NCBI GenBank assembly: GCA_022843925.1
Contig: JALHMS010000004.1
Location: 111,086 to 175,085, forward strand
Length of the DNA stretch: 64,000 nt
Reading direction: 5' to 3'
Source of the DNA: Burkholderiales bacterium
GTDB lineage: Bacteria; Pseudomonadota; Gammaproteobacteria; Burkholderiales; Ga0077523
Positions within the stretch are counted from its first letter, which is position 1; each line of letters starts with the position of its first letter. This document shows, in pieces, positions 1 to 64,000 of the stretch. The notes under the pieces are model-generated. The model was not told the origin of the DNA and made no database searches. It was given only the letters and a program-made list of their open reading frames with translations. The position numbers were made by a program, and so were the translations under genes.

Positions 1-1668
1 GGCTACAAGCTGGGCTGCAAGCGTCCGTTCTTCCACACGCTCGTGGCCGCGCTGTCCCGCGCGATGGGCGAGGCGTATCCCGAACTGGTCGCGGCGCAGG
101 CGAAGGTCGAGCAGGTGCTCAAGCAGGAGGAGGAGCGCTTCGCCGAGACCCTCGAGCACGGCATGGCCGTCCTGGAAGGTGCGATGCAGAAGGAGGACCG
201 CATGCTCGACGGGTCCACCGTGTTCAAGCTGTACGACACCTTCGGATTTCCGCTCGACCTCACGGCCGACATCGCCCGCGAGCGCGGCTTCACCGTCGAT
301 TTCGCCGGTTTCGAGGCCGAGATGGAGCAGCAGCGCAGTCGTGCCCGTGCCGCCTCCCGCTTTCAGGTGCAGACGGGCGTCGAGTACACCGGCCAGCCTA
401 CCGAGTTCCGCGGGTACGAGACCCTGGAGGACGATGCCGAGGTGCTCGCGCTGTATCGCGACGGCAGTTCCGTCACGCAGGTCGAGGCGGGCGAGAGCGC
501 CGTGGTGGTGCTCGACCGGACACCGTTCTACGCCGAGTCCGGCGGCCAGGCGGGCGATGCCGGCGAACTCGTGGCGGGGTCCGGCACCTTCACCGTGGCC
601 GACACCCTGAAGATCCAGGCCACCGTCTTCGGACACCACGGCAAGATGGCCACCGGGCGCCTGTCCGTGGGGGACACCGTCACCGCACGGGTCGACGGCA
701 CGCGGCGCCATCGCGCCGCATTCAACCACTCCGCCACCCATCTGATGCACGCGGCGCTCCGCAAGGTGCTGGGCCCGCACGTCACCCAGAAGGGTTCCCT
801 GGTCGATGCGCACCACACGCGTTTCGACTTCAGCCATTCGCAGCCCGTCACCCCCGACGAACTGGCGCACGTCGAGGATCTCGTGAATCGCGAGATCCGC
901 CGCAACGTGCCCGTCGAGGCGCGGGTCATGAAGTACGACGAGGCGTTGAAGGCCGGCGCCATGGCACTCTTCGGCGAGAAGTACGGCGACGAGGTGCGCG
1001 TCATCGGCATGGGCGACTTCTCGACCGAACTCTGCGGCGGCACCCACGTGAAGCGCAGCGGCGACATCGGATTCTTCAAGATCGTCGGGGAGACGGGTGT
1101 CGCTGCCGGCATCCGCCGCATCGAGGCCGTCACGGCCGACGGAGCCCTCGCCCATGCCCGCAACCAGGAACGCCAGCTCGCCGAGATCGCCGGCATGCTG
1201 CGCGCCCCGGCCCAGGAGATCGGCGCGAAGCTCGCGCAGACGCTCGACACGGTGAAGTCGCTCGAGAAGGAACTGGCCCGCCTGAAGGGCAAGCTCGCCT
1301 CCTCGCAAGGCGACGATCTCGCCGGATCGGCCAGCGACGTGAAGGGCATCAAGGTCCTCGCCGCGAAGGTGGAGGGGGCGGACGCCAAGGCCCTGCGCGA
1401 GACCATCGACAAGCTTCGCGACAAGCTCGGGTCGTCGGTCGTGGTGCTGGGCAGTGCGGAGGGCGCCGACAAGCTCACGCTGATCGCGGGCGTGTCGAAG
1501 GACCTCACCGGCAAGGTGAAGGCCGGAGAGCTGGTCGGCTTCGTGGCGGGGCAGGTGGGCGGCAAGGGTGGCGGCAAACCCGATCTCGCGCAGGGCGGCG
1601 GTACCAACGTCGCCGGTCTCGATGCGGCGCTCGCTTCGGTCGTGGGCTGGGTCGACGCCAAGATTTGA
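1..1668 (+). CDS. alaS: Alanine--tRNA ligase, C-terminal part (cut by window edge)
   Basis: Attaches alanine to tRNA-Ala and hydrolyses mischarged Ser/Gly-tRNA. The frame is open from the first base, so only the last 555 residues are present; the ATP-binding catalytic core is outside the window. The editing domain is complete: the zinc motif [10 protein letters not shown] lies near 727-756 and the partner CGGTH near 1033-1047. After it come a coiled-coil stretch and the glycine-rich C-Ala/DHHA1 domain with [12 protein letters not shown] near 1570-1605. The match to the bacterial AlaRS C-terminal half is co-linear with no frameshift. A separate exported-protein gene follows after 89 bp. Confidence 0.97.
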
Positions 1669-1757
1669 ACCGGTCGGCCCCTGGGCACCGGAGCCCCGGG
1701 GGCCGGCTCCATCATCGGCGTGCCGGAGACCGGTCGCCGGGACACGAGGAGAAGGCG

Positions 1758-2291
1758 ATGCAACGCACGACGATGTGGCTGGCCGGGATGGTGATGGCGG
1801 CGATGCCGGCCCTGGGCTTCGCGCAGGCGAAGGAAGTGACGACGACGCAGTCGATCCGCATCAAGGGGTCCGCCGAGGAAGTCTGGACCTACGTGGGCGA
1901 TTTCGGCGGGCTCGCGAAGTGGTTCCCGTCGGCGGAATCGAGCCGGCTCGTGCTGAAGTCGCGGAGCGAGGAAGGCGCGATCCGCGAACTGCTGCGCCGG
2001 AACGGGACGCGCGTCACGGAGAAGCTCACCGAGTACGATCCGACCAACATGCGGATCACGTACACGTATGCCGACGGCGCGGTGATGGCGAGCGACTATT
2101 TCGCGACGATCCAGGTGACGGATGTCGGCAACGGCGAGACGGAGGTCGTGTGGAGCGGCCGCTTCACGCGGCTCGCCTACTGGCAGGATCCGCCCCCCGC
2201 CGGTCAGGACGACGATTCCCTGCGGACGTTCTTCACCAACGCCTACAAGGCCGGTCTGGGTGCGCTGAAGGCGGCGGTCGAAGCGCCCTGA
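1758..2291 (+). CDS. Exported SRPBCC (START-like) family protein
   Basis: A 177-residue protein. ATG at 1758 is chosen because GAGGAGAAGG lies just upstream and it gives a clean signal peptide (hydrophobic residues 7-20, likely cut after GFAQA). The mature part looks like the polyketide-cyclase/START-like SRPBCC fold: an opening strand, a helix with EEVWTYVGDFGGLAKW, then alternating strands. Such folds bind hydrophobic ligands. No catalytic function can be assigned. It follows alaS in the same direction but is probably expressed separately. Confidence 0.8.
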   Translation: MQRTTMWLAGMVMAAMPALGFAQAKEVTTTQSIRIKGSAEEVWTYVGDFGGLAKWFPSAESSRLVLKSRSEEGAIRELLRRNGTRVTEKLTEYDPTNMRITYTYADGAVMASDYFATIQVTDVGNGETEVVWSGRFTRLAYWQDPPPAGQDDDSLRTFFTNAYKAGLGALKAAVEAP

Positions 2292-2325
2292 TCCTCGGTC
2301 CGTTCGCGGGTGCGGTGCCCCTTGG

Positions 2326-3564
2326 TCAGGGCGCCGCGTCGGCGATGCTGTTGGCCCACTCGATCGCACCCACGTAGGCCTCGCCGACCCGCATGGCATT
2401 CAGCCCATCGATGCGTTCGATCTGCCGTTCGATGCCAGGAACGTCCGACAACTCCACCTGCTCTGCGAGATCGAGAAGGTCACCGAGCCGGCCCTCGCGT
2501 CTCAGCACCGCGGCGCGCACCGGCTCCGGCACGGCGAGCGAGGCGAGGATCTCCTCGATGGGACGCCCGAGCAGGGCGCCCACCAGCGACAGGATGCCCG
2601 CCAGGAACGCGTCGTCCGACTGCCGGGTGCTGCCCGTGGCGGACGACATGAGTTCCATGAGCTTGCCGCGGGTGGCGGCCAGCATCAGGAGCGGTGTCGG
2701 GAACTGGGCGCCGGGTGCGGCGGCCGTCGCGAACATAAGCAGCTGCAGCCACCGCTGGAGCTGACGCCGACCCAGGACGGCGATCGCCTCCTTCAGCGAA
2801 TGGATGCGTGCCTTGGCGCCCGTCGACACCGAATTCACCAGTCGGAGCAGATTGATCGTGAGGTCGGGGTTCTGCTTGAATATCTTCTCGATCTCGGTGG
2901 TATCCGCATCGGAGACCACGAGGCCGACCAGCTGCATGATCGCGGACTCCGTGTGGGACAACCGCTTGCCCTCGAGCACGGTGGGCTTCGCGAAGTAGTA
3001 GCCCTGGAAGAGCTCGTAGCCCAGCGCCAGGCAGAGGTCCACCTGCTCGCGGGTGTCCACCTTTTCCGCCAGCAGGCGGACCGGCCAGCGCCGGAGTCGC
3101 GCGGTGGTCTCGGCAAGCTCCGCCTCGCTGTGCCCGGGGATCTCGACCTTCACCACATCGATGAGATCCAGGATCCCCGCGTAGCGCTCCGTGTCGCCCG
3201 CGAAGTCGTCGAGCGCCAGACGAAAGCCCGCGGCGCGCAGCTCGCGCAGCCGTGCGACCAGCGCGTCGTTGATCTCCACGGTCTCCAGCACCTCGAGCAC
3301 CACCCGCTCCTTCGGCAGCAGCTCGATGACCTCGCTCATCAGGAGGGATGCCGACAGATTGATGTACCCCGTGAAGTGCCCGAGCACGGCCTCGACACCC
3401 AGTTCGGAGAAGGCGTGGTTGATGACCGTGGCCGTGGCCAGCAGGTCGTCGTCGATGTGTGCACCGTTCGCCTGGCTGGACCGGAAGAGCAGCTCGAAGG
3501 CGACGAGGTTGCCCTGACGGTCCAGGATGGGCTGGCGTCCGAGGAACAGGTTGTTCGCGTCCAC
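2326..3564 (-). CDS. EAL-HDOD signalling protein, EAL site degenerate
   Basis: 412 residues from GTG at 3564, which lies 8 bp after the stop of the upstream mutase gene; no good ribosome-binding site is visible. The N-terminal half is EAL-like, but the signature is FELLFR instead of EALLR and the later DDF motif reads DDFAGD, so c-di-GMP hydrolysis is unlikely. The C-terminal half is an HDOD domain (MQLVGLVVSDADTTEIEKI onwards, then NLLRLVNS). This is the YuxH/CdgJ-like architecture, whose members act as signalling adaptors affecting motility or surface behaviour. Start is uncertain by a few codons. Confidence 0.85.
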   Translation of the reverse strand: MDANNLFLGRQPILDRQGNLVAFELLFRSSQANGAHIDDDLLATATVINHAFSELGVEAVLGHFTGYINLSASLLMSEVIELLPKERVVLEVLETVEINDALVARLRELRAAGFRLALDDFAGDTERYAGILDLIDVVKVEIPGHSEAELAETTARLRRWPVRLLAEKVDTREQVDLCLALGYELFQGYYFAKPTVLEGKRLSHTESAIMQLVGLVVSDADTTEIEKIFKQNPDLTINLLRLVNSVSTGAKARIHSLKEAIAVLGRRQLQRWLQLLMFATAAAPGAQFPTPLLMLAATRGKLMELMSSATGSTRQSDDAFLAGILSLVGALLGRPIEEILASLAVPEPVRAAVLRREGRLGDLLDLAEQVELSDVPGIERQIERIDGLNAMRVGEAYVGAIEWANSIADAAP

Positions 3565-3572
3565 GACGCCGT

Positions 3573-4946
3573 TCAGAAGGGAAGGGTCACGTGCGGTGCG
3601 ACAGCGAGGATGGCGCGGCGGAAGGCTTCCTGGATACGGGCGAGCGCCGCGGCGTTGTCTCCCTCGAATCTGAGCACCACCACGGGCGTGGTGTTGGAGG
3701 ACCGCGCGAGACCGAAGCCGTCCGGATATTCCGCGCGCACGCCGTCGATGGTCAGGATGTCGGTGGCGCCTTCGAACCGCGCCTCCCGCTGCAGCTTGTC
3801 TATGAGCGCGAAGTTCTCGCCTTCGGCGAGCTTGATCTGCAGCTCCGGCGTGTTCACGGAATCGGGCAGGGATTCGAGCGGGACGCTGACGTCCGCCACC
3901 CGCGAGAGGATCTCCAGCAGGCGTGCCCCCGCATACACGCCATCGTCGAAGCCGTACCAGCGTTCCTTGAAGAAGACGTGGCCGCTCATCTCGCCCGCGA
4001 GCGGCGAACCGGTCTCGCGGAGCTTCGCCTTGATGAGCGAGTGCCCGGTCTTCCACATGAGCGGACGACCGCCGCGCTCGCGGATCCAGGGGAACAGCGC
4101 CCGCGTGCACTTCACGTCGAAAATGATCTCGGCGCCGGGATTGCGGGTGAGGACGTCCTCGGCGAACAGCATGAGTTGCCGATCGGGATAGATGATGCGG
4201 CCGCGCTTCGTCACGACCCCGAGCCGGTCGCCGTCGCCGTCGAAGGCGAAGCCCAGCTCGCCGCCCTCCCGCAGTGCCTCGATGAGATCCTCGAGATTCT
4301 CGGGCTGGGACGGGTCGGGATGGTGATTCGGGAACGTGCCGTCCACATCGCAGAACAGTTCGGTGACGCGGCAACCGAGACGGCGGTACAGCTCCGGGGC
4401 GAAGCCGCCGGCGACGCCGTTGCCGGCGTCCACGACGAGGTCGATCGGACGCGAGAGCTTCACGTCGCCGACGACGCGGGCGATGTAGGCCTCGGCGACA
4501 TCTGCGCTCGTGTAGCCGCCGTTCCCCGTCGTGAAGTCGTTCTTCTCGATCCGCCGGCGAAGGTCCTGGATGGCCTCGCCTGCGATCGCCTCATCGGCCA
4601 TGACCATCTTCAGCCCGTTGTACTCGGGCGGGTTGTGGCTGCCGGTGACCATGATCCCGGACCGCGTGCCGAGATGGTGGGCGGCGAAATAGAGCATGGG
4701 CGTGGTGACGAGACCGACGTCGACCACGTCGCAGCCCGCTGCCCGGAGCCCTGTGGCGAGCGCGTCGGCCAGCATCGGCCCCGACAGCCGGCCGTCGCGG
4801 CCGACAGCCACGCGCGGGGTGCCACGGGCCAGCGCCTCGCTGCCGAAGGCCCGACCGATGGCTTCCACTGCGGCGGGTGTGAGGGCGGTCTCGACGATGC
4901 CGCGGATGTCGTAGGCCTTGAAGATTTCGGGAGCGATGGAAGGCAT
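3573..4946 (-). CDS. algC: Phosphomannomutase/phosphoglucomutase
   Basis: 457 residues, the normal length for the AlgC/ManB group of alpha-D-phosphohexomutases. It interconverts hexose 6-phosphate and 1-phosphate for surface polysaccharide, LPS and nucleotide-sugar synthesis. The phosphoserine loop TGSHNP has Ser103; the metal loop DGDGDR is at 236-241; the sugar loop GEMSGH is at 318-323; the phosphate-binding loop is near residue 425. ATG at 4946 starts the domain (KAYDIRG) directly. A roughly 200 bp leader precedes it, with a GATAAT-like -10 near 4975. The gene runs into the EAL-HDOD gene, probably as one transcript. The symbol follows the family; a manB-like name is equally possible. Confidence 0.92.
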   Translation of the reverse strand: MPSIAPEIFKAYDIRGIVETALTPAAVEAIGRAFGSEALARGTPRVAVGRDGRLSGPMLADALATGLRAAGCDVVDVGLVTTPMLYFAAHHLGTRSGIMVTGSHNPPEYNGLKMVMADEAIAGEAIQDLRRRIEKNDFTTGNGGYTSADVAEAYIARVVGDVKLSRPIDLVVDAGNGVAGGFAPELYRRLGCRVTELFCDVDGTFPNHHPDPSQPENLEDLIEALREGGELGFAFDGDGDRLGVVTKRGRIIYPDRQLMLFAEDVLTRNPGAEIIFDVKCTRALFPWIRERGGRPLMWKTGHSLIKAKLRETGSPLAGEMSGHVFFKERWYGFDDGVYAGARLLEILSRVADVSVPLESLPDSVNTPELQIKLAEGENFALIDKLQREARFEGATDILTIDGVRAEYPDGFGLARSSNTTPVVVLRFEGDNAAALARIQEAFRRAILAVAPHVTLPF

Positions 4947-5155
4947 GGTCCTGGGAGGATGAAGTGAATCGGTGGATTATCGCCGCCTGTCCTGAGGCAT
5001 TCCAGCTTCGCGGCCGACTGTGGATGCAATTCAGTTGCCGGATTCGCGCGGCAGGTGGTCGATCGTGCGCCGCCGGTGCAGCCTTCGACACGCGGCGCGC
5101 TGACTTGAAGTGATTCGCGGAACGCCTGCACATCGCCCAGGGGCGGAACGTGCCG

Positions 5156-6121
5156 TCATGGTCGATCAGATCGCACGGAATCGGTGAAGAAGCGGCACAG
5201 GCGCACGGGAAGCCAGCGCAGGTTCCCCGGAAACGGACCGCTCACGAACCCCACGTGGCCACCCGAGCGCGGCTGCTCCAGCGTGACGAACGGCGAGCTC
5301 GCGGTCGGATCCGGGAGATGGCGTGCCGGCAGGAACGGGTCGTTCCGCGCATTGAGGACGAGGGTCGGGACCTGGATGCGGGGGAGGTCGGGCAGGCTGC
5401 TCGCGCGCGTCCAGTAGTCGGTCACGTCGCGATACCCATGGAGCGGGGCCGTGAAGGCGTCGTCGAACTCCTCGAAATCGCGGGCGCCGGCCACGCGGGC
5501 CCGATCGGCGAGGCCCGGGAATCGTTCGATCTGCGCCAGGGCCTTCGGACGCAGGGTGCGCAGGAACTCGGCGGTGTAGACCCGGTTGAAGCCCCGTCCG
5601 AGCACCGTGCCCGCGGCCATGAGGTCGAGCGGCGCGCTCACCGCGGCGGCGGCGGCCACCTGAAAACGAGCCGCGGAACCCTCGCGCGCGAGCCACTTGA
5701 GCAGGGCGTTGCCCCCGAGGGAGACACCGGCCGCGAAGACCGCCCGGCCGGCGATCCCGCGGAACCGTTCCAGGATCCAGCCGATCTCCTCGGCGTCCCC
5801 GGAGTGATAGGCGCGGGGCGCGAGGTTGGGGGTTCCGCCGCAGCCGCGGAAGTGGGGCACGGCACCCCGCCAGCCGAGGCTCGCGACCTGCGACATCATC
5901 GCGGCGGCGTAGGGACTCCCGGAATTGCCCTCCAGTCCGTGAAACATGACGACGAACGGTGCGTCTTCCGGGCCGTCGACACGGTCGACGTCGATGCGGT
6001 CACCGTCCGGTGTGTTCCAGTGTTCCCGCCGGTAGCGGGGCGGGCGCGGCCGCAGCACCAGCGCCGGGTAGACCGTCTGAAGATGACGTCCGGGCAGCCA
6101 CCAGGGGGCTCGGTACGACAC
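5156..6121 (-). CDS. YheT-family alpha/beta hydrolase
   Basis: 321 residues. The family consists of predicted esterases/carboxylesterases of unsettled physiological substrate. Seen: the typical N-terminal WWLPGRHLQT, the HGLEGNSGS oxyanion region near 61-69, the nucleophile elbow GVSLGG with Ser134, an acid residue in NARNDPFLP and the catalytic His in GGHVGFV near the C-terminus. The same segment has a conserved histidine pocket (YHSGD). It is downstream of the NTF2-like gene on the same strand with a 14 bp gap, so it is probably the last gene of the ilvE-waaF transcript. Confidence 0.9.
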   Translation of the reverse strand: MSYRAPWWLPGRHLQTVYPALVLRPRPPRYRREHWNTPDGDRIDVDRVDGPEDAPFVVMFHGLEGNSGSPYAAAMMSQVASLGWRGAVPHFRGCGGTPNLAPRAYHSGDAEEIGWILERFRGIAGRAVFAAGVSLGGNALLKWLAREGSAARFQVAAAAAVSAPLDLMAAGTVLGRGFNRVYTAEFLRTLRPKALAQIERFPGLADRARVAGARDFEEFDDAFTAPLHGYRDVTDYWTRASSLPDLPRIQVPTLVLNARNDPFLPARHLPDPTASSPFVTLEQPRSGGHVGFVSGPFPGNLRWLPVRLCRFFTDSVRSDRP

Positions 6122-6135
6122 GGCGGAGCGGGGCC

Positions 6136-6570
6136 TCAGTGGAGGGTCGGGGCCGGAGTGTCGACCGATTCGGACGCCAGGTCGCCACCGGGATTGCTAC
6201 CGTGATGCATCCACATCCGCCAGCCAGCCGCGGTCCGGACGAAGACGTTCGTGACGCACACCCGGGCCGTCATGCGTGCGGCACCGGCCACGGAGATCTC
6301 TTCCATCACGCTGTGCACGCGGACGTCCGGCCGGTCGAGGACGATGCCTTCGGTCCGTCGGAAGGTGAGCTTCGCCCCACCGCCGAAGATCCGGCGCCAG
6401 GACTCCCGCACGTCGGCGGGCCCCACGAGCCGGTCGCTGCCGGGGTGGATGCACACGATGTCGTCGGCGTCGGCCCAGGTGGCCATCAGGGCCTCGAGAT
6501 CGGCCTGCTCGAAGGCGCGGTAGAAGGCGTCCTCCGCGTCCGCGGGAGTGTTGAATTCCGGTGCGCTCAC
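6136..6570 (-). CDS. NTF2-like (SnoaL/DUF4440-type) protein
   Basis: 144 residues. The GTG start at 6570 shares GTGA with the stop of the heptosyltransferase gene, so translation is probably coupled. The single domain is of the NTF2-like superfamily: the AEDAFYRAFEQADLEAL helix, a DDIVCIHPG strand, a long amphipathic helix (RESWRRIF) and the C-terminal GWRMWMHHGS strand. This subgroup (SgcJ/calcium-calmodulin kinase II association type) has varied or unknown roles. Its fixed place behind the waaF-like gene may reflect operon inheritance rather than an LPS function. Confidence 0.82.
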   Translation of the reverse strand: MSAPEFNTPADAEDAFYRAFEQADLEALMATWADADDIVCIHPGSDRLVGPADVRESWRRIFGGGAKLTFRRTEGIVLDRPDVRVHSVMEEISVAGAARMTARVCVTNVFVRTAAGWRMWMHHGSNPGGDLASESVDTPAPTLH

Positions 6571-7574
6571 AGAGCGCCCCCCACGGCAGCCAGCGTTTCG
6601 GCGAGAACGGACTCCACGGACAGATCCTCCATGCAGGCGAAGTGACCCAATGGACACTCGCGGCGGAAACAGGGACTGCAGGGTACCGGATGGCGCACGA
6701 TGCGGGCCACGTCGGAGAGCGGCGGCGTGTAGTCGGGCGAACTCGATCCGAACAGGGCCACCACCGGGACGCCGACCGCGGCGGCCACGTGCATGAGCCC
6801 GGAATCGTTGCTGACCACCACCGAGGCGCACGCGAGGAGGTCGGTGGCCTCTCCGAGATCCGTGCGTCCCGCGACGGATTCGCAGGCGCCGTCCGAGGCG
6901 ACCCGGATGGCCTCGGCCACCGGGGCGTCCTTCGCCGACCCGAGCAGCCACACGGCGAAACCGCGGTCCGCGAGACGGCGTGCGAGGGATGCGAAGTGCC
7001 GGACCGGCCAGCGCTTGGCGGGGCCGTACTCCGCGCCCGGGCAGAGGCAGGCCACCGCCTTGTCGAGCGCGAGACCGAGGCGGTCCGCCAGCACCGCCCG
7101 GGCGCCAGCCGCACTCTGCAGGTGCGGTCTCGGCGTCACGCCGGGGCCCTCGCCCAGCAGCAGGAAGCGGTCGACAAGTCGCGGGACAGCGGCGGGATCG
7201 AACGACCGGATGTCGTTCAGCAGCCCTCGGCGCTGTTCACCGAGGAAGCCGGTCCGCCGGGGAATGCCCGCGAACCAGGGTATGAGTGCCGACTTGAGCG
7301 AGTTCGGGAGCACCACCGCCTGCCGATAGCCGCGGGATCGCAGGCTGCGGGCGGTGCCCCAACGCTTGCCGAGGGCAAGCTCACCGTGGGCGAACGGGCT
7401 GTCGATCGCCTCCGCCACCCCGGGCATGCGGCGGACGATCGGGAGAACCCAGCCCGGCGCGAAGACATCCACGGCGGCACCGGCCACACTCGCTTGCAGT
7501 CGTTCGATCAGCGGTTGCGCCATCACCATGTCGCCGACCCAGCTCGGGCCCACCACCAGGATCCGGTCGGTCAC
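6567..7574 (-). CDS. waaF: ADP-heptose--LPS heptosyltransferase II
   Basis: 335 residues, a GT9-family glycosyltransferase that adds L,D-heptose to the inner core of lipopolysaccharide on the cytoplasmic face of the inner membrane. GTG at 7574 is chosen since it opens with ILVVGPSWVGDMVM, the family N-terminus. Other family marks: PNSLKSALIPWFAGI, CPGAEYGPAKRWP (the donor-site segment) and NDSGLMHVAAAVGVPVVALFGSS. The RBS is weak. The gene sits between the small zinc-finger gene (24 bp upstream) and the NTF2-like gene (4 bp overlap). No other LPS-core genes are in the window. Confidence 0.93.
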   Translation of the reverse strand: MTDRILVVGPSWVGDMVMAQPLIERLQASVAGAAVDVFAPGWVLPIVRRMPGVAEAIDSPFAHGELALGKRWGTARSLRSRGYRQAVVLPNSLKSALIPWFAGIPRRTGFLGEQRRGLLNDIRSFDPAAVPRLVDRFLLLGEGPGVTPRPHLQSAAGARAVLADRLGLALDKAVACLCPGAEYGPAKRWPVRHFASLARRLADRGFAVWLLGSAKDAPVAEAIRVASDGACESVAGRTDLGEATDLLACASVVVSNDSGLMHVAAAVGVPVVALFGSSSPDYTPPLSDVARIVRHPVPCSPCFRRECPLGHFACMEDLSVESVLAETLAAVGGAL

Positions 7575-7597
7575 GATCCGGTCCGCAGGCAGATGCG

Positions 7598-7801
7598 TCA
7601 GTGGCCCTTCGGTGCCGGGCCCGTCAGCGTGTAGTGCGTCCCGCAGTAGGGGCAGAGCGCCTCGCCGGTGGTCTCGATCGGCAGGAAGACGCGCGGGTGG
7701 GAGTTCCAGAGCGCCATCGCGGGCGTGGGGCAATGCAGCGGCAGATCCGCGGCCACCACCTCCACGCGTCGCGATTTCGGGTCCGGCTTGCCGGGTTGCA
7801 T
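7598..7801 (-). CDS. CHCC-type zinc-finger protein
   Basis: 67 residues with one zinc-finger domain of the CHCC type also found in mitochondrial NDUFS6. The likely ligands are Cys24 (HCPTP), His35 (NSHPRVFL) and the C-terminal CPYC pair followed by GTHYTL. Its function in bacteria is unknown. The gene lies between ilvE (11 bp) and waaF on the same strand, an arrangement seen in many betaproteobacteria. Confidence 0.85.
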   Translation of the reverse strand: MQPGKPDPKSRRVEVVAADLPLHCPTPAMALWNSHPRVFLPIETTGEALCPYCGTHYTLTGPAPKGH

Positions 7802-7812
7802 GGGGAACCTCG

Positions 7813-8733
7813 TCAGACGAAGGAGAGCCAGGACAGGCGCTTCTCGTCCCGGGCGTTGACCACGTCGAAGAACATCGACTGGAGCTTGGCGGTGATCTCG
7901 CCGCGGGTGCCGCTGCCGATGGTGCGGTTGTCCAGTTCACGGATGGGGGTCACCTCGGCTGCCGTGCCGGTGAAGAACGCCTCGTCCGCGATATAGATGT
8001 CGTCCCGCGTCATGCGCTTGGACGTCACTTCCAGGCCGATATCGCGCGCCAGCTGGATCACGGTGTCGCGGGTGATCCCGATCAGGGCGGAGGTGAGTTC
8101 CGGTTCGTAGAGCCTGCCGTTCTTGATCACGAACAGGTTCTCGCCCGCGCCTTCCGCGACGTAGCCGTCCACATCGAGGAGGAGGGCCTCGTCGTAGCCG
8201 TCCTGGGTGGCTTCGAGGTTGGCGAGAATGGAGTTGGCGTAGGTGGCGGCGAACTTCGCGCGCGCCATGGTGACGTTGATGTGGTGCCGGGCGAACGAGG
8301 AGGTCTTCACCCGGATGCCTTTCTCGATGCCGTCGGCGCCGAGGTAGGCGCCCCAGGGCCACGCCGCGATCGCCACGTGCACCGTGGCCCCCCGGGGCGA
8401 GACCCCCATCTTCTCGGAACCGTAGAAGGCGATCGGCCGCACGTAGCAGGAGTCGAGCTTGTTGGCGCGCACCACTTCCCGACTGGCCTCCATGAGCGTC
8501 TGACGGTCATACGGCATCTTCATCATGTAGATGTGTGCCGAGTTGAACATCCGGTCGATGTGTTCCTCCAGGCGGAAGATCGCTGTGCCCTTGACCGTGT
8601 TGTAGGCCCGCAAGCCCTCGAAAACGGCGAGGCCGTAGTGGAGGGAGTGGGTCAGCACGTGGGTATTGGCGTCCCGCCAGGGCACGAGCTTGCCGTCGTA
8701 CCAGATGAACCCGTCGCGGTCGGCCATGGACAT
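7813..8733 (-). CDS. ilvE: Branched-chain amino acid aminotransferase
   Basis: 306 residues, a fold-type IV PLP enzyme that transaminates Leu, Ile and Val with 2-oxoglutarate. ATG at 8733 has AAAGGAGAG at ideal spacing. Family marks: DGKLVPWRDANTHVLTHSLHYG, VFEGLRAY, a KTSSFARHHIN segment near the PLP lysine, EGAGENLFV and GTAAEVTPIREL. It is the first gene of a leftward unit ilvE, zinc finger, waaF, NTF2-like and probably yheT. The 188 bp gap to the divergent cyclase gene must hold both promoters, but no convincing -35/-10 pair was picked. Confidence 0.96.
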   Translation of the reverse strand: MSMADRDGFIWYDGKLVPWRDANTHVLTHSLHYGLAVFEGLRAYNTVKGTAIFRLEEHIDRMFNSAHIYMMKMPYDRQTLMEASREVVRANKLDSCYVRPIAFYGSEKMGVSPRGATVHVAIAAWPWGAYLGADGIEKGIRVKTSSFARHHINVTMARAKFAATYANSILANLEATQDGYDEALLLDVDGYVAEGAGENLFVIKNGRLYEPELTSALIGITRDTVIQLARDIGLEVTSKRMTRDDIYIADEAFFTGTAAEVTPIRELDNRTIGSGTRGEITAKLQSMFFDVVNARDEKRLSWLSFV

Positions 8734-8921
8734 GCTGAATCTCTCCTTTGGTAAAGGCGGGATTGTAGCCGAAGACCCCTGGCCGGCCGCACGTACAGCG
8801 GGTGCGAAAGCTCGGCAGTACAGCGTCATCGCGGGCGTCGAAGTTGCTTGCCCGTCCGCGGATCCATCACCTACCCTCGGCCGGTGCCGAGTTTCCGGTA
8901 CCCATCGTCCCGCCCGCACGG

Positions 8922-10298
8922 ATGTCACCGTCCCCCAGTTCCCCCACCCGGCCCGACGAAGCCCCACCCGTCTCGTGGCGGCAGCGCGTGGCCCAGGCCG
9001 CGTTCCGGCCCGAGGACGACGCCGACGCGCGCCTGCGCAAGTCGTTTCTCCTCCTCACGGCCGCGATCACGAATGTCGCGGCCGCCGCTTGGCTGGCGCT
9101 CTACTGGATCCTCGGGATCCGGCTGCCGAGCACGCTGCCCCTCGCCTACCAGATCGCCTCGGCGGCGCTGTTTGTCTATTTCCTGCGGTCCCGGAATTTC
9201 GCCCGCTACCGGTTCGCCCAGCTGGCCCTGTTCCTGTTCGTACCCTTCGCCGTCCAATGGTCGATGGGGAGCTTCGTGGTGTCGTCGGGCATCGTGCTGT
9301 TCGCGCTCCTGGCACCCATCGGTGCGCTGGTGGCCTGCGGGGCGCGGGAGTCCATGCCGTGGTTCGTCGCGTTCCTCGTGCTGACGGTGGCCTCCGGCAT
9401 GGTCGACTTCGTCCTGGCCGATGCCGCGCCCGGCGTTCCGTCGCAGACGGTGGCGGTCTTCTTCGCGCTCAACGTGACGATGCTCTCGGCGATCGTCTAC
9501 CTCCTCCTGAGGCACTTCCTGCTCCAGCGGGAGGAGGCGCAGGTGGCCCTGTCGAGGGAGCACGAACTGCTGGGCGAGGAACGCGAGAAGTCCGAGGCGC
9601 TGCTCGCCTCGATGCTGCCCCGCTGGGTGGCGGAACGGCTGAAGCGCGACCCGTCCACGATCGCCGAGGGGCACGCCGACTGCTGCGTGATGTTCGCCGA
9701 CATCGTGGACTTCACGCGGCTGTCCGGTCGCCTGGAGCCCCGGCGGGTGGTGGGCTTCCTCAACCATGTCTTCACCCTGCTGGACGATCTCTGCCATCGG
9801 TACGGTCTGGAGAAGATCAAGACGGTCGGCGACGCCTACATGGTCGTGGGTGGCATGGGTGCGGGGAATCCGCGCTACGTGGAAGCGGTGGCCGACATGG
9901 CGCTCCAACTCCAGGCGCTCGTCGAAACCGACGCCCTGATGCGGGAGCACGGCATCCGGTTCCATGTCGGGATTGCCACCGGGCCGGCCGTGGCCGGCGT
10001 CATCGGGACCACCCGCCGAAGCTTCGATGTCTGGGGCGACACCGTGAACCTCGCGGCCCGGATCACCGAGGACTGCGCCCCGGGTGCCGTGCTCGTGGAT
10101 CGGGCGACGTACGTGCGCCTTGCCGAAATCTTCCGGTTCGACGAGCCCCGGGAGGCGATCTACAAGGGGAAGGGTCGGACGCTCGTGTTCCGCCTCGTCG
10201 GGCGGCAACGCGTCGATCAGTCGCCGAGCACCGTCGTCCAGAGTGCGAGGACCACCGACCGCTCCTCCGCGAGTTCCTCCGGCGCCACCCGCGCGTAG
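8922..10298 (+). CDS. Membrane class III adenylate cyclase
   Basis: 458 residues from ATG at 8922. A block of about six hydrophobic helices (residues 45-195) is followed by a short coiled stretch and a class III nucleotide cyclase domain. Metal-binding aspartates are in MFADIVDFTRLSG and in KTVGDAYMVVGG. The base-selecting pair is Lys (EKIKTVGD) and Asp (SFDVWGD), as in adenylate rather than guanylate cyclases, and the transition-state Asn/Arg are in NLAARI. It should make cAMP from ATP at the inner membrane. Its 3' end overlaps the 3' end of convergent glnE by 82 bp. Several upstream in-frame starts exist. Confidence 0.9.
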   Translation: MSPSPSSPTRPDEAPPVSWRQRVAQAAFRPEDDADARLRKSFLLLTAAITNVAAAAWLALYWILGIRLPSTLPLAYQIASAALFVYFLRSRNFARYRFAQLALFLFVPFAVQWSMGSFVVSSGIVLFALLAPIGALVACGARESMPWFVAFLVLTVASGMVDFVLADAAPGVPSQTVAVFFALNVTMLSAIVYLLLRHFLLQREEAQVALSREHELLGEEREKSEALLASMLPRWVAERLKRDPSTIAEGHADCCVMFADIVDFTRLSGRLEPRRVVGFLNHVFTLLDDLCHRYGLEKIKTVGDAYMVVGGMGAGNPRYVEAVADMALQLQALVETDALMREHGIRFHVGIATGPAVAGVIGTTRRSFDVWGDTVNLAARITEDCAPGAVLVDRATYVRLAEIFRFDEPREAIYKGKGRTLVFRLVGRQRVDQSPSTVVQSARTTDRSSASSSGATRA

Positions 10299-12880
10299 CG
10301 CTCGCCCCGCAGCCTCAGCCCGTGCTGACGGCGCCGATACGCCCGGTAGGCATCCGCCGCGGCCGTTCCGACGCCCGGTGGCAGAAGTCCGAGCGACTCG
10401 GTGATCCGCAGCAGCGCGATGTTCCCGACGTTGCCGGTCAGGACGTCGTGGTCGGCCGAGTGCGCGAGCACCAGGAACTGCACGGCGAACTCCACGTCCA
10501 CGATGCCGCCCGGATCATGCTTCACATCGAAGAGACCGCTGGTGTTCGGGTGTCCGTCGCGCATCTTCTGTCGCATCGCCCGGACCTCCGCACGCAGGGT
10601 CTCCTTCTGTCTCGGCATCCGCAGGATCTCCGTCCGGAGTGCCTCGAATCGTGCCCCGAGCCCCGTGTCGCCGGCGACGAATCGCGCGCGCGTCAGCGCC
10701 TGGTGCTCCCAGGGCCAGGCCGCGGTGCGCTGGTAGGTCTCGAAGGCCTCGATGCGGCTCACGAGCAGGCCGCTCGCCCCGTCCGGCCGCAGGCGGAGGT
10801 CGGTCTCGTAGAGGAGCCCGGCCCCGGTGTGGCTGGTGAGCGCGCCGTTCATCCGCTGGGCGAGGCGTGCGTAGTTCTCGGAGGCCTCCGGTGCCTCGTC
10901 GTCGTAGAGGAAGATGATGTCGAGGTCGCTGTCGTAGCCCAGCTCCTTGCCGCCCAGCTTGCCGTAAGCCACGACCGCGAACCGTGCGGTCTCCCGATGC
11001 CGGCTCGGCATGCGTCCCCAGGTGATCCGGAGCACCTGCCGGAGCAGCATCGTCGCGAGGTCCGAGAGGTGATCGGACAGGCGTTCGAGCGTGAGGCTGC
11101 CGGCGAGGTCGAGCGCGAGCAGGCGGAACGTCTGCGTGTGGCGGCAGTGCCGGAGCAGGTCGAGCTGCACCTCGTGGTTGCCGTCGGCGGCGGTGAGGTC
11201 CAGGACGAGCCTCTCCTCGACGGCGGTCCAGTCGGGCTCCTGCAACTGCTGCACGTCGATCAGCTCATCGAGCAGCATCGGATGTCGCGCGAGGTAGTCG
11301 CAGGCCCACGGCGACTGCGACACCAGTCGCGCCACCGAGGTGAGTGCCTGCGGGTACTCCACCAGCAGGGCGATGTACGACTCGCGGCGCCCGATGCTCT
11401 CCACGATCCGCAGCAGGCGATCGAGCGTCTCGTCCGGGGAAGGATGCCGGGCCGCGGCCCGCACCATGCGCGGCAGGAGCTGGTCGACGCGCGCCTGCGC
11501 CTGCCCGCCCATGCGCTGGAACCGCACGCCGCCACGCAGTGACCGGATGCGATCGAGGGATGCGCTGCCGTCCCGGTAACCGAGTCCCGCCAAGACGGCC
11601 TCGGCTTCGCCGTTGCCGTCGCCCCGGATCGCGATGTCCAGGGGATCCCCCTCGCCCTGATCCGCCCCGGCGAAGATGGCGCCGAAATGCCGCGAGACGC
11701 GCGCGCGGTACTCGTCCAGGCGGGCAAGGAGGGCCGCGTAGTCCGCGCAACCCATCGACTCCGCGATGCGGGCGCGGTCCCCGTCGTCCTGGGGGAGTGC
11801 CTGGGTCTGCTGGTCGTCGAGGTATTGGAGCCGGTGCTCGAGATCCCGCAGGAAGCGGTAGGCATCGAGCAATTCCTCCACGGCATCGACCGGGAGCAGG
11901 CCGCGCTCCGCGAGGGCGCGCAGCGCGGTCCTGGTGGGCCGGACCCGCAGGCCGGCGTCGCGTCCCCCGCGGATGAGCTGGAACACCTGTGCCGTGAACT
12001 CGATCTCGCGGATGCCGCCGGGTCCCAGCTTGATGTTGTCGGCGATGTCGCGTCGCCGGACCTCCGCCGCGACCTGGCCGTGCAGTTCGCGCATCGACTG
12101 GATCGCACTGAAATCCAGATGCCGCCGGTAGACGAAGGGGCGGACCAGCGCGTCGAGTTCCGCGATGCGGTCGCCCGTGAGTGCCCGCGCCTTCACCCAC
12201 GCGTAGCGCTCCCAGGCGCGACCCTGCGCCGTGAAGTACTCCTCGAGCATGTCGAGGCTCACGGCGAGCGGCCCGCTCTCGCCGTACGGGCGCAGGCGCA
12301 TGTCCACCCGGAACACGAAACCGTCCTCGGTGACCTCGCTCAGGGCGCCGATCAGCTTCCGACCGAGGCGGGTGAAGTATTCGTGCGCCGAGATGACGCG
12401 GCCACCCCGGGTCTCGCCGTCCTCCGGATAGACGTAGATGAGGTCCACGTCGGACGACACGTTGAGTTCGCCGCCCCCCAGCTTGCCCATGCCGATCACC
12501 ATCAGGCGCTGGCGGTGGCCGAGGCGGTCGACCGGGACGCCGTAGGTGTCGGCCTGCCAGTCGTCGAGACGTTCGAGGGCGAAGGCGATGGTCGTCTGCG
12601 CCAGCGTCGTCATCGCGCCGACGACATCGTCGAGGTGCCCCGGGCCGGCGAGGTCCCGGGCGATCGTGTGGAGCATCACGCGGCTGCGCAGCCGCCGGAG
12701 GGCGCGCTTCATGCCGCCTTCGTCGGTGGGGGCGGCGGCTTCCAGCTCGGACCGCATCCGTGCTGCGTCGAACGTCTGCGCCAGGAGTTCCGGCTCGAGG
12801 AGATCCGGACTTCGGTCGAGCAGGCGGCGGACGTAACGCGAGAGGCGGGCTGCGCCTTCGAAGGCTGCGGTGGGGATCAT
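10217..12880 (-). CDS. glnE: Glutamine synthetase adenylyltransferase/deadenylase
   Basis: 887 residues. It adenylylates and deadenylylates glutamine synthetase in response to PII and glutamine. Two nucleotidyltransferase domains are visible: the N-terminal one with GMGKLGGGELN and SSDVDLIYVY (deadenylylation), the C-terminal one with YGKLGGKELG and DSDLDIIFLY (adenylylation), each followed by a helical PII-uridylyltransferase-like linker. ATG at 12880 is chosen as the first methionine at the family N-terminus. It is convergent with the cyclase gene and divergent from the YhdP-like gene. Confidence 0.96.
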   Translation of the reverse strand: MIPTAAFEGAARLSRYVRRLLDRSPDLLEPELLAQTFDAARMRSELEAAAPTDEGGMKRALRRLRSRVMLHTIARDLAGPGHLDDVVGAMTTLAQTTIAFALERLDDWQADTYGVPVDRLGHRQRLMVIGMGKLGGGELNVSSDVDLIYVYPEDGETRGGRVISAHEYFTRLGRKLIGALSEVTEDGFVFRVDMRLRPYGESGPLAVSLDMLEEYFTAQGRAWERYAWVKARALTGDRIAELDALVRPFVYRRHLDFSAIQSMRELHGQVAAEVRRRDIADNIKLGPGGIREIEFTAQVFQLIRGGRDAGLRVRPTRTALRALAERGLLPVDAVEELLDAYRFLRDLEHRLQYLDDQQTQALPQDDGDRARIAESMGCADYAALLARLDEYRARVSRHFGAIFAGADQGEGDPLDIAIRGDGNGEAEAVLAGLGYRDGSASLDRIRSLRGGVRFQRMGGQAQARVDQLLPRMVRAAARHPSPDETLDRLLRIVESIGRRESYIALLVEYPQALTSVARLVSQSPWACDYLARHPMLLDELIDVQQLQEPDWTAVEERLVLDLTAADGNHEVQLDLLRHCRHTQTFRLLALDLAGSLTLERLSDHLSDLATMLLRQVLRITWGRMPSRHRETARFAVVAYGKLGGKELGYDSDLDIIFLYDDEAPEASENYARLAQRMNGALTSHTGAGLLYETDLRLRPDGASGLLVSRIEAFETYQRTAAWPWEHQALTRARFVAGDTGLGARFEALRTEILRMPRQKETLRAEVRAMRQKMRDGHPNTSGLFDVKHDPGGIVDVEFAVQFLVLAHSADHDVLTGNVGNIALLRITESLGLLPPGVGTAAADAYRAYRRRQHGLRLRGERYARVAPEELAEERSVVLALWTTVLGD

Positions 12881-13116
12881 GGCAAGGTACACTGATTCGT
12901 GACGGAATGTGCGACAGCGAGGCGGGCGAAGGGTAGCGCGGAACATGGCTGCGGGGGTGTCGATGCGGCTGCGGTCCCGCGGCGGCCCGGCGCTTGGTGG
13001 TCGGGGATCGGTTCCGCCATCGTACGCACCCTGGCCCTCGCACCCGCGCCGTCCCCGACCGTCGCGAATTCGTTCGCGTCGCCGTCCCTCCCCACCGCCC
13101 CTCCTACGATCCCAGC

Positions 13117-16100
13117 GTGCTGCGCGTAGTCCACCTTCGTTTCCTGTGGCGCCTGCTGCGTCGCGGCCTGCGACTCCTTGGCCGGCTCGCGGTCGTGGCC
13201 GTGATCGCCTTCGCACTGGTGGTCCTCACTCTGCGCTACGTCGTTCTGCCGCGCATCGACGGCTTCCGCGACTCGGTGGAAAGCGCCGCCACCCGCTCGC
13301 TGGGGCGGCCCGTGACGATCGGGCGGATGGAGGGGCACTGGTCCGGTCTCCACCCGCGCCTCACGCTGTTCGACGTGACGGTGCACGACGAACAGAAGCG
13401 CCCCGCGCTGCAGCTCTCCAGCGTCGATGCCGTGCTCGCCTGGCGATCCGTGCTGGTCGGGGCCGTGCGGTTGAAATCCCTCGTCATCGAACGCCCGGAT
13501 CTCGTGGTGCGGCAGGACCGTGCCGGCGACCTCTTCGTGGCCGGCCTTCCCGTCCGGACGGACGGACCCGACAGCCGCGTGGGTGACTGGGTGCTCGCCC
13601 AGGCGCTCATCCAGATCCGCGATGCACGACTCGTCTGGATCGACGAGCAACGCGGTGCGCCGCCGCTCGTCCTGACCGATGTCGTGTTCCAGCTCGAGAA
13701 CCGGCGTGCCCAGCACCGGTTCGCGCTCCGGGCCCGTCCGGCCAGCGAGGTCGGCACCCTCATCGACGCGCGCGGCGACTTCCGGGCGAGGCGCGCCAGC
13801 GGTCTGGCGGCCGCGCGCGGCCGGGTGTACCTCAGCACGCCCTATCTCAATCTGGGAGCCATCCGCCGTTGGGTGGATCTTCCGGTGACCCTGGAGTCCG
13901 GTGCCGGTGCCGTGGAGGGCTGGCTCGAATTCGCGAACGGCGGCGCGCAGAGCGCAACCCTCGACGTCCGCGTGGCCGGTGCGGTGGCGCGGTTCGATCC
14001 GGACATCGAGCCGCTCGACCTGCCGGCGGTGCAGGGGCGCCTCACCTGGCTGCGCACGCCAGATGGTTTCGAGGCGTCGGCGCGGCGCCTCACGATCGGC
14101 ATGGGCACGGGGGCAGTGCTGCCGCCGGCCGATGTCGTGGTGCACAGGCGGACGGCCGCGCCCGGGCGGACGCCGCGGTGGCAGGTGGAATCCGATCGCG
14201 TCGACATCGCGCCGCTCGTGTACGTGGCCAGCCGGTTGCCCCTGGCGGCGCCGCTGCGCGAGGCACTGCAGCGGCACGCCCCCGCCGGCCGGGTCGCGCT
14301 GTTCGCGCTCACCGTCGAACCCGGCCCTGACGGCCGCCAGCGCTTCGAGGTCGCGACGCGGTTCGAGAAACTGTCGATCGCGGGAGGCGGCAGCATTCCG
14401 GGCGTGACGGGCATCTCCGGGAGCATCCGCGCGGATCAGACGAGCGGGCAGCTCGAACTCGACTCCGCGGCTGTCGTGATCGATGCGCCACGCGTGTTCT
14501 CGGCGCCGCTGCGTTTCGATGCGCTGCGCGGCCTGCTCGAATGGCGCATGGATGGCGAGCGTCCGGCTTTCCGTCTGCACCGCCTTGCCTTCGAGAACAT
14601 CGATGTCTCGGGCGGCGCGCAGGGCACCCTCCGGTTCGATCCAGCGTTGGGCAGCGTGATCGATCTCCAGGGGGCCATCGTCCGGGCATCCGTGCCGGCC
14701 GTGCCCGGTTACCTGCCCGCGGTGCTCGGCGAGGCCACGACCGGATGGCTGCGCAGTGCGCTTCTGTCGGGCGCGGTCCGGGATGCCACCGTGCGTGTAG
14801 CCGGACCCCTGCGCGCCTTCCCCTTTCCCAGGGGTGTGGAGGGGCGCTTCGAGGTGCGCGTGCCGGTGAGCGGCGTGGAACTGCGGTATGGGGATGCCTG
14901 GCCGACACTCACGAACGTGACGGGCACTGTGGCGCTCGATGGTGCCGGGATGCGCGTCGAAGCCACCGCGGACACCCTGGGCGCGCGCGTGACGTCGGCT
15001 GTCGTCGGCATCGACGACCTTGCGGCGGGCGATGTGATGCTCGAGGTCAAGGGCGAGGCCCAGGGGCCCGCCGCGGCGTTCCTGCAGTTTCTCGAGAAGA
15101 GCCCGATGGGCGAAGTGATCGGGCAGATCCACCGCGGTGTGACGATGGACGGAGCGGGGCGCCTGCGGCTGGCGCTCACGGTCCCGCTCACCCATGGTCG
15201 CGACACCCGGGTGTCGGGGACCTACCAGTTCCTGGGTAACCAGGTCGACGGGCTCGTCGGCCTGCCACCGCTCGGGCGGGTCGCGGGATCCCTCGATTTC
15301 ACGGACCGCGGCGCGCGCATGCCCGCAGCCACGGCCGAGTTCCTCGGCATGCCGGTGCGCTTCGGGGTCGAAGTGAAGGCCGACGGCGCCGTGATGGTCG
15401 ACGCCCGCGGCCGGGCGCGCATCGACCGGCTCCGGGATCGGTTTCCCCATCCCCTCGCAGCCCGCGTGACCGGCGAAGCCGACTGGCGTGCCCTGGCGTC
15501 GGTGAAGGGGGACCGCGGAGAGGTCACGGTCGACAGCGATCTGCGCGGTGTCGCGGCCGATTTCCCCAGTCCGCTAGGGAAAGCCGCTCCGGACGCGGTG
15601 GTCGCCCGGTATCAGCGACGCTGGCGGGAAGGCAACCTCTTCCAGACATTGACCGTGGCGGACCGCATTGCCGCGTCCACGGCCGGCAGCGAGGGGGATG
15701 CGCCCGGGGCTTTCCGCCGCGCCGGCATCGACATCGGCGGCGGCACGCCGCGGTTGCCCGACCGCCCCGGGATCCTCGTCACGGGCGGGCTGCCGCGCCT
15801 CGACCTCGATTCCTGGCTCGCGCTGATCGACACCCTCCCACCGCCATCGGCCGGCGAGCCGGTCACGACCGCGCCGGTCGCCATCGCGACGGATGTGCAG
15901 TTCGGGACGCTCTCGATCCTGGAGCGCGAGTTCCACGAAGTGACGCTCCGCCTGCAGCGTCGGGGCACCGGGACGCTGTGGGATGGGACGGTCGCCAGCC
16001 GCGAGGTGAAGGGGCGTCTCGACTGGCTGCCGGCCAACCGTGGACGGCTCGTGGCCCGGCTCGAACGGTTGCACCTGCCGGACGCTGCGCCTTCGGTCGC

Positions 16101-16962
16101 CGTGACGCCGGGCGAGGCCATGACCGGCCACGATCTTCCCGGCCTCGACATCACCGCCGACAGTTTCCGTTTCGGAACGCTGGACCTCGGTGCCCTCGTG
16201 CTCCGCGCGATGCCCGAGGGGCGCAAATGGGAGATCGAGAAGCTGGCGCTGAGCAGCCCGGACGGACGCCTCGAGGCCCAGGGCGGATGGTCGTCGGTGC
16301 GGGGCCGGCCGCGCACCAATCTCGACTTCCGCATCGAGGCCTCGGACATCGGCAAGGTGCTGAAGCGGTTCAACCGGCCCGAGGGCGTGGCGGGCGGCAC
16401 CGCGACCCTATGGGGATCCGTCGAGTGGGACGGGAGCCCGCAGCGCCCCGATCTCCCGAGCCTGTCGGGTCGCATCTCGCTCGAAGCGAAGCGCGGCCGG
16501 TTCACCCAGCTGGACCCGGGCATCGGCAAGCTGTTCGGCATTCTCAGCCTGCAGGCGCTTCCGCGCCGGGTCACGCTCGACTTCCGGGACGTCTTCAGCC
16601 AGGGCTTCGTGTTCGACGAGATCACCGGCGAGGGCACCATCCAGACCGGCGTGCTGCATACCGACAACCTGCGCATGCTCGGCTCCAGCGCGAGCGTGCT
16701 CATGAAGGGCGACATCGACCTCGCCCGCGAGAAGCAGAATCTCGAGGTCACGATCGTGCCGTCGATAACCGACAGCCTCGCGATCGGCGCGGCGATCGTC
16801 AATCCGGTGGCGGGCCTGGCCGCACTGCTCCTCGGCAAGGCACTCAACAATCCGATCGATCGGATCATCGCTTTCGAGTACCGCGTGACCGGCACCTGGA
16901 CGGACCCCGTCGTGAGCAAGGGTAACCGCCCGGCGCCCCAGACACCCCCCGCACGCAGATAG
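13117..16962 (+). CDS. YhdP-family (AsmA-like) envelope protein
   Basis: 1281 residues, one N-terminal membrane helix (LAVVAVIAFALVVLTLRYVVL) and a very long periplasmic region. Family marks are the opening PRIDGFRDSVESAATRSLGRPVTIGRMEG and the C-terminal AsmA-like segment with AIVNPVAGLAALLLGKALNNPIDR. In enterobacteria YhdP, with TamB and YdbH, forms bridge-like proteins for phospholipid transport to the outer membrane. GTG at 13117 is picked because it begins just before the basic stretch and helix; the frame stays open upstream to about 12994. It is followed after 31 bp by the nitrilase gene. Confidence 0.9.
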   Translation: MLRVVHLRFLWRLLRRGLRLLGRLAVVAVIAFALVVLTLRYVVLPRIDGFRDSVESAATRSLGRPVTIGRMEGHWSGLHPRLTLFDVTVHDEQKRPALQLSSVDAVLAWRSVLVGAVRLKSLVIERPDLVVRQDRAGDLFVAGLPVRTDGPDSRVGDWVLAQALIQIRDARLVWIDEQRGAPPLVLTDVVFQLENRRAQHRFALRARPASEVGTLIDARGDFRARRASGLAAARGRVYLSTPYLNLGAIRRWVDLPVTLESGAGAVEGWLEFANGGAQSATLDVRVAGAVARFDPDIEPLDLPAVQGRLTWLRTPDGFEASARRLTIGMGTGAVLPPADVVVHRRTAAPGRTPRWQVESDRVDIAPLVYVASRLPLAAPLREALQRHAPAGRVALFALTVEPGPDGRQRFEVATRFEKLSIAGGGSIPGVTGISGSIRADQTSGQLELDSAAVVIDAPRVFSAPLRFDALRGLLEWRMDGERPAFRLHRLAFENIDVSGGAQGTLRFDPALGSVIDLQGAIVRASVPAVPGYLPAVLGEATTGWLRSALLSGAVRDATVRVAGPLRAFPFPRGVEGRFEVRVPVSGVELRYGDAWPTLTNVTGTVALDGAGMRVEATADTLGARVTSAVVGIDDLAAGDVMLEVKGEAQGPAAAFLQFLEKSPMGEVIGQIHRGVTMDGAGRLRLALTVPLTHGRDTRVSGTYQFLGNQVDGLVGLPPLGRVAGSLDFTDRGARMPAATAEFLGMPVRFGVEVKADGAVMVDARGRARIDRLRDRFPHPLAARVTGEADWRALASVKGDRGEVTVDSDLRGVAADFPSPLGKAAPDAVVARYQRRWREGNLFQTLTVADRIAASTAGSEGDAPGAFRRAGIDIGGGTPRLPDRPGILVTGGLPRLDLDSWLALIDTLPPPSAGEPVTTAPVAIATDVQFGTLSILEREFHEVTLRLQRRGTGTLWDGTVASREVKGRLDWLPANRGRLVARLERLHLPDAAPSVAVTPGEAMTGHDLPGLDITADSFRFGTLDLGALVLRAMPEGRKWEIEKLALSSPDGRLEAQGGWSSVRGRPRTNLDFRIEASDIGKVLKRFNRPEGVAGGTATLWGSVEWDGSPQRPDLPSLSGRISLEAKRGRFTQLDPGIGKLFGILSLQALPRRVTLDFRDVFSQGFVFDEITGEGTIQTGVLHTDNLRMLGSSASVLMKGDIDLAREKQNLEVTIVPSITDSLAIGAAIVNPVAGLAALLLGKALNNPIDRIIAFEYRVTGTWTDPVVSKGNRPAPQTPPARR

Positions 16963-16993
16963 AATCCGACCACCTGCCGATTCGAGACACCCC

Positions 16994-17824
16994 TTGACCG
17001 ACGTACCCATCGCTTCCTTCCGCGTCGCCGCCCTGCAAACGGTCTCCGGACCCGATGTGACTGCCAATCTCGTCGCCGCCGGCGCGCTGGCCGAGGAGGC
17101 GGCTGCGGCAGGCGCTAAGATCGTCGCTCTTCCCGAGTATTTCGGGATCATGGGTCTGCGGGACACCGACAAGCTGGCCGCGCGCGAGCGGCCGGGGGCG
17201 GGGCCGATCCAGGACTTCCTGGCGAACACGGCGCACCGGCTGGGATTGTGGCTCGTGGGTGGTTCGGTGCCTCTCGACGCGGGGCGCGACGACCGCGTGT
17301 ACAACAGCAGTCTCGTCTACGATCCGCAGGGTCGGCTTGCGGCGCGCTACGACAAGATCCACCTCTTCGGACTCGAGCTCGGTGCCGAGAAGTTCAGCGA
17401 GGCCCGCACCATCCTGCCCGGCGCCACGATCACCACGGTCGACACGCCGTTCGGCCGCCTGGGCCTGTCGGTCTGCTACGACCTGCGGTTTCCCGAGCTG
17501 TACCGCGCCATGGGGACTGTCGATCTCATCCTCGTGCCATCCGCGTTCACTGCGACGACCGGGGACGCGCACTGGGAGGTGCTGCTCCGGGCGCGCGCCA
17601 TCGAGAATCAGACCTGCGTGCTGGCGCCGGCCCAGGGTGGCGTGCACCCGAGCGGCCGGCGGACCCACGGTCACACCATGGTGGTCGATGCGTGGGGCCG
17701 TGTTCTCGCCGAGCGCGCGAACGATGGCCCGGGCGTGGTCCTCGCCGATATCGATCCTGCAGCCACCGAGTCGGTGCGTCGCAGTCTGCCTGCCCTGGAA
17801 CATCGGACGCTCCGCGGCGTCTGA
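16994..17824 (+). CDS. Carbon-nitrogen hydrolase (NIT1/omega-amidase-like)
   Basis: 276 residues from a TTG start at 16994. The nitrilase-superfamily triad is visible: Glu48 in LPEYF, Lys in YDKIHLF and Cys in SVCYDLRFPELYR. The last motif is typical of the NIT1/deaminated-glutathione amidase and omega-amidase branch, so a metabolite-repair role is likely, but the substrate cannot be read from sequence. The C-terminus closes with the HTMVVDAWGRVLAE strand of the family. It is probably co-transcribed with the YhdP-like gene and tldD. Confidence 0.92.
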   Translation: MTDVPIASFRVAALQTVSGPDVTANLVAAGALAEEAAAAGAKIVALPEYFGIMGLRDTDKLAARERPGAGPIQDFLANTAHRLGLWLVGGSVPLDAGRDDRVYNSSLVYDPQGRLAARYDKIHLFGLELGAEKFSEARTILPGATITTVDTPFGRLGLSVCYDLRFPELYRAMGTVDLILVPSAFTATTGDAHWEVLLRARAIENQTCVLAPAQGGVHPSGRRTHGHTMVVDAWGRVLAERANDGPGVVLADIDPAATESVRRSLPALEHRTLRGV

Positions 17825-17869
17825 CCCGTTCAACGAAGTTCGTCACCCATCCTCAGCGCGAGCCCATCC

Positions 17870-19333
17870 ATGACCGTATCCGTCCTCGAATCCTCCGTCG
17901 CCGCGCCCATGGCGCTCGCCACCGAGACCCTGCTCGCACCCTACGGACTCGATCGGGGCGCCCTCGACGGCATCTTCGGGCGGATCATGACCCGCGCTGC
18001 CGACCACGCCGATCTCTACTTCCAGTACACCCGAAGCGAAGGCTGGAGCCTCGAGGAAGGTCAGGTGAAGGCCGGGAGCTTCTCCATCGACCAGGGCGTC
18101 GGAGTCCGGGTGGTGAGCGGCGAGAAGACGGCTTTCGCCTACTCCGACGACATCAGCCTTCCCGCCCTCGAGGCTGCAGCGAACGCCACGCGTGCCATCG
18201 CGCGACAGGGGGGCGATGCCTCGACGCCGATCGCCCGCACGGGGGATGTACTGAGTCTCTACGCGCCGATGGATCCGTTGAAGAGCCTGGCCGACCGCGA
18301 CAAGGTTGCGCTGCTCGAACGGCTCGAGCGTTACGCGCGCGCCGTGGATCCCCGTGTGAAGCAGGTGATGGCAAGTCTCGCGGGAGAGTACGAGGTGATC
18401 CTGGTCGCGCGGAGCGACGGGTTGTCCGCTGCCGATGTGCGCCCGCTCGTGCGCCTCTCGCTGCAGGTGATCGCCGAGGAGGACGGGCGGCGCGAACAGG
18501 GTTCGGCCGGCGGCGGTGGGCGTTTCGATTTCGCGTATTTCACGGATGCCATCCTGAAGGAGTACGCGGAGAAGGCCGTGCATCAGGCCGTGGTGAATCT
18601 CGCCGCGCGTCCGGCGCCGGCGGGGACGATGACCGTCGTGCTCGGCGCGGGCTGGCCGGGCATCCTGCTCCACGAGGCGATCGGCCACGGACTCGAGGGC
18701 GACTTCAACCGGAAGGGCACGTCGGCCTTCAGCGGGCGCATCGGTGAACGCGTCGGTGCACCGGGAGTGACCGTGGTGGACGACGGCACGATCCCGTTGC
18801 GCCGCGGATCCCTCAACGTCGACGACGAGGGCAATGCCACGCGCCGGACCGTGCTGATCGAGGACGGCATCCTGAAAGGCTATCTGCAGGACAGTCTCAA
18901 TGCCCGACTGATGGGTACGGCGCTCACCGGGAACGGCCGACGCGAGTCCTACGCGCACGTCCCGATGCCGCGGATGACGAACACCTGCATGCTGAACGGC
19001 GATCGTGATCCCGAGGAGATCATCCGCTCGGTGAAGCACGGCCTCTACGCCGTGAACTTCGGTGGCGGGCAGGTGGACATCGTGAGCGGCAAGTTCGTGT
19101 TCAGCGCGGCCGAGGCCTTCATGATCGAGGACGGCAAGGTCACCTATCCGGTCAAGGGCGCGACGCTGATCGGCAACGGGCCGGATGTGCTGAAGCGCGT
19201 CTCGATGATCGGCAACGACATGCGCCTCGACCCCGGCGTGGGGACGTGCGGCAAGGATGGTCAGAGCGTGCCTGTGGGCGTCGGGCAGCCCACGCTCCGC
19301 GTCGACGGTCTCACGGTCGGCGGGACTGCCTGA
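17870..19333 (+). CDS. tldD: Metalloprotease TldD
   Basis: 487 residues, full family length. TldD pairs with TldE (PmbA) to degrade unfolded peptides, for example in microcin maturation. The zinc motif HEAIGH lies at 268-273 and the third ligand is the cysteine in GTCGKDGQ near the C-terminus; the LNVDDEG and [16 protein letters not shown] segments are also conserved. The partner pmbA is not in the window, which is normal. It lies 45 bp after the nitrilase gene. Confidence 0.96.
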
Positions 19334-19405
19334 GACGCAACGATTGTCGGGTCGCGGGTTGCCTGCGGCCCGCATGAATGTTTCATAATCGCGGCTGGCC
19401 GCCCG

Positions 19406-19999
19406 ATGGGCGCTTCGTACTCGATGAAGGGAGTGCCGCTCGTGCAGACCGCGCCGACCGTGGACCAGGACACCGGGGAACCGCCGCAGCACAATCAGTC
19501 GCTCAGAGCGCTTTCGCATCTCGGTTCCGGGCACGGTGTCTCGCAGCAGATCTTCGAGATGATCGGCCACTCGCGCTTCTTTTCCGATTTCACCCGCAGC
19601 GACATCGAGTTGCTCGCCCGCGGCATGCAGATCTACCGGGCCGAGGCCGGACAGGCGCTGATCCGGGAGGGCGAGATCGACGACTACATGCTGCTCATCA
19701 TCGAAGGGCAGGTGGAGATCGTGAAGCGGGATCGTCGCGACATGCTGCAACCGATGACGCGCGTCGGGCCCGGTGCAACGCTGGGCGAGATGTCGATGAT
19801 CGACGGGGAACCTCGCTTCGCCACGTGTACGGCGGTGGTGCCGACGACGTTCGCCGCGCTCTCCCGTGACGGCATGGTGAAGCTGATCCTGGAGGAGCCC
19901 AGCCTGGGGGCGAAGATCCTCATCAAGCTCGTGACGTTGCTCTCCGCGCGCCTTCGCCAGACGAGTCACAACCTCTTGCATTACATGGAGCAGCGCTGA
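19406..19999 (+). CDS. Cyclic nucleotide-binding domain protein
   Basis: 197 residues, soluble. One CRP-type cNMP-binding domain covers about residues 55-170: EGEIDDYMLLIIEGQVEIVKRD, then the phosphate-binding cassette GATLGEMSMIDGEPRFATC with the Glu and Arg expected for binding cyclic nucleotide phosphate. There is no DNA-binding helix-turn-helix at the C-terminus, so it is not a CRP regulator; it probably acts by protein contact. A TTGCCT (19359) / CATAAT (19384) pair with a wide 19 bp spacer is a weak promoter candidate. Confidence 0.85.
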   Translation: MGASYSMKGVPLVQTAPTVDQDTGEPPQHNQSLRALSHLGSGHGVSQQIFEMIGHSRFFSDFTRSDIELLARGMQIYRAEAGQALIREGEIDDYMLLIIEGQVEIVKRDRRDMLQPMTRVGPGATLGEMSMIDGEPRFATCTAVVPTTFAALSRDGMVKLILEEPSLGAKILIKLVTLLSARLRQTSHNLLHYMEQR

Positions 20000-20056
20000 T
20001 TCCAGGCGGCGCGCGGTCGCGAGGCAGGCCTCCGTGCTGCCGCCCAGTTCCGGCAG

Positions 20057-20788
20057 TCAGATCTTCAGACACTTCCCCGATGCGAGCACCGGACCCGACG
20101 GGCGGCCGGTCGGCGAGCCACCTTCCGGTTCCAGGCTCATGGCCATCCCCGCCGCCTTGTTGAGCTGATGACGCAGTTCCTCCGGCACCTCCACCCACTG
20201 GGTCTCGTGCGTGTTGATGAAGCCGAGCGAGCGTGGTGGCTGGTTGCCCTCCGGGAGGGCCCACAGTTCCCAGGCCGTGCCGGGCGCCATCTCTGCGTGT
20301 CCGATCACCCGGATCCGAAGCTTGGGCTTGCCCCGACCCTCCGGGGACCAGGCGACGCTGATCGAGGGATTCCGCGTCTCGGGGTCTTCCATCACGACCA
20401 CCATCGCTTCCTCGGGTCCAGCGACGTCCGATGGCCCGGTGCTCACCACAACGAACGCGAGGAGCACGCTTGCGAGACCTGCGGAGGCGAAGGACGTCCA
20501 GCGCCAGAAGGCGAGGCTGCCGAGCCATGTGGTCTTCTCCGCCGCTGCCGCTTCGCGTGATGGATTGATCCGTGCCTCGATGCTTTTCCAGACGGCAGGG
20601 CCCGGTTGCACCGCCGGGAGCGTGTCGCAAAGCGGGTTCAGCCGGGCCTCCCAACGGCCCACCTCGCGGCGGAGCGCGGGATCACTCTTCATCCAATGCT
20701 CGAAGCGGCGTCGCGCCTGGCCATGCAGGGTGCCGAGCACGTACTCGGCGGCCAGGATCGATCGGGTTTCGGGGTTCTGCGGTTTCAT
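20057..20788 (-). CDS. Anti-sigma factor, RskA/anti-sigma-K type
   Basis: 243 residues. The N-terminal cytoplasmic part (AAEYVLGTLHGQARRRFEHWMKSDPALRREVGRWE, given here only as the family type) is a sigma-binding zinc-less ASD. One membrane helix, about residues 95-113 (ASVLLAFVVVS), leads to a periplasmic RskA C-terminal domain with GTAWELWALPEG. It begins 14 bp after the sigma gene, so the two form an operon in which the anti-sigma factor holds its sigma at the membrane. The inducing signal cannot be read. Confidence 0.88.
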   Translation of the reverse strand: MKPQNPETRSILAAEYVLGTLHGQARRRFEHWMKSDPALRREVGRWEARLNPLCDTLPAVQPGPAVWKSIEARINPSREAAAAEKTTWLGSLAFWRWTSFASAGLASVLLAFVVVSTGPSDVAGPEEAMVVVMEDPETRNPSISVAWSPEGRGKPKLRIRVIGHAEMAPGTAWELWALPEGNQPPRSLGFINTHETQWVEVPEELRHQLNKAAGMAMSLEPEGGSPTGRPSGPVLASGKCLKI

Positions 20789-20802
20789 CGCGATGTTCAG
20801 GT

Positions 20803-21354
20803 TCAGGCCGACGTGGCGTCCATGCACCCGCGCAGACGTTCCAGGCCGCGGCGCACCCAGGTCTTGATGGTGCCGAGCGGTTGGCCGAGGTGCTCCGCCA
20901 TCTCGCTGTGCGACAGACCGTGCAGGTACGCGAGCGCGATCGACTGGCGCTGCTGCCCCGAGAGCGTCCCGAGGCATTCCGCGAGTGCGCTGCTGTCGGC
21001 GGCGTTGCGAAGCCGGTCGAGCGGACCCGGCGCATCGTCGGCCCAGTTCTCGACGATGCCGTCGAGTTCCTCGTCGGAGGTCTCGTGCTTCGGCCGCCGC
21101 ACCCAGTCGAGCGCCCGGTTCCGCACGATGGTGGTCATCCAGGTCATCGGGGCGCTCCTGACGCGATCGAAGTGGGACACGTGATTCCAGATGTTGACGA
21201 AGCTCTCCTGCAGGATCTCCTCGGCCCAGTCGCGCCGGCGGACCACCCGCAGCGCGACCGCGAGCAACCGTCCCGAGGTCTGTCGATAAAGTTCGGCGAA
21301 AGCGCGCTGGTCGCGCATCGCGCACCGGGCCATCAGATCGTCAAGGGCGTCCAT
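20803..21354 (-). CDS. ECF-type RNA polymerase sigma factor
   Basis: 183 residues with only regions 2 and 4. Region 2 is around AEEILQESFVNIWNHV and MTWMTTIVRNRALDWVRR; region 4 has LAYLHGLSHSEMAEHLGQPLGTIKTWVRRGLERLR, a helix-turn-helix. ATG at 21354 is chosen for the GGGAG five bases upstream; a GTG four codons earlier is possible. It is paired with the downstream anti-sigma gene. No autoregulated -35/-10 was identified in the short gap to the cobalamin adenosyltransferase gene. Confidence 0.93.
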   Translation of the reverse strand: MDALDDLMARCAMRDQRAFAELYRQTSGRLLAVALRVVRRRDWAEEILQESFVNIWNHVSHFDRVRSAPMTWMTTIVRNRALDWVRRPKHETSDEELDGIVENWADDAPGPLDRLRNAADSSALAECLGTLSGQQRQSIALAYLHGLSHSEMAEHLGQPLGTIKTWVRRGLERLRGCMDATSA

Positions 21355-21387
21355 GCAGTCTCCCACCGCTTGATACGGGAGGCGCGA

Positions 21388-21963
21388 TCATTCGGATGCA
21401 GCGTCCGGTGACGCCGTGCGCCGTCCCTTGTCCCAGTGCACATCCTGCCGGCCCGCGGCGCGATTGAGCACGCGGGACAGCACGAACATCAGATCGGACA
21501 GGCGGTTGAGGTATTGCCGGGGCAGGGGAGACACGGTCTCCTCGACGCCCAGTTGCACCACGCGACGCTCGGCGCGACGGCACACGGTGCGGCAGACATG
21601 CGCCAGCGCTGAAGTACGCGCACCTCCGGGGAGGATGAACTCCTTCAGAGGGGCAAGCGTCCCGTTGTAGCGCTCGAGCGCCGCCTCCAGCGAGGCCACG
21701 TGGGATTCCTTCAGCGCGATATAGCCTGGAATGCTCAGTTCGCCACCGAGATCGAAGAGATCGTGCTGGACGTCGGTGAGGAGCGAACGGACATCCTCGG
21801 GCAGGGATTCGGCCAGCAGCACACCGATCGAGCTGTTCAGCTCGTCGACGTCCCCGATGGCCTCGATGCGCGGGGCGACCTTGCTGGTGCGGCTGCCGTC
21901 GCCGAGGCCGGTCGTGCCGTCGTCGCCGGTGCGCGTGTAGATCTTGGAGAGACGATTGCCCAA
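21388..21963 (-). CDS. Cob(I)alamin adenosyltransferase, PduO/MMAB type
   Basis: 191 residues. It transfers adenosyl from ATP to cob(I)alamin to make adenosylcobalamin. Family marks: KIYTRTGDDGTTGLGDG at the N-terminus, the ATP-binding helix GDVDELNSSIG, then CRRAERRVV and YLNRLSDLMFVLSR. The TTG start at 21963 gives the usual N-terminus (Met-Gly-Asn-Arg-Leu-Ser-Lys); no ATG is available and no clear RBS is seen. It is upstream of the ECF sigma gene on the same strand. Confidence 0.94.
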   Translation of the reverse strand: MGNRLSKIYTRTGDDGTTGLGDGSRTSKVAPRIEAIGDVDELNSSIGVLLAESLPEDVRSLLTDVQHDLFDLGGELSIPGYIALKESHVASLEAALERYNGTLAPLKEFILPGGARTSALAHVCRTVCRRAERRVVQLGVEETVSPLPRQYLNRLSDLMFVLSRVLNRAAGRQDVHWDKGRRTASPDAASE

Positions 21964-22012
21964 GGCGATGTATCCGGTAGGGGAGGCGCCGATTATAGGC
22001 GGCGGGTCGTCC

Positions 22013-22936
22013 TCAGCGCGCCAGATCTTCAAGCTCGAGCTGGAGATAGCGGCCGAGCACGTTCTTGCGATGCACGGTCTCGTAGCCCGACCACCCGGCG
22101 TAATCGGGCAGTGTCCCCTGCTCGACGGCCTCCATGAGGCTCGCACCGCCGTCGAAGAGTTCGCGGACGCGGCGGTCCAGTGCGAGGAGGTAGTCCCGGG
22201 TGAGCCTTGCCCCGGTCGACGGCAGTGGCGCTCCGTAGCCCGGGACCAACAAGGATGCGCCGAAGGCGTCGAAGGCTTCCAGTGCCGCGACCCAGTCGGC
22301 GAAGCGGCCGTCGCGCAGTTCGGGGATCCGCCCGTTCACGACGACGCCCCCCGTGAACATCACGCCCGTGGCGCGATCGAGCACCATGAGGTCCCCGGGG
22401 GTGCTTGCCCAGCCCGGATGGATGAGCGACAACTGCCGGCCGGCGACCTGGATTTCCGCGCTTGCGGGCACCGTATCGGTCGGCACGATGAGCCGCGTCC
22501 CGGCCATCTCGTCGTCGCCCAGGATGAGTCGCAGGTTCTCGAGACAGTGTTCACAGCGCTCCCGCATGAGGGCAGCGCTTTTCTCGTGGCACAGCAGAGG
22601 CACGGACTCGGCGGCGAACACCGTCGTGCCGTACAGGAATTCCTGGACTGCATGGGTCACGATCACCAGGGCCACCGGCAGATTGCTCACCTCCCGGATG
22701 GCGGCGCGCAGATCGAGTCCGTGCCGGTGGGAAACGCCCGTGTCGACGACGATGATCCCGGTGTCGCCCACGATGAATCCCGAGTTGCCGATCCGGCCGC
22801 GATTCCCGGGCGCGATGTCCCCGGGCAGACCGATGAAGGCGTAGACGCGATCGGCGACACGCACGGGACGGAGGTCGTCGGCGTGGGCCAGCGGGGCGGC
22901 CAGACAGAGCCACAGGATCAGGAGACGTTGCAGCAT
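22013..22936 (-). CDS. Exported metallo-beta-lactamase-fold protein lacking all zinc ligands
   Basis: 307 residues with a signal peptide (LLILWLCLAAPLAHA). It resembles the quinoprotein-relay (SoxH-like) metallohydrolase family in length and order of elements, but each metal site is changed. The HxHxDH position reads THAVQEFLYG; the later His position reads WASTPGDL; the bridging Asp position reads MFTGGVV; the last His position reads VPGYGAP. It also carries a Cys-rich patch, CHEKSAALMRERCEHC, absent from its neighbour. It is therefore probably a non-hydrolytic or altered-metal protein. It is divergently transcribed from an intact paralogue of the same length. Confidence 0.85.
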   Translation of the reverse strand: MLQRLLILWLCLAAPLAHADDLRPVRVADRVYAFIGLPGDIAPGNRGRIGNSGFIVGDTGIIVVDTGVSHRHGLDLRAAIREVSNLPVALVIVTHAVQEFLYGTTVFAAESVPLLCHEKSAALMRERCEHCLENLRLILGDDEMAGTRLIVPTDTVPASAEIQVAGRQLSLIHPGWASTPGDLMVLDRATGVMFTGGVVVNGRIPELRDGRFADWVAALEAFDAFGASLLVPGYGAPLPSTGARLTRDYLLALDRRVRELFDGGASLMEAVEQGTLPDYAGWSGYETVHRKNVLGRYLQLELEDLAR

Positions 22937-23070
22937 CGCCGGGACGATACCGGGTGCCGGTGCGGGCCGGCAAGGAAGGTCGACATCCGGATCGAGCCGC
23001 CGGCCGTATGATGCCCAGGCACGTGGCAGGCAAATGGCGGGCACACGGCAGGCACGCGGAGGACGGATCG

Positions 23071-23994
23071 GTGAGAAGAACGGGATGGGCAGTGGGGTGC
23101 ATCGCCGGATGGTTCCTGGCAACGGCAGTGCTGGCCGTGGAGATCAAGCTGGAGGAGGTCGCGCCGGGGCACTTCGTGCATCGCGGCTCGATGGAGGACC
23201 GCAACGCCGAGAACCTCGGGGACCAGGCCAACATCGGCTTCGTCGTGGGCGAGCGCTGCGTGGCGGTGGTCGATCCCGGCGGCTCGTTCGCCGTCGGGAA
23301 GGCGTTGAAGGCTGCGATGCGCAGGGTCACCGACAAGCCTGTCTGCCATGTGGTCATCACGCATTTCCACCCCGACCATTTCTTCGGCGCTGCGGCGTTC
23401 CGCGAGCCCGGCGTCCAGTTCGTGGCCCACGCGGGCTACGCGCGCACGATGGCCGTGCGCTCGCGTCCCTACGTGAATGCGCTGCGCCGCGATCTCGGAG
23501 CGGCTGCCGACGGCAGCGAGGTCATCGCACCGACGATGGTGGTCGACAAGGTGGCCACCCTAGATCTCGGTGGCCGCACCCTCGAACTGCGCGCCTGGAA
23601 TGTCGCCCACACCGACAACGATCTCACGGTCTTCGACGCGTCCACCGGAACCCTGTGGCTGGGCGATCTGCTCTTCGTGGATCACACGCCCGTCGTCGAC
23701 GGGTCGATACGCGGATTCCTGGAGGTGCTGGACGAGCTGGCCCGCCTGCCGGCGCGGGTGTACGTCCCCGGCCATGGCCGCACCGACGCGCCCTGGCCCG
23801 ACGGGCTGATCCCGGAACGCGACTATCTGAGACTGGTCCTTGCCGAGACCCGCGCAGCCCTGAAGCGCAAGCGGACGATCGAGCAGGCCGTCGACGAGGT
23901 GGGAACGACCGAGGCGTCCCGCTGGGTCAACTTCGACGCGTTTCATCGCCGCAACGTCACGACGACCTATACCGAACTCGAGTGGGAAGAGTGA
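23071..23994 (+). CDS. Quinoprotein-relay zinc metallohydrolase (SoxH-like)
   Basis: 307 residues. GTG at 23071 is chosen for the upstream GGAGGA and the clean signal peptide ending ATAVLA. All metallo-beta-lactamase ligands are present: HFHPDH, His in NVAHTDND, Asp in WLGDLLF and His in VPGHGRT. The family is found near PQQ-dependent dehydrogenases with a SoxYZ-like carrier, as is the case here. It should act in the periplasm; the substrate is unknown, possibly a thiol-bound adduct on the carrier encoded next door. Confidence 0.9.
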   Translation: MRRTGWAVGCIAGWFLATAVLAVEIKLEEVAPGHFVHRGSMEDRNAENLGDQANIGFVVGERCVAVVDPGGSFAVGKALKAAMRRVTDKPVCHVVITHFHPDHFFGAAAFREPGVQFVAHAGYARTMAVRSRPYVNALRRDLGAAADGSEVIAPTMVVDKVATLDLGGRTLELRAWNVAHTDNDLTVFDASTGTLWLGDLLFVDHTPVVDGSIRGFLEVLDELARLPARVYVPGHGRTDAPWPDGLIPERDYLRLVLAETRAALKRKRTIEQAVDEVGTTEASRWVNFDAFHRRNVTTTYTELEWEE

Positions 23995-24071
23995 GCCGGA
24001 CGGGCGTAACATCCGGCGAGAGATGCGGCGGGGGAGCCGCGGTGGGAAATCGAAATCATCCAGGAGTCGAC

Positions 24072-24923
24072 ATGATGACGAAGTGGACATCACGGTTCGC
24101 CGTGGCAATGATCGCCCTGCTGGCTGTGACCGGCATGGCTGTGAAGAGCGCTGGCGCCAACGAGAAGGCCGAGCCGGATCCGCACAAGAGCCAGTACTGG
24201 ACTCCGATCCGCCAGATGATGTTCGGCGATCGCGAGATCCTCGATGGCAAGGACATCCTGAAGGTCTATCTGAACACGCGTGCGGACGACGCCGCGACGG
24301 TACCCGTGTCGGTGAAGGCCCAGATCGACCAGACGCCCGAGCGCTACATCAAGACCGTCTATCTGATCGTCGAGCGCAATCCCTCGCCTGCGGCAGGCGT
24401 CTTCCAGTTCAGTCCGGAGAGCGGTCGCGCCCAGGTCGAGACGCGCCTGAGATTCGAGGAATACTCGTTCGTCCGTGCCGTGGCCGAGATGAGTGACGGC
24501 AAGTTGTACATGGGAACGAAGTGGGTGAAGGCGGCAGGCGGTTGTTCGGCACCAGGCGGCGCCAACCGGATCCCTGCGCATCTCGTGGGCCAGATGAAGT
24601 TCCGGTTCGCGGACGACACGCTCGAGTACAAGAAGCCCGCGCTCGTGCAGTTGATGATCCGCCATCCCAACGAGTCGGCGCTCTCCTCGGACTTCGATGC
24701 GGACAAGGTGCCCCAGTTCGTGCGGAGCGTTTCCGTGACGTACGCAGGCAAGCCCGTGCTCTCCGCCGAGGTGGATTTCTCGCTGTCGGACAACCCGAGC
24801 TTCCGGTTCTTCTTCGTGCCAGAAGGCGAGGGCGAGCTCCGGGCGGTGGTCGAGGACACCCACGACAAGCAATACACCCATCGGATGACGATCACGGAGG
24901 GCGTGCCTCTTCCAGGCAGCTGA
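24072..24923 (+). CDS. SoxY-SoxZ-like carrier fusion, quinoprotein-associated
   Basis: 283 residues with an AGGAG site and a signal peptide (cut near SAGA-NEKA). The first half resembles SoxY and the second (about 185-283) resembles SoxZ, giving the fused carrier known to accompany quinoprotein dehydrogenases. In SoxY the acceptor cysteine sits at the C-terminal GGCGG tail; here a lone cysteine lies in the linker, AAGGCSAPGG near residue 160, and would be the swinging arm. It lies 77 bp after the metallohydrolase and before two cytochrome c genes. Confidence 0.9.
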   Translation: MMTKWTSRFAVAMIALLAVTGMAVKSAGANEKAEPDPHKSQYWTPIRQMMFGDREILDGKDILKVYLNTRADDAATVPVSVKAQIDQTPERYIKTVYLIVERNPSPAAGVFQFSPESGRAQVETRLRFEEYSFVRAVAEMSDGKLYMGTKWVKAAGGCSAPGGANRIPAHLVGQMKFRFADDTLEYKKPALVQLMIRHPNESALSSDFDADKVPQFVRSVSVTYAGKPVLSAEVDFSLSDNPSFRFFFVPEGEGELRAVVEDTHDKQYTHRMTITEGVPLPGS

Positions 24924-24966
24924 TCCGTCGCGCGGCCCAGCGGGCGTTGACCGGCAGGCAGCGCCT

Positions 24967-24982
24967 CCCGCACAATTGCGGG
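24967..24982 (+). other. Short hairpin between carrier and cytochrome genes
   Basis: CCCGCA and TGCGGG flank a CAAT loop and are followed by TTTCTC. The stem is only six pairs, so it may be a weak attenuator or RNA-processing site that sets the ratio of carrier to cytochromes, or it may be chance. Confidence 0.3.
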
Positions 24983-25014
24983 GTTTCTCAACCCGCACCA
25001 AGAACTCCATTCCA

Positions 25015-25347
25015 ATGAAAAACATGCGCTTTGCAGCCATCGCGGCCCTGGCGGTCCTGGGCGCCGCGGGCACGCAGGTCTGGGCAGCGGACGGCAGTGC
25101 CGAGGCCGGCAAGAAGAAGACCCAGATGTGCGCGGGTTGTCACGGTCTCGAAGGTTTCCGCACTGCCTACCCCGTGGTCTACAGCGTGCCCAAGTTGGGT
25201 GGCCAGAACGCGAACTACATCGTGGCCGCGCTCAAGGCCTACAAGTCCGGGGACCGCAACCACCCCTCGATGCGCGGGATCGCCGGCAGCCTGTCCGATC
25301 AGGACATGGCCGACCTCGCCGCCTACTACTCCGCCGTCGGCCAGTAG
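25015..25347 (+). CDS. Small periplasmic cytochrome c (class I)
   Basis: 110 residues: signal peptide ending GTQVWA, one haem site CAGCH, and an axial Met in HPSMRGIAG. It ends with the usual QDMADLAAYYSAV helix of the cytochrome c4/c553 type. It should carry electrons from a periplasmic oxidation, fitting the quinoprotein-relay neighbours. The ATG at 25015 lacks a strong RBS; an upstream frame extension has no signal peptide logic. Confidence 0.93.
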   Translation: MKNMRFAAIAALAVLGAAGTQVWAADGSAEAGKKKTQMCAGCHGLEGFRTAYPVVYSVPKLGGQNANYIVAALKAYKSGDRNHPSMRGIAGSLSDQDMADLAAYYSAVGQ

Positions 25348-25374
25348 GCCGGGGCAGCGGACGCAAGGATGCAC

Positions 25375-25704
25375 ATGAAGACGACGATCGCATTGGCAAT
25401 GGCGGTGCTGGTACTTTCCGCGGGAAGTGCCTGGGCGCGCGGCGATGCCGCCGCAGGCGCGAAGAAGGCTGCGGAAGTGTGCGCCGCCTGCCACGGTGAA
25501 GGTGGTGCGAAGCCCGCAACGCCCGATTATCCGATCCTGGCTGGTCAGCCGCAGGATTACCTCGAGCACACGCTGAAGTCCTACAAGTCCGGCAAGCGCA
25601 AGAACGCCATCATGTCCGGCATGGCGGCGGCGCTGTCGAAAGAGGAGATCGCCGACCTCGCGGCCTACTTCTCGAAGCAGAAGGGCCTCGCCTACAAGTA
25701 CTGA
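25375..25704 (+). CDS. Small periplasmic cytochrome c (class I), second copy
   Basis: 109 residues, similar in plan to the preceding cytochrome: signal peptide ending GSAWA, haem motif CAACH, a likely axial Met in NAIMSGMA, and the EEIADLAAYFSKQ helix. ATG at 25375 has AAGGA at five bases; an ATG two codons earlier is possible. Only 27 bp separate the two genes, and a terminator follows. The pair may give a two-step electron chain or a di-haem complex like split cytochrome c4. Confidence 0.93.
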   Translation: MKTTIALAMAVLVLSAGSAWARGDAAAGAKKAAEVCAACHGEGGAKPATPDYPILAGQPQDYLEHTLKSYKSGKRKNAIMSGMAAALSKEEIADLAAYFSKQKGLAYKY

Positions 25705-25748
25705 TACGGCACGGCGTCCCGGTACCGCGTCCCGGGCGAAGAATCACG

Positions 25749-25776
25749 AAACGGCATCCGACATCGGGTGCCGTTT
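25749..25776 (+). terminator. Terminator after cytochrome genes
   Basis: An 11-base stem, AAACGGCATCC pairing with GGGTGCCGTTT (one U-G pair) around the loop GACATC. The 3' arm ends in T's but no long T tract follows. It is placed between the cytochrome gene and the convergent DUF1841 gene and may serve both strands. Confidence 0.7.
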
Positions 25777-25824
25777 CCGCTTTGGCGGACGACGATAGTG
25801 CGTCCCTCGTCGTTCGACAGGCTT

Positions 25825-26268
25825 CTAGCGGCCCACAGGTCCGCCCGGGCCGTGCTTCAGGCAGTCGAGGTAGGCGACGACGTCGAAGGACGTCCGCCGG
25901 TGCTGCACCTCCCAGATCCGCTCTGCGAGGCACTGCATGACCGCATGCCGGCCCTCGTGGACCGACCCGCGGCGTCGGACGAGTTCGCCGGCCGCGGCGC
26001 GGATCCCCGGGGGCTGGTCGATCGACACCTGTTCCTCCACCGCGAGATGGAGCGAGAGGTGCAGGAACGGATTCGTCCCGCCGTCCTCCGGCGGGAAGTC
26101 CTGCTCGATGAATCGTTCCGGGGCCCCGAGCATCGCGTGGTATTCGGGATGCAGCAGCAGGATGCCGATCACGGTCTGCTCCAGGCCGGCGAGCGGTTCC
26201 CCAGAGCGGTGCTTGCGCCAGGTCTCGAAGAAGAACAGGCGCGCTTCGTCCCGGGTGGGTTCGAACAC
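25825..26268 (-). CDS. DUF1841 family protein
   Basis: 147 residues. It matches a conserved proteobacterial family of unknown function: FEPTRDEARLFFFETWRK at the N-terminus, HPEYHAML, and NPFLHLSLHLAVEEQVSIDQP in the centre, where the histidine-rich helix suggests a possible metal or haem site. It is 3 bp after nth on the same strand, a common betaproteobacterial arrangement. Confidence 0.88.
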   Translation of the reverse strand: MFEPTRDEARLFFFETWRKHRSGEPLAGLEQTVIGILLLHPEYHAMLGAPERFIEQDFPPEDGGTNPFLHLSLHLAVEEQVSIDQPPGIRAAAGELVRRRGSVHEGRHAVMQCLAERIWEVQHRRTSFDVVAYLDCLKHGPGGPVGR

Positions 26269-26271
26269 GGA

Positions 26272-26967
26272 TCAACCCTCCCGCTTCGTTGTGGACCCGC
26301 GACCGCGCGGCAGCTTCGAGTGCGCCGGCAGCGGCGCCTCGGTCTTGTCGCGGTAGTCGCAGAGATCGCGGATGCTGCAGGTGTGGCACACCGGCTTTCG
26401 CGCGATGCAGGTATACCGCCCATGCAGGATCAGCCAGTGATGGGCGTGCATCCGGAACTCGGCGGGCACCACTTTCAGTAGCTTCTGTTCCACGGCGTCG
26501 GGCGTTCGCCCCGGCGCCAGGCCGGTCCGGTTCGAGACGCGGAAGATGTGCGTGTCGACGGCGATGGTCGGTTCGCCGAACGCGATGTTCATCACCACGT
26601 TCGCCGTCTTGCGACCGACACCCGGTAGCGCCTGCAGGGATTCGCGATCGCGAGGCACTTCCCCGCCATGGTGCTCCACCAGCAGTCCGCACAGCGCGAT
26701 CACATTCTTCGCCTTCGTGCGATACAGGCCGATCGTGCGGATGTACTGCTCCAGCCCTTCCACGCCGAGCGCGGCGATCGCGGCAGGGGTGTTGGCGACG
26801 GGAAACAATCTCGCGGTCGCCTGGTTCACGCCGCGGTCGGTCGCCTGGGCGGAAAGCACCACGGCCACCAGCAGTTCGAAGGGCGACGAGTACTGCAGAT
26901 CCGATCGGGGTTCCGGATTCGCTGCCTGCAGACGTCGGAAGATCTCGTGGCGTTTCGCGGCGTTCAC
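26272..26967 (-). CDS. nth: Endonuclease III
   Basis: 231 residues. A DNA glycosylase/AP lyase removing oxidised pyrimidines. The helix-hairpin-helix has [12 protein letters not shown] with the catalytic Lys, and the catalytic Asp is in [12 protein letters not shown]. The [4Fe-4S] loop has the standard C-x6-C-x2-C-x5-C pattern ([17 protein letters not shown]). The GTG start at 26967 overlaps the rsxB stop by GTGA, with GGGGGAG upstream. The C-terminus is about 20 residues longer than in E. coli and basic. Confidence 0.96.
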
Positions 26968-27671
26968 GGGTTCTCCCCCGCGGTGTCGGGGCCGCGACGG
27001 GCCCGCGCCCGGGCGAGTGCCGCCTCGATGATCGCGCGCTTGCGATCGATCTCGACGCCGTCCGGTGGCGCCCTGAAGATCGATGCATCTCCGGCTGCGA
27101 CCGCTGCAAGTTTTTCGTGGGCCTTCGCTTCCAGCCGGGCAGCGGTTTCGGATTGCGCGCGCGATAGGCGGCGTGTCCGTGCGTGGAGTCTGTCGCGCGC
27201 CCGATCCGACCTGGCCTGCCATGCCCCGGCGGGACGATCCGGGACATCGAAGCCGTCGGCGCGGAGCGTGGCGAGCGGAATCATCTCGATGCAATCCACG
27301 GGGCAGGGCGGCACGCACAGTTCGCACCCCGTGCATTCGTCGAGCAGCACGGTGTGCATGCGCTTTCCCGCCCCCACGATCGCATCCACCGGGCAGGCAT
27401 GCAGGCAGAGCGTGCATCCGATGCAGGCGGCTTCATCGATGACGGCGAGCCGCAACGGCCCTTCGGCGCCGCACGACGGATCGAGCGGGACCACTGGACG
27501 GCCGGCGAGCTTCGCGAGGCGCACCACGCCTGCAGTGCCGCCGGGCGGGCAGCGGTTGATCTCCGCTTCCCCCCGGGCGAGCGCCTCCGCGTACGGGCGA
27601 CAGCCGGCGAAACCGCACTGCGTGCACTGGGTCTGCGGCAGCAGCGCGTCGAACTCGTCGGCCGTCGGCAT
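26964..27671 (-). CDS. rsxB: RsxB/RnfB-like ferredoxin
   Basis: 235 residues. The Fe-S domain has Cys16, 19, 24 and 41; two [4Fe-4S] ferredoxin motifs follow at Cys83/86/89/93 and 113/116/119/123. The membrane helix present at the N-terminus of true RnfB is missing, and no other rnf genes are near. The rest of the protein is a charged helical tail. It may thus work as a soluble ferredoxin. It starts 29 bp after the large FAD oxidoreductase and overlaps nth, suggesting that it feeds electrons between the flavoprotein and Fe-S enzymes. Confidence 0.9.
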
Positions 27672-27700
27672 GGGGCTCGTGGCGGCGCGTGGTCGATGGA

Positions 27701-30700
27701 TCAGGCCGTCGGCGTGCGCAGGCCGCTCTTCACCATCGCACGGGCGATCCACTGGGCCGTCACCTTCTCGGCGAGCGAGTTCTGTCCGAGGCGTGCGTTG
27801 AGCCCTGCCCAGTCGACGCGGTCCAGCGGCTGGTCCTGGTTGAAGCACGAGAACACGACGCTCTTCTCGCCGGTGACGGGGTCGATCTGCGGCTGGAGAC
27901 ACTGCGCGCAGATCTCCTTCATCATGCATTGCATCGGCGAGTTGATCGACCCGATCGCGAAGTGGTGCGGCTTCAGGTGCGCGGCCAGCACACCGTGGCG
28001 TGCTCCGGCCACCGCGGCCATCATGCGGTCCGACCCGATCGCGACGACGCGGTCGGTGTCGGCGAAGTCGATCATGGCCTCGCCGAGTTCGCCCTCGGCG
28101 TAGGCCCGCATCGCCTGCACGATGTTGCCGACGTAGGTGCGGTCCTGCGGGCGCGTCGGCGCGAAGCCCGGTGCTTCGTCGCAGCACCAGATCACGACGT
28201 CCGCCGCGGCCTCGATCTCCGCCACCTTGTAGCGGTCGATGATCTTCTTGTAGCCCGCGAAGTACAGGACCTTCGATCCGGCGCGGCGCAGCCCCTGCCC
28301 GATGGAGAAGAGCACCGCGTTGCCGAGCCCGCCGCCGACGAGCGTGACGGTCTCACCGCCGACGATCTCGGTCGGCGCCCCCGTCGGGCCCATGAGCACC
28401 ACGGGTTCACCGGGTTTCAGCACCGCGCAGAGATCCGACGAACCGCCCATCTCGAGGACGATCGTCGAGACGAGACCGCGTTCGGGATCGACCCATGCCC
28501 CCGTCAGCGCGAGCCCTTCCATGGCGAGTCGGGTGTCGTCGACGATCTGGGCGCGCGTCTCGTAGTTCTGCAGGCGATAGAACTGCCCCGGTTCGAAACG
28601 GCGAGCGGCAAAGGGCGCGTGCAGCACGATCTCGATGATGTTCGGCGTGAGGCGGATGACCTCGTGCACCGTGGCACGCAGACCGTCGTCGAGGCGCGCC
28701 ACGAACGCGGCGTCGTCGAGCGGCGAGGCGGGCGGGACGGTCGCCAGCGCCCGGCTCACCACCGGATAGCCGCGCTTGGCGCTGCCCATGGCTTTCACGA
28801 CGTTGCCGAAGAACGAGGGGTGCAGGTCGCCGAAGAAGCTGATGGCGCGACCGTCCGGTTCGCGGGCGAGGAGGACGTAGGTCTCGCCCGGCTTCGCGCT
28901 GCGCTCCGGCTGCACGGGTTCGCCGGCATCGTTCACCGCACGGAAGTACTTGCCGTCCAGCTGGAAGTGATCCGGGTCTTCGCGGGCGGCCACCGTGTTG
29001 GGTTGCGTGCCCGCTGCGACCAGGATCGTGCGGGCCGGCAGTTCGACCGTCGCCGTCGTCTCGGTGCCGTCGGCTGCCGTGCGCTTCGACTTCACGACGA
29101 GCGAGCGTGCGTGCCCGAAGCCATCGACCTCGACCGCCACCGGCGTGAGGTTCTCCGCGAACGAGATGCCTTCCTCCAGGGCCTTCTCGACCTCCTCGTG
29201 GTTCAGCGTGTAGGCCGGGCTCTCGGCGAGGCGCCGACGATAGGCGATCGTCACGCCCCCCCAGGACTGCAGCAACTCTGCGATGCGCGCATCGCGACCC
29301 TCGGCAGCGGCGGCGACCCGCTCCGCGCGGATGGCCCGGGCGTGCGCGAGAAACTCTTCGCCGATCTCCGTCTCTTCCGGGCTCCAGCGCGCCCGCACGG
29401 CGCTCTCGCCGGACTCCGCCACGAGCGTCTCGTAGCGGCGCAGGAACTTCTCCACCTGCAGCGGGTAGTAGGCCATCGACTCCGTGCCGGTGTCGATGGC
29501 GGTGAGTCCGCCGCCCACAACCACCACCGGCAGGCGGATCTGCATGTTCGCCACCGAGTCGGGCTTCGCGGCGCCGGTCAACTGCAGTGCCATCAGGAAG
29601 TCGGACGCCGTGCGCACACCGCGGGCGAGGCCGTTCGGCATGTCGAGGATCGTGGGCCTGCCCGCGCCCGCGCAGAGCGCGATGTGGTCGAAGCCCATCG
29701 CGAACGCGTCGTCGACGGTGATCGTGCCGCCGAAGCGCACGCCGCCGTACAGCGAGAACTCTCCGCGGCGTTCCAGCAGCAGGCGGATCAGCTTCAGGAA
29801 GTTCTTGTCCCAGCGCACCGTGATGCCGTACTCGGCCACGCCGCCGAAGCCCGCCATGACGCGTTCGCCGAGGGGCTCCTGCAGGGTCGTCACGTCACGC
29901 ACCGGCGTGAACGGCACGCGTTCGCCCGAAACGTCGATGCCGGAAAGCGCCGGTGGCAGCGGTTCGATCTTGAGACCGTCGATGGCGACCACGAGATGGC
30001 CATCGTTGACGAGATGGTGCGACAGCGTGAACCCGGCCGGGCCGGTACCCACCACCAGCACCCGGCGGCCGGTCCGTTCGCGGGGCAGGGGGCGGCGCAG
30101 ATTCAACGGATTCCAGCGCGTCAGCAGCGAGTACACCTCGAAACCCCATGGCAGTTCCAGGACGTCCTTCAGCGTGCGCGTCTCGGCCTGCGGGATGTCG
30201 ACGGGATTCTGCTTCTGGTAGATGCACGACTTCATGCAGTCGTTGCAGATCCGGTGTCCGGTGGCCGCCGCCATCGGGTTGTCCACCACGATCATGGCGA
30301 GGGCCGCGATAGGGAACCCTTCGCTCTTCAGCTTCTGGAACTCGGAGATGCGCTCCTCCAGCGGGCAGCCGGCGAGGGACACGCCGAAGGGGGACTTCTT
30401 GAAGCCGGGCGTCGGCGCCTTCTCGGCGAGGCCGCGCGAGCAGGAGTCCTTGCCCTGTTCATGGCACCAGATGCAGTAGTGGGTCTGGTCGAGGGCACCG
30501 GTGAGATCCATGCCCTGGTCGGTGAGGCCGAAGCCTTCTCGGCGGCGCAGGTGATGCAGGCGGTGCACCGTCACGCCGTTCTCGTCGCGCGTGTCGAGTG
30601 GCACGAGGTGCTCGAAGTCGAGCTTCTTCGGCGCCTTGAACATGACGCCGTCCGCGTGGAATGCCTGACCCGCAGCCGTGTGCGCACCCCAGGCGGCGTA

Positions 30701-31204
30701 CTTCAGGGCGATCTCGAGGGCCGCGGCGTTGCCGGCTTCGTCCTGCTGCCATCGCTGCACGGCCCGGGCGAACGCGAGTTCCGAGAACGGCTCGCCCATG
30801 CGATTCGTGAGGTCCGTGCGCAGCGCGTCGCCATCGAACCCCGCTGCTTCGTCGGCCTTGTGCTTGTTCATCGCCTTGCGCTGCACGAATAGCCGCTTCA
30901 CGGCGAACAGCGGGGCGAGATCGTGGTGCTTCGCCGCCAGTGCCTCGGCTTCGTCGGCGATGCCGAAGAGGTCGGCGAGGAAATGCTCCAGATAGGGCGC
31001 TACTTCCAGCAGTAGGGCGGCTTCCGCCTTGCGGTCGAGACTGTCGGGGTCGAGCCGGGCTTCGGCCAGCCGGAAGGCGAGCGCGGGGTCATCGCGGGCG
31101 ACGCGCTGGATGAACGTCTGGTCGAGCTGTTCGAGGCCGTCGCGGCGATGCAGGTCTGCGAAGGAGAGTCCGAAGGCGGGGGCGAGAGTCTGGGTGGCGG
31201 GCAT
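27701..31204 (-). CDS. Fused FAD/Fe-S oxidoreductase, NfnB (GltD-like) plus NfnA-like
   Basis: 1167 residues. Residues 1-235 are an N-terminal extension of unknown fold. Residues 240-330 hold a GltD-type Fe-S cysteine set (244, 247, 255, 280, 320, 323, 327). A FAD-binding Rossmann motif VVGTGPAGF is at 384-392, and a second nucleotide motif [14 protein letters not shown] lies near 560. From about 850 on is a PyrK/NfnA-like domain with GQFYRLQNY (FAD), [11 protein letters not shown] and [11 protein letters not shown] (NAD), closing with a [2Fe-2S]-type set Cys1093/1099/1102/1120. In NfnAB these parts lie on two chains and run NADH/NADPH/ferredoxin electron bifurcation. That activity is inferred, not shown. 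The gene is read with rsxB. Confidence 0.85.
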
Positions 31205-31289
31205 GGACGGGGCAGGAAGGATGGAGCCCGGCGTGTTCGCATGCGGGTGAAGGCAGGCGCGCCGGGCGGGTCGCTGAGCAGGACGTCGG

Positions 31290-31295
31290 ATTATA
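31290..31295 (-). promoter_or_regulatory. -10 box upstream of the fused oxidoreductase
   Basis: A perfect TATAAT on the minus strand, about 86 bp before the start codon. The -35 position (16-18 bp upstream) has no good TTGACA match, so activation may be needed. It is in the 356 bp gap 31205-31560 between the divergent oxidoreductase and GntR genes; that gap contains no gene. Confidence 0.45.
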
Positions 31296-31396
31296 GCGGT
31301 GGCCGTCCGCGCCGGGCATGCCGGACGCGTCGCTCGTGATGGCTGGCGGCGCCATTCCTCCCTGTGAGGATGGCCATCCGTCGAGCGGCGGCGCTA

Positions 31397-31426
31397 TTGT
31401 GAATTCTGAATTCAGAATGCTAATAT
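31397..31426 (+). promoter_or_regulatory. GntR promoter with palindromic operator in its spacer
   Basis: TTGTGA (31397-31402) and TAATAT (31421-31426) are spaced 18 bp. The spacer contains the perfect 16 bp palindrome ATTCTGAATTCAGAAT (31403-31418) in an otherwise GC-rich area. A repressor bound there would block RNA polymerase. The GntR gene begins about 135 bp downstream, so autorepression and control of the ligase/ThDP operon are likely. Confidence 0.6.
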
Positions 31427-31560
31427 TCCGCGAACGGATGCACTGGCGCAACCGTGGTTTCCGCGGTCCGGTGTGGGCTCGCGATGCGCGCCCGATCGTC
31501 GCGATGGTGCTTCCCCAAGGCTTCTTCAACCCCTCGGCCCCGCTCGTCGGCCGCAAGGCA

Positions 31561-32271
31561 ATGCGAACCCTCTCTCCCCAGCGCACGCTCGTCGAACAGG
31601 TCTACGAGGCGATCCTCTCCGAGATCTCGGCAGGCAAGTTCGGCCCGGACCAGCGCCTCATCCAGGAGGAACTGGCGGACTCGCTCGGGGTGTCGCGGCA
31701 GCCCGTGCAGCAGGCCCTGCTGCTCCTGCGCAGTCATGGACTGCTCTGCGATGCGCCGGGCCGCGGCCTCATGGTCGCGCCGCTCGACACGGAGTACGTC
31801 CGCAATCTCTACGAGGTGCGCGCAGTGCTCGACGGTCTCGGCAGCGCCAAGGCGGCCGAACGTGGCAGCGAGACGGCCCGCAAGGAGGGCGCCGGGTTCA
31901 TCGCCCGCGGCCGGGCGGCGGTCGCGAGCCGCTCCATCGCCCGCATGATCACGACGGACATGGATTTCCATTTCTTCCTCTACGGCCTGTCCGGCAATCC
32001 GCTCGTGGCGGAATCGTCCGCGGCGCACTGGAGCTACCTGCGGCGGGTCATGGGCGAGGTGCTGCTGCGCGGCGAGACGCCGGGGCAGATCTGGGATCAG
32101 CACGAGGCCATCCTCGCTGCCGTGAGCGCGGCAGATCCCGCCGAGGCCGAGAGGCTCGCGCGTGCGCACATCTCGCACGCGTCCGACGCGCTCGCCGGGC
32201 GGCTCGTCGACCAGCCGGCGGCCGAAAGCGCCCCGAAGTCATCCACCCGTCGCGCGAAAGCACGACGCTGA
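31561..32271 (+). CDS. GntR-family regulator, FadR/FCD type
   Basis: 236 residues. The N-terminal winged helix-turn-helix has EQVYEAILSEISAGKFGPDQRLIQEELADSLGVSRQPV in the position typical for GntR (motif quoted in part: GVSRQPV). The C-terminal FCD domain is all-helical with DMDFHFFLYGLSGNP and DQHEAILAA, whose Asp/His residues bind a metal and a carboxylate effector. ATG at 31561 matches the usual N-terminus; an in-frame ATG at 31504 is an alternative. It precedes the acyl-CoA ligase by 52 bp on the same strand. Confidence 0.9.
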   Translation: MRTLSPQRTLVEQVYEAILSEISAGKFGPDQRLIQEELADSLGVSRQPVQQALLLLRSHGLLCDAPGRGLMVAPLDTEYVRNLYEVRAVLDGLGSAKAAERGSETARKEGAGFIARGRAAVASRSIARMITTDMDFHFFLYGLSGNPLVAESSAAHWSYLRRVMGEVLLRGETPGQIWDQHEAILAAVSAADPAEAERLARAHISHASDALAGRLVDQPAAESAPKSSTRRAKARR

Positions 32272-32323
32272 AACCTCGCGCGAAGACGCGACGACCCTGA
32301 TCCCTGCGCACCCCTTCCCGACC

Positions 32324-33976
32324 ATGGACCTGCTCGAACTCGGCACGCTTCACGACACCCTCCTGAGCACCGTCCGCCGGTACGGCGACCGCCCCGCCTA
32401 CGCCGTCCCGCCCATGCCCGGGCGCGACTACCACCCCGATGGCTGGGAGATCACCTGGCACCAGACGCTGGAAGGCGTCGAGCGCATGCGGGAGATCTAC
32501 GCACGCGCGGGCTACGGGCTCGGCCACCGCATCTCGATCCTCTTCGCGCAGCGTCCCGAGTTCTTCTTCCACTGGTACGCGCTGAACGCGCTCGGCGTGA
32601 GCGTCGTCACGATCAATCCCGACTATCGCCGCGACGAGATCCGCTACGTCGTCGAGCACTCGGAATCCAGCCTGCTGGTCGGCGTCGACTGTCGGCGCGA
32701 GGACCTGCAGGCCGTGGTGGATGAGATCGGCGGCGGACTGTCGCTGGTGTCGTTCGATCGCTTTCCCGACGTGCTTCCCCGGCCGTCGACCGCACCGCGC
32801 ACCGGCATGCCCGACGGCACCACCGAGGCGGGTCTGCTCTACACGTCGGGGACGACCGGACGTCCGAAGGGCTGCATTCTCACGAACGAGTACTTCCACA
32901 CCTTCGGTACCTGCTATCTCGAACTCGGCGGTCGCCTCACGATGCGCCCCGGCGAGGAGCGCATGTACAACCCGCTGCCGCTGCACCACGCCAACTGCCT
33001 CTCGGTGTCGGCGCCGGCGATGCTGCTCTCCGGCGGCTGCCTGATCTTCCCCGACCGCTTCCACGCCGGGACGTGGTGGCGCGATCTCGTGGCCACGCGC
33101 GCCACCATCGCGCAGTTCCAGGGGATCATCCCGAACATCCTGTTGAAGCTGCCGCCGTGCCCCGAGGAAACGGCGCATGGCGTCCGCTTCTCTCTGTGCG
33201 CCGGTGTCGAGCCGAGCCAGCACGAGGTCTTCGAGAAGCGCTTCGGCTTCCCCGTCGTCGAGATGTGGGCGATGACGGAGACCGGGCGGCTCATCAGCGA
33301 CTGCCACGAACCGCGATCCATCCACACCCGCGCCTTCGGCCGGCCGAACGCGTGGGTCGAGGCGCGAGCCGTCGACGACAACGGCGTCGAGCAGCCTCCC
33401 GGCGTCCCCGGCGAGTTCGTGATCCGCCACAGCGAGGCGACGCCCCGCAAGGGCTTCTTCTCGGGCTATCTCAAGAACGACGAGGCGACCGACGAAGCGT
33501 GGCGCGACGGCTGGTTCCATACGGGCGACGTCGTGGTGCGCGACGCGTCCGGCCTCTTCTCGTTCGTCGATCGCAAGAAGAACATCATCCGCCGCTCCGG
33601 CGAGAACATCGCGGCGGCGGAGGTCGAGGCGTGCATCACCGCGCACGACCGCGTGAAGCAGGTCGCCGTGATCGCAGCGCCCGATGAGGTCCGCGAGGAG
33701 GAGATCATGGCTTGCGTGATCGTGAAGCCGGGTGTCGACGTCGGTGACCCTGCCGCCCGCGAGGCGCTGGCGAAGGACATCTTCGCCTGGTGCCACGAAC
33801 GCATGGCCTACTTCAAGGCGCCGGGCTGGATCCTCTTCGTCGACAGTCTGCCGATGGGCACGTCGGCGAAGGTCCAGAAGATCCACATCTTCCCGCCCGG
33901 GGTCGATCCGCGCGCCGCGCCCGGCGCCATCGATCTGCGCACGTCGAAAAAACAGAAACCCGGCGTGCCGCGCTGA
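32324..33976 (+). CDS. AMP-binding acyl-CoA ligase
   Basis: 550 residues of the ANL superfamily, which activates a carboxylic acid as acyl-AMP then thioester. Motifs: YTSGTTGRPKGC (P-loop), EMWAMTETGR, GWFHTGD, KNIIRRSGENIAAAEVE and the C-terminal lysine in TSAKVQK. It lacks features of the large fatty-acid ligases, so a short or modified acid is likely. The start at 32324 has no clear RBS. It lies between the GntR regulator and the ThDP enzyme, with a 23 bp gap to the latter, and probably supplies its CoA substrate. Confidence 0.87.
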   Translation: MDLLELGTLHDTLLSTVRRYGDRPAYAVPPMPGRDYHPDGWEITWHQTLEGVERMREIYARAGYGLGHRISILFAQRPEFFFHWYALNALGVSVVTINPDYRRDEIRYVVEHSESSLLVGVDCRREDLQAVVDEIGGGLSLVSFDRFPDVLPRPSTAPRTGMPDGTTEAGLLYTSGTTGRPKGCILTNEYFHTFGTCYLELGGRLTMRPGEERMYNPLPLHHANCLSVSAPAMLLSGGCLIFPDRFHAGTWWRDLVATRATIAQFQGIIPNILLKLPPCPEETAHGVRFSLCAGVEPSQHEVFEKRFGFPVVEMWAMTETGRLISDCHEPRSIHTRAFGRPNAWVEARAVDDNGVEQPPGVPGEFVIRHSEATPRKGFFSGYLKNDEATDEAWRDGWFHTGDVVVRDASGLFSFVDRKKNIIRRSGENIAAAEVEACITAHDRVKQVAVIAAPDEVREEEIMACVIVKPGVDVGDPAAREALAKDIFAWCHERMAYFKAPGWILFVDSLPMGTSAKVQKIHIFPPGVDPRAAPGAIDLRTSKKQKPGVPR

Positions 33977-33999
33977 AATCCATTCCGAGGATCCCGATC

Positions 34000-35736
34000 A
34001 TGACCCCACCCCCGCTCACCGCCGACTGCGCCGCCGGCGTCATCGCGCGCTTTCTCGCAGCCCGCGGCGTCGATCGCATCTTCGCGCTCTGCGGCGGTCA
34101 CATCATGCCGATCTGGATGCGCGCCGACGCCGAAGGCATCCGGATCATCGACGTCCGCGATGAGCGTGCCGCGGTCTACATGGCGCACGCGCACAGCGAA
34201 CTCACCGGCGGGCTCGGGGTGGCACTGGTCACGGCCGGCCCCGGCCTCACGAATGCGATGACGGGCATCGCCAACGCGCACATCGCGCGCGCATCCGTGC
34301 TCGTGCTGTCGGGCGGTCCGCCGCGCGCGCAGGAGAACCGTGGCGGCCTGCAGGATCTTCCTCACACCGATCTCGTGCGGCCGATCACGCGCTATGCGCG
34401 GACGGTGCGCGAGCCGGCGCTCGTGCTCCAGGAACTGGACGAGGCGGTGTCCCGCGCGATGGGGCAGGGCGGCGAGCCCGGACCCGTCTATCTCGATTTC
34501 CCCACCGATACGCTGCGTGGCGACGTGCCGCGCGCCGTGCAGCTCGGGGAGCATTTCCGCGCGAAGCCTCGGCCAGTGCTGCAGCCGGCGGCTGCCGATA
34601 TCGCCGCGGCCGTGGAGATGCTGTGGTCCGCGAAGCGTCCGCTGGTGATCACCGGGCGCGGTGTGCGCGGGGCCGGCGCAGAACTGCGCGCGTTCCTCGA
34701 TCGGCTCGGTGCGCCCTGCCTCGACACCGGCGAGAGTCGGGGCGTGCTGCCGGACGATCATCCGTCGGTCGTCGCCGCCATGCGCGGCGCGATCATGGGC
34801 GAGGCCGATGTCGTCGTGACGATCGGTCGTCGCCTCGACTTCCAACTCGCCTACGGATCGCCGGCGGTGTTCGGCGCGGCCCGTTTTCTCCGCATCGGCG
34901 ATGCGCCCTCCGAACTCCGGGACAACCGTCGTGGCGAGGTCGAGATATTCGCCCAGCCTGCGGCGACGCTGGCAGCCATCGTTGCACGGGCCGGTGACCG
35001 TGCGTCGTCGGTGGATCGCGAATGGGCCGACGGCATGCGCCGCAAGCACGAGGAGCGCGCACGGAAGCTCCGCACTTCCATGCAGAACGCGGCGTCCGAT
35101 GCCGACGGTCGCATCCACCCGAACCGCGTGCTCGCCGAACTGCAGAAGCAGTTGCGCCCGGATGCCGTGGTGGTGGCCGATGGCGGCGACTTCCTCAGCT
35201 TCGCGCGCGTGGGGCTGTCGAGCGCGACGTACCTGGATCCGGGATCGCTCGGCTGTATCGGTATCGGCACGCCCTTCGGGATCGCCGCGAGCCTGGCCTT
35301 CCCCGAGAAGCAAGTGGTGGTGGCCACCGGCGACGGCGCGTTCGGATTCAATGCGATGGAGATCGACACCGCAGTGCGCCACAAGGCGCCGCTGCTGGTC
35401 GTGGTCGCGAACAACGGCGCGTGGCAGATCGAGGTCCACGACCAGACCGACACGCACGGCAAGGTGGTGGGCACGCGGCTGCAGTTCTCCGATCATGCGG
35501 CGATGGCGCGGGCGTTCGGCATGCACGGCGAACGGGTCGAGCGCGTGGAGGATCTCCCCGGCGCGATCGAGCGTGCGCTGGCGAATCGCCCGGCGCTCCT
35601 GGATGTCGTGGTCTCGCCGGAGGCGCGGTCCTCCGACGGAAAGTCGGGGCTCGCATGGGTGCCGGATCTGCAGCCGCTCGCAGCGTGGGACGATGCCGAG
35701 CGGGCGTGGCGCGCCGGCGAACCGAAGCACCGATAG
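34000..35736 (+). CDS. Thiamine-diphosphate enzyme (acetolactate synthase / 2-hydroxyacyl-CoA lyase-like)
   Basis: 578 residues with the PYR, central and PP domains of the ALS-like family. The cofactor Glu is in DVRDERAAVYMA; the ThDP/Mg motif starts GDGAFGFNAMEID and ends VVANNG. A GAGG site precedes ATG at 34000. No FAD-like or small-subunit context supports a true acetolactate synthase. With the acyl-CoA ligase and the FCD regulator next door, a lyase or decarboxylase acting on a 2-hydroxyacyl-CoA or oxalyl-CoA fits better, but this is an inference. Confidence 0.82.
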   Translation: MTPPPLTADCAAGVIARFLAARGVDRIFALCGGHIMPIWMRADAEGIRIIDVRDERAAVYMAHAHSELTGGLGVALVTAGPGLTNAMTGIANAHIARASVLVLSGGPPRAQENRGGLQDLPHTDLVRPITRYARTVREPALVLQELDEAVSRAMGQGGEPGPVYLDFPTDTLRGDVPRAVQLGEHFRAKPRPVLQPAAADIAAAVEMLWSAKRPLVITGRGVRGAGAELRAFLDRLGAPCLDTGESRGVLPDDHPSVVAAMRGAIMGEADVVVTIGRRLDFQLAYGSPAVFGAARFLRIGDAPSELRDNRRGEVEIFAQPAATLAAIVARAGDRASSVDREWADGMRRKHEERARKLRTSMQNAASDADGRIHPNRVLAELQKQLRPDAVVVADGGDFLSFARVGLSSATYLDPGSLGCIGIGTPFGIAASLAFPEKQVVVATGDGAFGFNAMEIDTAVRHKAPLLVVVANNGAWQIEVHDQTDTHGKVVGTRLQFSDHAAMARAFGMHGERVERVEDLPGAIERALANRPALLDVVVSPEARSSDGKSGLAWVPDLQPLAAWDDAERAWRAGEPKHR

Positions 35737-35745
35737 CTGCGGTGG

Positions 35746-36762
35746 TCAGCGAAGTGCGTGGATCGCTTCGCCGACGAGCGCCGGGCCCCGGTAGATGAGG
35801 CCGGAGTAGATCTGCACGAGGGTGGCGCCCGCATCGATCTTCTCGCGGGCGTCGGCGCCGCTCAGGATGCCGCCCGCGGCGATGATCGGGAGTCGCCCGT
35901 CGAGTCGCTTCGCAAGGCCGCGCACCACGGCGGTGGATTTCTCGCGCACCGGCGCGCCGCTGAGGCCGCCGGCTTCGTCTCCGTGCGGAAGACCTGCGAC
36001 GGCATCGCGCGCGAGCGTCGTGTTGGTGGCGATCACTGCATCCATGCCGGTCGAGACGAGGACGTCGGCGATGGCATCCAGCTGCGATTCGTCGAGGTCG
36101 GGCGCGATCTTCACCGCGAGCGGCACGCGCTTGCCGTGCTTCGCCGCGAGCGCGATCTGTTCGTCCTTCAGCGCGCGCAGCAGGGCGAGCAGGGCGTCGC
36201 CTTCCTGCAGCGAACGGAGGTTCTTCGTGTTCGGCGAGGAGATGTTCACCGTCACGTAGTCGGCCCGCGCGTAGACCTTGCGAAGACAGGCGAGGTAGTC
36301 GTCTGCGGCCCGCTCGATGGGCGTGTCGAAGTTCTTCCCGATGTTGATGCCGAGGATGCCGCGATAGCGGATCCCGGCGGCATGGGCGAGGAGCCCGTCG
36401 ACGCCGCCGTTGTTGAACCCCATGCGATTGATGATGGCCTGCGCCTCGGGCAGCCGGAACAGGCGCGGGCGCGGATTGCCCGGCTGCGGGCGCGGCGTCA
36501 CCGTGCCCACCTCGAGGAAACCGAAGCCGAAGCTCGCGAGGCCGTCGACGTGGGCGGCGTTCTTGTCGAGTCCGGCGGCGAGCCCCACGGGGTTCGGAAA
36601 CGCGAGTCCCATGCATTCGACGGCGCGACCCGGCAGCGCTTCCGGCGCGCGGGTGAGGCCGAGGCGCACGGCGATGTCGAGCAGGCGGAAGGTCAGGTCG
36701 TGGGCAGTCTCGCCATCGAGCCGGAAAAGCAGCGGCCGCAGCAGCGGGTAAAGCGCGCTCAT
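35746..36762 (-). CDS. pyrD: Dihydroorotate dehydrogenase (quinone), class 2
   Basis: 338 residues, the usual length of the membrane-associated class 2 enzyme of pyrimidine synthesis that passes electrons to quinone. The N-terminal amphipathic helix pair ([21 protein letters not shown]-type segment) is followed by the FMN barrel with [12 protein letters not shown], the catalytic Ser region [19 protein letters not shown] and [13 protein letters not shown]. Its ATG shares ATGA with the stop of the enoyl-CoA hydratase gene. Convergent with the ThDP gene at 9 bp. Confidence 0.96.
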
Positions 36763-37544
36763 CGGCCCGTGAACCGGCCGGGGCGGCGCTCGATGAAGGC
36801 GCGCATGCCCTCCGAAGCGTCCTCGGTGCGGAGGAGTCGCTGCATTTCCGGCATGAGGCGCGGGATCTCGGCGAGCTCGCCTTCGGCCCGGGCCTTCCGC
36901 GCGGACGACAGCGTGGCGGCGACGCCCTGCGGTGCCTGGCGCGCGATGGTCGTCGCGATCGCCATGGCCCGATCGAGCTGGGTGCCGTCGGGGACGATCT
37001 CCTGCACGAGCCCGATGCGCTGGGCCTCGGCAGCATCGAAGGGGTCGCCCGTCAGGAGCCAGCGCATGGCGTTGCCCCATCCCGCTTCCTGGACGAACCG
37101 GATCGTCGCGCCGCCGATCGGGTAGATGCCGCGCAGGATCTCGATCTGGGCGAAGCGCGTGCCCGCGGCGGCGATGCGGATGTCCGCCGCCAGCAGCAGT
37201 TCGATGCCGATCGTCAGGCAGTGGCCCTGGACCGCCATCACCAGCGGCTTCGTGAGGATGCGGTCGGCGTCCAGGCCCAGGGGATCGATGCCGCCCTCGG
37301 GCAGCGGCGGGCGCCGGTTGTCGGCGAAGTGTGGCGTCCACTGCGGGAGGTCGATGCCGCCGGTGAAGTGGTCGCCATGGGCGAAGAGCACGCCGCAGCG
37401 GAGTTCGGGATCGCGCTGGAGTTCGCCGAGGGCGGCGGACAACGCCAGGTACATGTCGACGTCGACGGCGTTGCGCTTGGCGACGCGGTCGAGGCCGATC
37501 ATCAGGACGCCGTCGCGGCGTTCCGTGGAGACATTTCCGTTCAT
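36759..37544 (-). CDS. Enoyl-CoA hydratase/isomerase family protein
   Basis: 261 residues of the crotonase family. Both catalytic glutamates are kept: one in [12 protein letters not shown], the other in [10 protein letters not shown]. The oxyanion loop near [11 protein letters not shown] is also present. It could hydrate an enoyl-CoA or do a related crotonase reaction; substrate unknown. It is placed between bpt and pyrD, two genes that are often adjacent in betaproteobacteria, and overlaps pyrD by 4 bp, so it looks like an insertion into an older operon. Confidence 0.88.
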
Positions 37545-37570
37545 GGGTTTGCGCTGGAGAGTGGCGCGTC

Positions 37571-38305
37571 TCAGGTTTCGGTCGCGTCGAGGCGTTGCCA
37601 CGCGCCGCCCACCAGGCCTTCGATGGGACGGAAATTCACCTTGTAGGCCATCTTGCGGCTCTCGGCGATCCAGTAGCCGAGGTACAGGTGCGGCAGGCCG
37701 AGCTGCCGGCAGAGTTCGATCTGCCAGAGCACGTTGTACGTGCCCAGGCTGGCACCCGGGCGATCCGGTTCGAAGAACGTGTACACCGACGAGATGCCGT
37801 CTTCCAGCCGGTCGATGATGCTCACCATGCAGAGCTCGCCCTGATCGCGGAACTCCACGAGATTCGACCGCACGTTGCTCTGCAGGAGGAAATGGCGGTA
37901 TTGCTCGCGGGAGTCGTGGTCCATGCCGCCCCCGAAGTGCCGCGCGGACTGGTAGCGGAGGTACAGGGCGTAGTGCTCAGGACTGTACTTGAGCTCGAGG
38001 ATGCGGGCGTCGAGACCTGCGTGACGCTGGCGGGCCCGACGCTGCGACCGCGTGGACGCGAACTCGTCGACCAGGATCCGGACCGGGACGCACGCGCGGC
38101 AGTTGTCGCAGTAGGGCCGGTACGTGAACGCCCCGCTGCGGCGGAAGCCGGCTCGGACCAGCTCGCTGTAGACGTGGGCGTCGATGGCGTGGCTGGGTGT
38201 GGCCACCTGGGAGCGCGCGAGCCGGTCGGCGAGATAGCTGCACGGATAGGGCGCCGTGGCGTAGAACTGCAGCACCGAGAAGGGCAGATCGTTCAGCTGG
38301 GTCAT
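37571..38305 (-). CDS. bpt: Aspartate/glutamate leucyltransferase
   Basis: 244 residues of the bacterial ATE-like family. It transfers Leu from Leu-tRNA to proteins with N-terminal Asp or Glu, marking them for ClpAP through ClpS. The N-terminal cysteines (CSYLADR, CDNCRAC) and the Y-S/H-Y region [13 protein letters not shown] are family hallmarks. Its ATG shares ATGA with the stop of aat, so the two N-end-rule enzymes are translationally coupled. The C-terminal half is a GNAT-like fold with [15 protein letters not shown]. Confidence 0.95.
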
Positions 38306-39009
38306 GGGCTCGCCTCGAACGCCGCTGCCGGTGTCTCCCAGCGCTGCGGCTCCGGGCCGGAGTTTACCAATTCCGCAATGCGCGCCGAGAACTCCTCGCG
38401 CGGAATCGGGCGCGCGCCGAGCGACGCCAGATGGCTGGTCTCCATCTGGCAGTCGATCAGTTCGAACCCGTTCGCCCGCGCATGGCGCACGAGATGCGCG
38501 AGGGCGATCTTCGATGCGTCGCGGACGCGGGTGAACATCGACTCGCCGAAGATGACGCGCCCGACGGCCATGCCGTAGAGGCCACCGGCCAGCGCACCGT
38601 CGATCCAGGTCTCGACGCTGTGGGCATGACCGAGTTCGTGCATCCGGACGTACGCATCGATCATCGAACCGGTGATCCAGGTGCCGTCCTGCCCTTCTCG
38701 GGGGGCGGCACACGCCTCCATGACGGCGCGGAAGGATGTATCGACGCGTACTTCGTACCGGGCGTTGCGCAGGGTCTTGGCGAACGACCGGGTGACACGG
38801 AATTCGCCGGGCACGAGCACCATGCGCGGGTCAGGCGACCACCAGAGGATCGGGTCGCCCTCGGCGAACCACGGGTAGATGCCGAGACGGTAGGCCGCGA
38901 GGAGCCGTGTCGGCGAGAGATCCCCACCCGCGGCCAGCAGACCGTTCGGGGCGTGCAAAGCCCTGGAAACCGGCGGGAACGGGGTCTCCGGACCGAGCCA
39001 GGGGATCAA
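38302..39009 (-). CDS. aat: Leucyl/phenylalanyl-tRNA--protein transferase
   Basis: 235 residues. Adds Leu or Phe to proteins starting with Lys or Arg. TTG at 39009 is chosen because it gives the family start (Met-Ile-Pro-Trp-Leu-Gly); [31 protein letters not shown] and the central [22 protein letters not shown]-type segment follow. An in-frame extension runs about 50 codons upstream but lacks family residues. Head of the aat-bpt-(ech)-pyrD unit. Confidence 0.95.
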
Positions 39010-39076
39010 GCGAGGCGCGCGGAGAAGTGGGGCATCTCCGGACCTTCGCCTGCAAGGGCGGACCGCCGATGCATGG

Positions 39077-39610
39077 TCAGCGCCCCTTGCTGACGAGGCC
39101 GCAGGCGAGACGCTTGCCGGAGTTTCCCGCCGGTTGCGAGCGGAGGTCGTCCGCGTCCGCATGGATGATCAGCGCGCGGCCGATGATGCTGGCAGGGTCC
39201 GCCCCGAGGGACAGCCCCTCCACGTCGAAGCTGAAGTCGGCGATCCCTTCGGCGTCGGCGGTCACGTTGCCGAGATCCCCGGCGTGGCGGACGGCCTCGT
39301 CCGGGCTGGAGTGGGGATGCCCGCCCGGATTGAAGTGCGCCCCCGCGCTGGAGGCATCGGGCGCTGTGCAATCGCCCTTCACGTGGACGTGCATGCCGTG
39401 GGGGCCCGGCGTCAGACCGGTGATGCGCCCGGCCACCGACACGACCTTGCCACGACGTGCCGGCGTGAACGTCACGGTGCCTCGGACTTCGCTGCCCCGG
39501 GTCGGAATCAGGGTCACCGTGGCCGCGGGACCGCTGACGATCTTCTTCACTGGCGCGCATCCCGGCGACGCCAGCATGAGACATGCGAGGGCGAGGGGCA
39601 GCGTTTTCAT
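39077..39610 (-). CDS. sodC: Superoxide dismutase [Cu-Zn]
   Basis: 177 residues. Removes superoxide in the periplasm. Copper ligands are in [11 protein letters not shown] and later histidines in [11 protein letters not shown] (including the bridging one) and IIHADADDL; the catalytic Arg region and disulfide cysteines (GDCTA, RLACGL) are present. The N-terminus is a signal sequence with a cysteine at CAPVKK, but the residues before it (SPGC) are a poor lipobox, so lipoprotein status is uncertain. RBS GAGG precedes ATG at 39610. Confidence 0.94.
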
Positions 39611-39762
39611 CGGGACCTCGAGGCTTCGGACATCGCAAGGTATCGCAACCCGCGAGGGTCGGACAATGGTTTTTGGCAGCGACGCGATCTCCCTGCCCTC
39701 CGCCTCAGGCCGCGCGCGGTTCGACTCGCCTGCCTGCGGGTGGGCGCGCATAATTCGCCGGT

Positions 39763-40959
39763 GTGCACGCATCGACTTTTCCAGTGACTGACAGCCCCAG
39801 AGCGATCGATCCGCGGGAACTCGAAGCCGCCTTCTCCCTTTTCAACGAGGCCTCGACCCAGCTCGCCACCGCCTACCAGGACCTGCAGGGGCGGGTCGAC
39901 CGCCTCGCGGCCGAACTCGCCGTGGCCAATGGTGAGCTGAAGCGCCAGTTCCTCGAGAAGGAAGCGCTGTCCGAGCGCCTCGAACTCCTGCTCGACGCCT
40001 TGCCCGGCGGTGTGCTCGTACTGGACGGCGACTCGCGGATCGTCAAGGCGAATCCGGCGGCGCGACATTGGCTTGGCGGCGATCCGGTGGGCGCCGAATG
40101 GCCCGCCCTGATGGCGTCCCGCCTGGTCGCACCGCCCGGGGCGCGGGAGGCGTCGTTCCAGACATCCGATGGCCAGCGCTGGCTCGCCCTTTCGGAGAGC
40201 CCCTTCGACGCCTCCGGAGGGCGCATCCTGCTGCTGAACGACGTCACCGAATCCACCCGGCTGCAGCAGCAGCTGGAACACCACAAGCGGCTGTCAGCCA
40301 TGGGCGAGATGGCCGCGGGGCTCGCCCATCAGCTGCGCACGCCGCTCGCGTCGGCGCTGCTCCACGCGGCCAATCTTTCCCGCCCGGATCTCGACGACGC
40401 CGACCGGACCCGGTTCAGCGAGCGCGTCCGCGAACGCCTCAAGCACCTCGAACGGATGATCCAGGACATGTTGATGTTCGTGCGCAGCCAGCCGCTGGGT
40501 GACGAGGTCTTCCCGCTCGACGCCGTTCTGCGGGAGGTGACCCAGATCCTCGAACCGCAGATGGCAGGGCGGGGTCTGGATTTCGTCCTCGAAGGCGGCG
40601 ACACCGACGCCCGCCTCCGGGGGAGTCGCAAGGCCATCACCGGAGTGCTCGTGAATCTTCTGGAGAATGCAATGCAGGCCACCGAGCCTGGCGGCAGCGT
40701 CACGCTCAGCGCGTCCGCCTCGGGTATGTCGGCCACCATTGCGGTGCACGACACCGGACGCGGGATCGACCCCGGCATCCACGAGCGCCTCTTCGAGCCC
40801 TTCTTCACCACGCGGCAGGAGGGCACCGGACTCGGCCTCGCGATCGTCCGCAACGTCGTGGAAGCGCATGGCGGCGCGGTGTCCGTCACCTCCTCGCCGG
40901 GCGCCGGCAGCGTCTTCACGGTGAATCTTCCGGTCACGCTCGAAGCGGTGGCCGCATGA
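39763..40959 (+). CDS. fleS: Cytosolic sensor histidine kinase, FleS/FlrB-like
   Basis: 398 residues without membrane segments. A coiled N-terminus (about 20-80) leads to a PAS-like domain (about 75-165), then the H-box GLAHQLRTPLAS with His189, and the ATPase boxes (NLLENAMQA, HDTGRGI, GTGLGLAIV). This soluble PAS-HK plan is that of FleS/FlrB, which phosphorylate the sigma-54 activator of mid-class flagellar genes. Start is GTG at 39763; GTG at 39784 is possible, and a CATAAT -10 at 39749 makes the leader very short. It overlaps the regulator by ATGA. Confidence 0.88.
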   Translation: MHASTFPVTDSPRAIDPRELEAAFSLFNEASTQLATAYQDLQGRVDRLAAELAVANGELKRQFLEKEALSERLELLLDALPGGVLVLDGDSRIVKANPAARHWLGGDPVGAEWPALMASRLVAPPGAREASFQTSDGQRWLALSESPFDASGGRILLLNDVTESTRLQQQLEHHKRLSAMGEMAAGLAHQLRTPLASALLHAANLSRPDLDDADRTRFSERVRERLKHLERMIQDMLMFVRSQPLGDEVFPLDAVLREVTQILEPQMAGRGLDFVLEGGDTDARLRGSRKAITGVLVNLLENAMQATEPGGSVTLSASASGMSATIAVHDTGRGIDPGIHERLFEPFFTTRQEGTGLGLAIVRNVVEAHGGAVSVTSSPGAGSVFTVNLPVTLEAVAA

Positions 40960-42365
40960 GCGGGGTCGCAAAGTCCGGCGTGAGGCCCCTGCCCATCCTG
41001 ATCGTCGAGGACGACGCCGCGCTGCGCGAGGCGCTCGTCGACACCGTGCGGCTCGCCCGCTACGACGTCCTCGAAGCCGTCGACGGCGAGGACGCCCTGG
41101 CGATCCTCGAGAAGACGCGGGTCGGCATGGTGGTGAGCGACGTCCAGATGAAGCCGATGGACGGCCATACGCTGCTCGCGGAAGTGAAGCGGCGCCAGCC
41201 CTACGTGCCGGTCCTCCTGATGACCGCGTACGGCGTGATCGATCGCGCCGTGGCCGCCATGCGCCTCGGTGCCTGCGACTACATCACCAAACCCTTCGAG
41301 CCGGATGTCCTGCTGCAGCAGATCGTCAGGCACATGCTGCCGGCAGCGTACGGCGAGGATGACCAGGTGATCGCGGCCGATCCGGTGACGCGGGAAGTGC
41401 TCGAGCTGGTCAGGCGCGTCGCCGTCACGGACGCCACCGTTCTGATCACCGGCGAAAGCGGGACAGGCAAGGAGGTGCTCGCCCGGACCCTGCACCGGCT
41501 GTCGCACCGGTCTGCGAAGCCGTTCGTCGCGATCAACTGCGCGGCGATTCCCGAGAACCTCCTCGAGTCGACGCTGTTCGGGCACGAGAAGGGCGCTTTC
41601 ACGGGCGCTCTGAGCGCGGCCACAGGCAAGTTCGAACAGGCCGACGGGGGCACGCTGCTCCTCGACGAAGTCTCCGAGATGCCGCTGGCGCTGCAGGCGA
41701 AGCTGTTGCGGGTGCTCCAGGAGCGCGAGGTCGAGCGGGTCGGCGGGCGCAAGCCGGTTCCCGTCGACATACGCGTACTCGCGACATCGAACCGCGACAT
41801 GGCGGCCGAGGCGGCGGCGGGACGCTTCCGCGAGGACCTCTACTACCGGCTGAACGTGTTCCCGCTCCACAACCCTCCGCTGCGCGAGCGTCGCGGGGAC
41901 ATCGTGCCCCTCGCGCGTCGCATCCTTGCCCGTGGCATCGGGGGTGGCCAGACTTCGTATTCGCTCTCGCCCGAGGCGGAGGCTTCGTTGACCACCTATA
42001 GGTGGCCCGGTAACATCCGCGAGCTGGAAAATGTCATGCAACGCGCGATGATCCTCGCATCCGGACCGTCGATCGAGACACGACATCTGGTGCTTCCGAA
42101 AGTGCAGACCGACGCACCGGTCGTGCCCTCGGCAGCAAGCCTCCCCCGGTCAGCCGGTGGCGTGCAGGAAGCCGAGCCCACCGACATACGCAGCCTCGAG
42201 CGTCGCCACATCCTCGACACTCTCGCGGCCGCGCACGGTGTGCGGCGGGCCGCGGCAAGCACGCTCGGCATGAGCGAGCGCACATTGCGACACAAGCTTC
42301 AGCAGTACCGCCGGGAAGGTTACCCGGTGCCGGCAGTGGGCGGGGGTGACGACTTCGCCGACTGA
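40956..42365 (+). CDS. fleR: Sigma-54-dependent response regulator, FleR/FlrC-like
   Basis: 469 residues in NtrC order. The receiver has Asp62 in SDVQMKP; the AAA+ domain has Walker A GESGTGKE (166-173) and the sigma-54 loop GAFTGA (213-218); a Fis-type helix-turn-helix near the C-terminus has RRAAASTLGMSERTLRHKL. It should drive fliE and other class III flagellar genes with the adjacent kinase. The start ATG overlaps the kinase stop. A sigma-54 promoter lies 33 bp downstream of its own stop. Confidence 0.93.
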   Translation: MSGVAKSGVRPLPILIVEDDAALREALVDTVRLARYDVLEAVDGEDALAILEKTRVGMVVSDVQMKPMDGHTLLAEVKRRQPYVPVLLMTAYGVIDRAVAAMRLGACDYITKPFEPDVLLQQIVRHMLPAAYGEDDQVIAADPVTREVLELVRRVAVTDATVLITGESGTGKEVLARTLHRLSHRSAKPFVAINCAAIPENLLESTLFGHEKGAFTGALSAATGKFEQADGGTLLLDEVSEMPLALQAKLLRVLQEREVERVGGRKPVPVDIRVLATSNRDMAAEAAAGRFREDLYYRLNVFPLHNPPLRERRGDIVPLARRILARGIGGGQTSYSLSPEAEASLTTYRWPGNIRELENVMQRAMILASGPSIETRHLVLPKVQTDAPVVPSAASLPRSAGGVQEAEPTDIRSLERRHILDTLAAAHGVRRAAASTLGMSERTLRHKLQQYRREGYPVPAVGGGDDFAD

Positions 42366-42397
42366 CCGTGGCAAGGCATGGCGCAGGCGACCGACAC

Positions 42398-42411
42398 GGC
42401 ACGCAGTTTGC
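42398..42411 (+). promoter_or_regulatory. Sigma-54 (-24/-12) promoter of fliE operon
   Basis: GGCACGCAGTTTGC: GG, ten bases, GC, matching the sigma-54 consensus TGGCAC-N5-TTGC at nearly every position. Transcription would begin near 42423, giving a leader of about 100 bases before the fliE ATG. The adjacent genes encode the matching activator. Confidence 0.75.
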
Positions 42412-42520
42412 CTGAGTGCCCGGGACGGAGTGTTGATTCACAGGGCGCACGGGACTTCGCGGTCCGCAGATGCGGCGCTTCTCCGATGGTTCTTCACCCA
42501 GGGCGGTTAACCGGACTCAC

Positions 42521-42838
42521 ATGAACACGCAAGGCATCGATCAACTTCTCGGGGAATTGCGCCAGGCGGCGGCAAAGGCATCCGGCCAGGAGCCGGCAGC
42601 TTCGTCCGCCGGGGCGGCAAATTTTGCCGACCTGTTGAAGGCCTCGCTCGATCAAGTGAATGCGGTACAGCAGGAAGGCACGCAGATGCAGCAGGCCTTC
42701 GACGCCAACGACCCGAACGTCAACCTGCAGGACGTCATGGTCCAGCTCCAGAAGGCGAGCCTGTCCTTCCAGACCATGGTGCAGGTTCGCAACCGCCTCG
42801 TCTCCGCGTATCAGGAAATCATGAGCATGCAAGTCTGA
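42521..42838 (+). CDS. fliE: Flagellar hook-basal body junction protein FliE
   Basis: 105 residues, standard size. Joins the MS ring to the proximal rod and is an early export substrate. The N-terminus is variable with Gln/Ala-rich helices; the conserved C-terminal part has ANFADLLKASLDQVN, DPNVNLQDVMVQLQKASLSFQTMVQVRNRLVSAYQEIM in the usual order (quoted in part: VQVRNRLVSAYQEI). ATG at 42521 lies 20 codons inside a longer frame and is the family start. First gene of the fliEFGHIJK transcript. Confidence 0.95.
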   Translation: MNTQGIDQLLGELRQAAAKASGQEPAASSAGAANFADLLKASLDQVNAVQQEGTQMQQAFDANDPNVNLQDVMVQLQKASLSFQTMVQVRNRLVSAYQEIMSMQV

Positions 42839-42858
42839 GCTGACGGCTCGTTCCGCTC

Positions 42859-44556
42859 ATGGCACAGACTCCCCGCGAAACCCTGCTCGCCCTGACGCGG
42901 GGCTTCAATCAGCTGAGCAACGGTCGGAAGATCGGTCTGATCGCCGGCGTCGCGGGTGTCATCGCCCTCGTGGTGGTGCTTCTGATCACTGCGGGTCGCC
43001 AGGAATACAAGGTTCTCTTCGCCAACATCGCCGAGAAGGACGGCGGTGCCATCCTCTCCCAGCTTTCCCAGATGAACGTCCCGTACCGCATCGCGGAGGG
43101 GGGCGGCGCCATCCTGGTCCCGTCGGAAATGGTCTACAAGGTCCGCCTGCAGCTGGCGGCACAGGGCCTTCCGAAGAGCGGTGGCGTGGGCTTCGAACTG
43201 ATGGAGTCCCAGAAATTCGGGGTGAGTCAGTTCGTCGAGCAGGTGAACTACCAGCGGGCGCTGGAGGGGCACCTCGCCCGCACGATCCAGGCGATGCCCG
43301 AGATCGAGGAGGCGCGTGTCCACCTCGCGATTCCGCGACCCTCCGTGTTCGTCCGGGAGTCCCAGAAGCCGAGCGCGGCGATCCTCGTGCAGCTTCGTCC
43401 CGGCCGGGTGCTCGATCCGGGCCAGGTGGCCGGTGTCGTGCATCTCGTGTCCTCGGCGATTCCCGAGCTGTCCCCCCGCCAGGTCACCGTGGTGGATCAG
43501 CGGGGCAATCTCCTGTCCGGGGCGGCTGACGAAACCGGTGTGGCGGGGCTCGATCGCAAGCAGCTCGAGTACCTCCATCAGGTGGAGAACAGCATCGTCC
43601 GGCGCATCGAAAGCATCCTGAAGCCGATCACCGGTCCGGACAACGTGCGCGCTCAGGTGGCTGCAACGCTCGACTTCTCCGAGGTCGAGCAGACATCCGA
43701 ATCGTTCAAGCCGAACAGCGATGCGAAGGACCAGGCGATCCGGAGTCAGCAGTCCACCGACAATCAGAGCAGCACACCCCAACCCCCACAGGGTGTGCCG
43801 GGCGCCTTGTCGAACACGCCGCCGGGTGCCGCGGCAGCCCCCTTGGTCGCGCCGCAGGCTGGTGCACAGCCTCCAGGCACCCCCCTGCCCATGGCGACCA
43901 CGGCGCAGAAGGACAGCACGATCAATTTCGAGTTGGACAAGACGATCCGCCACACCAAGGGCGAGGTGGGCGCCGTGAAGCGACTCTCCGTCGCTGTGGT
44001 GGTCAATCACAAGAAGCTCGTCGAGGATGGAAAGTCGAAGCTGCAACCCTTCTCGGACGCCGAGATGGCGCAGATCACGAACCTGGTCCGCGAGGCCATG
44101 GGCTACACGAAGGAGCGCGGCGACACGGTGAACGTCGTGAATGCGCCGTTCCGGGTCGGTGTCGAGGAGGACGATGTGCCCTTCTGGAAGGATCCGGCCA
44201 ACATCCCGCTCGCGATGGAGGGTGGCAAGTGGCTGGTTCTCCTGGGACTGGGGCTGACGTTCCTCCTGATCGTTCGCGCCGGCGTGCGCGATGTCGTGAA
44301 GCTCGCCCAGCCGCCCGAACCCGTGACGGAGGGCGCGGGCGCTGACGGGGGCGGCGGATCGGTAGTGGGCGAGGGGGAAGCCGGCGGCGAGGGCGGTGTC
44401 GGTGGCGAAGGTGGCAGCCCTGCGGACGCCACCCCGGAAACGCCCCGCGAGGAGACCGAGCAGGAGCGCGAACTGCGGCTCATGCGCGCGATCGCCAAGG
44501 AGAATCCACGCCTGGCGGCACAGATCATCAAGAACTGGGTGACCGGAGATGGCTGA
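42859..44556 (+). CDS. fliF: Flagellar MS-ring protein FliF
   Basis: 565 residues. Forms the membrane ring of the basal body. N-terminal membrane helix (LIAGVAGVIALVVVLLI), YscJ-like ring domain with FANIAEKDGGAI, VHLAIPRPSVFVRES, and a Pro/Ala-rich periplasmic loop near 300-345. A second membrane helix (WLVLLGLGLTFLLI) is followed by an unusually Gly/Glu-rich cytosolic stretch (about 480-525) before the FliG-binding tail ENPRLAAQIIKNWV. Its end overlaps fliG by 8 bp (ATGGCTGA). Confidence 0.97.
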   Translation: MAQTPRETLLALTRGFNQLSNGRKIGLIAGVAGVIALVVVLLITAGRQEYKVLFANIAEKDGGAILSQLSQMNVPYRIAEGGGAILVPSEMVYKVRLQLAAQGLPKSGGVGFELMESQKFGVSQFVEQVNYQRALEGHLARTIQAMPEIEEARVHLAIPRPSVFVRESQKPSAAILVQLRPGRVLDPGQVAGVVHLVSSAIPELSPRQVTVVDQRGNLLSGAADETGVAGLDRKQLEYLHQVENSIVRRIESILKPITGPDNVRAQVAATLDFSEVEQTSESFKPNSDAKDQAIRSQQSTDNQSSTPQPPQGVPGALSNTPPGAAAAPLVAPQAGAQPPGTPLPMATTAQKDSTINFELDKTIRHTKGEVGAVKRLSVAVVVNHKKLVEDGKSKLQPFSDAEMAQITNLVREAMGYTKERGDTVNVVNAPFRVGVEEDDVPFWKDPANIPLAMEGGKWLVLLGLGLTFLLIVRAGVRDVVKLAQPPEPVTEGAGADGGGGSVVGEGEAGGEGGVGGEGGSPADATPETPREETEQERELRLMRAIAKENPRLAAQIIKNWVTGDG

Positions 44557-45547
44557 GGACGGTATCAATCGAGCCGCGGTGCTGCTCATGTCGATGGGCG
44601 AAGAGGCCGCCGTCGAGGTCTTCAAGTTCCTGGGGCCGAAGGAAGTCCAGAAGCTCGGAACCGAGATGGCGAAGATCACGACGATCGGGCACGAGCGCAT
44701 CAGCGCCGTGTGCCGCGATTTCCTCGCCGAGGCGGAATCGCAGGCGGGGATGTCCACCGACTCCGACGAGTACCTGCGCAGCGTGCTGACGAAGGCGCTC
44801 GGCAACGAGAAGGCCGGCGCGCTGATCGATCGTATCCTCCAGGTGAACGACAACGCGGGCATCGAAAGCCTGAAGTGGATGGATGCCGTGTCGGTGGCCG
44901 AGCTGATCAAGAACGAGCACCCGCAGATCATCGCCACCATCCTGGTTCACCTCGATCCGGATCAGGCGAGCGAGATCCTCCGCAACTTCACCGAGCGTTC
45001 GCGCAACGACGTGATGCTGCGTATCGCAACGCTGGAGGGCGTGCAGCCCACGGCCCTGCGCGATCTGAACGACGTGCTCTCACAGTTGCTCTCGGGCGGC
45101 GAACGCGTGAAGAAGGGTTCGCTGGGCGGGGTCGATGTCGCGGCGGAGATCCTCAACTTCATGGGCGGGACGTTCGAGGCGTCGATCACGGAGTTCATCA
45201 AGGAGAGCGACGCCGAGCTGGCCCAGAAGATCCAGGACAAGATGTTCGTCTTCGAGAATCTGCTCGACCTCGACGATCGCAGCATCCAGTTGCTCCTGCG
45301 CGAAGTGCAGTCCGAGACGCTGGTCGTTGCTCTGAAGGGCACCTCCGAGCCTCTCAAGGAGAAGATCTTCAAGAACATGTCCTCGCGGGCGTCCGAGATG
45401 CTGCGCGAGGATCTCGAGTCGAAGGGCCCGGTCCGGCTCTCCGAGGTGGAGTCCGAGCAGAAGGAGATCCTGAAGGTCGTCCGCCGCCTGGCCGACGAAG
45501 GCCAGATCCAGCTCGGCGGCAAGGGGGACGAGGGGCTTGTCTCGTAG
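44549..45547 (+). CDS. fliG: Flagellar motor switch protein FliG
   Basis: 332 residues. C-ring protein that contacts FliF and the stator. Middle domain with the EHPQIIATILVHLD motif, and the C-terminal torque helix with the charged residues EDLLDLDDRSIQ-like and SRASEMLREDLESKGPVRLSEV (quoted in part: LREDLESKGPVRL). Overlaps fliF by 8 bp and fliH by 11 bp. Confidence 0.97.
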   Translation: MAEDGINRAAVLLMSMGEEAAVEVFKFLGPKEVQKLGTEMAKITTIGHERISAVCRDFLAEAESQAGMSTDSDEYLRSVLTKALGNEKAGALIDRILQVNDNAGIESLKWMDAVSVAELIKNEHPQIIATILVHLDPDQASEILRNFTERSRNDVMLRIATLEGVQPTALRDLNDVLSQLLSGGERVKKGSLGGVDVAAEILNFMGGTFEASITEFIKESDAELAQKIQDKMFVFENLLDLDDRSIQLLLREVQSETLVVALKGTSEPLKEKIFKNMSSRASEMLREDLESKGPVRLSEVESEQKEILKVVRRLADEGQIQLGGKGDEGLVS

Positions 45548-46268
45548 CCGGATCATCCGGGCCGATCGGGCCTCCGGCCTCAGCGGCTGGGCGCTCGGGG
45601 ATTTCGCCGCGCCGGCTTCCGAGCCCCTCGGGGACGACCCAGCCGAACCCGCGATCGTGCCGGATGACCTTCCGTCGCCGGCTTCGAGCGCCGCGCACGA
45701 GTCCGAGGCGATGCCGGTGCCGGCACTGGCCGAGGATCCGGAGGCGGTACTACGCGCGGAGCTGGAGGCTGCCCGGGCCGAAGCCCGCCAGGCCGGCTTC
45801 GAGGCCGGCCGACAGGTGGGTTACGCCACCGGGGAGGCCGAGGTTGCGTCCCTCCGGCTCCTGGTCGGTCACCTCCGCGATCTGGTCGAGGATCTCGAGC
45901 AGGGCATCGCCAACGACGTGCTGTCACTCGCTCTCGAACTCGCCAAGCAGATCGTGCGAACGTCCCTCCGGGTCCGGCCGGACCTCGTGATGGCGGTGAT
46001 CCGCGAAGTTTCCAAGGGCTTCCAGGGGCTGGGGGAATCGCCGAAGCTCATCCTGAACCCGGCCGATGCGGTGTTGGTCAGGCAGGCCATCGAGATCGAT
46101 CAGGCCGGGGAATGGCCCTGGACCATCCTCGAGGACGGTGCCATCGAGCGCGGCGGGTGCAAGTTCCAGACGGGCGCGAGCGAGGTCGATGCGACGCTGG
46201 AGACGCGCTGGCGGCGCGTGGTCGCGAGTCTGGGTCGGGACGACGCATGGCTCGATCTGAATCTCTGA
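45537..46268 (+). CDS. fliH: Flagellar export ATPase regulator FliH
   Basis: 243 residues. Binds FliI and anchors it to the export apparatus. TTG at 45537 overlaps fliG and has GAGGGG upstream; it gives an N-terminus with the family-like WALGDF element. A Pro/Ala-rich linker is followed by the long helix with a small-residue pattern ([21 protein letters not shown]) and the vacuolar-ATPase E-subunit-like C-terminus ([23 protein letters not shown]). A later start would remove the FliN-binding N-terminus. Confidence 0.9.
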
Positions 46269-46305
46269 TGCCTGCCTGCCGGCGGCGCATCTCCGGGAGC
46301 CCGGG

Positions 46306-47709
46306 ATGAGTCGCATCCGCCGCTGGCAGAAGTATTTCCAGGACTGCCACGCGGCCGCGGCCAACGTTGCACCGTGGACGGTGAGCGGCCGCCTCACCCG
46401 GGTGGCGGGTCTCGTGATGGAGGCCGTCGGACTCAAGCTCCCGGTCGGCAACTCCTGCTACGTCATCGCGCCGTCGGGACAACGCGTCGATGCCGAGGTG
46501 GTCGGGTTCTCGGGCGATCGTCTCTACCTGATGCCGGCCACCGACGTGTACGGTCTCGAACCCGGCGCCCTCGTCCTGCCGGTGGAGGCCGGTGCCGTGC
46601 GCACGCCCCGCCTGGGGGTGGACTTCATCCCGCGCCGGCGCGCCGAGGACCGGGCCCGCCAGGTGGGCGTCGGCTGGTCGCTGCTCGGTCGCGTGCTCGA
46701 CGGCACCGGGCGGCCCCTCGACAACCGCGGCCCGGTCACCTTCGATCGCCAGGTTCCCCTGTACAGCCGCCCGCTGAATCCGATGTCCCGAGCGCCGATC
46801 CGCGCGCCGCTCGACGTCGGCGTACGCGCGATCAACGCGCTGCTGACGGTCGGACGCGGGCAGCGCCTCGGCCTGTTCGCTGGAAGCGGTGTCGGCAAGA
46901 GCGTCCTGCTCGGGATGATGGCGCGCTACACGGAGGCCGATGTCGTGGTGGTGGGCCTGATCGGCGAACGCGGGCGCGAGGTGAAGGAGTTCATCGAGAA
47001 CATTCTCGGGCCCGAAGGGCTTTCGCGGTCCGTCGTGGTGGCGGCACCGGCGGACAGTCCTCCGCTGTTGCGCATCCACGGCGCGGCCTACGCAACCGCG
47101 CTGGCGGAACACTTCCGGGAGGAAGGGCGCAACGTGCTGCTCATCATGGATTCGCTCACGCGGTATGCGATGGCGCAGCGCGAGATCGCGCTGGCGATCG
47201 GCGAGCCGCCGGCGACGAAGGGCTACACACCGTCGGTCTTCGCGAAGCTGCCGCAACTGGTCGAGCGGGCCGGCAACGGCGACAGCGGTGGGGGCTCCAT
47301 CACGGCCTTCTACACCGTGCTCACCGAGGGCGATGACCAGCAGGATCCCGTGGCCGACAGCGCGCGGGCGATCCTCGACGGCCACATCGTGCTGGCACGG
47401 GATCTCGCGGAGCAGGGGCACTATCCGGCGATCGATATCGAGGCCTCCATCAGCCGTGCCATGAACGACATCGTCACGTCCGACGAGATGCGGATCGCCC
47501 GGCGTTTCAAGCAGCTCTATTCCGCGTATCGCCGCAGTCGGGATCTCATCAACGTGGGCGCCTACGTCCGCGGCGCCGATCCGGACATCGACGAGGCGCT
47601 GCGCCTGCGCGAGCAGTTCCTGGCCTTCCTCCGGCAGGACGTCGGTGAACGCTCCGACTACCCGGCTTCGCGCCTCGCCCTCGCGGCAGCCCTGGGCGGA
47701 GAGCCCTGA
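46306..47709 (+). CDS. fliI: Flagellum-specific export ATPase FliI
   Basis: 467 residues. Walker [11 protein letters not shown], Walker [12 protein letters not shown], and the family segments [15 protein letters not shown] and [21 protein letters not shown] (quoted in part: [12 protein letters not shown]) match the F1-beta-like export ATPase. It lies 37 bp after fliH and 2 bp before fliJ. Confidence 0.97.
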
Positions 47710-47711
47710 GC

Positions 47712-48164
47712 GTGGCGCGTCCGTTTCCGCTTCAAGCGGCTCGCGAACTTGCGAAACGCCGGCTCGACGATGCGGCGGCCGCGCTTCGAGGGCATGCGGG
47801 GCGACTGCGCAACTCCGAACTCAAGCTGGCGGAACTCGAGGGATTCCGCGGCGAATACGAGATGCAGCGGGACGCCGAGCTTGCCGCTGGCATCGAGGCA
47901 GGCAGGCTGCGCGGATTCGAAGCGTTCCTCGGGCGACTCGCCCAGGCGATCGATGCCCAGCGGGTGGACTGCGGCCGTCAGCGGGCGATGTGGGAGGGCG
48001 CGCGCGAGGCGTGGGTGGCCGCCTACAGTCGCGTACAGGCCATGGATGCGCTGGCGCAGCGGCATGCCGAGTCCGAGCAGGCACGGGAGGCCAAGGCCGA
48101 GCGCAAGCGCGAGGACGAGTTCTCGGTGCGGGTCGCTGCCATCAAGGCGCAGCAGTCCGGGTGA
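47712..48164 (+). CDS. fliJ: Flagellar export chaperone-escort FliJ
   Basis: 150 residues from GTG at 47712. Nearly all predicted coiled coil rich in Ala, Arg, Glu and Gln, as in FliJ (gamma-subunit-like stalk of the export ATPase). Position directly after fliI supports the assignment; primary sequence of FliJ is poorly conserved. Confidence 0.88.
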   Translation: MARPFPLQAARELAKRRLDDAAAALRGHAGRLRNSELKLAELEGFRGEYEMQRDAELAAGIEAGRLRGFEAFLGRLAQAIDAQRVDCGRQRAMWEGAREAWVAAYSRVQAMDALAQRHAESEQAREAKAERKREDEFSVRVAAIKAQQSG

Positions 48165-48244
48165 GGGGGGCGGGACAACGTCATCCTGGATGGCATGGCG
48201 ATTGCCATTGAGGGTCCACACCGATCACCAGACGGAGTTCTGCC

Positions 48245-49348
48245 ATGACGACCAACACCATCTTGCCGCCTTCGCCGACCAAGCCGGCCGAAATTGCCGC
48301 CCCGCCCACGCAGGAGACCGCTCCCGCTGCCGACGCGGGCGCGGCCGACGGAGCACCGAGCTTCGGGCAGGTGCTGAAGTCGCAGATGGACAAGTCGGCC
48401 CCGGAGAAACCGGCCAGTGCGGACTCGACCGCCGAAGACGCCGAAGGCATGCCGGTCGACGGGACGGCATCTCCGGCGCTCCCTGCCGCCGATCTCATCG
48501 GCCTGCTGGGCCCGGGCCAGGATGCCAGGCGGCAACAGCCCCTTGATCTGGCATCCCTGGCTGCCCGTGCGATGGGCGCGGCGACGTCCGGTCCGGAGAG
48601 CGACGATGCGGCGCCGGTCCGCGCGACGAGCACGTTCGCGGGGCGCGCAGCCTTCAATGCAGCGGACCGCAGTGCCCTTGCGGGTGCACGGACCGACAGG
48701 GCCGGAGATGTTGCCGAAGCGGCCACGAAGTTCCAGGCCGACGAGCCCGGTGCCACTCGCCGAGGCGGTCCAGTGTTCAAGGTCCAGCGGGACGACCTCG
48801 CATCCGCGGAAAAGGGGCCCGGCGCGCTGAGCTCATCCGAGGTGCCCACCTCGGTCGTGCCGACAGCCGGCAGCGCCGAGTCCAGGCGTGCGTCGGACCC
48901 CTCGGCGTTGCGGTTGACCGTCTCGCAGCCGCTCGGCGCCACCGGTTGGGGCGAGGCGGTGGCTGACCGCGTCACCTGGCTGGGGCAGGCCCGCCAGCCC
49001 TCGGCCGAGCTTCATCTCAACCCGCCGAATCTCGGGCCGGTCGAGGTCCACGTCAGCATGCAGGGCGAGCAGGCCACGGTATCGTTCTTCTCGGCTCACG
49101 CGCCCGTCCGCGAAGCCTTGCAGGCTGCGGCGCCTAGACTCTCCGAAGCCTTCGCGGCGGCGGGTCTCTCCCTGGGCAACGTCTCCGTCGGTGCCGATTC
49201 CAACTCCGGGCGGGACAACCGCGGTCAGGAACAGGGGCGCGCGCGCCGGGGACCCGACGACGTGTCGTCCGTCGCCGGGGCGGGTGCGACGTCCGGTCGC
49301 TGGACCGGCGCCGTGGGCGGCATGCGAGCTGTCGACCTGTTCGCCTGA
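48245..49348 (+). CDS. fliK: Flagellar hook-length control protein FliK
   Basis: 367 residues. The ruler part (1-240) is low in conserved residues and rich in Ala, Pro and Ser, as expected. The conserved switch domain has SAELHLNPPNLGPVEVHVS and HAPVREALQAAAPRLSEAFAAAG (quoted in part: LNPPNLGPVEV). A charged tail (RGQEQGRARRG) follows. It lies 80 bp after fliJ. A strong terminator follows, ending the first flagellar transcript. Confidence 0.92.
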   Translation: MTTNTILPPSPTKPAEIAAPPTQETAPAADAGAADGAPSFGQVLKSQMDKSAPEKPASADSTAEDAEGMPVDGTASPALPAADLIGLLGPGQDARRQQPLDLASLAARAMGAATSGPESDDAAPVRATSTFAGRAAFNAADRSALAGARTDRAGDVAEAATKFQADEPGATRRGGPVFKVQRDDLASAEKGPGALSSSEVPTSVVPTAGSAESRRASDPSALRLTVSQPLGATGWGEAVADRVTWLGQARQPSAELHLNPPNLGPVEVHVSMQGEQATVSFFSAHAPVREALQAAAPRLSEAFAAAGLSLGNVSVGADSNSGRDNRGQEQGRARRGPDDVSSVAGAGATSGRWTGAVGGMRAVDLFA

Positions 49349-49407
49349 CGCCCCGCCGAATCCTCTCCTCCTCGGGCCGATTCCGTCGGCCCCATCGCCC
49401 GCGCCAG

Positions 49408-49432
49408 CGCCCGCTGCCGCGGGCGTTTTTTT
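49408..49432 (+). terminator. Rho-independent terminator after fliK
   Basis: CGCCCGC and GCGGGCG form a 7-bp perfect stem around TGCC, followed by seven T's. It lies 60 bp after the fliK stop and separates fliEFGHIJK from fliLMNOPQR. Confidence 0.9.
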
Positions 49433-49643
49433 CGCGCGAAGCGGTGCAACTCGCAGTTTTTCTTGCAATTTCTTCGACTGCGAGTTACAAAGCACCTAAA
49501 GTTTCAGCGCAAATCCCTTGTTTATAAATAGAAAGATTCTCGTTTCTGCCTTTTTCGTGCTGTTGTCGAGGCACTGGTCTCGATAATGGCGGCGGCAAGC
49601 CGATGACATGTGCGTCCCAATGTGTCAACGATAGAGGCAAAAC
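49433..49643 (+). other. AT-rich leader before fliL with inverted repeat
   Basis: The only clearly AT-rich stretch of the window; no gene is seen. TGCAACTCGCAGT (49445-49457) and ACTGCGAGTTACA (49477-49489) form an inverted repeat matching at 12 of 13 positions with a 19-base spacer. TAAAGTTT at about 49497 resembles the sigma-28 -35 box but no GCCGATAA follows at the proper spacing. TATAAA (49523-49528) could be a -10 box with a poor -35. Confidence 0.5.
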
Positions 49644-50252
49644 ATGTCCGGAAAGGCAGCAGCAGCCCCCGCAGACGGCGAGGGCGGTGGTGGTGGAAAG
49701 AAGAAGAAGCTCCTGATCATCGTCGTCGCCCTCGTGGTGGTGCTGGCGCTGGCGGGTGGCGGCGCAGCCTGGTTCCTCCTGGGCGGCAAGAAGAAGGCCA
49801 AGGGGCACGCCAAACCGGCGGATGAGCATGCCGAGCAGGCGGAGGATGCAGGGGGTGGGCATGATGACGAAGACGAAGCCGAGGACGACAGCAAGAAGAA
49901 GCCCCCGGTGTTCGTTTCTCTGGAGCCGTTCACGGTGAATCTCTCGTCGGAAGCGTCGGATCGCTATCTTCAGGTCGGCATCGATCTGAAGGTGTCGACG
50001 CCGGATATCGCCGACAAGATCAAGATGCACCTGCCGGAGATTCGCAACGGCATCCTGCTCATCCTGACCAGCAAGAAGGTCGATGAATTGAACAAGGTCG
50101 AAGGGAAGAATCGCCTGCGCGTCGAGATCCGCGACGCGGTGAACAAGCCCATCGGGCTCTACAAGTCGCCCCCCGAGCACGCCGATGCGCTCAAGTGGAA
50201 GCCCAAGAAAGGGGCTGTGGACGTGCTACTGACCTCCTTTGTAATTCAATAG
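49644..50252 (+). CDS. fliL: Flagellar basal body-associated protein FliL
   Basis: 202 residues. Surrounds the stator units. Cytoplasmic Gly/Lys-rich N-terminus, one membrane helix (LLIIVVALVVVLALAGGGAAW), an unusually acidic His/Glu/Asp linker (about 55-85), then the stomatin-like periplasmic domain with VSLEPFTVNL, YLQVGIDLKV and PEIRNGILLILTSKK. AGAGG precedes the ATG. First gene of fliLMNOPQR. Confidence 0.93.
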   Translation: MSGKAAAAPADGEGGGGGKKKKLLIIVVALVVVLALAGGGAAWFLLGGKKKAKGHAKPADEHAEQAEDAGGGHDDEDEAEDDSKKKPPVFVSLEPFTVNLSSEASDRYLQVGIDLKVSTPDIADKIKMHLPEIRNGILLILTSKKVDELNKVEGKNRLRVEIRDAVNKPIGLYKSPPEHADALKWKPKKGAVDVLLTSFVIQ

Positions 50253-50256
50253 GCGG

Positions 50257-51252
50257 ATGGCAGAAGACATCCTCTCCCAGGAAGAAGTCGATGCGCTCCT
50301 GCGTGGCGTCACGGGTGAAACCGAGGAAGCCTCCACGGAACAGGATGCGGGCGGCATTCGCTCGTACGACATCGGCCGGCAGGAGAGGATCGTCCGCGGG
50401 CGCATGCCCACGCTCGAACTCATTCACGAGCGTTTCGCGCGGTTGTTCCGGATCGGGCTGTACAACTTCATGCGCCGGTCGGCCGAGATCTCGATCAATC
50501 CCATCAAGGTCCAGAAGTACAGCGACTTCATCCGCAATCTGGTCGTCCCCACGAACCTGAACGTCGTGCATGCGAATCCGCTTCGCGGCTCGGGGCTCAT
50601 CATCATCGAGCCGACGCTCGTCTTCCAGGTGGTCGATCATCTCTTCGGCGGGAACGGTCAGATCCACACGCGGATCGAGGGGCGGGATTTCACCCCCACG
50701 GAGCAGCGCGTGATCATGCGCATCCTGGATGTCGTCTTCACGGAGTTCGAGAAGGCGTGGTCCACCGTGTATCCGCTCAAGTACGAGTACGTCCGGTCGG
50801 AGATGAACACCCAGTTCGCGAACATCTGCACGCCCACCGAGGTGGTGGTCACGGCAAGTTTCACCGTCGATCTGGGTAGCGGTGGCGGCGACATCCACGT
50901 GTGCCTTCCGTACTCGCTGCTGGAGCCCATCCGCGACACCATCTACAGCAGCTTCCAGGCGGATCGCGCCGAGTCGGATCTCCGCTGGGTGCGGCTCATG
51001 ACCGAACAGGTCCAGGATGCCAAGCTCGAACTCGTGGCGAAGTTGGCCGAGGCGAGCGTGACGCTCCGCGATCTGACGGAACTGAAGGTGGGGGACGTCA
51101 TCTCCCTGGCCGTACCCGAGACCCTCGAAGCCACGGTGAACGGAATCCCGGTCCTCGAGTGCAAGTACGGGGTTTCCAATGGACAGTACGCACTGAAGGT
51201 GGAGCGGGTCCGCGTGCCCTCGCCGCCCGATCAAGGAGGACCGAATGGCTGA
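50257..51252 (+). CDS. fliM: Flagellar motor switch protein FliM
   Basis: 331 residues. The N-terminal CheY-P-binding peptide is clear (DILSQEEVDALL), followed by the CheC-like middle domain with RMPTLELIHERFARLFR and the C-terminal SpoA domain that joins FliN. Four bases after fliL; its stop overlaps the fliN start by ATGGCTGA, the same octamer as between fliF and fliG. Confidence 0.97.
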   Translation: MAEDILSQEEVDALLRGVTGETEEASTEQDAGGIRSYDIGRQERIVRGRMPTLELIHERFARLFRIGLYNFMRRSAEISINPIKVQKYSDFIRNLVVPTNLNVVHANPLRGSGLIIIEPTLVFQVVDHLFGGNGQIHTRIEGRDFTPTEQRVIMRILDVVFTEFEKAWSTVYPLKYEYVRSEMNTQFANICTPTEVVVTASFTVDLGSGGGDIHVCLPYSLLEPIRDTIYSSFQADRAESDLRWVRLMTEQVQDAKLELVAKLAEASVTLRDLTELKVGDVISLAVPETLEATVNGIPVLECKYGVSNGQYALKVERVRVPSPPDQGGPNG

Positions 51253-51673
51253 CGAGGACAAGGACGACATCTCCGCCGACGACTGGGCGGCGGCGCTGGC
51301 GGAACAGCAGGCCACCGCCCCTGAACCTGCGATGCCGGCCGAAGCACCCGCCGTTCGTTCCTCGGGGGTGTTCCAGGAATTGAAGGCCGATGCGCTCGCG
51401 GGGGTCTCGACGCAGCGCATCGACATGATCCTCGACATCCCCGTCACCCTGACCGTGGAACTCGGCCGCACCAAGATCGCGATCCGGAACCTGCTGCAGC
51501 TTGCGCAGGGATCGGTCGTCGAACTCGATGCCCTGGCGGGCGAACCCATGGACGTGCTGGTGAATGGCTGCCTCATCGCCCAGGGCGAAGTCGTGGTGGT
51601 CAACGACAAGTTCGGCATCCGGCTCACGGACATCATCACGCCCGAAGAGAGGCTGCGCGGCCTCAACCGATGA
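51245..51673 (+). CDS. fliN: Flagellar motor switch protein FliN
   Basis: 142 residues. Acidic variable N-terminus, then the SpoA domain (ILDIPVTLTVELGRTKIAIRNLL; quoted in part: DIPVTLTVELGRT, LDALAGEPMDVLVNG, IVVVNDKFGIRL-like) of the C ring. AAGGAGG precedes the ATG inside the fliM end. Overlaps fliO by ATGA. Confidence 0.97.
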   Translation: MADEDKDDISADDWAAALAEQQATAPEPAMPAEAPAVRSSGVFQELKADALAGVSTQRIDMILDIPVTLTVELGRTKIAIRNLLQLAQGSVVELDALAGEPMDVLVNGCLIAQGEVVVVNDKFGIRLTDIITPEERLRGLNR

Positions 51674-52098
51674 GACTGCGCATCCCCGTCAGCCTGCTGT
51701 TGGTCTGCGCGGCTGCCGCGGCCCGCGCGGCCGACGCGACCGCGCAGGCCACACCCGGTGCGACATCGACCCTCCTGCAGGTTGTCTTCGGACTCGCGGT
51801 CGTGCTTCTGGTCATCGGCGGCGCAGCGTGGCTGGCGCGCCGCTATCTGCCCGCCGCCGGCGCCGGCGGGGGGCCGGCGCGCATCGTCGGTGGCGTCATG
51901 GTCGGGCCGAAGGAGCGGGTCGTCGTCGTCGAGGTTGCGGACACGTGGATCGTCGCCGGGGTCACGAGCCAGAACGTGAACGCGTTGTGCACGATGCCCC
52001 GCCCGCCGCATGACCGGGCGGATGCCTCGGGGATCGTTCCGGCGGACCGCAACTTCTCCACGTGGCTCGCCAAGGCGCTCAAGGGACAGGGTCACTGA
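51670..52098 (+). CDS. fliO: Flagellar biosynthetic protein FliO
   Basis: 142 residues. Helps assemble the FliP ring. Signal-like N-terminal hydrophobic segment ([14 protein letters not shown]), a membrane helix ([22 protein letters not shown]), and a small cytosolic domain with [20 protein letters not shown]. Position between fliN and fliP fixes the name. Confidence 0.92.
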
Positions 52099-52122
52099 GC
52101 ACGGATTGCGGGCCCCCGCCCG

Positions 52123-52128
52123 TATAAT
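52123..52128 (+). promoter_or_regulatory. TATAAT box between fliO and fliP
   Basis: A perfect -10 hexamer eight bases before the fliP start codon. The -35 region 17 bp upstream is GC-rich and poor. If used, transcription would begin at the fliP start codon. Could be chance. Confidence 0.25.
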
Positions 52129-52135
52129 CCGCCGC

Positions 52136-52882
52136 ATGAATTTCGCATCCCGCGCGCTCGCGCTCATCGTCCTGTCGGTCGTCGCGTCGAGTGCCGCGGC
52201 GCAGGCGGGCCTGCCAGCGATCACGTCGGCTCCCGGCCCCGGCGGCACACAGACCTATTCGCTGTCGCTGCAGGCGTTGATCTTCCTGACGGCGCTGTCC
52301 TTCCTGCCGGCGCTGCTGCTGATGATGACGAGCTTCACACGCATCATCATCGTGCTGTCCCTGTTGCGGCAGGCGCTCGGCACCATCCAGACGCCGCCCA
52401 ATCAGGTGCTCGTCGGGCTCTCGATCTTCCTCACTTTCTTCGTCATGGCGCCGGTCTTCGACCGCATCTACACGGAGGCGTACAAGCCGCTCTCCGAAGA
52501 GAAGATGAAGTTCGACGAGGCGATCGAGAAAGGCGCGGTGCCGTTGCGTACGTTCATGCTCCGCCAGACGCGCGAGGCGGATCTCGCTCTCTTCATGAAG
52601 CTCTCGGAAACGCCCGCCGTGAAGACCCCCGAGGAGGTGCCCATGAAGGTGCTGGTGCCGGCCTACGTTATCTCGGAGTTGAAGACGGCGTTCCAGATCG
52701 GGTTCGTCGTCTTCATTCCGTTCCTCATCATCGACCTCGTGGTGTCGAGCGTGCTCATGTCGATGGGCATGATGATGCTGTCGCCGGTGATCATCTCGCT
52801 GCCGTTCAAGATCATGCTGTTCGTGCTGGTGGATGGCTGGAACCTGCTCATCGGGTCCCTCGTCCGCAGCTTCTACGTCTAG
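52136..52882 (+). CDS. fliP: Flagellar export gate protein FliP
   Basis: 248 residues with a cleavable signal peptide ([11 protein letters not shown]) and four membrane helices. Family marks: [35 protein letters not shown], and [26 protein letters not shown] at 52136 is the family start; the frame is open further upstream within fliO. No RBS is obvious, so coupling to fliO translation may help. Confidence 0.97.
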
Positions 52883-52896
52883 CCGGAGACTCCCCC

Positions 52897-53166
52897 ATGA
52901 CGCCCCAGTCCGTCATCACGCTGATCCAGCAGGCGCTGCAGATGCTCGTGCTGATCTCGGCGCCGTTGCTGCTCACCGCCCTCGTCGTGGGCCTGATCGT
53001 CAGCATCTTCCAGGCAGCCACGCAGATCAACGAGATGACCCTGTCGTTCATCCCCAAGCTGCTTGCGATGTTCGCCGTGTTTCTGCTGGCGGGCCCCTGG
53101 ATGCTCGGCACGCTCATCGATTTCACTCGGCAGCTCTTCTCCTCGATTCCCCAGATCATCGGCTGA
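52897..53166 (+). CDS. fliQ: Flagellar export gate protein FliQ
   Basis: 89 residues, two membrane helices: MLVLISAPLLLTALVVGLIVSIFQAATQI, LAMFAVFLLAGPWML (each quoted only as the identified segment). Family residues QAATQINEMTLSFIPK are conserved. GGAG eight bases before the ATG. Confidence 0.97.
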   Translation: MTPQSVITLIQQALQMLVLISAPLLLTALVVGLIVSIFQAATQINEMTLSFIPKLLAMFAVFLLAGPWMLGTLIDFTRQLFSSIPQIIG

Positions 53167-53188
53167 TCCGGACCCGGGAGGCGCGGCC

Positions 53189-53980
53189 TTGATCGAGCTC
53201 TCCGTCGCGCGCTTCGCCGAATTGCTGGCCGTGGTCGGCTGGCCGTTCGTCCGGATCCTTTCCTTCATCGCTGCCGAGCCGGTCCTGGGCAACCGAACGG
53301 TACCGATGCGGGTGAAGGTCCTGCTCGCACTGATGCTCGCCATGGTCGTCTCGCCCACGCTGCCGCCTCCGCCCGCGGTGGATCCTGCCTCGGCCGCGGG
53401 GCTGCTGATCCTCGCGCAACAGGTCATCATCGGGGTGGCCATGGGATTCACGGCGCGTATCGTCGTGGCCTCGGCGGAGATGGCGGGGCAACTGGCAGGC
53501 CTTCAGGTCGGTCTCGGTTTCGCGGTCTTCTTCGATCCCCAGGGATCCGGGCAGACCCCGATCGTCGCGCAGTTCTACGGCCTGATCGCGATCCTGACGC
53601 TGCTCGCCATGGACGGGCATCATCTGCTGCTGACGGCGCTCGCGGAGAGCTTCCGGACGCTGCCGGTGTCGCTCGAGCCCGTGGGCTCGCCCGGGCTGCG
53701 CGTGGTCGTGGCGTGGGGCGGCGAGATCTTCCGTGCCGGTCTGATGATGTCGCTCCCGGTCGTCGGAGCGCTCCTGGTGGCGAACGTGGCGCTCGGCGTG
53801 CTGACCCGGGCAGCGCCTCAGCTCAACATCTTTGCCGTCGGTTTTCCGGTCACCCTTGCCCTGGGCTTCATGATGTTCTACCTGTCCGTGCCGCTGGTCG
53901 TTCCCATGATCGAAAGTCTTTCGCAGCAAGGTGTCGCGGCGATGATGCGCGCACTCGAACAGATGCGTCCCGTGCCATGA
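53189..53980 (+). CDS. fliR: Flagellar export gate protein FliR
   Basis: 263 residues, about six membrane helices. TTG at 53189 with GGGAGG upstream gives the normal length; the frame is open further back within fliQ. Family marks: EPVLGNRTVPMRVKVLLAL, DPQGSGQTPIVAQFY, and APQLNIFAVGFPVTL. The flhB and flhA genes that usually follow are missing; a methyltransferase gene overlaps the stop instead. Confidence 0.96.
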   Translation: MIELSVARFAELLAVVGWPFVRILSFIAAEPVLGNRTVPMRVKVLLALMLAMVVSPTLPPPPAVDPASAAGLLILAQQVIIGVAMGFTARIVVASAEMAGQLAGLQVGLGFAVFFDPQGSGQTPIVAQFYGLIAILTLLAMDGHHLLLTALAESFRTLPVSLEPVGSPGLRVVVAWGGEIFRAGLMMSLPVVGALLVANVALGVLTRAAPQLNIFAVGFPVTLALGFMMFYLSVPLVVPMIESLSQQGVAAMMRALEQMRPVP

Positions 53981-54525
53981 GTGCTTCGTGTGGAGGGTCG
54001 ATGCGTGCCGCGGCGTCTCCCTGGATCCGCCGCTGGTCGCGCGTCGTGGCGCCGGGTGTCGACGTCCTCGATCTCGCCTGCGGAGGCGGTCGGCACAGCC
54101 GCTGGTTCGCATCCCGCGGACATCCCGTGATGGCCGTGGATCGAGACGTTGCGATCACCGTATGGGCGGGGATGGAGGCGCTGGTGACACCGCAGGTCAC
54201 GGATCTGGAAACCGGGACCTGGCCGCTCGGTCAACGCACATTCGGTGTCGTCGTAGTGACGAACTACCTCCATCGGCCGCTGTTTCCGCATATCGTCGGG
54301 GCCGTCGCGCCCGGCGGCTGGTTGCTCTACGAAACGTTCGCCGCCGGCAACGAGCGTTTCGGCCGTCCGTCCAATCCGGATTTTCTGTTGCGGCCCGCAG
54401 AACTGCTGGAGGCGGTGGCGGGTCAACTCCGCGTCGTGGCCTACGAGGATCGTCGGGTGGATCGTCCCGCCCCGGCGCTGGTCCAGCGGATCGCCGCCGT
54501 CCGGGGCAGCGTCCCGGGCTGGTGA
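53977..54525 (+). CDS. SAM-dependent methyltransferase (class I)
   Basis: 182 residues with the SAM motif VLDLACGGGRHSRW, an acidic loop VDRD and motif VVVVTNYLHRPLF. Substrate unknown; related small methyltransferases are called tellurite-resistance-like. ATG at 53977 overlaps the fliR stop by ATGA; ATG at 54001 has GGAGG just before it and may be the real start. It ends 68 bp before dapA and is not clearly part of flagellar function. Confidence 0.85.
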   Translation: MSASCGGSMRAAASPWIRRWSRVVAPGVDVLDLACGGGRHSRWFASRGHPVMAVDRDVAITVWAGMEALVTPQVTDLETGTWPLGQRTFGVVVVTNYLHRPLFPHIVGAVAPGGWLLYETFAAGNERFGRPSNPDFLLRPAELLEAVAGQLRVVAYEDRRVDRPAPALVQRIAAVRGSVPGW

Positions 54526-54563
54526 GCTGTATGCCCTGGAGGGCGTCTGCCAGGTCGTTCGGT

Positions 54564-54569
54564 TAGAAT
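54564..54569 (+). promoter_or_regulatory. Possible -10 box for dapA
   Basis: TAGAAT, a five-of-six match to TATAAT, 24 bp before the dapA start. No good -35 was found. A similar TTAGAAT occurs before bcp (59653-59659). Confidence 0.3.
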
Positions 54570-54593
54570 TCCGCCTTTCACGGGGGATGCAAG

Positions 54594-55487
54594 ATGCTCA
54601 CTGGGAGTTTCGTCGCGATCGCGACGCCCATGCACGACGATGGCAGTCTGGATCTCGAACGCTTCCGCCAGCTCATCGATTTCCACGTGGCCGAAGGGAC
54701 GAGCGGCATCGTGGTCGTCGGCACCACCGGGGAATCCCCCACGGTCGATTACGACGAGCACTGCCAGCTCATCCGGACCGCCATCGAGCACAACCGCGGC
54801 CGGGTACCCATCATTGCGGGAACCGGCGCCAATGCCACGCGAGAGGCCATCGAACTGCAGCGCTTTGCGTACGACGCCGGTGCCGACATGGCGCTGTCGG
54901 TCGTCCCGTACTACAACAAGCCCGGTCAGGAAGGTCTCTATCGCCATTTCGCCGCGATCGCCGGGGCTTCGCCGCTGCCCACCATCCTCTACAACGTTCC
55001 CGGCCGCACGGTCGCCGATCTGCACAACGACACCGTGATCCGGTTGGCATCCGTCCCGAACATCGTGGGCATCAAGGACGCCACCGGCAACCTCGAGCGC
55101 GGGGCAGACCTCCTCAAGCGCCTGCCACGACAGTTCGCCGTATACAGCGGCGACGATGGTTCCGGTCTCGCGCTGATGCTGATGGGCGGCCACGGCGTGA
55201 TTTCGGTCACCGCGAACGTGGCCCCGCGCCTCATGCGCGAGATGTGCGATGCGGCGTTCGCCGGAGACAACGTCCGTGCCCGCAGCATCAATGACCGGCT
55301 GCAGGGGCTGCACCGGCATCTCTTCGTGGAAGCGAATCCGATTCCCGTGAAATGGGTCCTGGCCCAGATGGGGCTCGTCGGGGAAGGCATCCGCCTTCCG
55401 CTGACCCCGCTTTCCTCCCAGCACTTTGATGTTCTGCGCGGCGCGATGGACCAGGCAGGCGTTTCCCGCGCGGTACAGGCAGCTTGA
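54594..55487 (+). CDS. dapA: 4-hydroxy-tetrahydrodipicolinate synthase
   Basis: 297 residues. First committed step of lysine and meso-diaminopimelate synthesis from pyruvate and aspartate semialdehyde. Active-site residues are Thr44-Thr45 (GTTGE), Tyr133 (LYNVPGR) with Arg138, and the Schiff-base Lys161 (GIKDATG). Head of the dapA-bamC pair, with a GGGGGA RBS. Confidence 0.97.
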
Positions 55488-55501
55488 ACAACGGAGCACA
55501 T

Positions 55502-56647
55502 GTGACGATCGGTGAAAGCAAGTGGATGGCATGGGGGTGTCCGGGCGCCGGCATGATCGCGGCGCTGGTGGCCGCAGCGGTTCTTGCCGGCTGCGGCAGC
55601 GTCTTCGAGGGCAAGAAGATCGACTACAAGTCCGCCGGCAAGCTGCCCCCTCTGGAAGTGCCGCCTGACCTCGCGTCACCGCCCACGGGATCGCGCTATT
55701 CGGTTCCCGATACGGACCAGAAGAACACGTTTTCGCAGTACGAGCAGTCGCGTGGCACGCCCTCGACGAGTGCAGCGCCCGTCGCAGTCCTGCCGCCGAT
55801 CGAGCGAGTCCAGATGCAACGCGGCGGGATCCAGCGATGGCTTGCGGTCAAGGCGCCACCCGATGCCGTCTGGCCGATCGTCCGGGACTTCTGGCAGGAG
55901 AACGGATTTCTCATCGATACCGAGGATGTGCGGGCTGGCTGGATGGAAACCGACTGGGCCGAGAATCGCGCGAAGATCCCCGTCGGCGGTCTGACCGGGA
56001 TCATCAACAGGGCCCTCGATGGGGTGGTCTCCCTGCCGGAGCGCGATAAATTCCGGACGCGCCTGGAACGTGGCGCCGATGGGTTCACTGAGGTTTATGT
56101 GAGCCACAAGGGCATGGCCGAAGTCCATGTGCGTGAGCACGACAACAATACGCGCTGGCAGGTACGGCCGACGGATACCGAGCTCGAAGCGCTCATGCTG
56201 TCCCGCCTCGCCCAGCGCATGGGTCTCGATGAACCGCAGGCCAAGGCGGTGGCTCGCGCTGCCGATGTGACTCCGCCGCAGGCCTCGTTGGTCACGTCGG
56301 GCGATGGCACGGCGGTGGCCTTGCCCGATGCGTTCGACCGCGCCTGGCGCCGCGTCGGACTGGCACTCGATCGCGTCGGCTTCATGGTCGAAGACCGCAA
56401 CCGGGCCGATGGTGTCTACTTCGTGAAGTACCAGGATCCCGATGCAGCGCCCATCAAGCGGACGGGCGTTTCCAAGCTCGCCTTCTGGCGGAGCGACGAA
56501 AAGCCGGGACCGGTCCAATACCGGGTTCGCGTGGCGGGGCAGCCCGGCAGCGGCACGGAGGTGAGGGTTCTCGGGAAGGATGGCGAGCCGGAGAAGTCCG
56601 AAACGGCCAAGCGCATCCTCGGCCTTCTCGTCGAGCAGTTGAAGTAG
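55502..56647 (+). CDS. bamC: Outer-membrane assembly lipoprotein BamC
   Basis: 381 residues. Component of the BAM complex. GTG at 55502 has GGAG at five bases; a TTG at 55484 overlapping the dapA stop is an alternative. Lipobox VLAGC with acylated Cys, then the unstructured N-terminal segment that contacts BamD (YKSAGKLPPLEVPPDL), and two helix-grip domains (QRWLAVKAPPDAVWP and AFDRAWRRVGLALD). The dapA-bamC order is the classic one. Confidence 0.94.
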   Translation: MTIGESKWMAWGCPGAGMIAALVAAAVLAGCGSVFEGKKIDYKSAGKLPPLEVPPDLASPPTGSRYSVPDTDQKNTFSQYEQSRGTPSTSAAPVAVLPPIERVQMQRGGIQRWLAVKAPPDAVWPIVRDFWQENGFLIDTEDVRAGWMETDWAENRAKIPVGGLTGIINRALDGVVSLPERDKFRTRLERGADGFTEVYVSHKGMAEVHVREHDNNTRWQVRPTDTELEALMLSRLAQRMGLDEPQAKAVARAADVTPPQASLVTSGDGTAVALPDAFDRAWRRVGLALDRVGFMVEDRNRADGVYFVKYQDPDAAPIKRTGVSKLAFWRSDEKPGPVQYRVRVAGQPGSGTEVRVLGKDGEPEKSETAKRILGLLVEQLK

Positions 56648-56692
56648 TCGTCCGGGTCCCCACGGTCCGTCTGAAGAACGGCAACACCGCCA

Positions 56693-57463
56693 GTGCGTTT
56701 CGCGTATCTGGGCAGTGGCAGCCGGGGCAACGGCCTGGTCGTGCAGGTCGGTGCGACCACGCTTCTGCTGGATTGCGGGTTTCCGGTGGCCGACGCCGTG
56801 CGTCGCCTCGCGCGCCTGGGGTTGTCGCCCGCTGACCTCACGGGGATCCTCGTCACACACGAGCATTCCGACCATATCGGCGGCGTCCCGGCATTCGCGC
56901 GGCGCTTCGCCCTGCCGGTCTGGTTGTCACAAGGCACGCTTCGAGGCACCGGCCTCGTTTTCCACGGCGTTCGTGTCGAGATCCTCGAGGGCTTCAAGGC
57001 GTTCTCCGTCGGCGATGTGAATGTCGAACCCTACCCGGTTCCGCACGACGCCCGAGAGCCCGTCCAGTACGTGTTCGCGGACGGACGGGCGCGCTTCGGC
57101 GTATTGACCGACGTCGGTTCGGCGACCGCGCACATCCGTTCGATGCTCACCGGGTGCGACGCGATTGCCCTGGAATGCAATCACGACGTCGGGATGCTTC
57201 AGACCGGGCCCTATCCTCCGGGCCTGAAGCGCCGGGTCGCCAGCGACTTCGGACACCTCTCGAATGCCGCCGCAGCCGATCTGCTCGCCAGCCTCGATCG
57301 CTCCCGACTCAGGCATCTCATCGCCGTGCACCTGTCACTGAAGAACAATACCGTCGACCTGGCCCGGGAGGCACTCGCCCGCGTCGTGGGCTGCGAGCCT
57401 GCGTGGATCGGGGTGGCGGATCAGTTCGCGGGCCTGGACTGGCGCGAGATCGGTCCCGGCTGA
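56693..57463 (+). CDS. Metallo-beta-lactamase-fold hydrolase, WalJ/YycJ-like
   Basis: 256 residues from GTG at 56693. Metal motif THEHSDHIGG; other ligand histidines/aspartate are in PHDAREPV, LTDVGSAT and the C-terminal HLSLKNN. It resembles the YycJ/WalJ nuclease-type branch found after bamC in betaproteobacteria. Substrate unproven (nuclease or phosphodiesterase). Confidence 0.88.
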   Translation: MRFAYLGSGSRGNGLVVQVGATTLLLDCGFPVADAVRRLARLGLSPADLTGILVTHEHSDHIGGVPAFARRFALPVWLSQGTLRGTGLVFHGVRVEILEGFKAFSVGDVNVEPYPVPHDAREPVQYVFADGRARFGVLTDVGSATAHIRSMLTGCDAIALECNHDVGMLQTGPYPPGLKRRVASDFGHLSNAAAADLLASLDRSRLRHLIAVHLSLKNNTVDLAREALARVVGCEPAWIGVADQFAGLDWREIGPG

Positions 57464-57512
57464 CCGGCGCTGGTGGGCGGGGTTCGAGGTGCACGCGTCG
57501 CGAAATCTCAAC

Positions 57513-57542
57513 AAAAAAAAAGCCGACCCCTGAGGGTCGGCT
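57513..57542 (-). terminator. Terminator after lipoprotein gene, probably bidirectional
   Basis: A perfect 9-bp stem, AGCCGACCC with GGGTCGGCT, loop CTGA, followed on the minus strand by nine T's. Read rightwards it also ends the hydrolase transcript, though with a weak TTCTCT tail. Confidence 0.9.
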
Positions 57543-57574
57543 TCTCTCCACGCTGGCGGATAGCCAGCGCAGGA

Positions 57575-57814
57575 TTACTTCTTCTCTTCTTCCTTGGGTG
57601 CATCGGCGGGCGCTGCTGCATCGGCAGCGGGAGCAGCACCGTCGGCGGGTGCGGCCGGGGCGGCTGCATCGGCCGGTGCCGGAGCTTCGGGGGCGGGAGC
57701 GGGCGCCGGGGCAGGTTCGGCAGCCGGCGCCGGGGCGGGCGCGGGTTCTTCCGTCTTGCCGCAGGCAGCGAGGGTCAGAGCGAGAACGGCGGCGGCGATA
57801 AGGGCACGAGTCAT
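57575..57814 (-). CDS. Small Ala/Pro-rich lipoprotein
   Basis: 79 residues. Signal peptide with lipobox LAAC (Cys18), then a sequence made almost only of Ala, Pro, Glu and Asp repeats, ending EEEKK. AAGGA precedes the ATG. Function unknown; such short spacer-like lipoproteins occur in many proteobacteria. The strong RBS and terminator suggest real expression. The Ala/Gly-rich reading of the other strand is a composition artefact. Confidence 0.75.
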   Translation of the reverse strand: MTRALIAAAVLALTLAACGKTEEPAPAPAPAAEPAPAPAPAPEAPAPADAAAPAAPADGAAPAADAAAPADAPKEEEKK

Positions 57815-57899
57815 AGTAGTTCCTTGAAATGGGCGGTTGTGAACTGAAATTGTTCGTTCGGGCAGGGACTTACTGCACTCGACCCAAACGATGAGTGCG

Positions 57900-57919
57900 A
57901 TTGTAACAGGCTCTTACAA
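57900..57919 (-). promoter_or_regulatory. Inverted repeat and -10 before the small lipoprotein
   Basis: TTGTAA (57901) and TTACAA (57914) form an inverted repeat with a 7-base centre. On the minus strand, TACAAT at 57905-57900 can be a -10 box, so a protein bound to the repeat could control it. The -35 is weak. Confidence 0.35.
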
Positions 57920-57949
57920 AGTATTACCAGTGGTGAAAACCGTTTTCTT

Positions 57950-58450
57950 TCAAAGGCCCAAGGTCGTTCCCGACAGACCAGGGTCGGATGCTGCCCAGAT
58001 CTGGTCGAATCGCTGAATCCGGCTTTGGGCGCTCTCCGGATCGTCGATCGCCAGCAGGCCCCGCGGCAGGTCGGCGTGGAACCGATGGACGAAATGCCGG
58101 CCGTCCACGATCACCAGGGGGTCTTCTGCCCGTCGGGCCTCGTCGCGGGTCTTGTGCACTGCCATCACGTGCGCGCACTGCGCGAGCAGCGTGCGGAGTC
58201 TTGGTGTGTTCCTGACCATGGACTCCGGATCGTGCAGCGCGATCCGCAGCAGATGCGTGGGGCTGCCCAGGCAGAGGCGCCGAAGACACGCCACACGCTG
58301 CGGACTGTCCCAGCGCGTATCGAGCGATCGATCGAAGATGAAAACGTGGCGCCTTGCACGCAACAGCACCTCGTCCAGCGCCAGTTGATGGTCGCTTTCC
58401 GATGACAGCGGGCGACGGATCGCCGCTGTCGATTCCTCCTCTTCATGCAT
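57950..58450 (-). CDS. DUF7931-like conserved protein
   Basis: 166 residues. The middle has HVFIFDRSLD near the start and HKTRDEARRAEDPLVIVDGRHFVHRFHADLPRG in the second half, which resembles a phospholipase-D-like half-site but lacks a clear HKD motif. Function not known. ATG at 58450 has GGAGG at six bases; an ATG two codons earlier lies too close to the RBS. It overlaps the JmjC gene end by 8 bp. Confidence 0.75.
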   Translation of the reverse strand: MHEEEESTAAIRRPLSSESDHQLALDEVLLRARRHVFIFDRSLDTRWDSPQRVACLRRLCLGSPTHLLRIALHDPESMVRNTPRLRTLLAQCAHVMAVHKTRDEARRAEDPLVIVDGRHFVHRFHADLPRGLLAIDDPESAQSRIQRFDQIWAASDPGLSGTTLGL

Positions 58451-59588
58451 CGTCATCCTCCTCGGCGGTGGACCGCGCTGTCAGGAAGCCATCCGCGAAC
58501 CACGCGCGCAGCAGCCGGACCACCGCCCCGGGGACGTCGCTGGTGGTGAGCGCTCGTCGATCGGCGAGTTCCATGAGCGCCTTCGGGACGCCGCGCGGGA
58601 ATCTTATGCACTCGCCGTTCAGGTACACGGCCTTGGGCCCGTACAGGAGGATGCTCCTGCGGTCGAGGGCAACGCCTCGACGCGCGAGCAGTCTTGCGAA
58701 GGTCGCAGGCGATGGCACCTTCTCGGGCGGATCGAAGAAGACGTGCGCCTTCGGTTCCGAAAGGTACACGCCGAGAAAGTCCGCGATGTCGGATCGATTC
58801 CAGCGCACGGCGGATATCGCATCCGCGGTCGCATCGATCATCGGGGCGGGAAGACGGCCGGCCGCGCGGGTCGCGGGCTGTCCTGGGTCGGCGTAGCGTC
58901 CCGGGAGATCGATACGCGTGGCCAGATCCGAGAAGAACTCGCCGGCCAACTCCGTGCGGGACGGGGCACGGAATCCGATCGAGTAGGTGAAGCATTCGTC
59001 GAGCGCGACGCCGTCGTGGGCGTAGTCGGGCGGCAGGTAGAGCATGTCCCCCGGTTCCAGCACCCATTCGTGCTCGTGCACGAAGCGTTGGAGGATCTTG
59101 AGCGGTACGCCGGGGCGCAGCTCATGGGACGGCTGGCGGCCGACGCGCCAGCGTCGTCGCCCCGGTCCCTGCAGCAGGAAGACGTCGTAGGAGTCGAAGT
59201 GCGCCCCGACGCCTCCTCCCGGGACTGCGTAGCTGACCATCAGATCGTCGAGCCGCGCGGCGGGTACGAAGTCGAACCGGTGCAGAAGGCGGTCGGCGGC
59301 GTCGAGGTGAAGGTTCACGCCCTGGACCAGCACCGTCCAGTTGCCCGCCGGCAGCCGGGCGAAATCCTTCATCGAGAACGGGCCGTGTTCGAGGTGCCAG
59401 CGACGGCCTTCCCGCACCACCAGCCGCGACTCGACATCCGGATCGCACGCAAGTCCCAGGATCCCGTTCCGGTCCAGCAGGCCCGTGAAATCGGGAATGG
59501 CCTGGCGGATCAACTGTGCGTCCCGGTGCCACGAATCGCGCATGAAGCGTGTCGGCGACAATGCGCCCAGAGGGGATGGGGTACTCAT
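58443..59588 (-). CDS. JmjC/cupin ribosomal oxygenase (RoxA/YcfD-like)
   Basis: 381 residues. Fe(II)/2-oxoglutarate oxygenase of the family that hydroxylates an arginine of ribosomal protein L16. Iron ligands are HFD (GAHFDSYDVF) and the later His in DYAHDGVAL; the C-terminal winged-helix dimer domain has AISAVRWNRSDIADFLG. Other family segments are LVQGVNLH and GDMLYLPP. No clear RBS for ATG at 59588. Co-transcribed with the DUF7931-like gene. Confidence 0.9.
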   Translation of the reverse strand: MSTPSPLGALSPTRFMRDSWHRDAQLIRQAIPDFTGLLDRNGILGLACDPDVESRLVVREGRRWHLEHGPFSMKDFARLPAGNWTVLVQGVNLHLDAADRLLHRFDFVPAARLDDLMVSYAVPGGGVGAHFDSYDVFLLQGPGRRRWRVGRQPSHELRPGVPLKILQRFVHEHEWVLEPGDMLYLPPDYAHDGVALDECFTYSIGFRAPSRTELAGEFFSDLATRIDLPGRYADPGQPATRAAGRLPAPMIDATADAISAVRWNRSDIADFLGVYLSEPKAHVFFDPPEKVPSPATFARLLARRGVALDRRSILLYGPKAVYLNGECIRFPRGVPKALMELADRRALTTSDVPGAVVRLLRAWFADGFLTARSTAEEDDDA

Positions 59589-59653
59589 CGAGAAGCTTGT
59601 TCCGTGACGGCATCGCGGGTGGCGGGAAGGGCGGTCGCGCAAGGGAATTCAGT

Positions 59654-59659
59654 TAGAAT
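59654..59659 (+). promoter_or_regulatory. Possible -10 box for bcp
   Basis: TAGAAT, 50 bp before the bcp start codon, without a convincing -35. It is the same sequence (TTAGAAT) as before dapA. Confidence 0.3.
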
Positions 59660-59708
59660 CGGCCGCGCAGTGCCGGGGAAGTCGAAGGTGTTGAGGGGGT
59701 TCGATTTC

Positions 59709-60176
59709 ATGCTGAACGTAGGAGATGCCGCACCACGTTTCGATCTGCCTGATGCAGAGATGGAAATGGTGAGCCTCGACGAATTCCTCGGCAAGTACAA
59801 CGTGGTGCTGTACTTCTATCCTAAGGACGACACACCGGGCTGCACCATCGAGGCCATCGATTTCAGCGATCTCGACGATCAGTTCCGCAAGGCGGGCGCG
59901 GTCGTCGTGGGTGTGAGCATGGACGACTGCCTCTCGCATGGTGACTTCCGCGACAAGCACGGGTTGGCGATCGTGCTGCTGTCCGACGAGGACGGCGAAG
60001 TCTGCGCGAAGTACGGGGTCCTCAACGAGAAGGAATACGAAGGTCGGCGCAGGCGGTGCGTGCAGCGCTCCACCTTCATCATCGATCGCACCGGATCGCT
60101 CGCGTGCGTGATGTATGGGGTGACCCCCAGGGGGCATGCAGCCGAGATACTCAATCTGGTGAAGGGGATGGCATGA
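59709..60176 (+). CDS. bcp: Peroxiredoxin, Bcp/PrxQ family
   Basis: 155 residues. Thiol peroxidase. Peroxidatic Cys45 is in DTPGCTIEA; the resolving Cys five residues on, found in E. coli Bcp, is Ile50 here. A cysteine at 74 (VSMDDCLSH) may serve instead, or a 1-Cys mechanism may apply. LLSDEDGEVCAKYGV and the C-terminal FIIDRTG follow. The stop overlaps slyD by ATGA. Confidence 0.93.
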   Translation: MLNVGDAAPRFDLPDAEMEMVSLDEFLGKYNVVLYFYPKDDTPGCTIEAIDFSDLDDQFRKAGAVVVGVSMDDCLSHGDFRDKHGLAIVLLSDEDGEVCAKYGVLNEKEYEGRRRRCVQRSTFIIDRTGSLACVMYGVTPRGHAAEILNLVKGMA

Positions 60177-60658
60177 GCTTGACGATCGAGAAGAACACCG
60201 TGGTGTCGCTGCAGTACGAATTGTTCGACGAGGCAGGCGCGCTCATCGAGAAGACCGACGCTCCCATCACCTATCTGCACGGCGGCTACGACGGCATCTT
60301 CCCGCGCGTCGAGGCCGAGTTGAACGGCAAGCAGTCCGGACACGCTTGCGTGATTCCTCTGACGCCCGACGAGGCTTTCGGGGACTACGACAAGGCGCTG
60401 ATCCGCTCCGAGCCGCGCAACCTGTTTCCGAAGAACGTCGCGGTCGGGATGCAGTTCCAGGGGACGGCGCAGGGATCCGATCACATCGCGGTGTATACCG
60501 TGACCGAGGTGGGCACCGACAGCGTGGTGGTCGACGCCAATCATCCGCTCGCAGGCAAGACCGTGAAGTTCTCGTGCACCGTCACCGAAGTGCGCAAGGC
60601 CACCCCGGAAGAGGTGACCCATGGCCACGTCCACGGTGCCGGTGGACACCACCACTGA
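60173..60658 (+). CDS. slyD: FKBP-type prolyl isomerase SlyD
   Basis: 161 residues. Prolyl isomerase and chaperone, and metal carrier for hydrogenase maturation in other bacteria. FKBP part with LHGGYDGIFPRVEAEL; the inserted-flap region follows; the C-terminal metal tail is short (HGHVHGAGGHHH), shorter than in E. coli SlyD. Coupled to bcp by ATGA overlap. Confidence 0.94.
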   Translation: MSLTIEKNTVVSLQYELFDEAGALIEKTDAPITYLHGGYDGIFPRVEAELNGKQSGHACVIPLTPDEAFGDYDKALIRSEPRNLFPKNVAVGMQFQGTAQGSDHIAVYTVTEVGTDSVVVDANHPLAGKTVKFSCTVTEVRKATPEEVTHGHVHGAGGHHH

Positions 60659-60684
60659 CGACGCTTCGTAGTCCCGTACTCACG

Positions 60685-60717
60685 CCGGGGACGGCGGGCC
60701 ATGCCCGTCGTCCCCGG
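60685..60717 (+). terminator. Hairpin between slyD and pqqE
   Basis: A 15-bp stem, CCGGGGACGGCGGGC and GCCCGTCGTCCCCGG with one mismatch, around CAT. The genes on each side converge, so it may end both transcripts. There is no long T tract. Confidence 0.7.
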
Positions 60718-60724
60718 TCGCGTT

Positions 60725-61888
60725 TCAGGCGGTCGTCACGGGCGGTTGCTCACCCGCCGCGAGCGCGCGGGAGTTGCGATCGTCCCGGAACACGATCGGT
60801 TTCGTGTTGGCGGGCAGCTGCGGTCGCTGGGCCTTCTCCACCTGTTCGGTGATCAGATGGTGGTGGGGCGACAGATCGCAGACAGGGTCCGCGTTCGTGG
60901 CGTCGCCCGTGAGCATGAAGGCCTGGCAGCGGCAACCGCCGAAATCCTTCTCCTTCTCGGGGCAGCTGCGGCAGGGCTCCTGCATCCAGGTGTCGCCGCG
61001 GTACGTTCCGAAGGCGGGGGATTCGTTCCAGATCCACTTCAGATCATGGTCGCGCACATTCGGGAACTCGATGCCCGGCAGCATCCGGGCTTCGTGACAC
61101 GGCAGCGCCACGCCGTCGGCGGCGACGTTGAGGAAGATGGACCCCCATCCGTTCATGCAGGCCTTCGGCCGCGTCTCGTAGTAGTCCGGATGCACGAAGT
61201 AGATCTTCATCTTGTCGCCCACGCGCTCCCGGAACGCGTTGGTCACCGCCTCTGCGCGCTGCAACTGGTCCCGAGTGGGCATGAGCTGGTCGCGGTTCTT
61301 CATCGCCCAGGCGTAGAACTGCGTGTTGGCGAGTTCCACGTACTCTGCGCCGAGCGTCTCGGCCATCTCCAGGATCTCTTTCGTGTGATCCAGGTTGTGG
61401 CGATGCATCACGCAGTTGAACACCATCGGGTAGTCGTACTTCTGGATGAGTTCCGCCGCACGCTTCTTCAGTTCGAAGGTCTTGGTGCTGGAGAGCCAGT
61501 CGTTCATCTCCCGCGTGGAGTCCTGGAACGAGAGCTGGATGTGGTTCAGCCCGCCCTCCTTGAACGCGGCGATGCGCTTCTCGGTGAGCCCGATGCCCGA
61601 TGTGATCAGGTTCGTGTAGTACCCGAGGCGCCCGGCCTCCGCGACGATGATCTCGAGGTCGTCGCGCATGAGCGGTTCGCCGCCCGACAGGCCGAGCTGC
61701 ACCAGGCCCAGTTCGCGTCCCTGCTGCAGCACCCGGATCCAATCGTCGGTCGAGAGTTCCGGGCCGAACTTCGCGTAGTCGATCGGGTTGTAGCAGAACA
61801 CGCAGTGCAGCGGGCACTTGTACGTGAGTTCGGCATTGAGCCAGTGCGGCTTAGGCACCGGCGCTCGTACGGATCCAGCCGTTTCCAT
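60725..61888 (-). CDS. pqqE: PqqA peptide cyclase (radical SAM)
   Basis: 387 residues. Forms the carbon-carbon bond between the Glu and Tyr of PqqA using PqqD as chaperone. Radical SAM cluster Cys25-x3-Cys29-x2-Cys32 (CPLHCVFCY) and SPASM cysteines near the C-terminus (LPCHEARM, CRSCPEKEKDFGGCRC, PVCDLS). GGAGG lies before the ATG. The gene overlaps the end of pqqD by 38 bp. Confidence 0.97.
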   Translation of the reverse strand: METAGSVRAPVPKPHWLNAELTYKCPLHCVFCYNPIDYAKFGPELSTDDWIRVLQQGRELGLVQLGLSGGEPLMRDDLEIIVAEAGRLGYYTNLITSGIGLTEKRIAAFKEGGLNHIQLSFQDSTREMNDWLSSTKTFELKKRAAELIQKYDYPMVFNCVMHRHNLDHTKEILEMAETLGAEYVELANTQFYAWAMKNRDQLMPTRDQLQRAEAVTNAFRERVGDKMKIYFVHPDYYETRPKACMNGWGSIFLNVAADGVALPCHEARMLPGIEFPNVRDHDLKWIWNESPAFGTYRGDTWMQEPCRSCPEKEKDFGGCRCQAFMLTGDATNADPVCDLSPHHHLITEQVEKAQRPQLPANTKPIVFRDDRNSRALAAGEQPPVTTA

Positions 61889-62153
61889 GAGCCACCTCCA
61901 AGAAATCCACCACGTCGGCGCGCAGGCTGCCCGCCTCGGGGTAGGCCTGTTCGAGTTCGGCGACGATCGCGTTCAGACTGCGCGCGCCGTCGATGCGCTT
62001 GAAGATCTCGCCCCCACTGCCGGGCAGTTGCACCATGCCCTCGGGGAACAGGAGTACGTGGCACTCCTGCGCCGGCTCCCACTGGAACCGGTAGTACTTC
62101 GCAATCGCGATGGGGGTGTCGTGATCGAACGGAACGCGCTTCGGGGTTGCCAT
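61851..62153 (-). CDS. pqqD: PQQ peptide chaperone PqqD
   Basis: 100 residues. Binds the PqqA peptide and presents it to PqqE. Winged-helix-like RRE domain with FPEGMVQLPGSGGEIFKRIDG. ATG at 62153 is 2 bp after pqqC; the long overlap with pqqE (38 bp) ensures coupled synthesis of the two partners. Confidence 0.94.
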   Translation of the reverse strand: MATPKRVPFDHDTPIAIAKYYRFQWEPAQECHVLLFPEGMVQLPGSGGEIFKRIDGARSLNAIVAELEQAYPEAGSLRADVVDFLEVAHGNGWIRTSAGA

Positions 62154-62155
62154 CG

Positions 62156-62875
62156 TCAGCCGACCTTCGTTTCGCCGATGCCGTAGTTCACCATCATCGC
62201 ATCGCACATGGTCCACAGGACGTCGAGCTTGAACTGCAGGATGTCCAGCGCGCGCTGCTGCTGCTCCGGCGTGCGGAAATGTTCGAGGGTCACGCGCAGG
62301 CCGTGATCCACATCGCGGCGGGCCTCCGACAGGCGCTTGCGGAAGTAGGCGTAACCCGCCTGGTCGATCCACGGATAGTGCTGGGGCCAGTTCGCCAGGC
62401 GTTCCTTGTGGATCTCCGGCGCGAAGAGCTCGGTGAGCGAAGAGCAGACCGCCTCCTGCCAGGGTCGAGTGCGCGCGAAGTTGATGTACGCGTCGACCGC
62501 GAACCGCACGCCCGGCAGCACGTGCTTCAGCGACGTCACCTCGGCGCGATCCAGCCCGACGGCGTCGGCCAGCGTGAGCCACGCCTCGATGCCGCCTTCG
62601 TCGCCCTGGGTTCCGTCGTGATCGATGATGCGCTGGATCCAGAGACGCCGATGATCCCGGTCGGGCATGTTCGACATCACTGCGGCGTCCTTCACGGGGA
62701 TCGCCAACTGGTAGTAGAAGCGATTGCAGACCCAGCCGCGGATCTGCGCCTGCGTCAGCTTTCCGCTGTTCATCGCGACGTGGTACGGATGATAGATGTG
62801 GTATCGGTCGCCCTTCGCACGAAGCTTTTGCTCGAACTCTTCGCGATTCCACGGCAGATTCTCGGCGATGCCCAT
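62156..62875 (-). CDS. pqqC: Pyrroloquinoline-quinone synthase PqqC
   Basis: 239 residues. Cofactor-free oxidase that makes the final eight-electron oxidation and ring closure of PQQ. Family segments: [57 protein letters not shown] precedes the ATG. Between pqqB and pqqD. Confidence 0.97.
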
Positions 62876-62892
62876 GTGGTGTGCCTCCGTGC

Positions 62893-63807
62893 CTACAGTT
62901 CGATGTCCATCCCGTCAAACGCGACCTCGATGCCGACGCGGGCCAGTTCGGCACGTTCCGGGGAGTCCTCGTTCAGGATCGGGTTGGTGTTGTTGATGTG
63001 GATGAGCACCTTGCGCGATGCGCGCAGCGGCTTCAGCACCTCGATCATTCCGCCGGGTCCCGACTGCGGCAGGTGGCCGATGTCCCGGGCGCGCTTGCTG
63101 GAGATGCCCAACGTCACCATCTCGTCGTTCGTCCAGAATGTGCCGTCCACCATCACGCAGTCGGCCTCCTCGAGGTACGCGACCACGTGCGGCTCGATCT
63201 CACCCAGACCCGGCGAATAGAACAGCACCTTGCCCGTCCGCGTGTCGCGGATCCGCATGCCGATGTTGTCGCCGATATGCGGATTCTCCCGGTGCGGGGA
63301 GTAGGGCGGCGCCTTGCTTTTCAGGGGGACGGACGTGAACTCCAGATGCTCACCACCGACCACCGAGAACCGGTTGTCGGGCTCGATGGGCAGCCTGTGC
63401 CAGTTCACGCCGCAGTAGTGGCCCAGGATGTTGAAGAGCGGGTTCCCGGTGGTCATGTCCTCCCGGACCATGTCCGTGCAGAACAACTCGAGCGGTTTGC
63501 CTTCGCGTAGCATCAGGAGGCCGGTCGTGTGGTCGATCTGGCCATCCATGAGGACCACCGACCGGATGCCCGTATCGCGGAGCGCCCGCGCCGGCTGAAG
63601 CGCCGGGAATCCGCGGATCTGCGCGAGGATGTCCGGCGATGCGTTGAAGAGCACCCAGTCGACGCCATTGCCGCTCACCGCAATCGAGGACTGGGTACGC
63701 GCCCGCGCATTCACCGTTCCCTTCCGCAACCCATCGCAGTTCGGGCAGTTGCAATTCCATTGCGGGAAACCTCCGCCGGCGGCGGCTCCGAGTACGCGAA
63801 TCTTCAT
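62893..63807 (-). CDS. pqqB: PqqB, MBL-fold hydroxylase of PQQ biosynthesis
   Basis: 304 residues. Metallo-beta-lactamase fold; hydroxylates the tyrosine of the peptide intermediate. The zinc-binding CNCPNC (residues 19-24) and the segments GGGFPQWNC and [11 protein letters not shown] mark the family. First gene of pqqBCDE. A pqqA gene was not found in the 193 bp left of the window. Confidence 0.96.
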
Positions 63808-63838
63808 CGTGATGGCTGGGTCCGTTGGATGCTGCAGG

Positions 63839-63943
63839 TCAGGACGAATGCGAGGGTGCGGCGGCTGTACCGATTGCCTGCGTGTACTTGGGACGTTGCG
63901 CCTTGGACCACTCCGTGAAGCCGCTCGGCGCGGGCGGCGTCAT
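63839..63943 (-). CDS. 34-codon open frame upstream of pqqB (doubtful)
   Basis: Opens with ATG at 63943 and has 34 residues including [14 protein letters not shown]. It has Glu and Tyr but eight residues apart, not the Glu-x3-Tyr of PqqA that is needed for PQQ formation. There is no good RBS. Probably not a gene; noted because PqqA is expected about here. Confidence 0.15.
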
Positions 63944-63959
63944 GGGCAGGTTCCCGATA

Positions 63960-63990
63960 CGCAAAGGCCCCGACACGCGGGGCCTTTGCG
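63960..63990 (-). terminator. Strong hairpin upstream of pqqB (terminator or attenuator)
   Basis: A perfect 12-bp stem, CGCAAAGGCCCC with GGGGCCTTTGCG, loop GACACGC. No T tract follows on either strand, so read-through is likely. Between pqqA and pqqB such stem-loops keep pqqA in excess over the enzymes; here pqqA would lie just past the window edge. It could also end a gene from that side. Confidence 0.5.
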
Positions 63991-64000
63991 ATCTCGTCAA

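Follow-up and report, generated by a model that had tools for sequence, protein, structure and literature searches.

What becomes of a protein with the MBL fold once nearly all of its metal ligands have been replaced? The question is raised by a gene pair within the 64,000-nt stretch of a Burkholderiales genome analyzed here (hereafter the window). The left gene, WL (22013..22936, minus strand), encodes an MBL-fold protein, and the right gene, WR (23071..23994, plus strand, GTG start), encodes quinoprotein relay system zinc metallohydrolase 2 (TIGR04559). As the initial annotation described, the two genes are divergent and their products equal in length (307 aa each), and the reported export of both agrees with N-termini that look signal-peptide-like by eye. 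Judged from this putative signal, WL would reside in the periplasm. The description of the two as twins is not borne out, since WL and WR share 31% identity and belong to separate families; a recent duplication was rejected because of this identity and the placement of the two proteins in different deep groups of the tree. WR is followed on the plus strand by a fused, quinoprotein dehydrogenase-associated SoxYZ-like carrier with a GGCSAP cysteine arm (24072..24923; TIGR04557, 216 bits vs. a cut-off of 140) and by two small c-type cytochromes (24976..25347 and 25369..25704). The PQQ biosynthesis genes pqqB, pqqC, pqqD, and pqqE occur 38 kb away (60725..63678, minus strand). An ECF sigma factor and a probable anti-sigma factor, the latter recognized by eye, are located at 20057-21354 and may constitute a regulator.

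When WL and WR were aligned on the MBL ligand set, all seven ligands were found in WR, as had been proposed, vs. only H95 in WL. V97, F100, S178, G197, and Y234 of WL take the place of His, His, His, Asp, and His, respectively, and E99 occupies an Asp site; the corresponding motifs of WL and WR read HAVQEF/HFHPDH, WAST/VAHT, FTGG/LGD, and VPGYG/VPGHG. The four substituted sites had been read correctly in the initial annotation, but its claim that every zinc ligand is replaced overlooked H95. With one of the seven ligands that define MBL metal enzymes (HxHxDH, His196, Asp221, and His263), WL falls outside that group, and the alignments show no set of ligands at displaced sites. The eroded HxHxDH motif, residues 95-100, is encoded at 22637..22654 (minus strand, counted from the WL start codon). 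A Cys-rich patch had also been pointed out in WL; its C128 and C131 are conserved, but the other cysteines are not, and 5 of the 41 high-scoring rows described below have Cys at position 116. The conserved pair reads C128-E-H-C131 (22544..22555, minus strand, counted likewise) and lies in a predicted helix spanning residues 118-139. Attachment of heme c by WL was rejected because the protein contains no CxxCH, as checked by eye, and an iron-sulfur cluster between WL subunits appears unlikely given a signal that looks Sec-type by eye.

WL passes the MBL superfamily profile PF00753 (38 bits vs. a gathering cut-off of 22.7), and it scores below the curated cut-offs of TIGR04559 (SoxH_rel_PQQ_2; 186.9 bits vs. 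280), TIGR04558 (SoxH_rel_PQQ_1; 185.4 bits vs. 300), and the subclass B1 beta-lactamase model NF033088 (45.2 bits vs. 200). Alignment with relay families 1 and 2, which had been proposed as a check, assigned WR to family 2 (372.5 bits against TIGR04559, cut-off 280) but WL to neither, and membership of WL in either family was rejected on these scores. By sequence criteria, WL is a member of a third relay family, unnamed in the libraries used and characterized by Cys at positions 128 and 131. In one annotated record, the CxxC protein is labelled only "MBL fold metallo-hydrolase." TIGR04559 proteins resemble WL in fold, approximate length, and SoxYZ-like neighborhood, but their rows without CxxC mostly retain the ligands and carry Gly/Ala/Ser and Tyr at the CxxC positions. 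Similarly, TIGR04558 proteins share fold and gene context with WL, but the family-1 rows read contain no CxxC. Whether family 1 itself keeps its ligands had been raised earlier, and the two TIGR04558 proteins scored give different answers: L026 (379 bits) has the full set (HHHPDH, GHT, GD, PGHG), but L034 (376 bits) shows partial losses (LNLHPDY, GG). WL itself is not a family-1 protein (185 bits vs. 300). A separate partial ligand loss, with LN.HPDY and GG at metal positions, is shared by the family-1-like genes L034/L147, L148, and L149, of which only L034 was scored; the genomes concerned also encode three of the CxxC members that diverge most. In G014, G239, and G316, the divergent CxxC member has a family-1-like gene 1 to 11 kb away, the G014 gene being the one scored. 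Another MBL group, comprising L141 (6657-7679, in WL's own genome at G000:C34), L059, L137, and L138, keeps His196, Asp221, and His263 and has NSQPHRFLG, NSQSHYWLG, or TG[DG]QDHRWLG in place of HxHxDH. Two proteins of this kind, L141 and the G039 protein of L025/L059, were tested and fell below both relay-family cut-offs.

How widespread is the WL family, and how constant are its cysteines? Among 60 relatives searched, homologs of WL with 39-90% identity occurred in 11 of 12 members of the host genus, its own genome G000 included, and in other families of the order; the one without a CxxC match was G004, whose genome is 79% complete. A profile built from 19 sequences retrieved 41 matches of at least 279 bits in 40 of 399 genomes of the order, the next match scoring 237 bits, and in a 398-genome sample of the phylum matches at that level came from the host order only (G000 and G268). 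Divergent members were missed by these two profile searches because at most five candidates per genome, at E ≤1e-60, were scored; four members came from other searches. In the 102 distinct MBL rows read, Cys is present at both WL positions in the 41 high-scoring rows and in the weaker L057, and absent in the other 60. With five later members, found in G316, G239, and G014 and on plasmids of Azoarcus sp. KH32C and Caballeronia sp. M1242, CxxC at C128/C131 is seen in 47 of 47 family members vs. 0 of 60 other MBL rows, a count that is partly circular for the weakest members, whose membership was partly motivated by the motif, whereas only the score was used to group the 41 high-scoring rows. From an alignment stripped of the ligand and CxxC columns, we calculated a tree of 100 of the 102 rows (all except L004_853p, which is distant, and L041_2m, which is a fragment), in which a branch supported at 84/82 separates the 42 CxxC rows from the rest. 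A quick tree of 110 rows that includes the five later members has several very long branches and requires two changes vs. one, a cost at which a single origin of the enlarged family may still hold.

Loss of the di-metal site extends to the whole family: CxxC members keep between zero and four of the seven ligands (n = 47), vs. all seven in 53 of the 60 MBL rows without CxxC. The three His of the Zn1 site are retained in 11 of 47 members (HxHPEN-type and kin) and the Asp221 position is Asp in just 3, which suggests from the alignment that the second metal site was lost first and the first site later, with CxxC present throughout. One reading of such erosion is the ordinary decay of a redundant duplicate, with which the loss of most ligands and the lack of a CxxC match in the incomplete G004 would agree. 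We consider this extremely improbable. Comparison of WL with a 90% identical relative gave a dN of 0.053 and a dS of 0.333 (dN/dS ~0.16), indicating purifying selection and not a decaying gene; moreover, no internal stop occurs in any of the 41 order matches of at least 279 bits, synteny is kept in the genus, and CxxC is invariant. The pseudogene reading was rejected on the dN/dS ratio, the open frames, and the synteny. A different possibility is that WL is still a metalloenzyme, with a mononuclear site rebuilt from H95, E99, and new residues. H95 is conserved in 45 of 47 members and E or D at position 99 in 46 of 47, H117 and H289 are nearly invariant in the family, and the members with an intact Zn1 His triad would fit as well. 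However, equivalents of H118 and H196 are missing in WL and most members, and among 32 members the only invariant His/Asp/Glu/Cys columns are D65, C128, C131, and E301, where the D65 and E301 equivalents are invariant in the WR family as well. We regard a rebuilt metal site as unlikely.

Within the genus, and in several families besides, the CxxC gene stands in the order sigma factor, PduO-type gene (identified by eye), WL, WR, SoxYZ-like gene, and cytochromes c. Counted over the 42 stretches with a CxxC row, the PduO-type gene is present in 21 and the sigma factor in 16. A SoxYZ-like gene lies within 5 kb of the CxxC row in 27 of 42 cases, and a non-CxxC MBL gene within the same distance also in 27; 26 of these neighbors have all seven ligands and one, the fragment L041_2m whose gene is cut by a contig end, has six. 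Fifteen CxxC rows have no other MBL row in their stretch, some of these stretches being short or cut. A PQQ-ADH or pqq gene is found in the stretch of 15 of the 42 CxxC rows, including the window, and at least one of SoxYZ-like, PQQ-ADH, and pqq accompanies 35 of 42. For two further rows, in stretches L126 and L130, which like L059 have no gene calls, genome tables placed a PQQ-ADH 2.8 kb from the CxxC row (G293) and a SoxYZ-like gene 1.3 kb from it (G336). The remaining five rows either come from contigs shorter than 4 kb or have a contig start no more than 1 kb away. The gene run of Azoarcus sp. KH32C begins with a PQQ-dependent dehydrogenase, a cytochrome c, a quinoprotein-associated substrate-binding protein, and two hypothetical proteins, and continues with a TIGR04559 protein, a SoxYZ-like carrier, and the CxxC protein (AZKH_RS24075).

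Adjacent cysteines (vicinal CC) were present in all 10 dehydrogenases read, whether linked to a CxxC gene or from WL's own genome. The segment DEWD[FY]DG, which we take to be a XoxF-like lanthanide signature, was present in 8 of the 10 and was not seen in L121 and L131. The arm cysteine of the SoxYZ-like carrier (GGC[ST]) is kept in 29 of 29 carrier genes read. The genome that harbors WL has a XoxF-type cluster of its own (L139, G000:C16:46000-64000) with dehydrogenase, cytochrome, substrate-binding protein, and SoxYZ-like carrier; a search of this region with WL found no MBL gene, and the cluster may therefore be served by WL and WR, which lie on a different contig. One stretch of G268 (L135) unites a PQQ-ADH, two SoxYZ-like genes, the CxxC protein, a cytochrome, and pqqBCDE. 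Seven of the 42 stretches (L052, at 10388-10720, L053, L120, L128, L132, L133, and L135) encode a small protein with conserved cysteines (KCSC[AV]ID and others) next to XoxF-type and CxxC-MBL genes; neither the L053 protein nor a stretch of L139 gave a Pfam match, and in Azoarcus sp. KH32C a hypothetical protein occupies the same position.

The association also holds at the level of genomes. We compared 41 genomes with the CxxC protein and 39 comparators of the order that were chosen as CxxC-negative in the first searches. PQQ-ADH matches at E ≤1e-60 occurred in 41 of 41 vs. 4 of 39 (43 of the 80 genomes exceed the family cut-off), and a SoxYZ-like protein over its cut-off in 40 of 41 vs. 4 of 39, one of those four with an internal stop. 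G011, which is 64% complete, is the sole CxxC genome without a SoxYZ-like match over the cut-off, and the comparator G014 was later found to encode a divergent CxxC member. TIGR03865, the PQQ_CXXCW family, exceeded its cut-off in none of the 80 genomes; five gave weaker matches, the best from a CxxC genome being that of G177 (113.5 bits vs. 128). In the phylum sample, TIGR04557 was over cut-off in 61 of 398 genomes, 55 outside the order and 6 inside. Outside, TIGR03865 was over cut-off in all 38 genomes with an unbroken TIGR04557 match and in 0 of 17 with only stop-holding matches, which we read, from the interrupted frames, as probable separate SoxY and SoxZ. CxxC was absent in all 40 MBL rows from those 38 genomes (the best match of each and two second matches), a count that excludes 25 weaker rows of ≤126 bits. 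Inside the order, TIGR03865 was over cut-off in 0 of 6 genomes and the CxxC protein was present in 5 of 6, G036 being the exception. In G036 and G040, two genomes of the order with SoxYZ-like and PQQ-ADH matches (weak in G040), searches found neither the CxxC protein nor TIGR03865. The mutual exclusion of the CxxC and PQQ_CXXCW proteins is essentially one phylogenetic contrast, order vs. rest, as opposed to many independent events.

PQQ_CXXCW is the apparent counterpart of the CxxC protein outside the host order, in that it too is a Cys-x-x-Cys protein accompanying a SoxYZ-like carrier and a relay metallohydrolase. It has the rhodanese rather than the MBL fold, and no homology with WL is claimed: two TIGR03865 proteins tested contained a rhodanese domain, and one that was read carries CLADCW. 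A PQQ_CXXCW protein is reported to be upregulated with a PQQ dehydrogenase and PqqC/PqqD in Azospirillum brasilense (PMC12826043), and fused SoxYZ is linked to alcohol oxidation and not to sulfur oxidation (PMC11237559, PMC11582611). Section 15 of PMC12997753 describes rhodanese, SoxYZ-like, and SoxH-like genes that accompany dehydrogenases with adjacent cysteines, and suggests that the trio may assist in forming disulfides or shield PQQ from sulfur species. Among the papers and passages retrieved on SoxYZ-like proteins, none describes a CxxC MBL protein, and we found no paper in the literature that combines at least three of MBL fold, pseudoenzyme, zinc ligands, and CXXC.

Structure prediction bears on what the cysteines might do. 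AlphaFold2 models reached a mean pLDDT of 92.7 for WL (32 members) and 94.7 for WR (35 sequences). In the WL model, C128 and C131 are mid-helix, in the helix that follows the HxHxDH segment, whereas the CxxC of thioredoxin lies at a helix start. The solved fold nearest to the model is chlorothalonil dehalogenase (6UXU, TM ~0.79), in which two monomers are bridged by a structural zinc, each contributing His143 and Asp146 as ligands (PMC12784990). In all three MAFFT modes, the dehalogenase residues opposite C128/C131 are 144 and 147, which follow the zinc ligands by one position; on this basis, the modeled cysteine pair is probably near a dimer interface. In the dehalogenase, the interface zinc ligands are located on the helix following the metal motif, next to the CxxC positions, but chlorothalonil dehalogenase is an active zinc enzyme with its own ligand set and has Cys at neither position. 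An interface location supports a structural role of the pair as much as an exchange surface. In the structural case, the main alternative to the thiol function favored below, the CxxC pairs of two subunits (WL-WL or WL-partner) would jointly bind zinc where the subunits of a dimer meet, with WL acting as a dead scaffold or as a regulator of WR. Dead/active MBL pairs are known: the degenerate CPSF100 (beside CPSF73) and Int9 have the MBL fold without a metal site and accompany an active paralog, but they act in eukaryotic RNA processing and have no CxxC link. On the other hand, with the one-residue offset from the dehalogenase ligands the geometry may differ, the exclusion of PQQ_CXXCW is not predicted by a structural role, and the 15 CxxC rows without another MBL row in their stretch indicate that a fixed neighboring WL-WR pair is not universal. 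Periplasmic free thiols, moreover, tend toward oxidation unless they are metal-loaded. Overall, we judge an interface zinc site to be a serious but improbable explanation.

The earlier suggestion that WL is a pseudoenzyme partner, or that its cysteines bind another metal or a persulfide, is thus supported in part, namely by the family-wide erosion of the di-zinc site, the invariant CxxC, and the non-CxxC MBL neighbor of 27 of the 42 rows. We favor, with a probability of roughly one half (about 0.48), the reading in which WL, a pseudo-hydrolase with the MBL fold, has been recruited by a XoxF/SoxYZ-like relay to act in the periplasm as its thiol (disulfide or persulfide) partner. In favor of it are the invariant CxxC, the loss of ligands, the linkage and co-occurrence with quinoprotein genes, and the exclusion of PQQ_CXXCW among the genomes sampled. 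The chemical steps, direction of transfer, and physical partners that we infer for WL are as follows. In its ancestors, the di-metal site would have disappeared and a Cys-x-x-Cys arisen on the helix that follows the HxHxDH segment. WL would then partner with the SoxYZ-like carrier, the intact relay metallohydrolase, and a XoxF-type PQQ alcohol dehydrogenase, and would carry out the thiol step that in other lineages falls to the rhodanese-like PQQ_CXXCW protein. In this capacity, it might connect the single arm cysteine of the carrier with the dehydrogenase side (either the vicinal Cys-Cys or PQQ bearing sulfur adducts), a disulfide or sulfane sulfur being passed between them, after which the zinc enzyme WR would release the oxidized sulfur in a hydrolytic step. 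Several observations speak against a thiol function: H95 and the acidic residue at position 99 are conserved although the thiol idea needs neither, and the mid-helix CxxC, with its alignment beside interface zinc ligands, favors a structural role. The genomes G036 and G040, in which neither protein was found, the sub-cut-off TIGR03865 match of G177, the second change in the enlarged tree, and the reduction of the exclusion to essentially one contrast count against this reading as well.

As a wider proposal, which we put forward tentatively and with somewhat less assurance than the function of WL itself, an MBL-fold hydrolase of the host order may have been stripped of its metal site and rebuilt around CxxC, and may there stand in for PQQ_CXXCW, providing the SoxYZ-like carriers of XoxF-type dehydrogenases with their thiol/persulfide partner. 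The relay would have a third protein, and the exchange would be a functional swap between non-homologous proteins. Section 15 of PMC12997753 treats the role of the SoxYZ-like, SoxH-like, and rhodanese genes beside lanthanide- and PQQ-dependent alcohol dehydrogenases as unsettled. A further component, present in the absence of the rhodanese and invariant in its cysteine pair, would narrow that question to thiol chemistry and, if the reading is true, WL would represent an MBL-fold hydrolase converted into a thiol protein.
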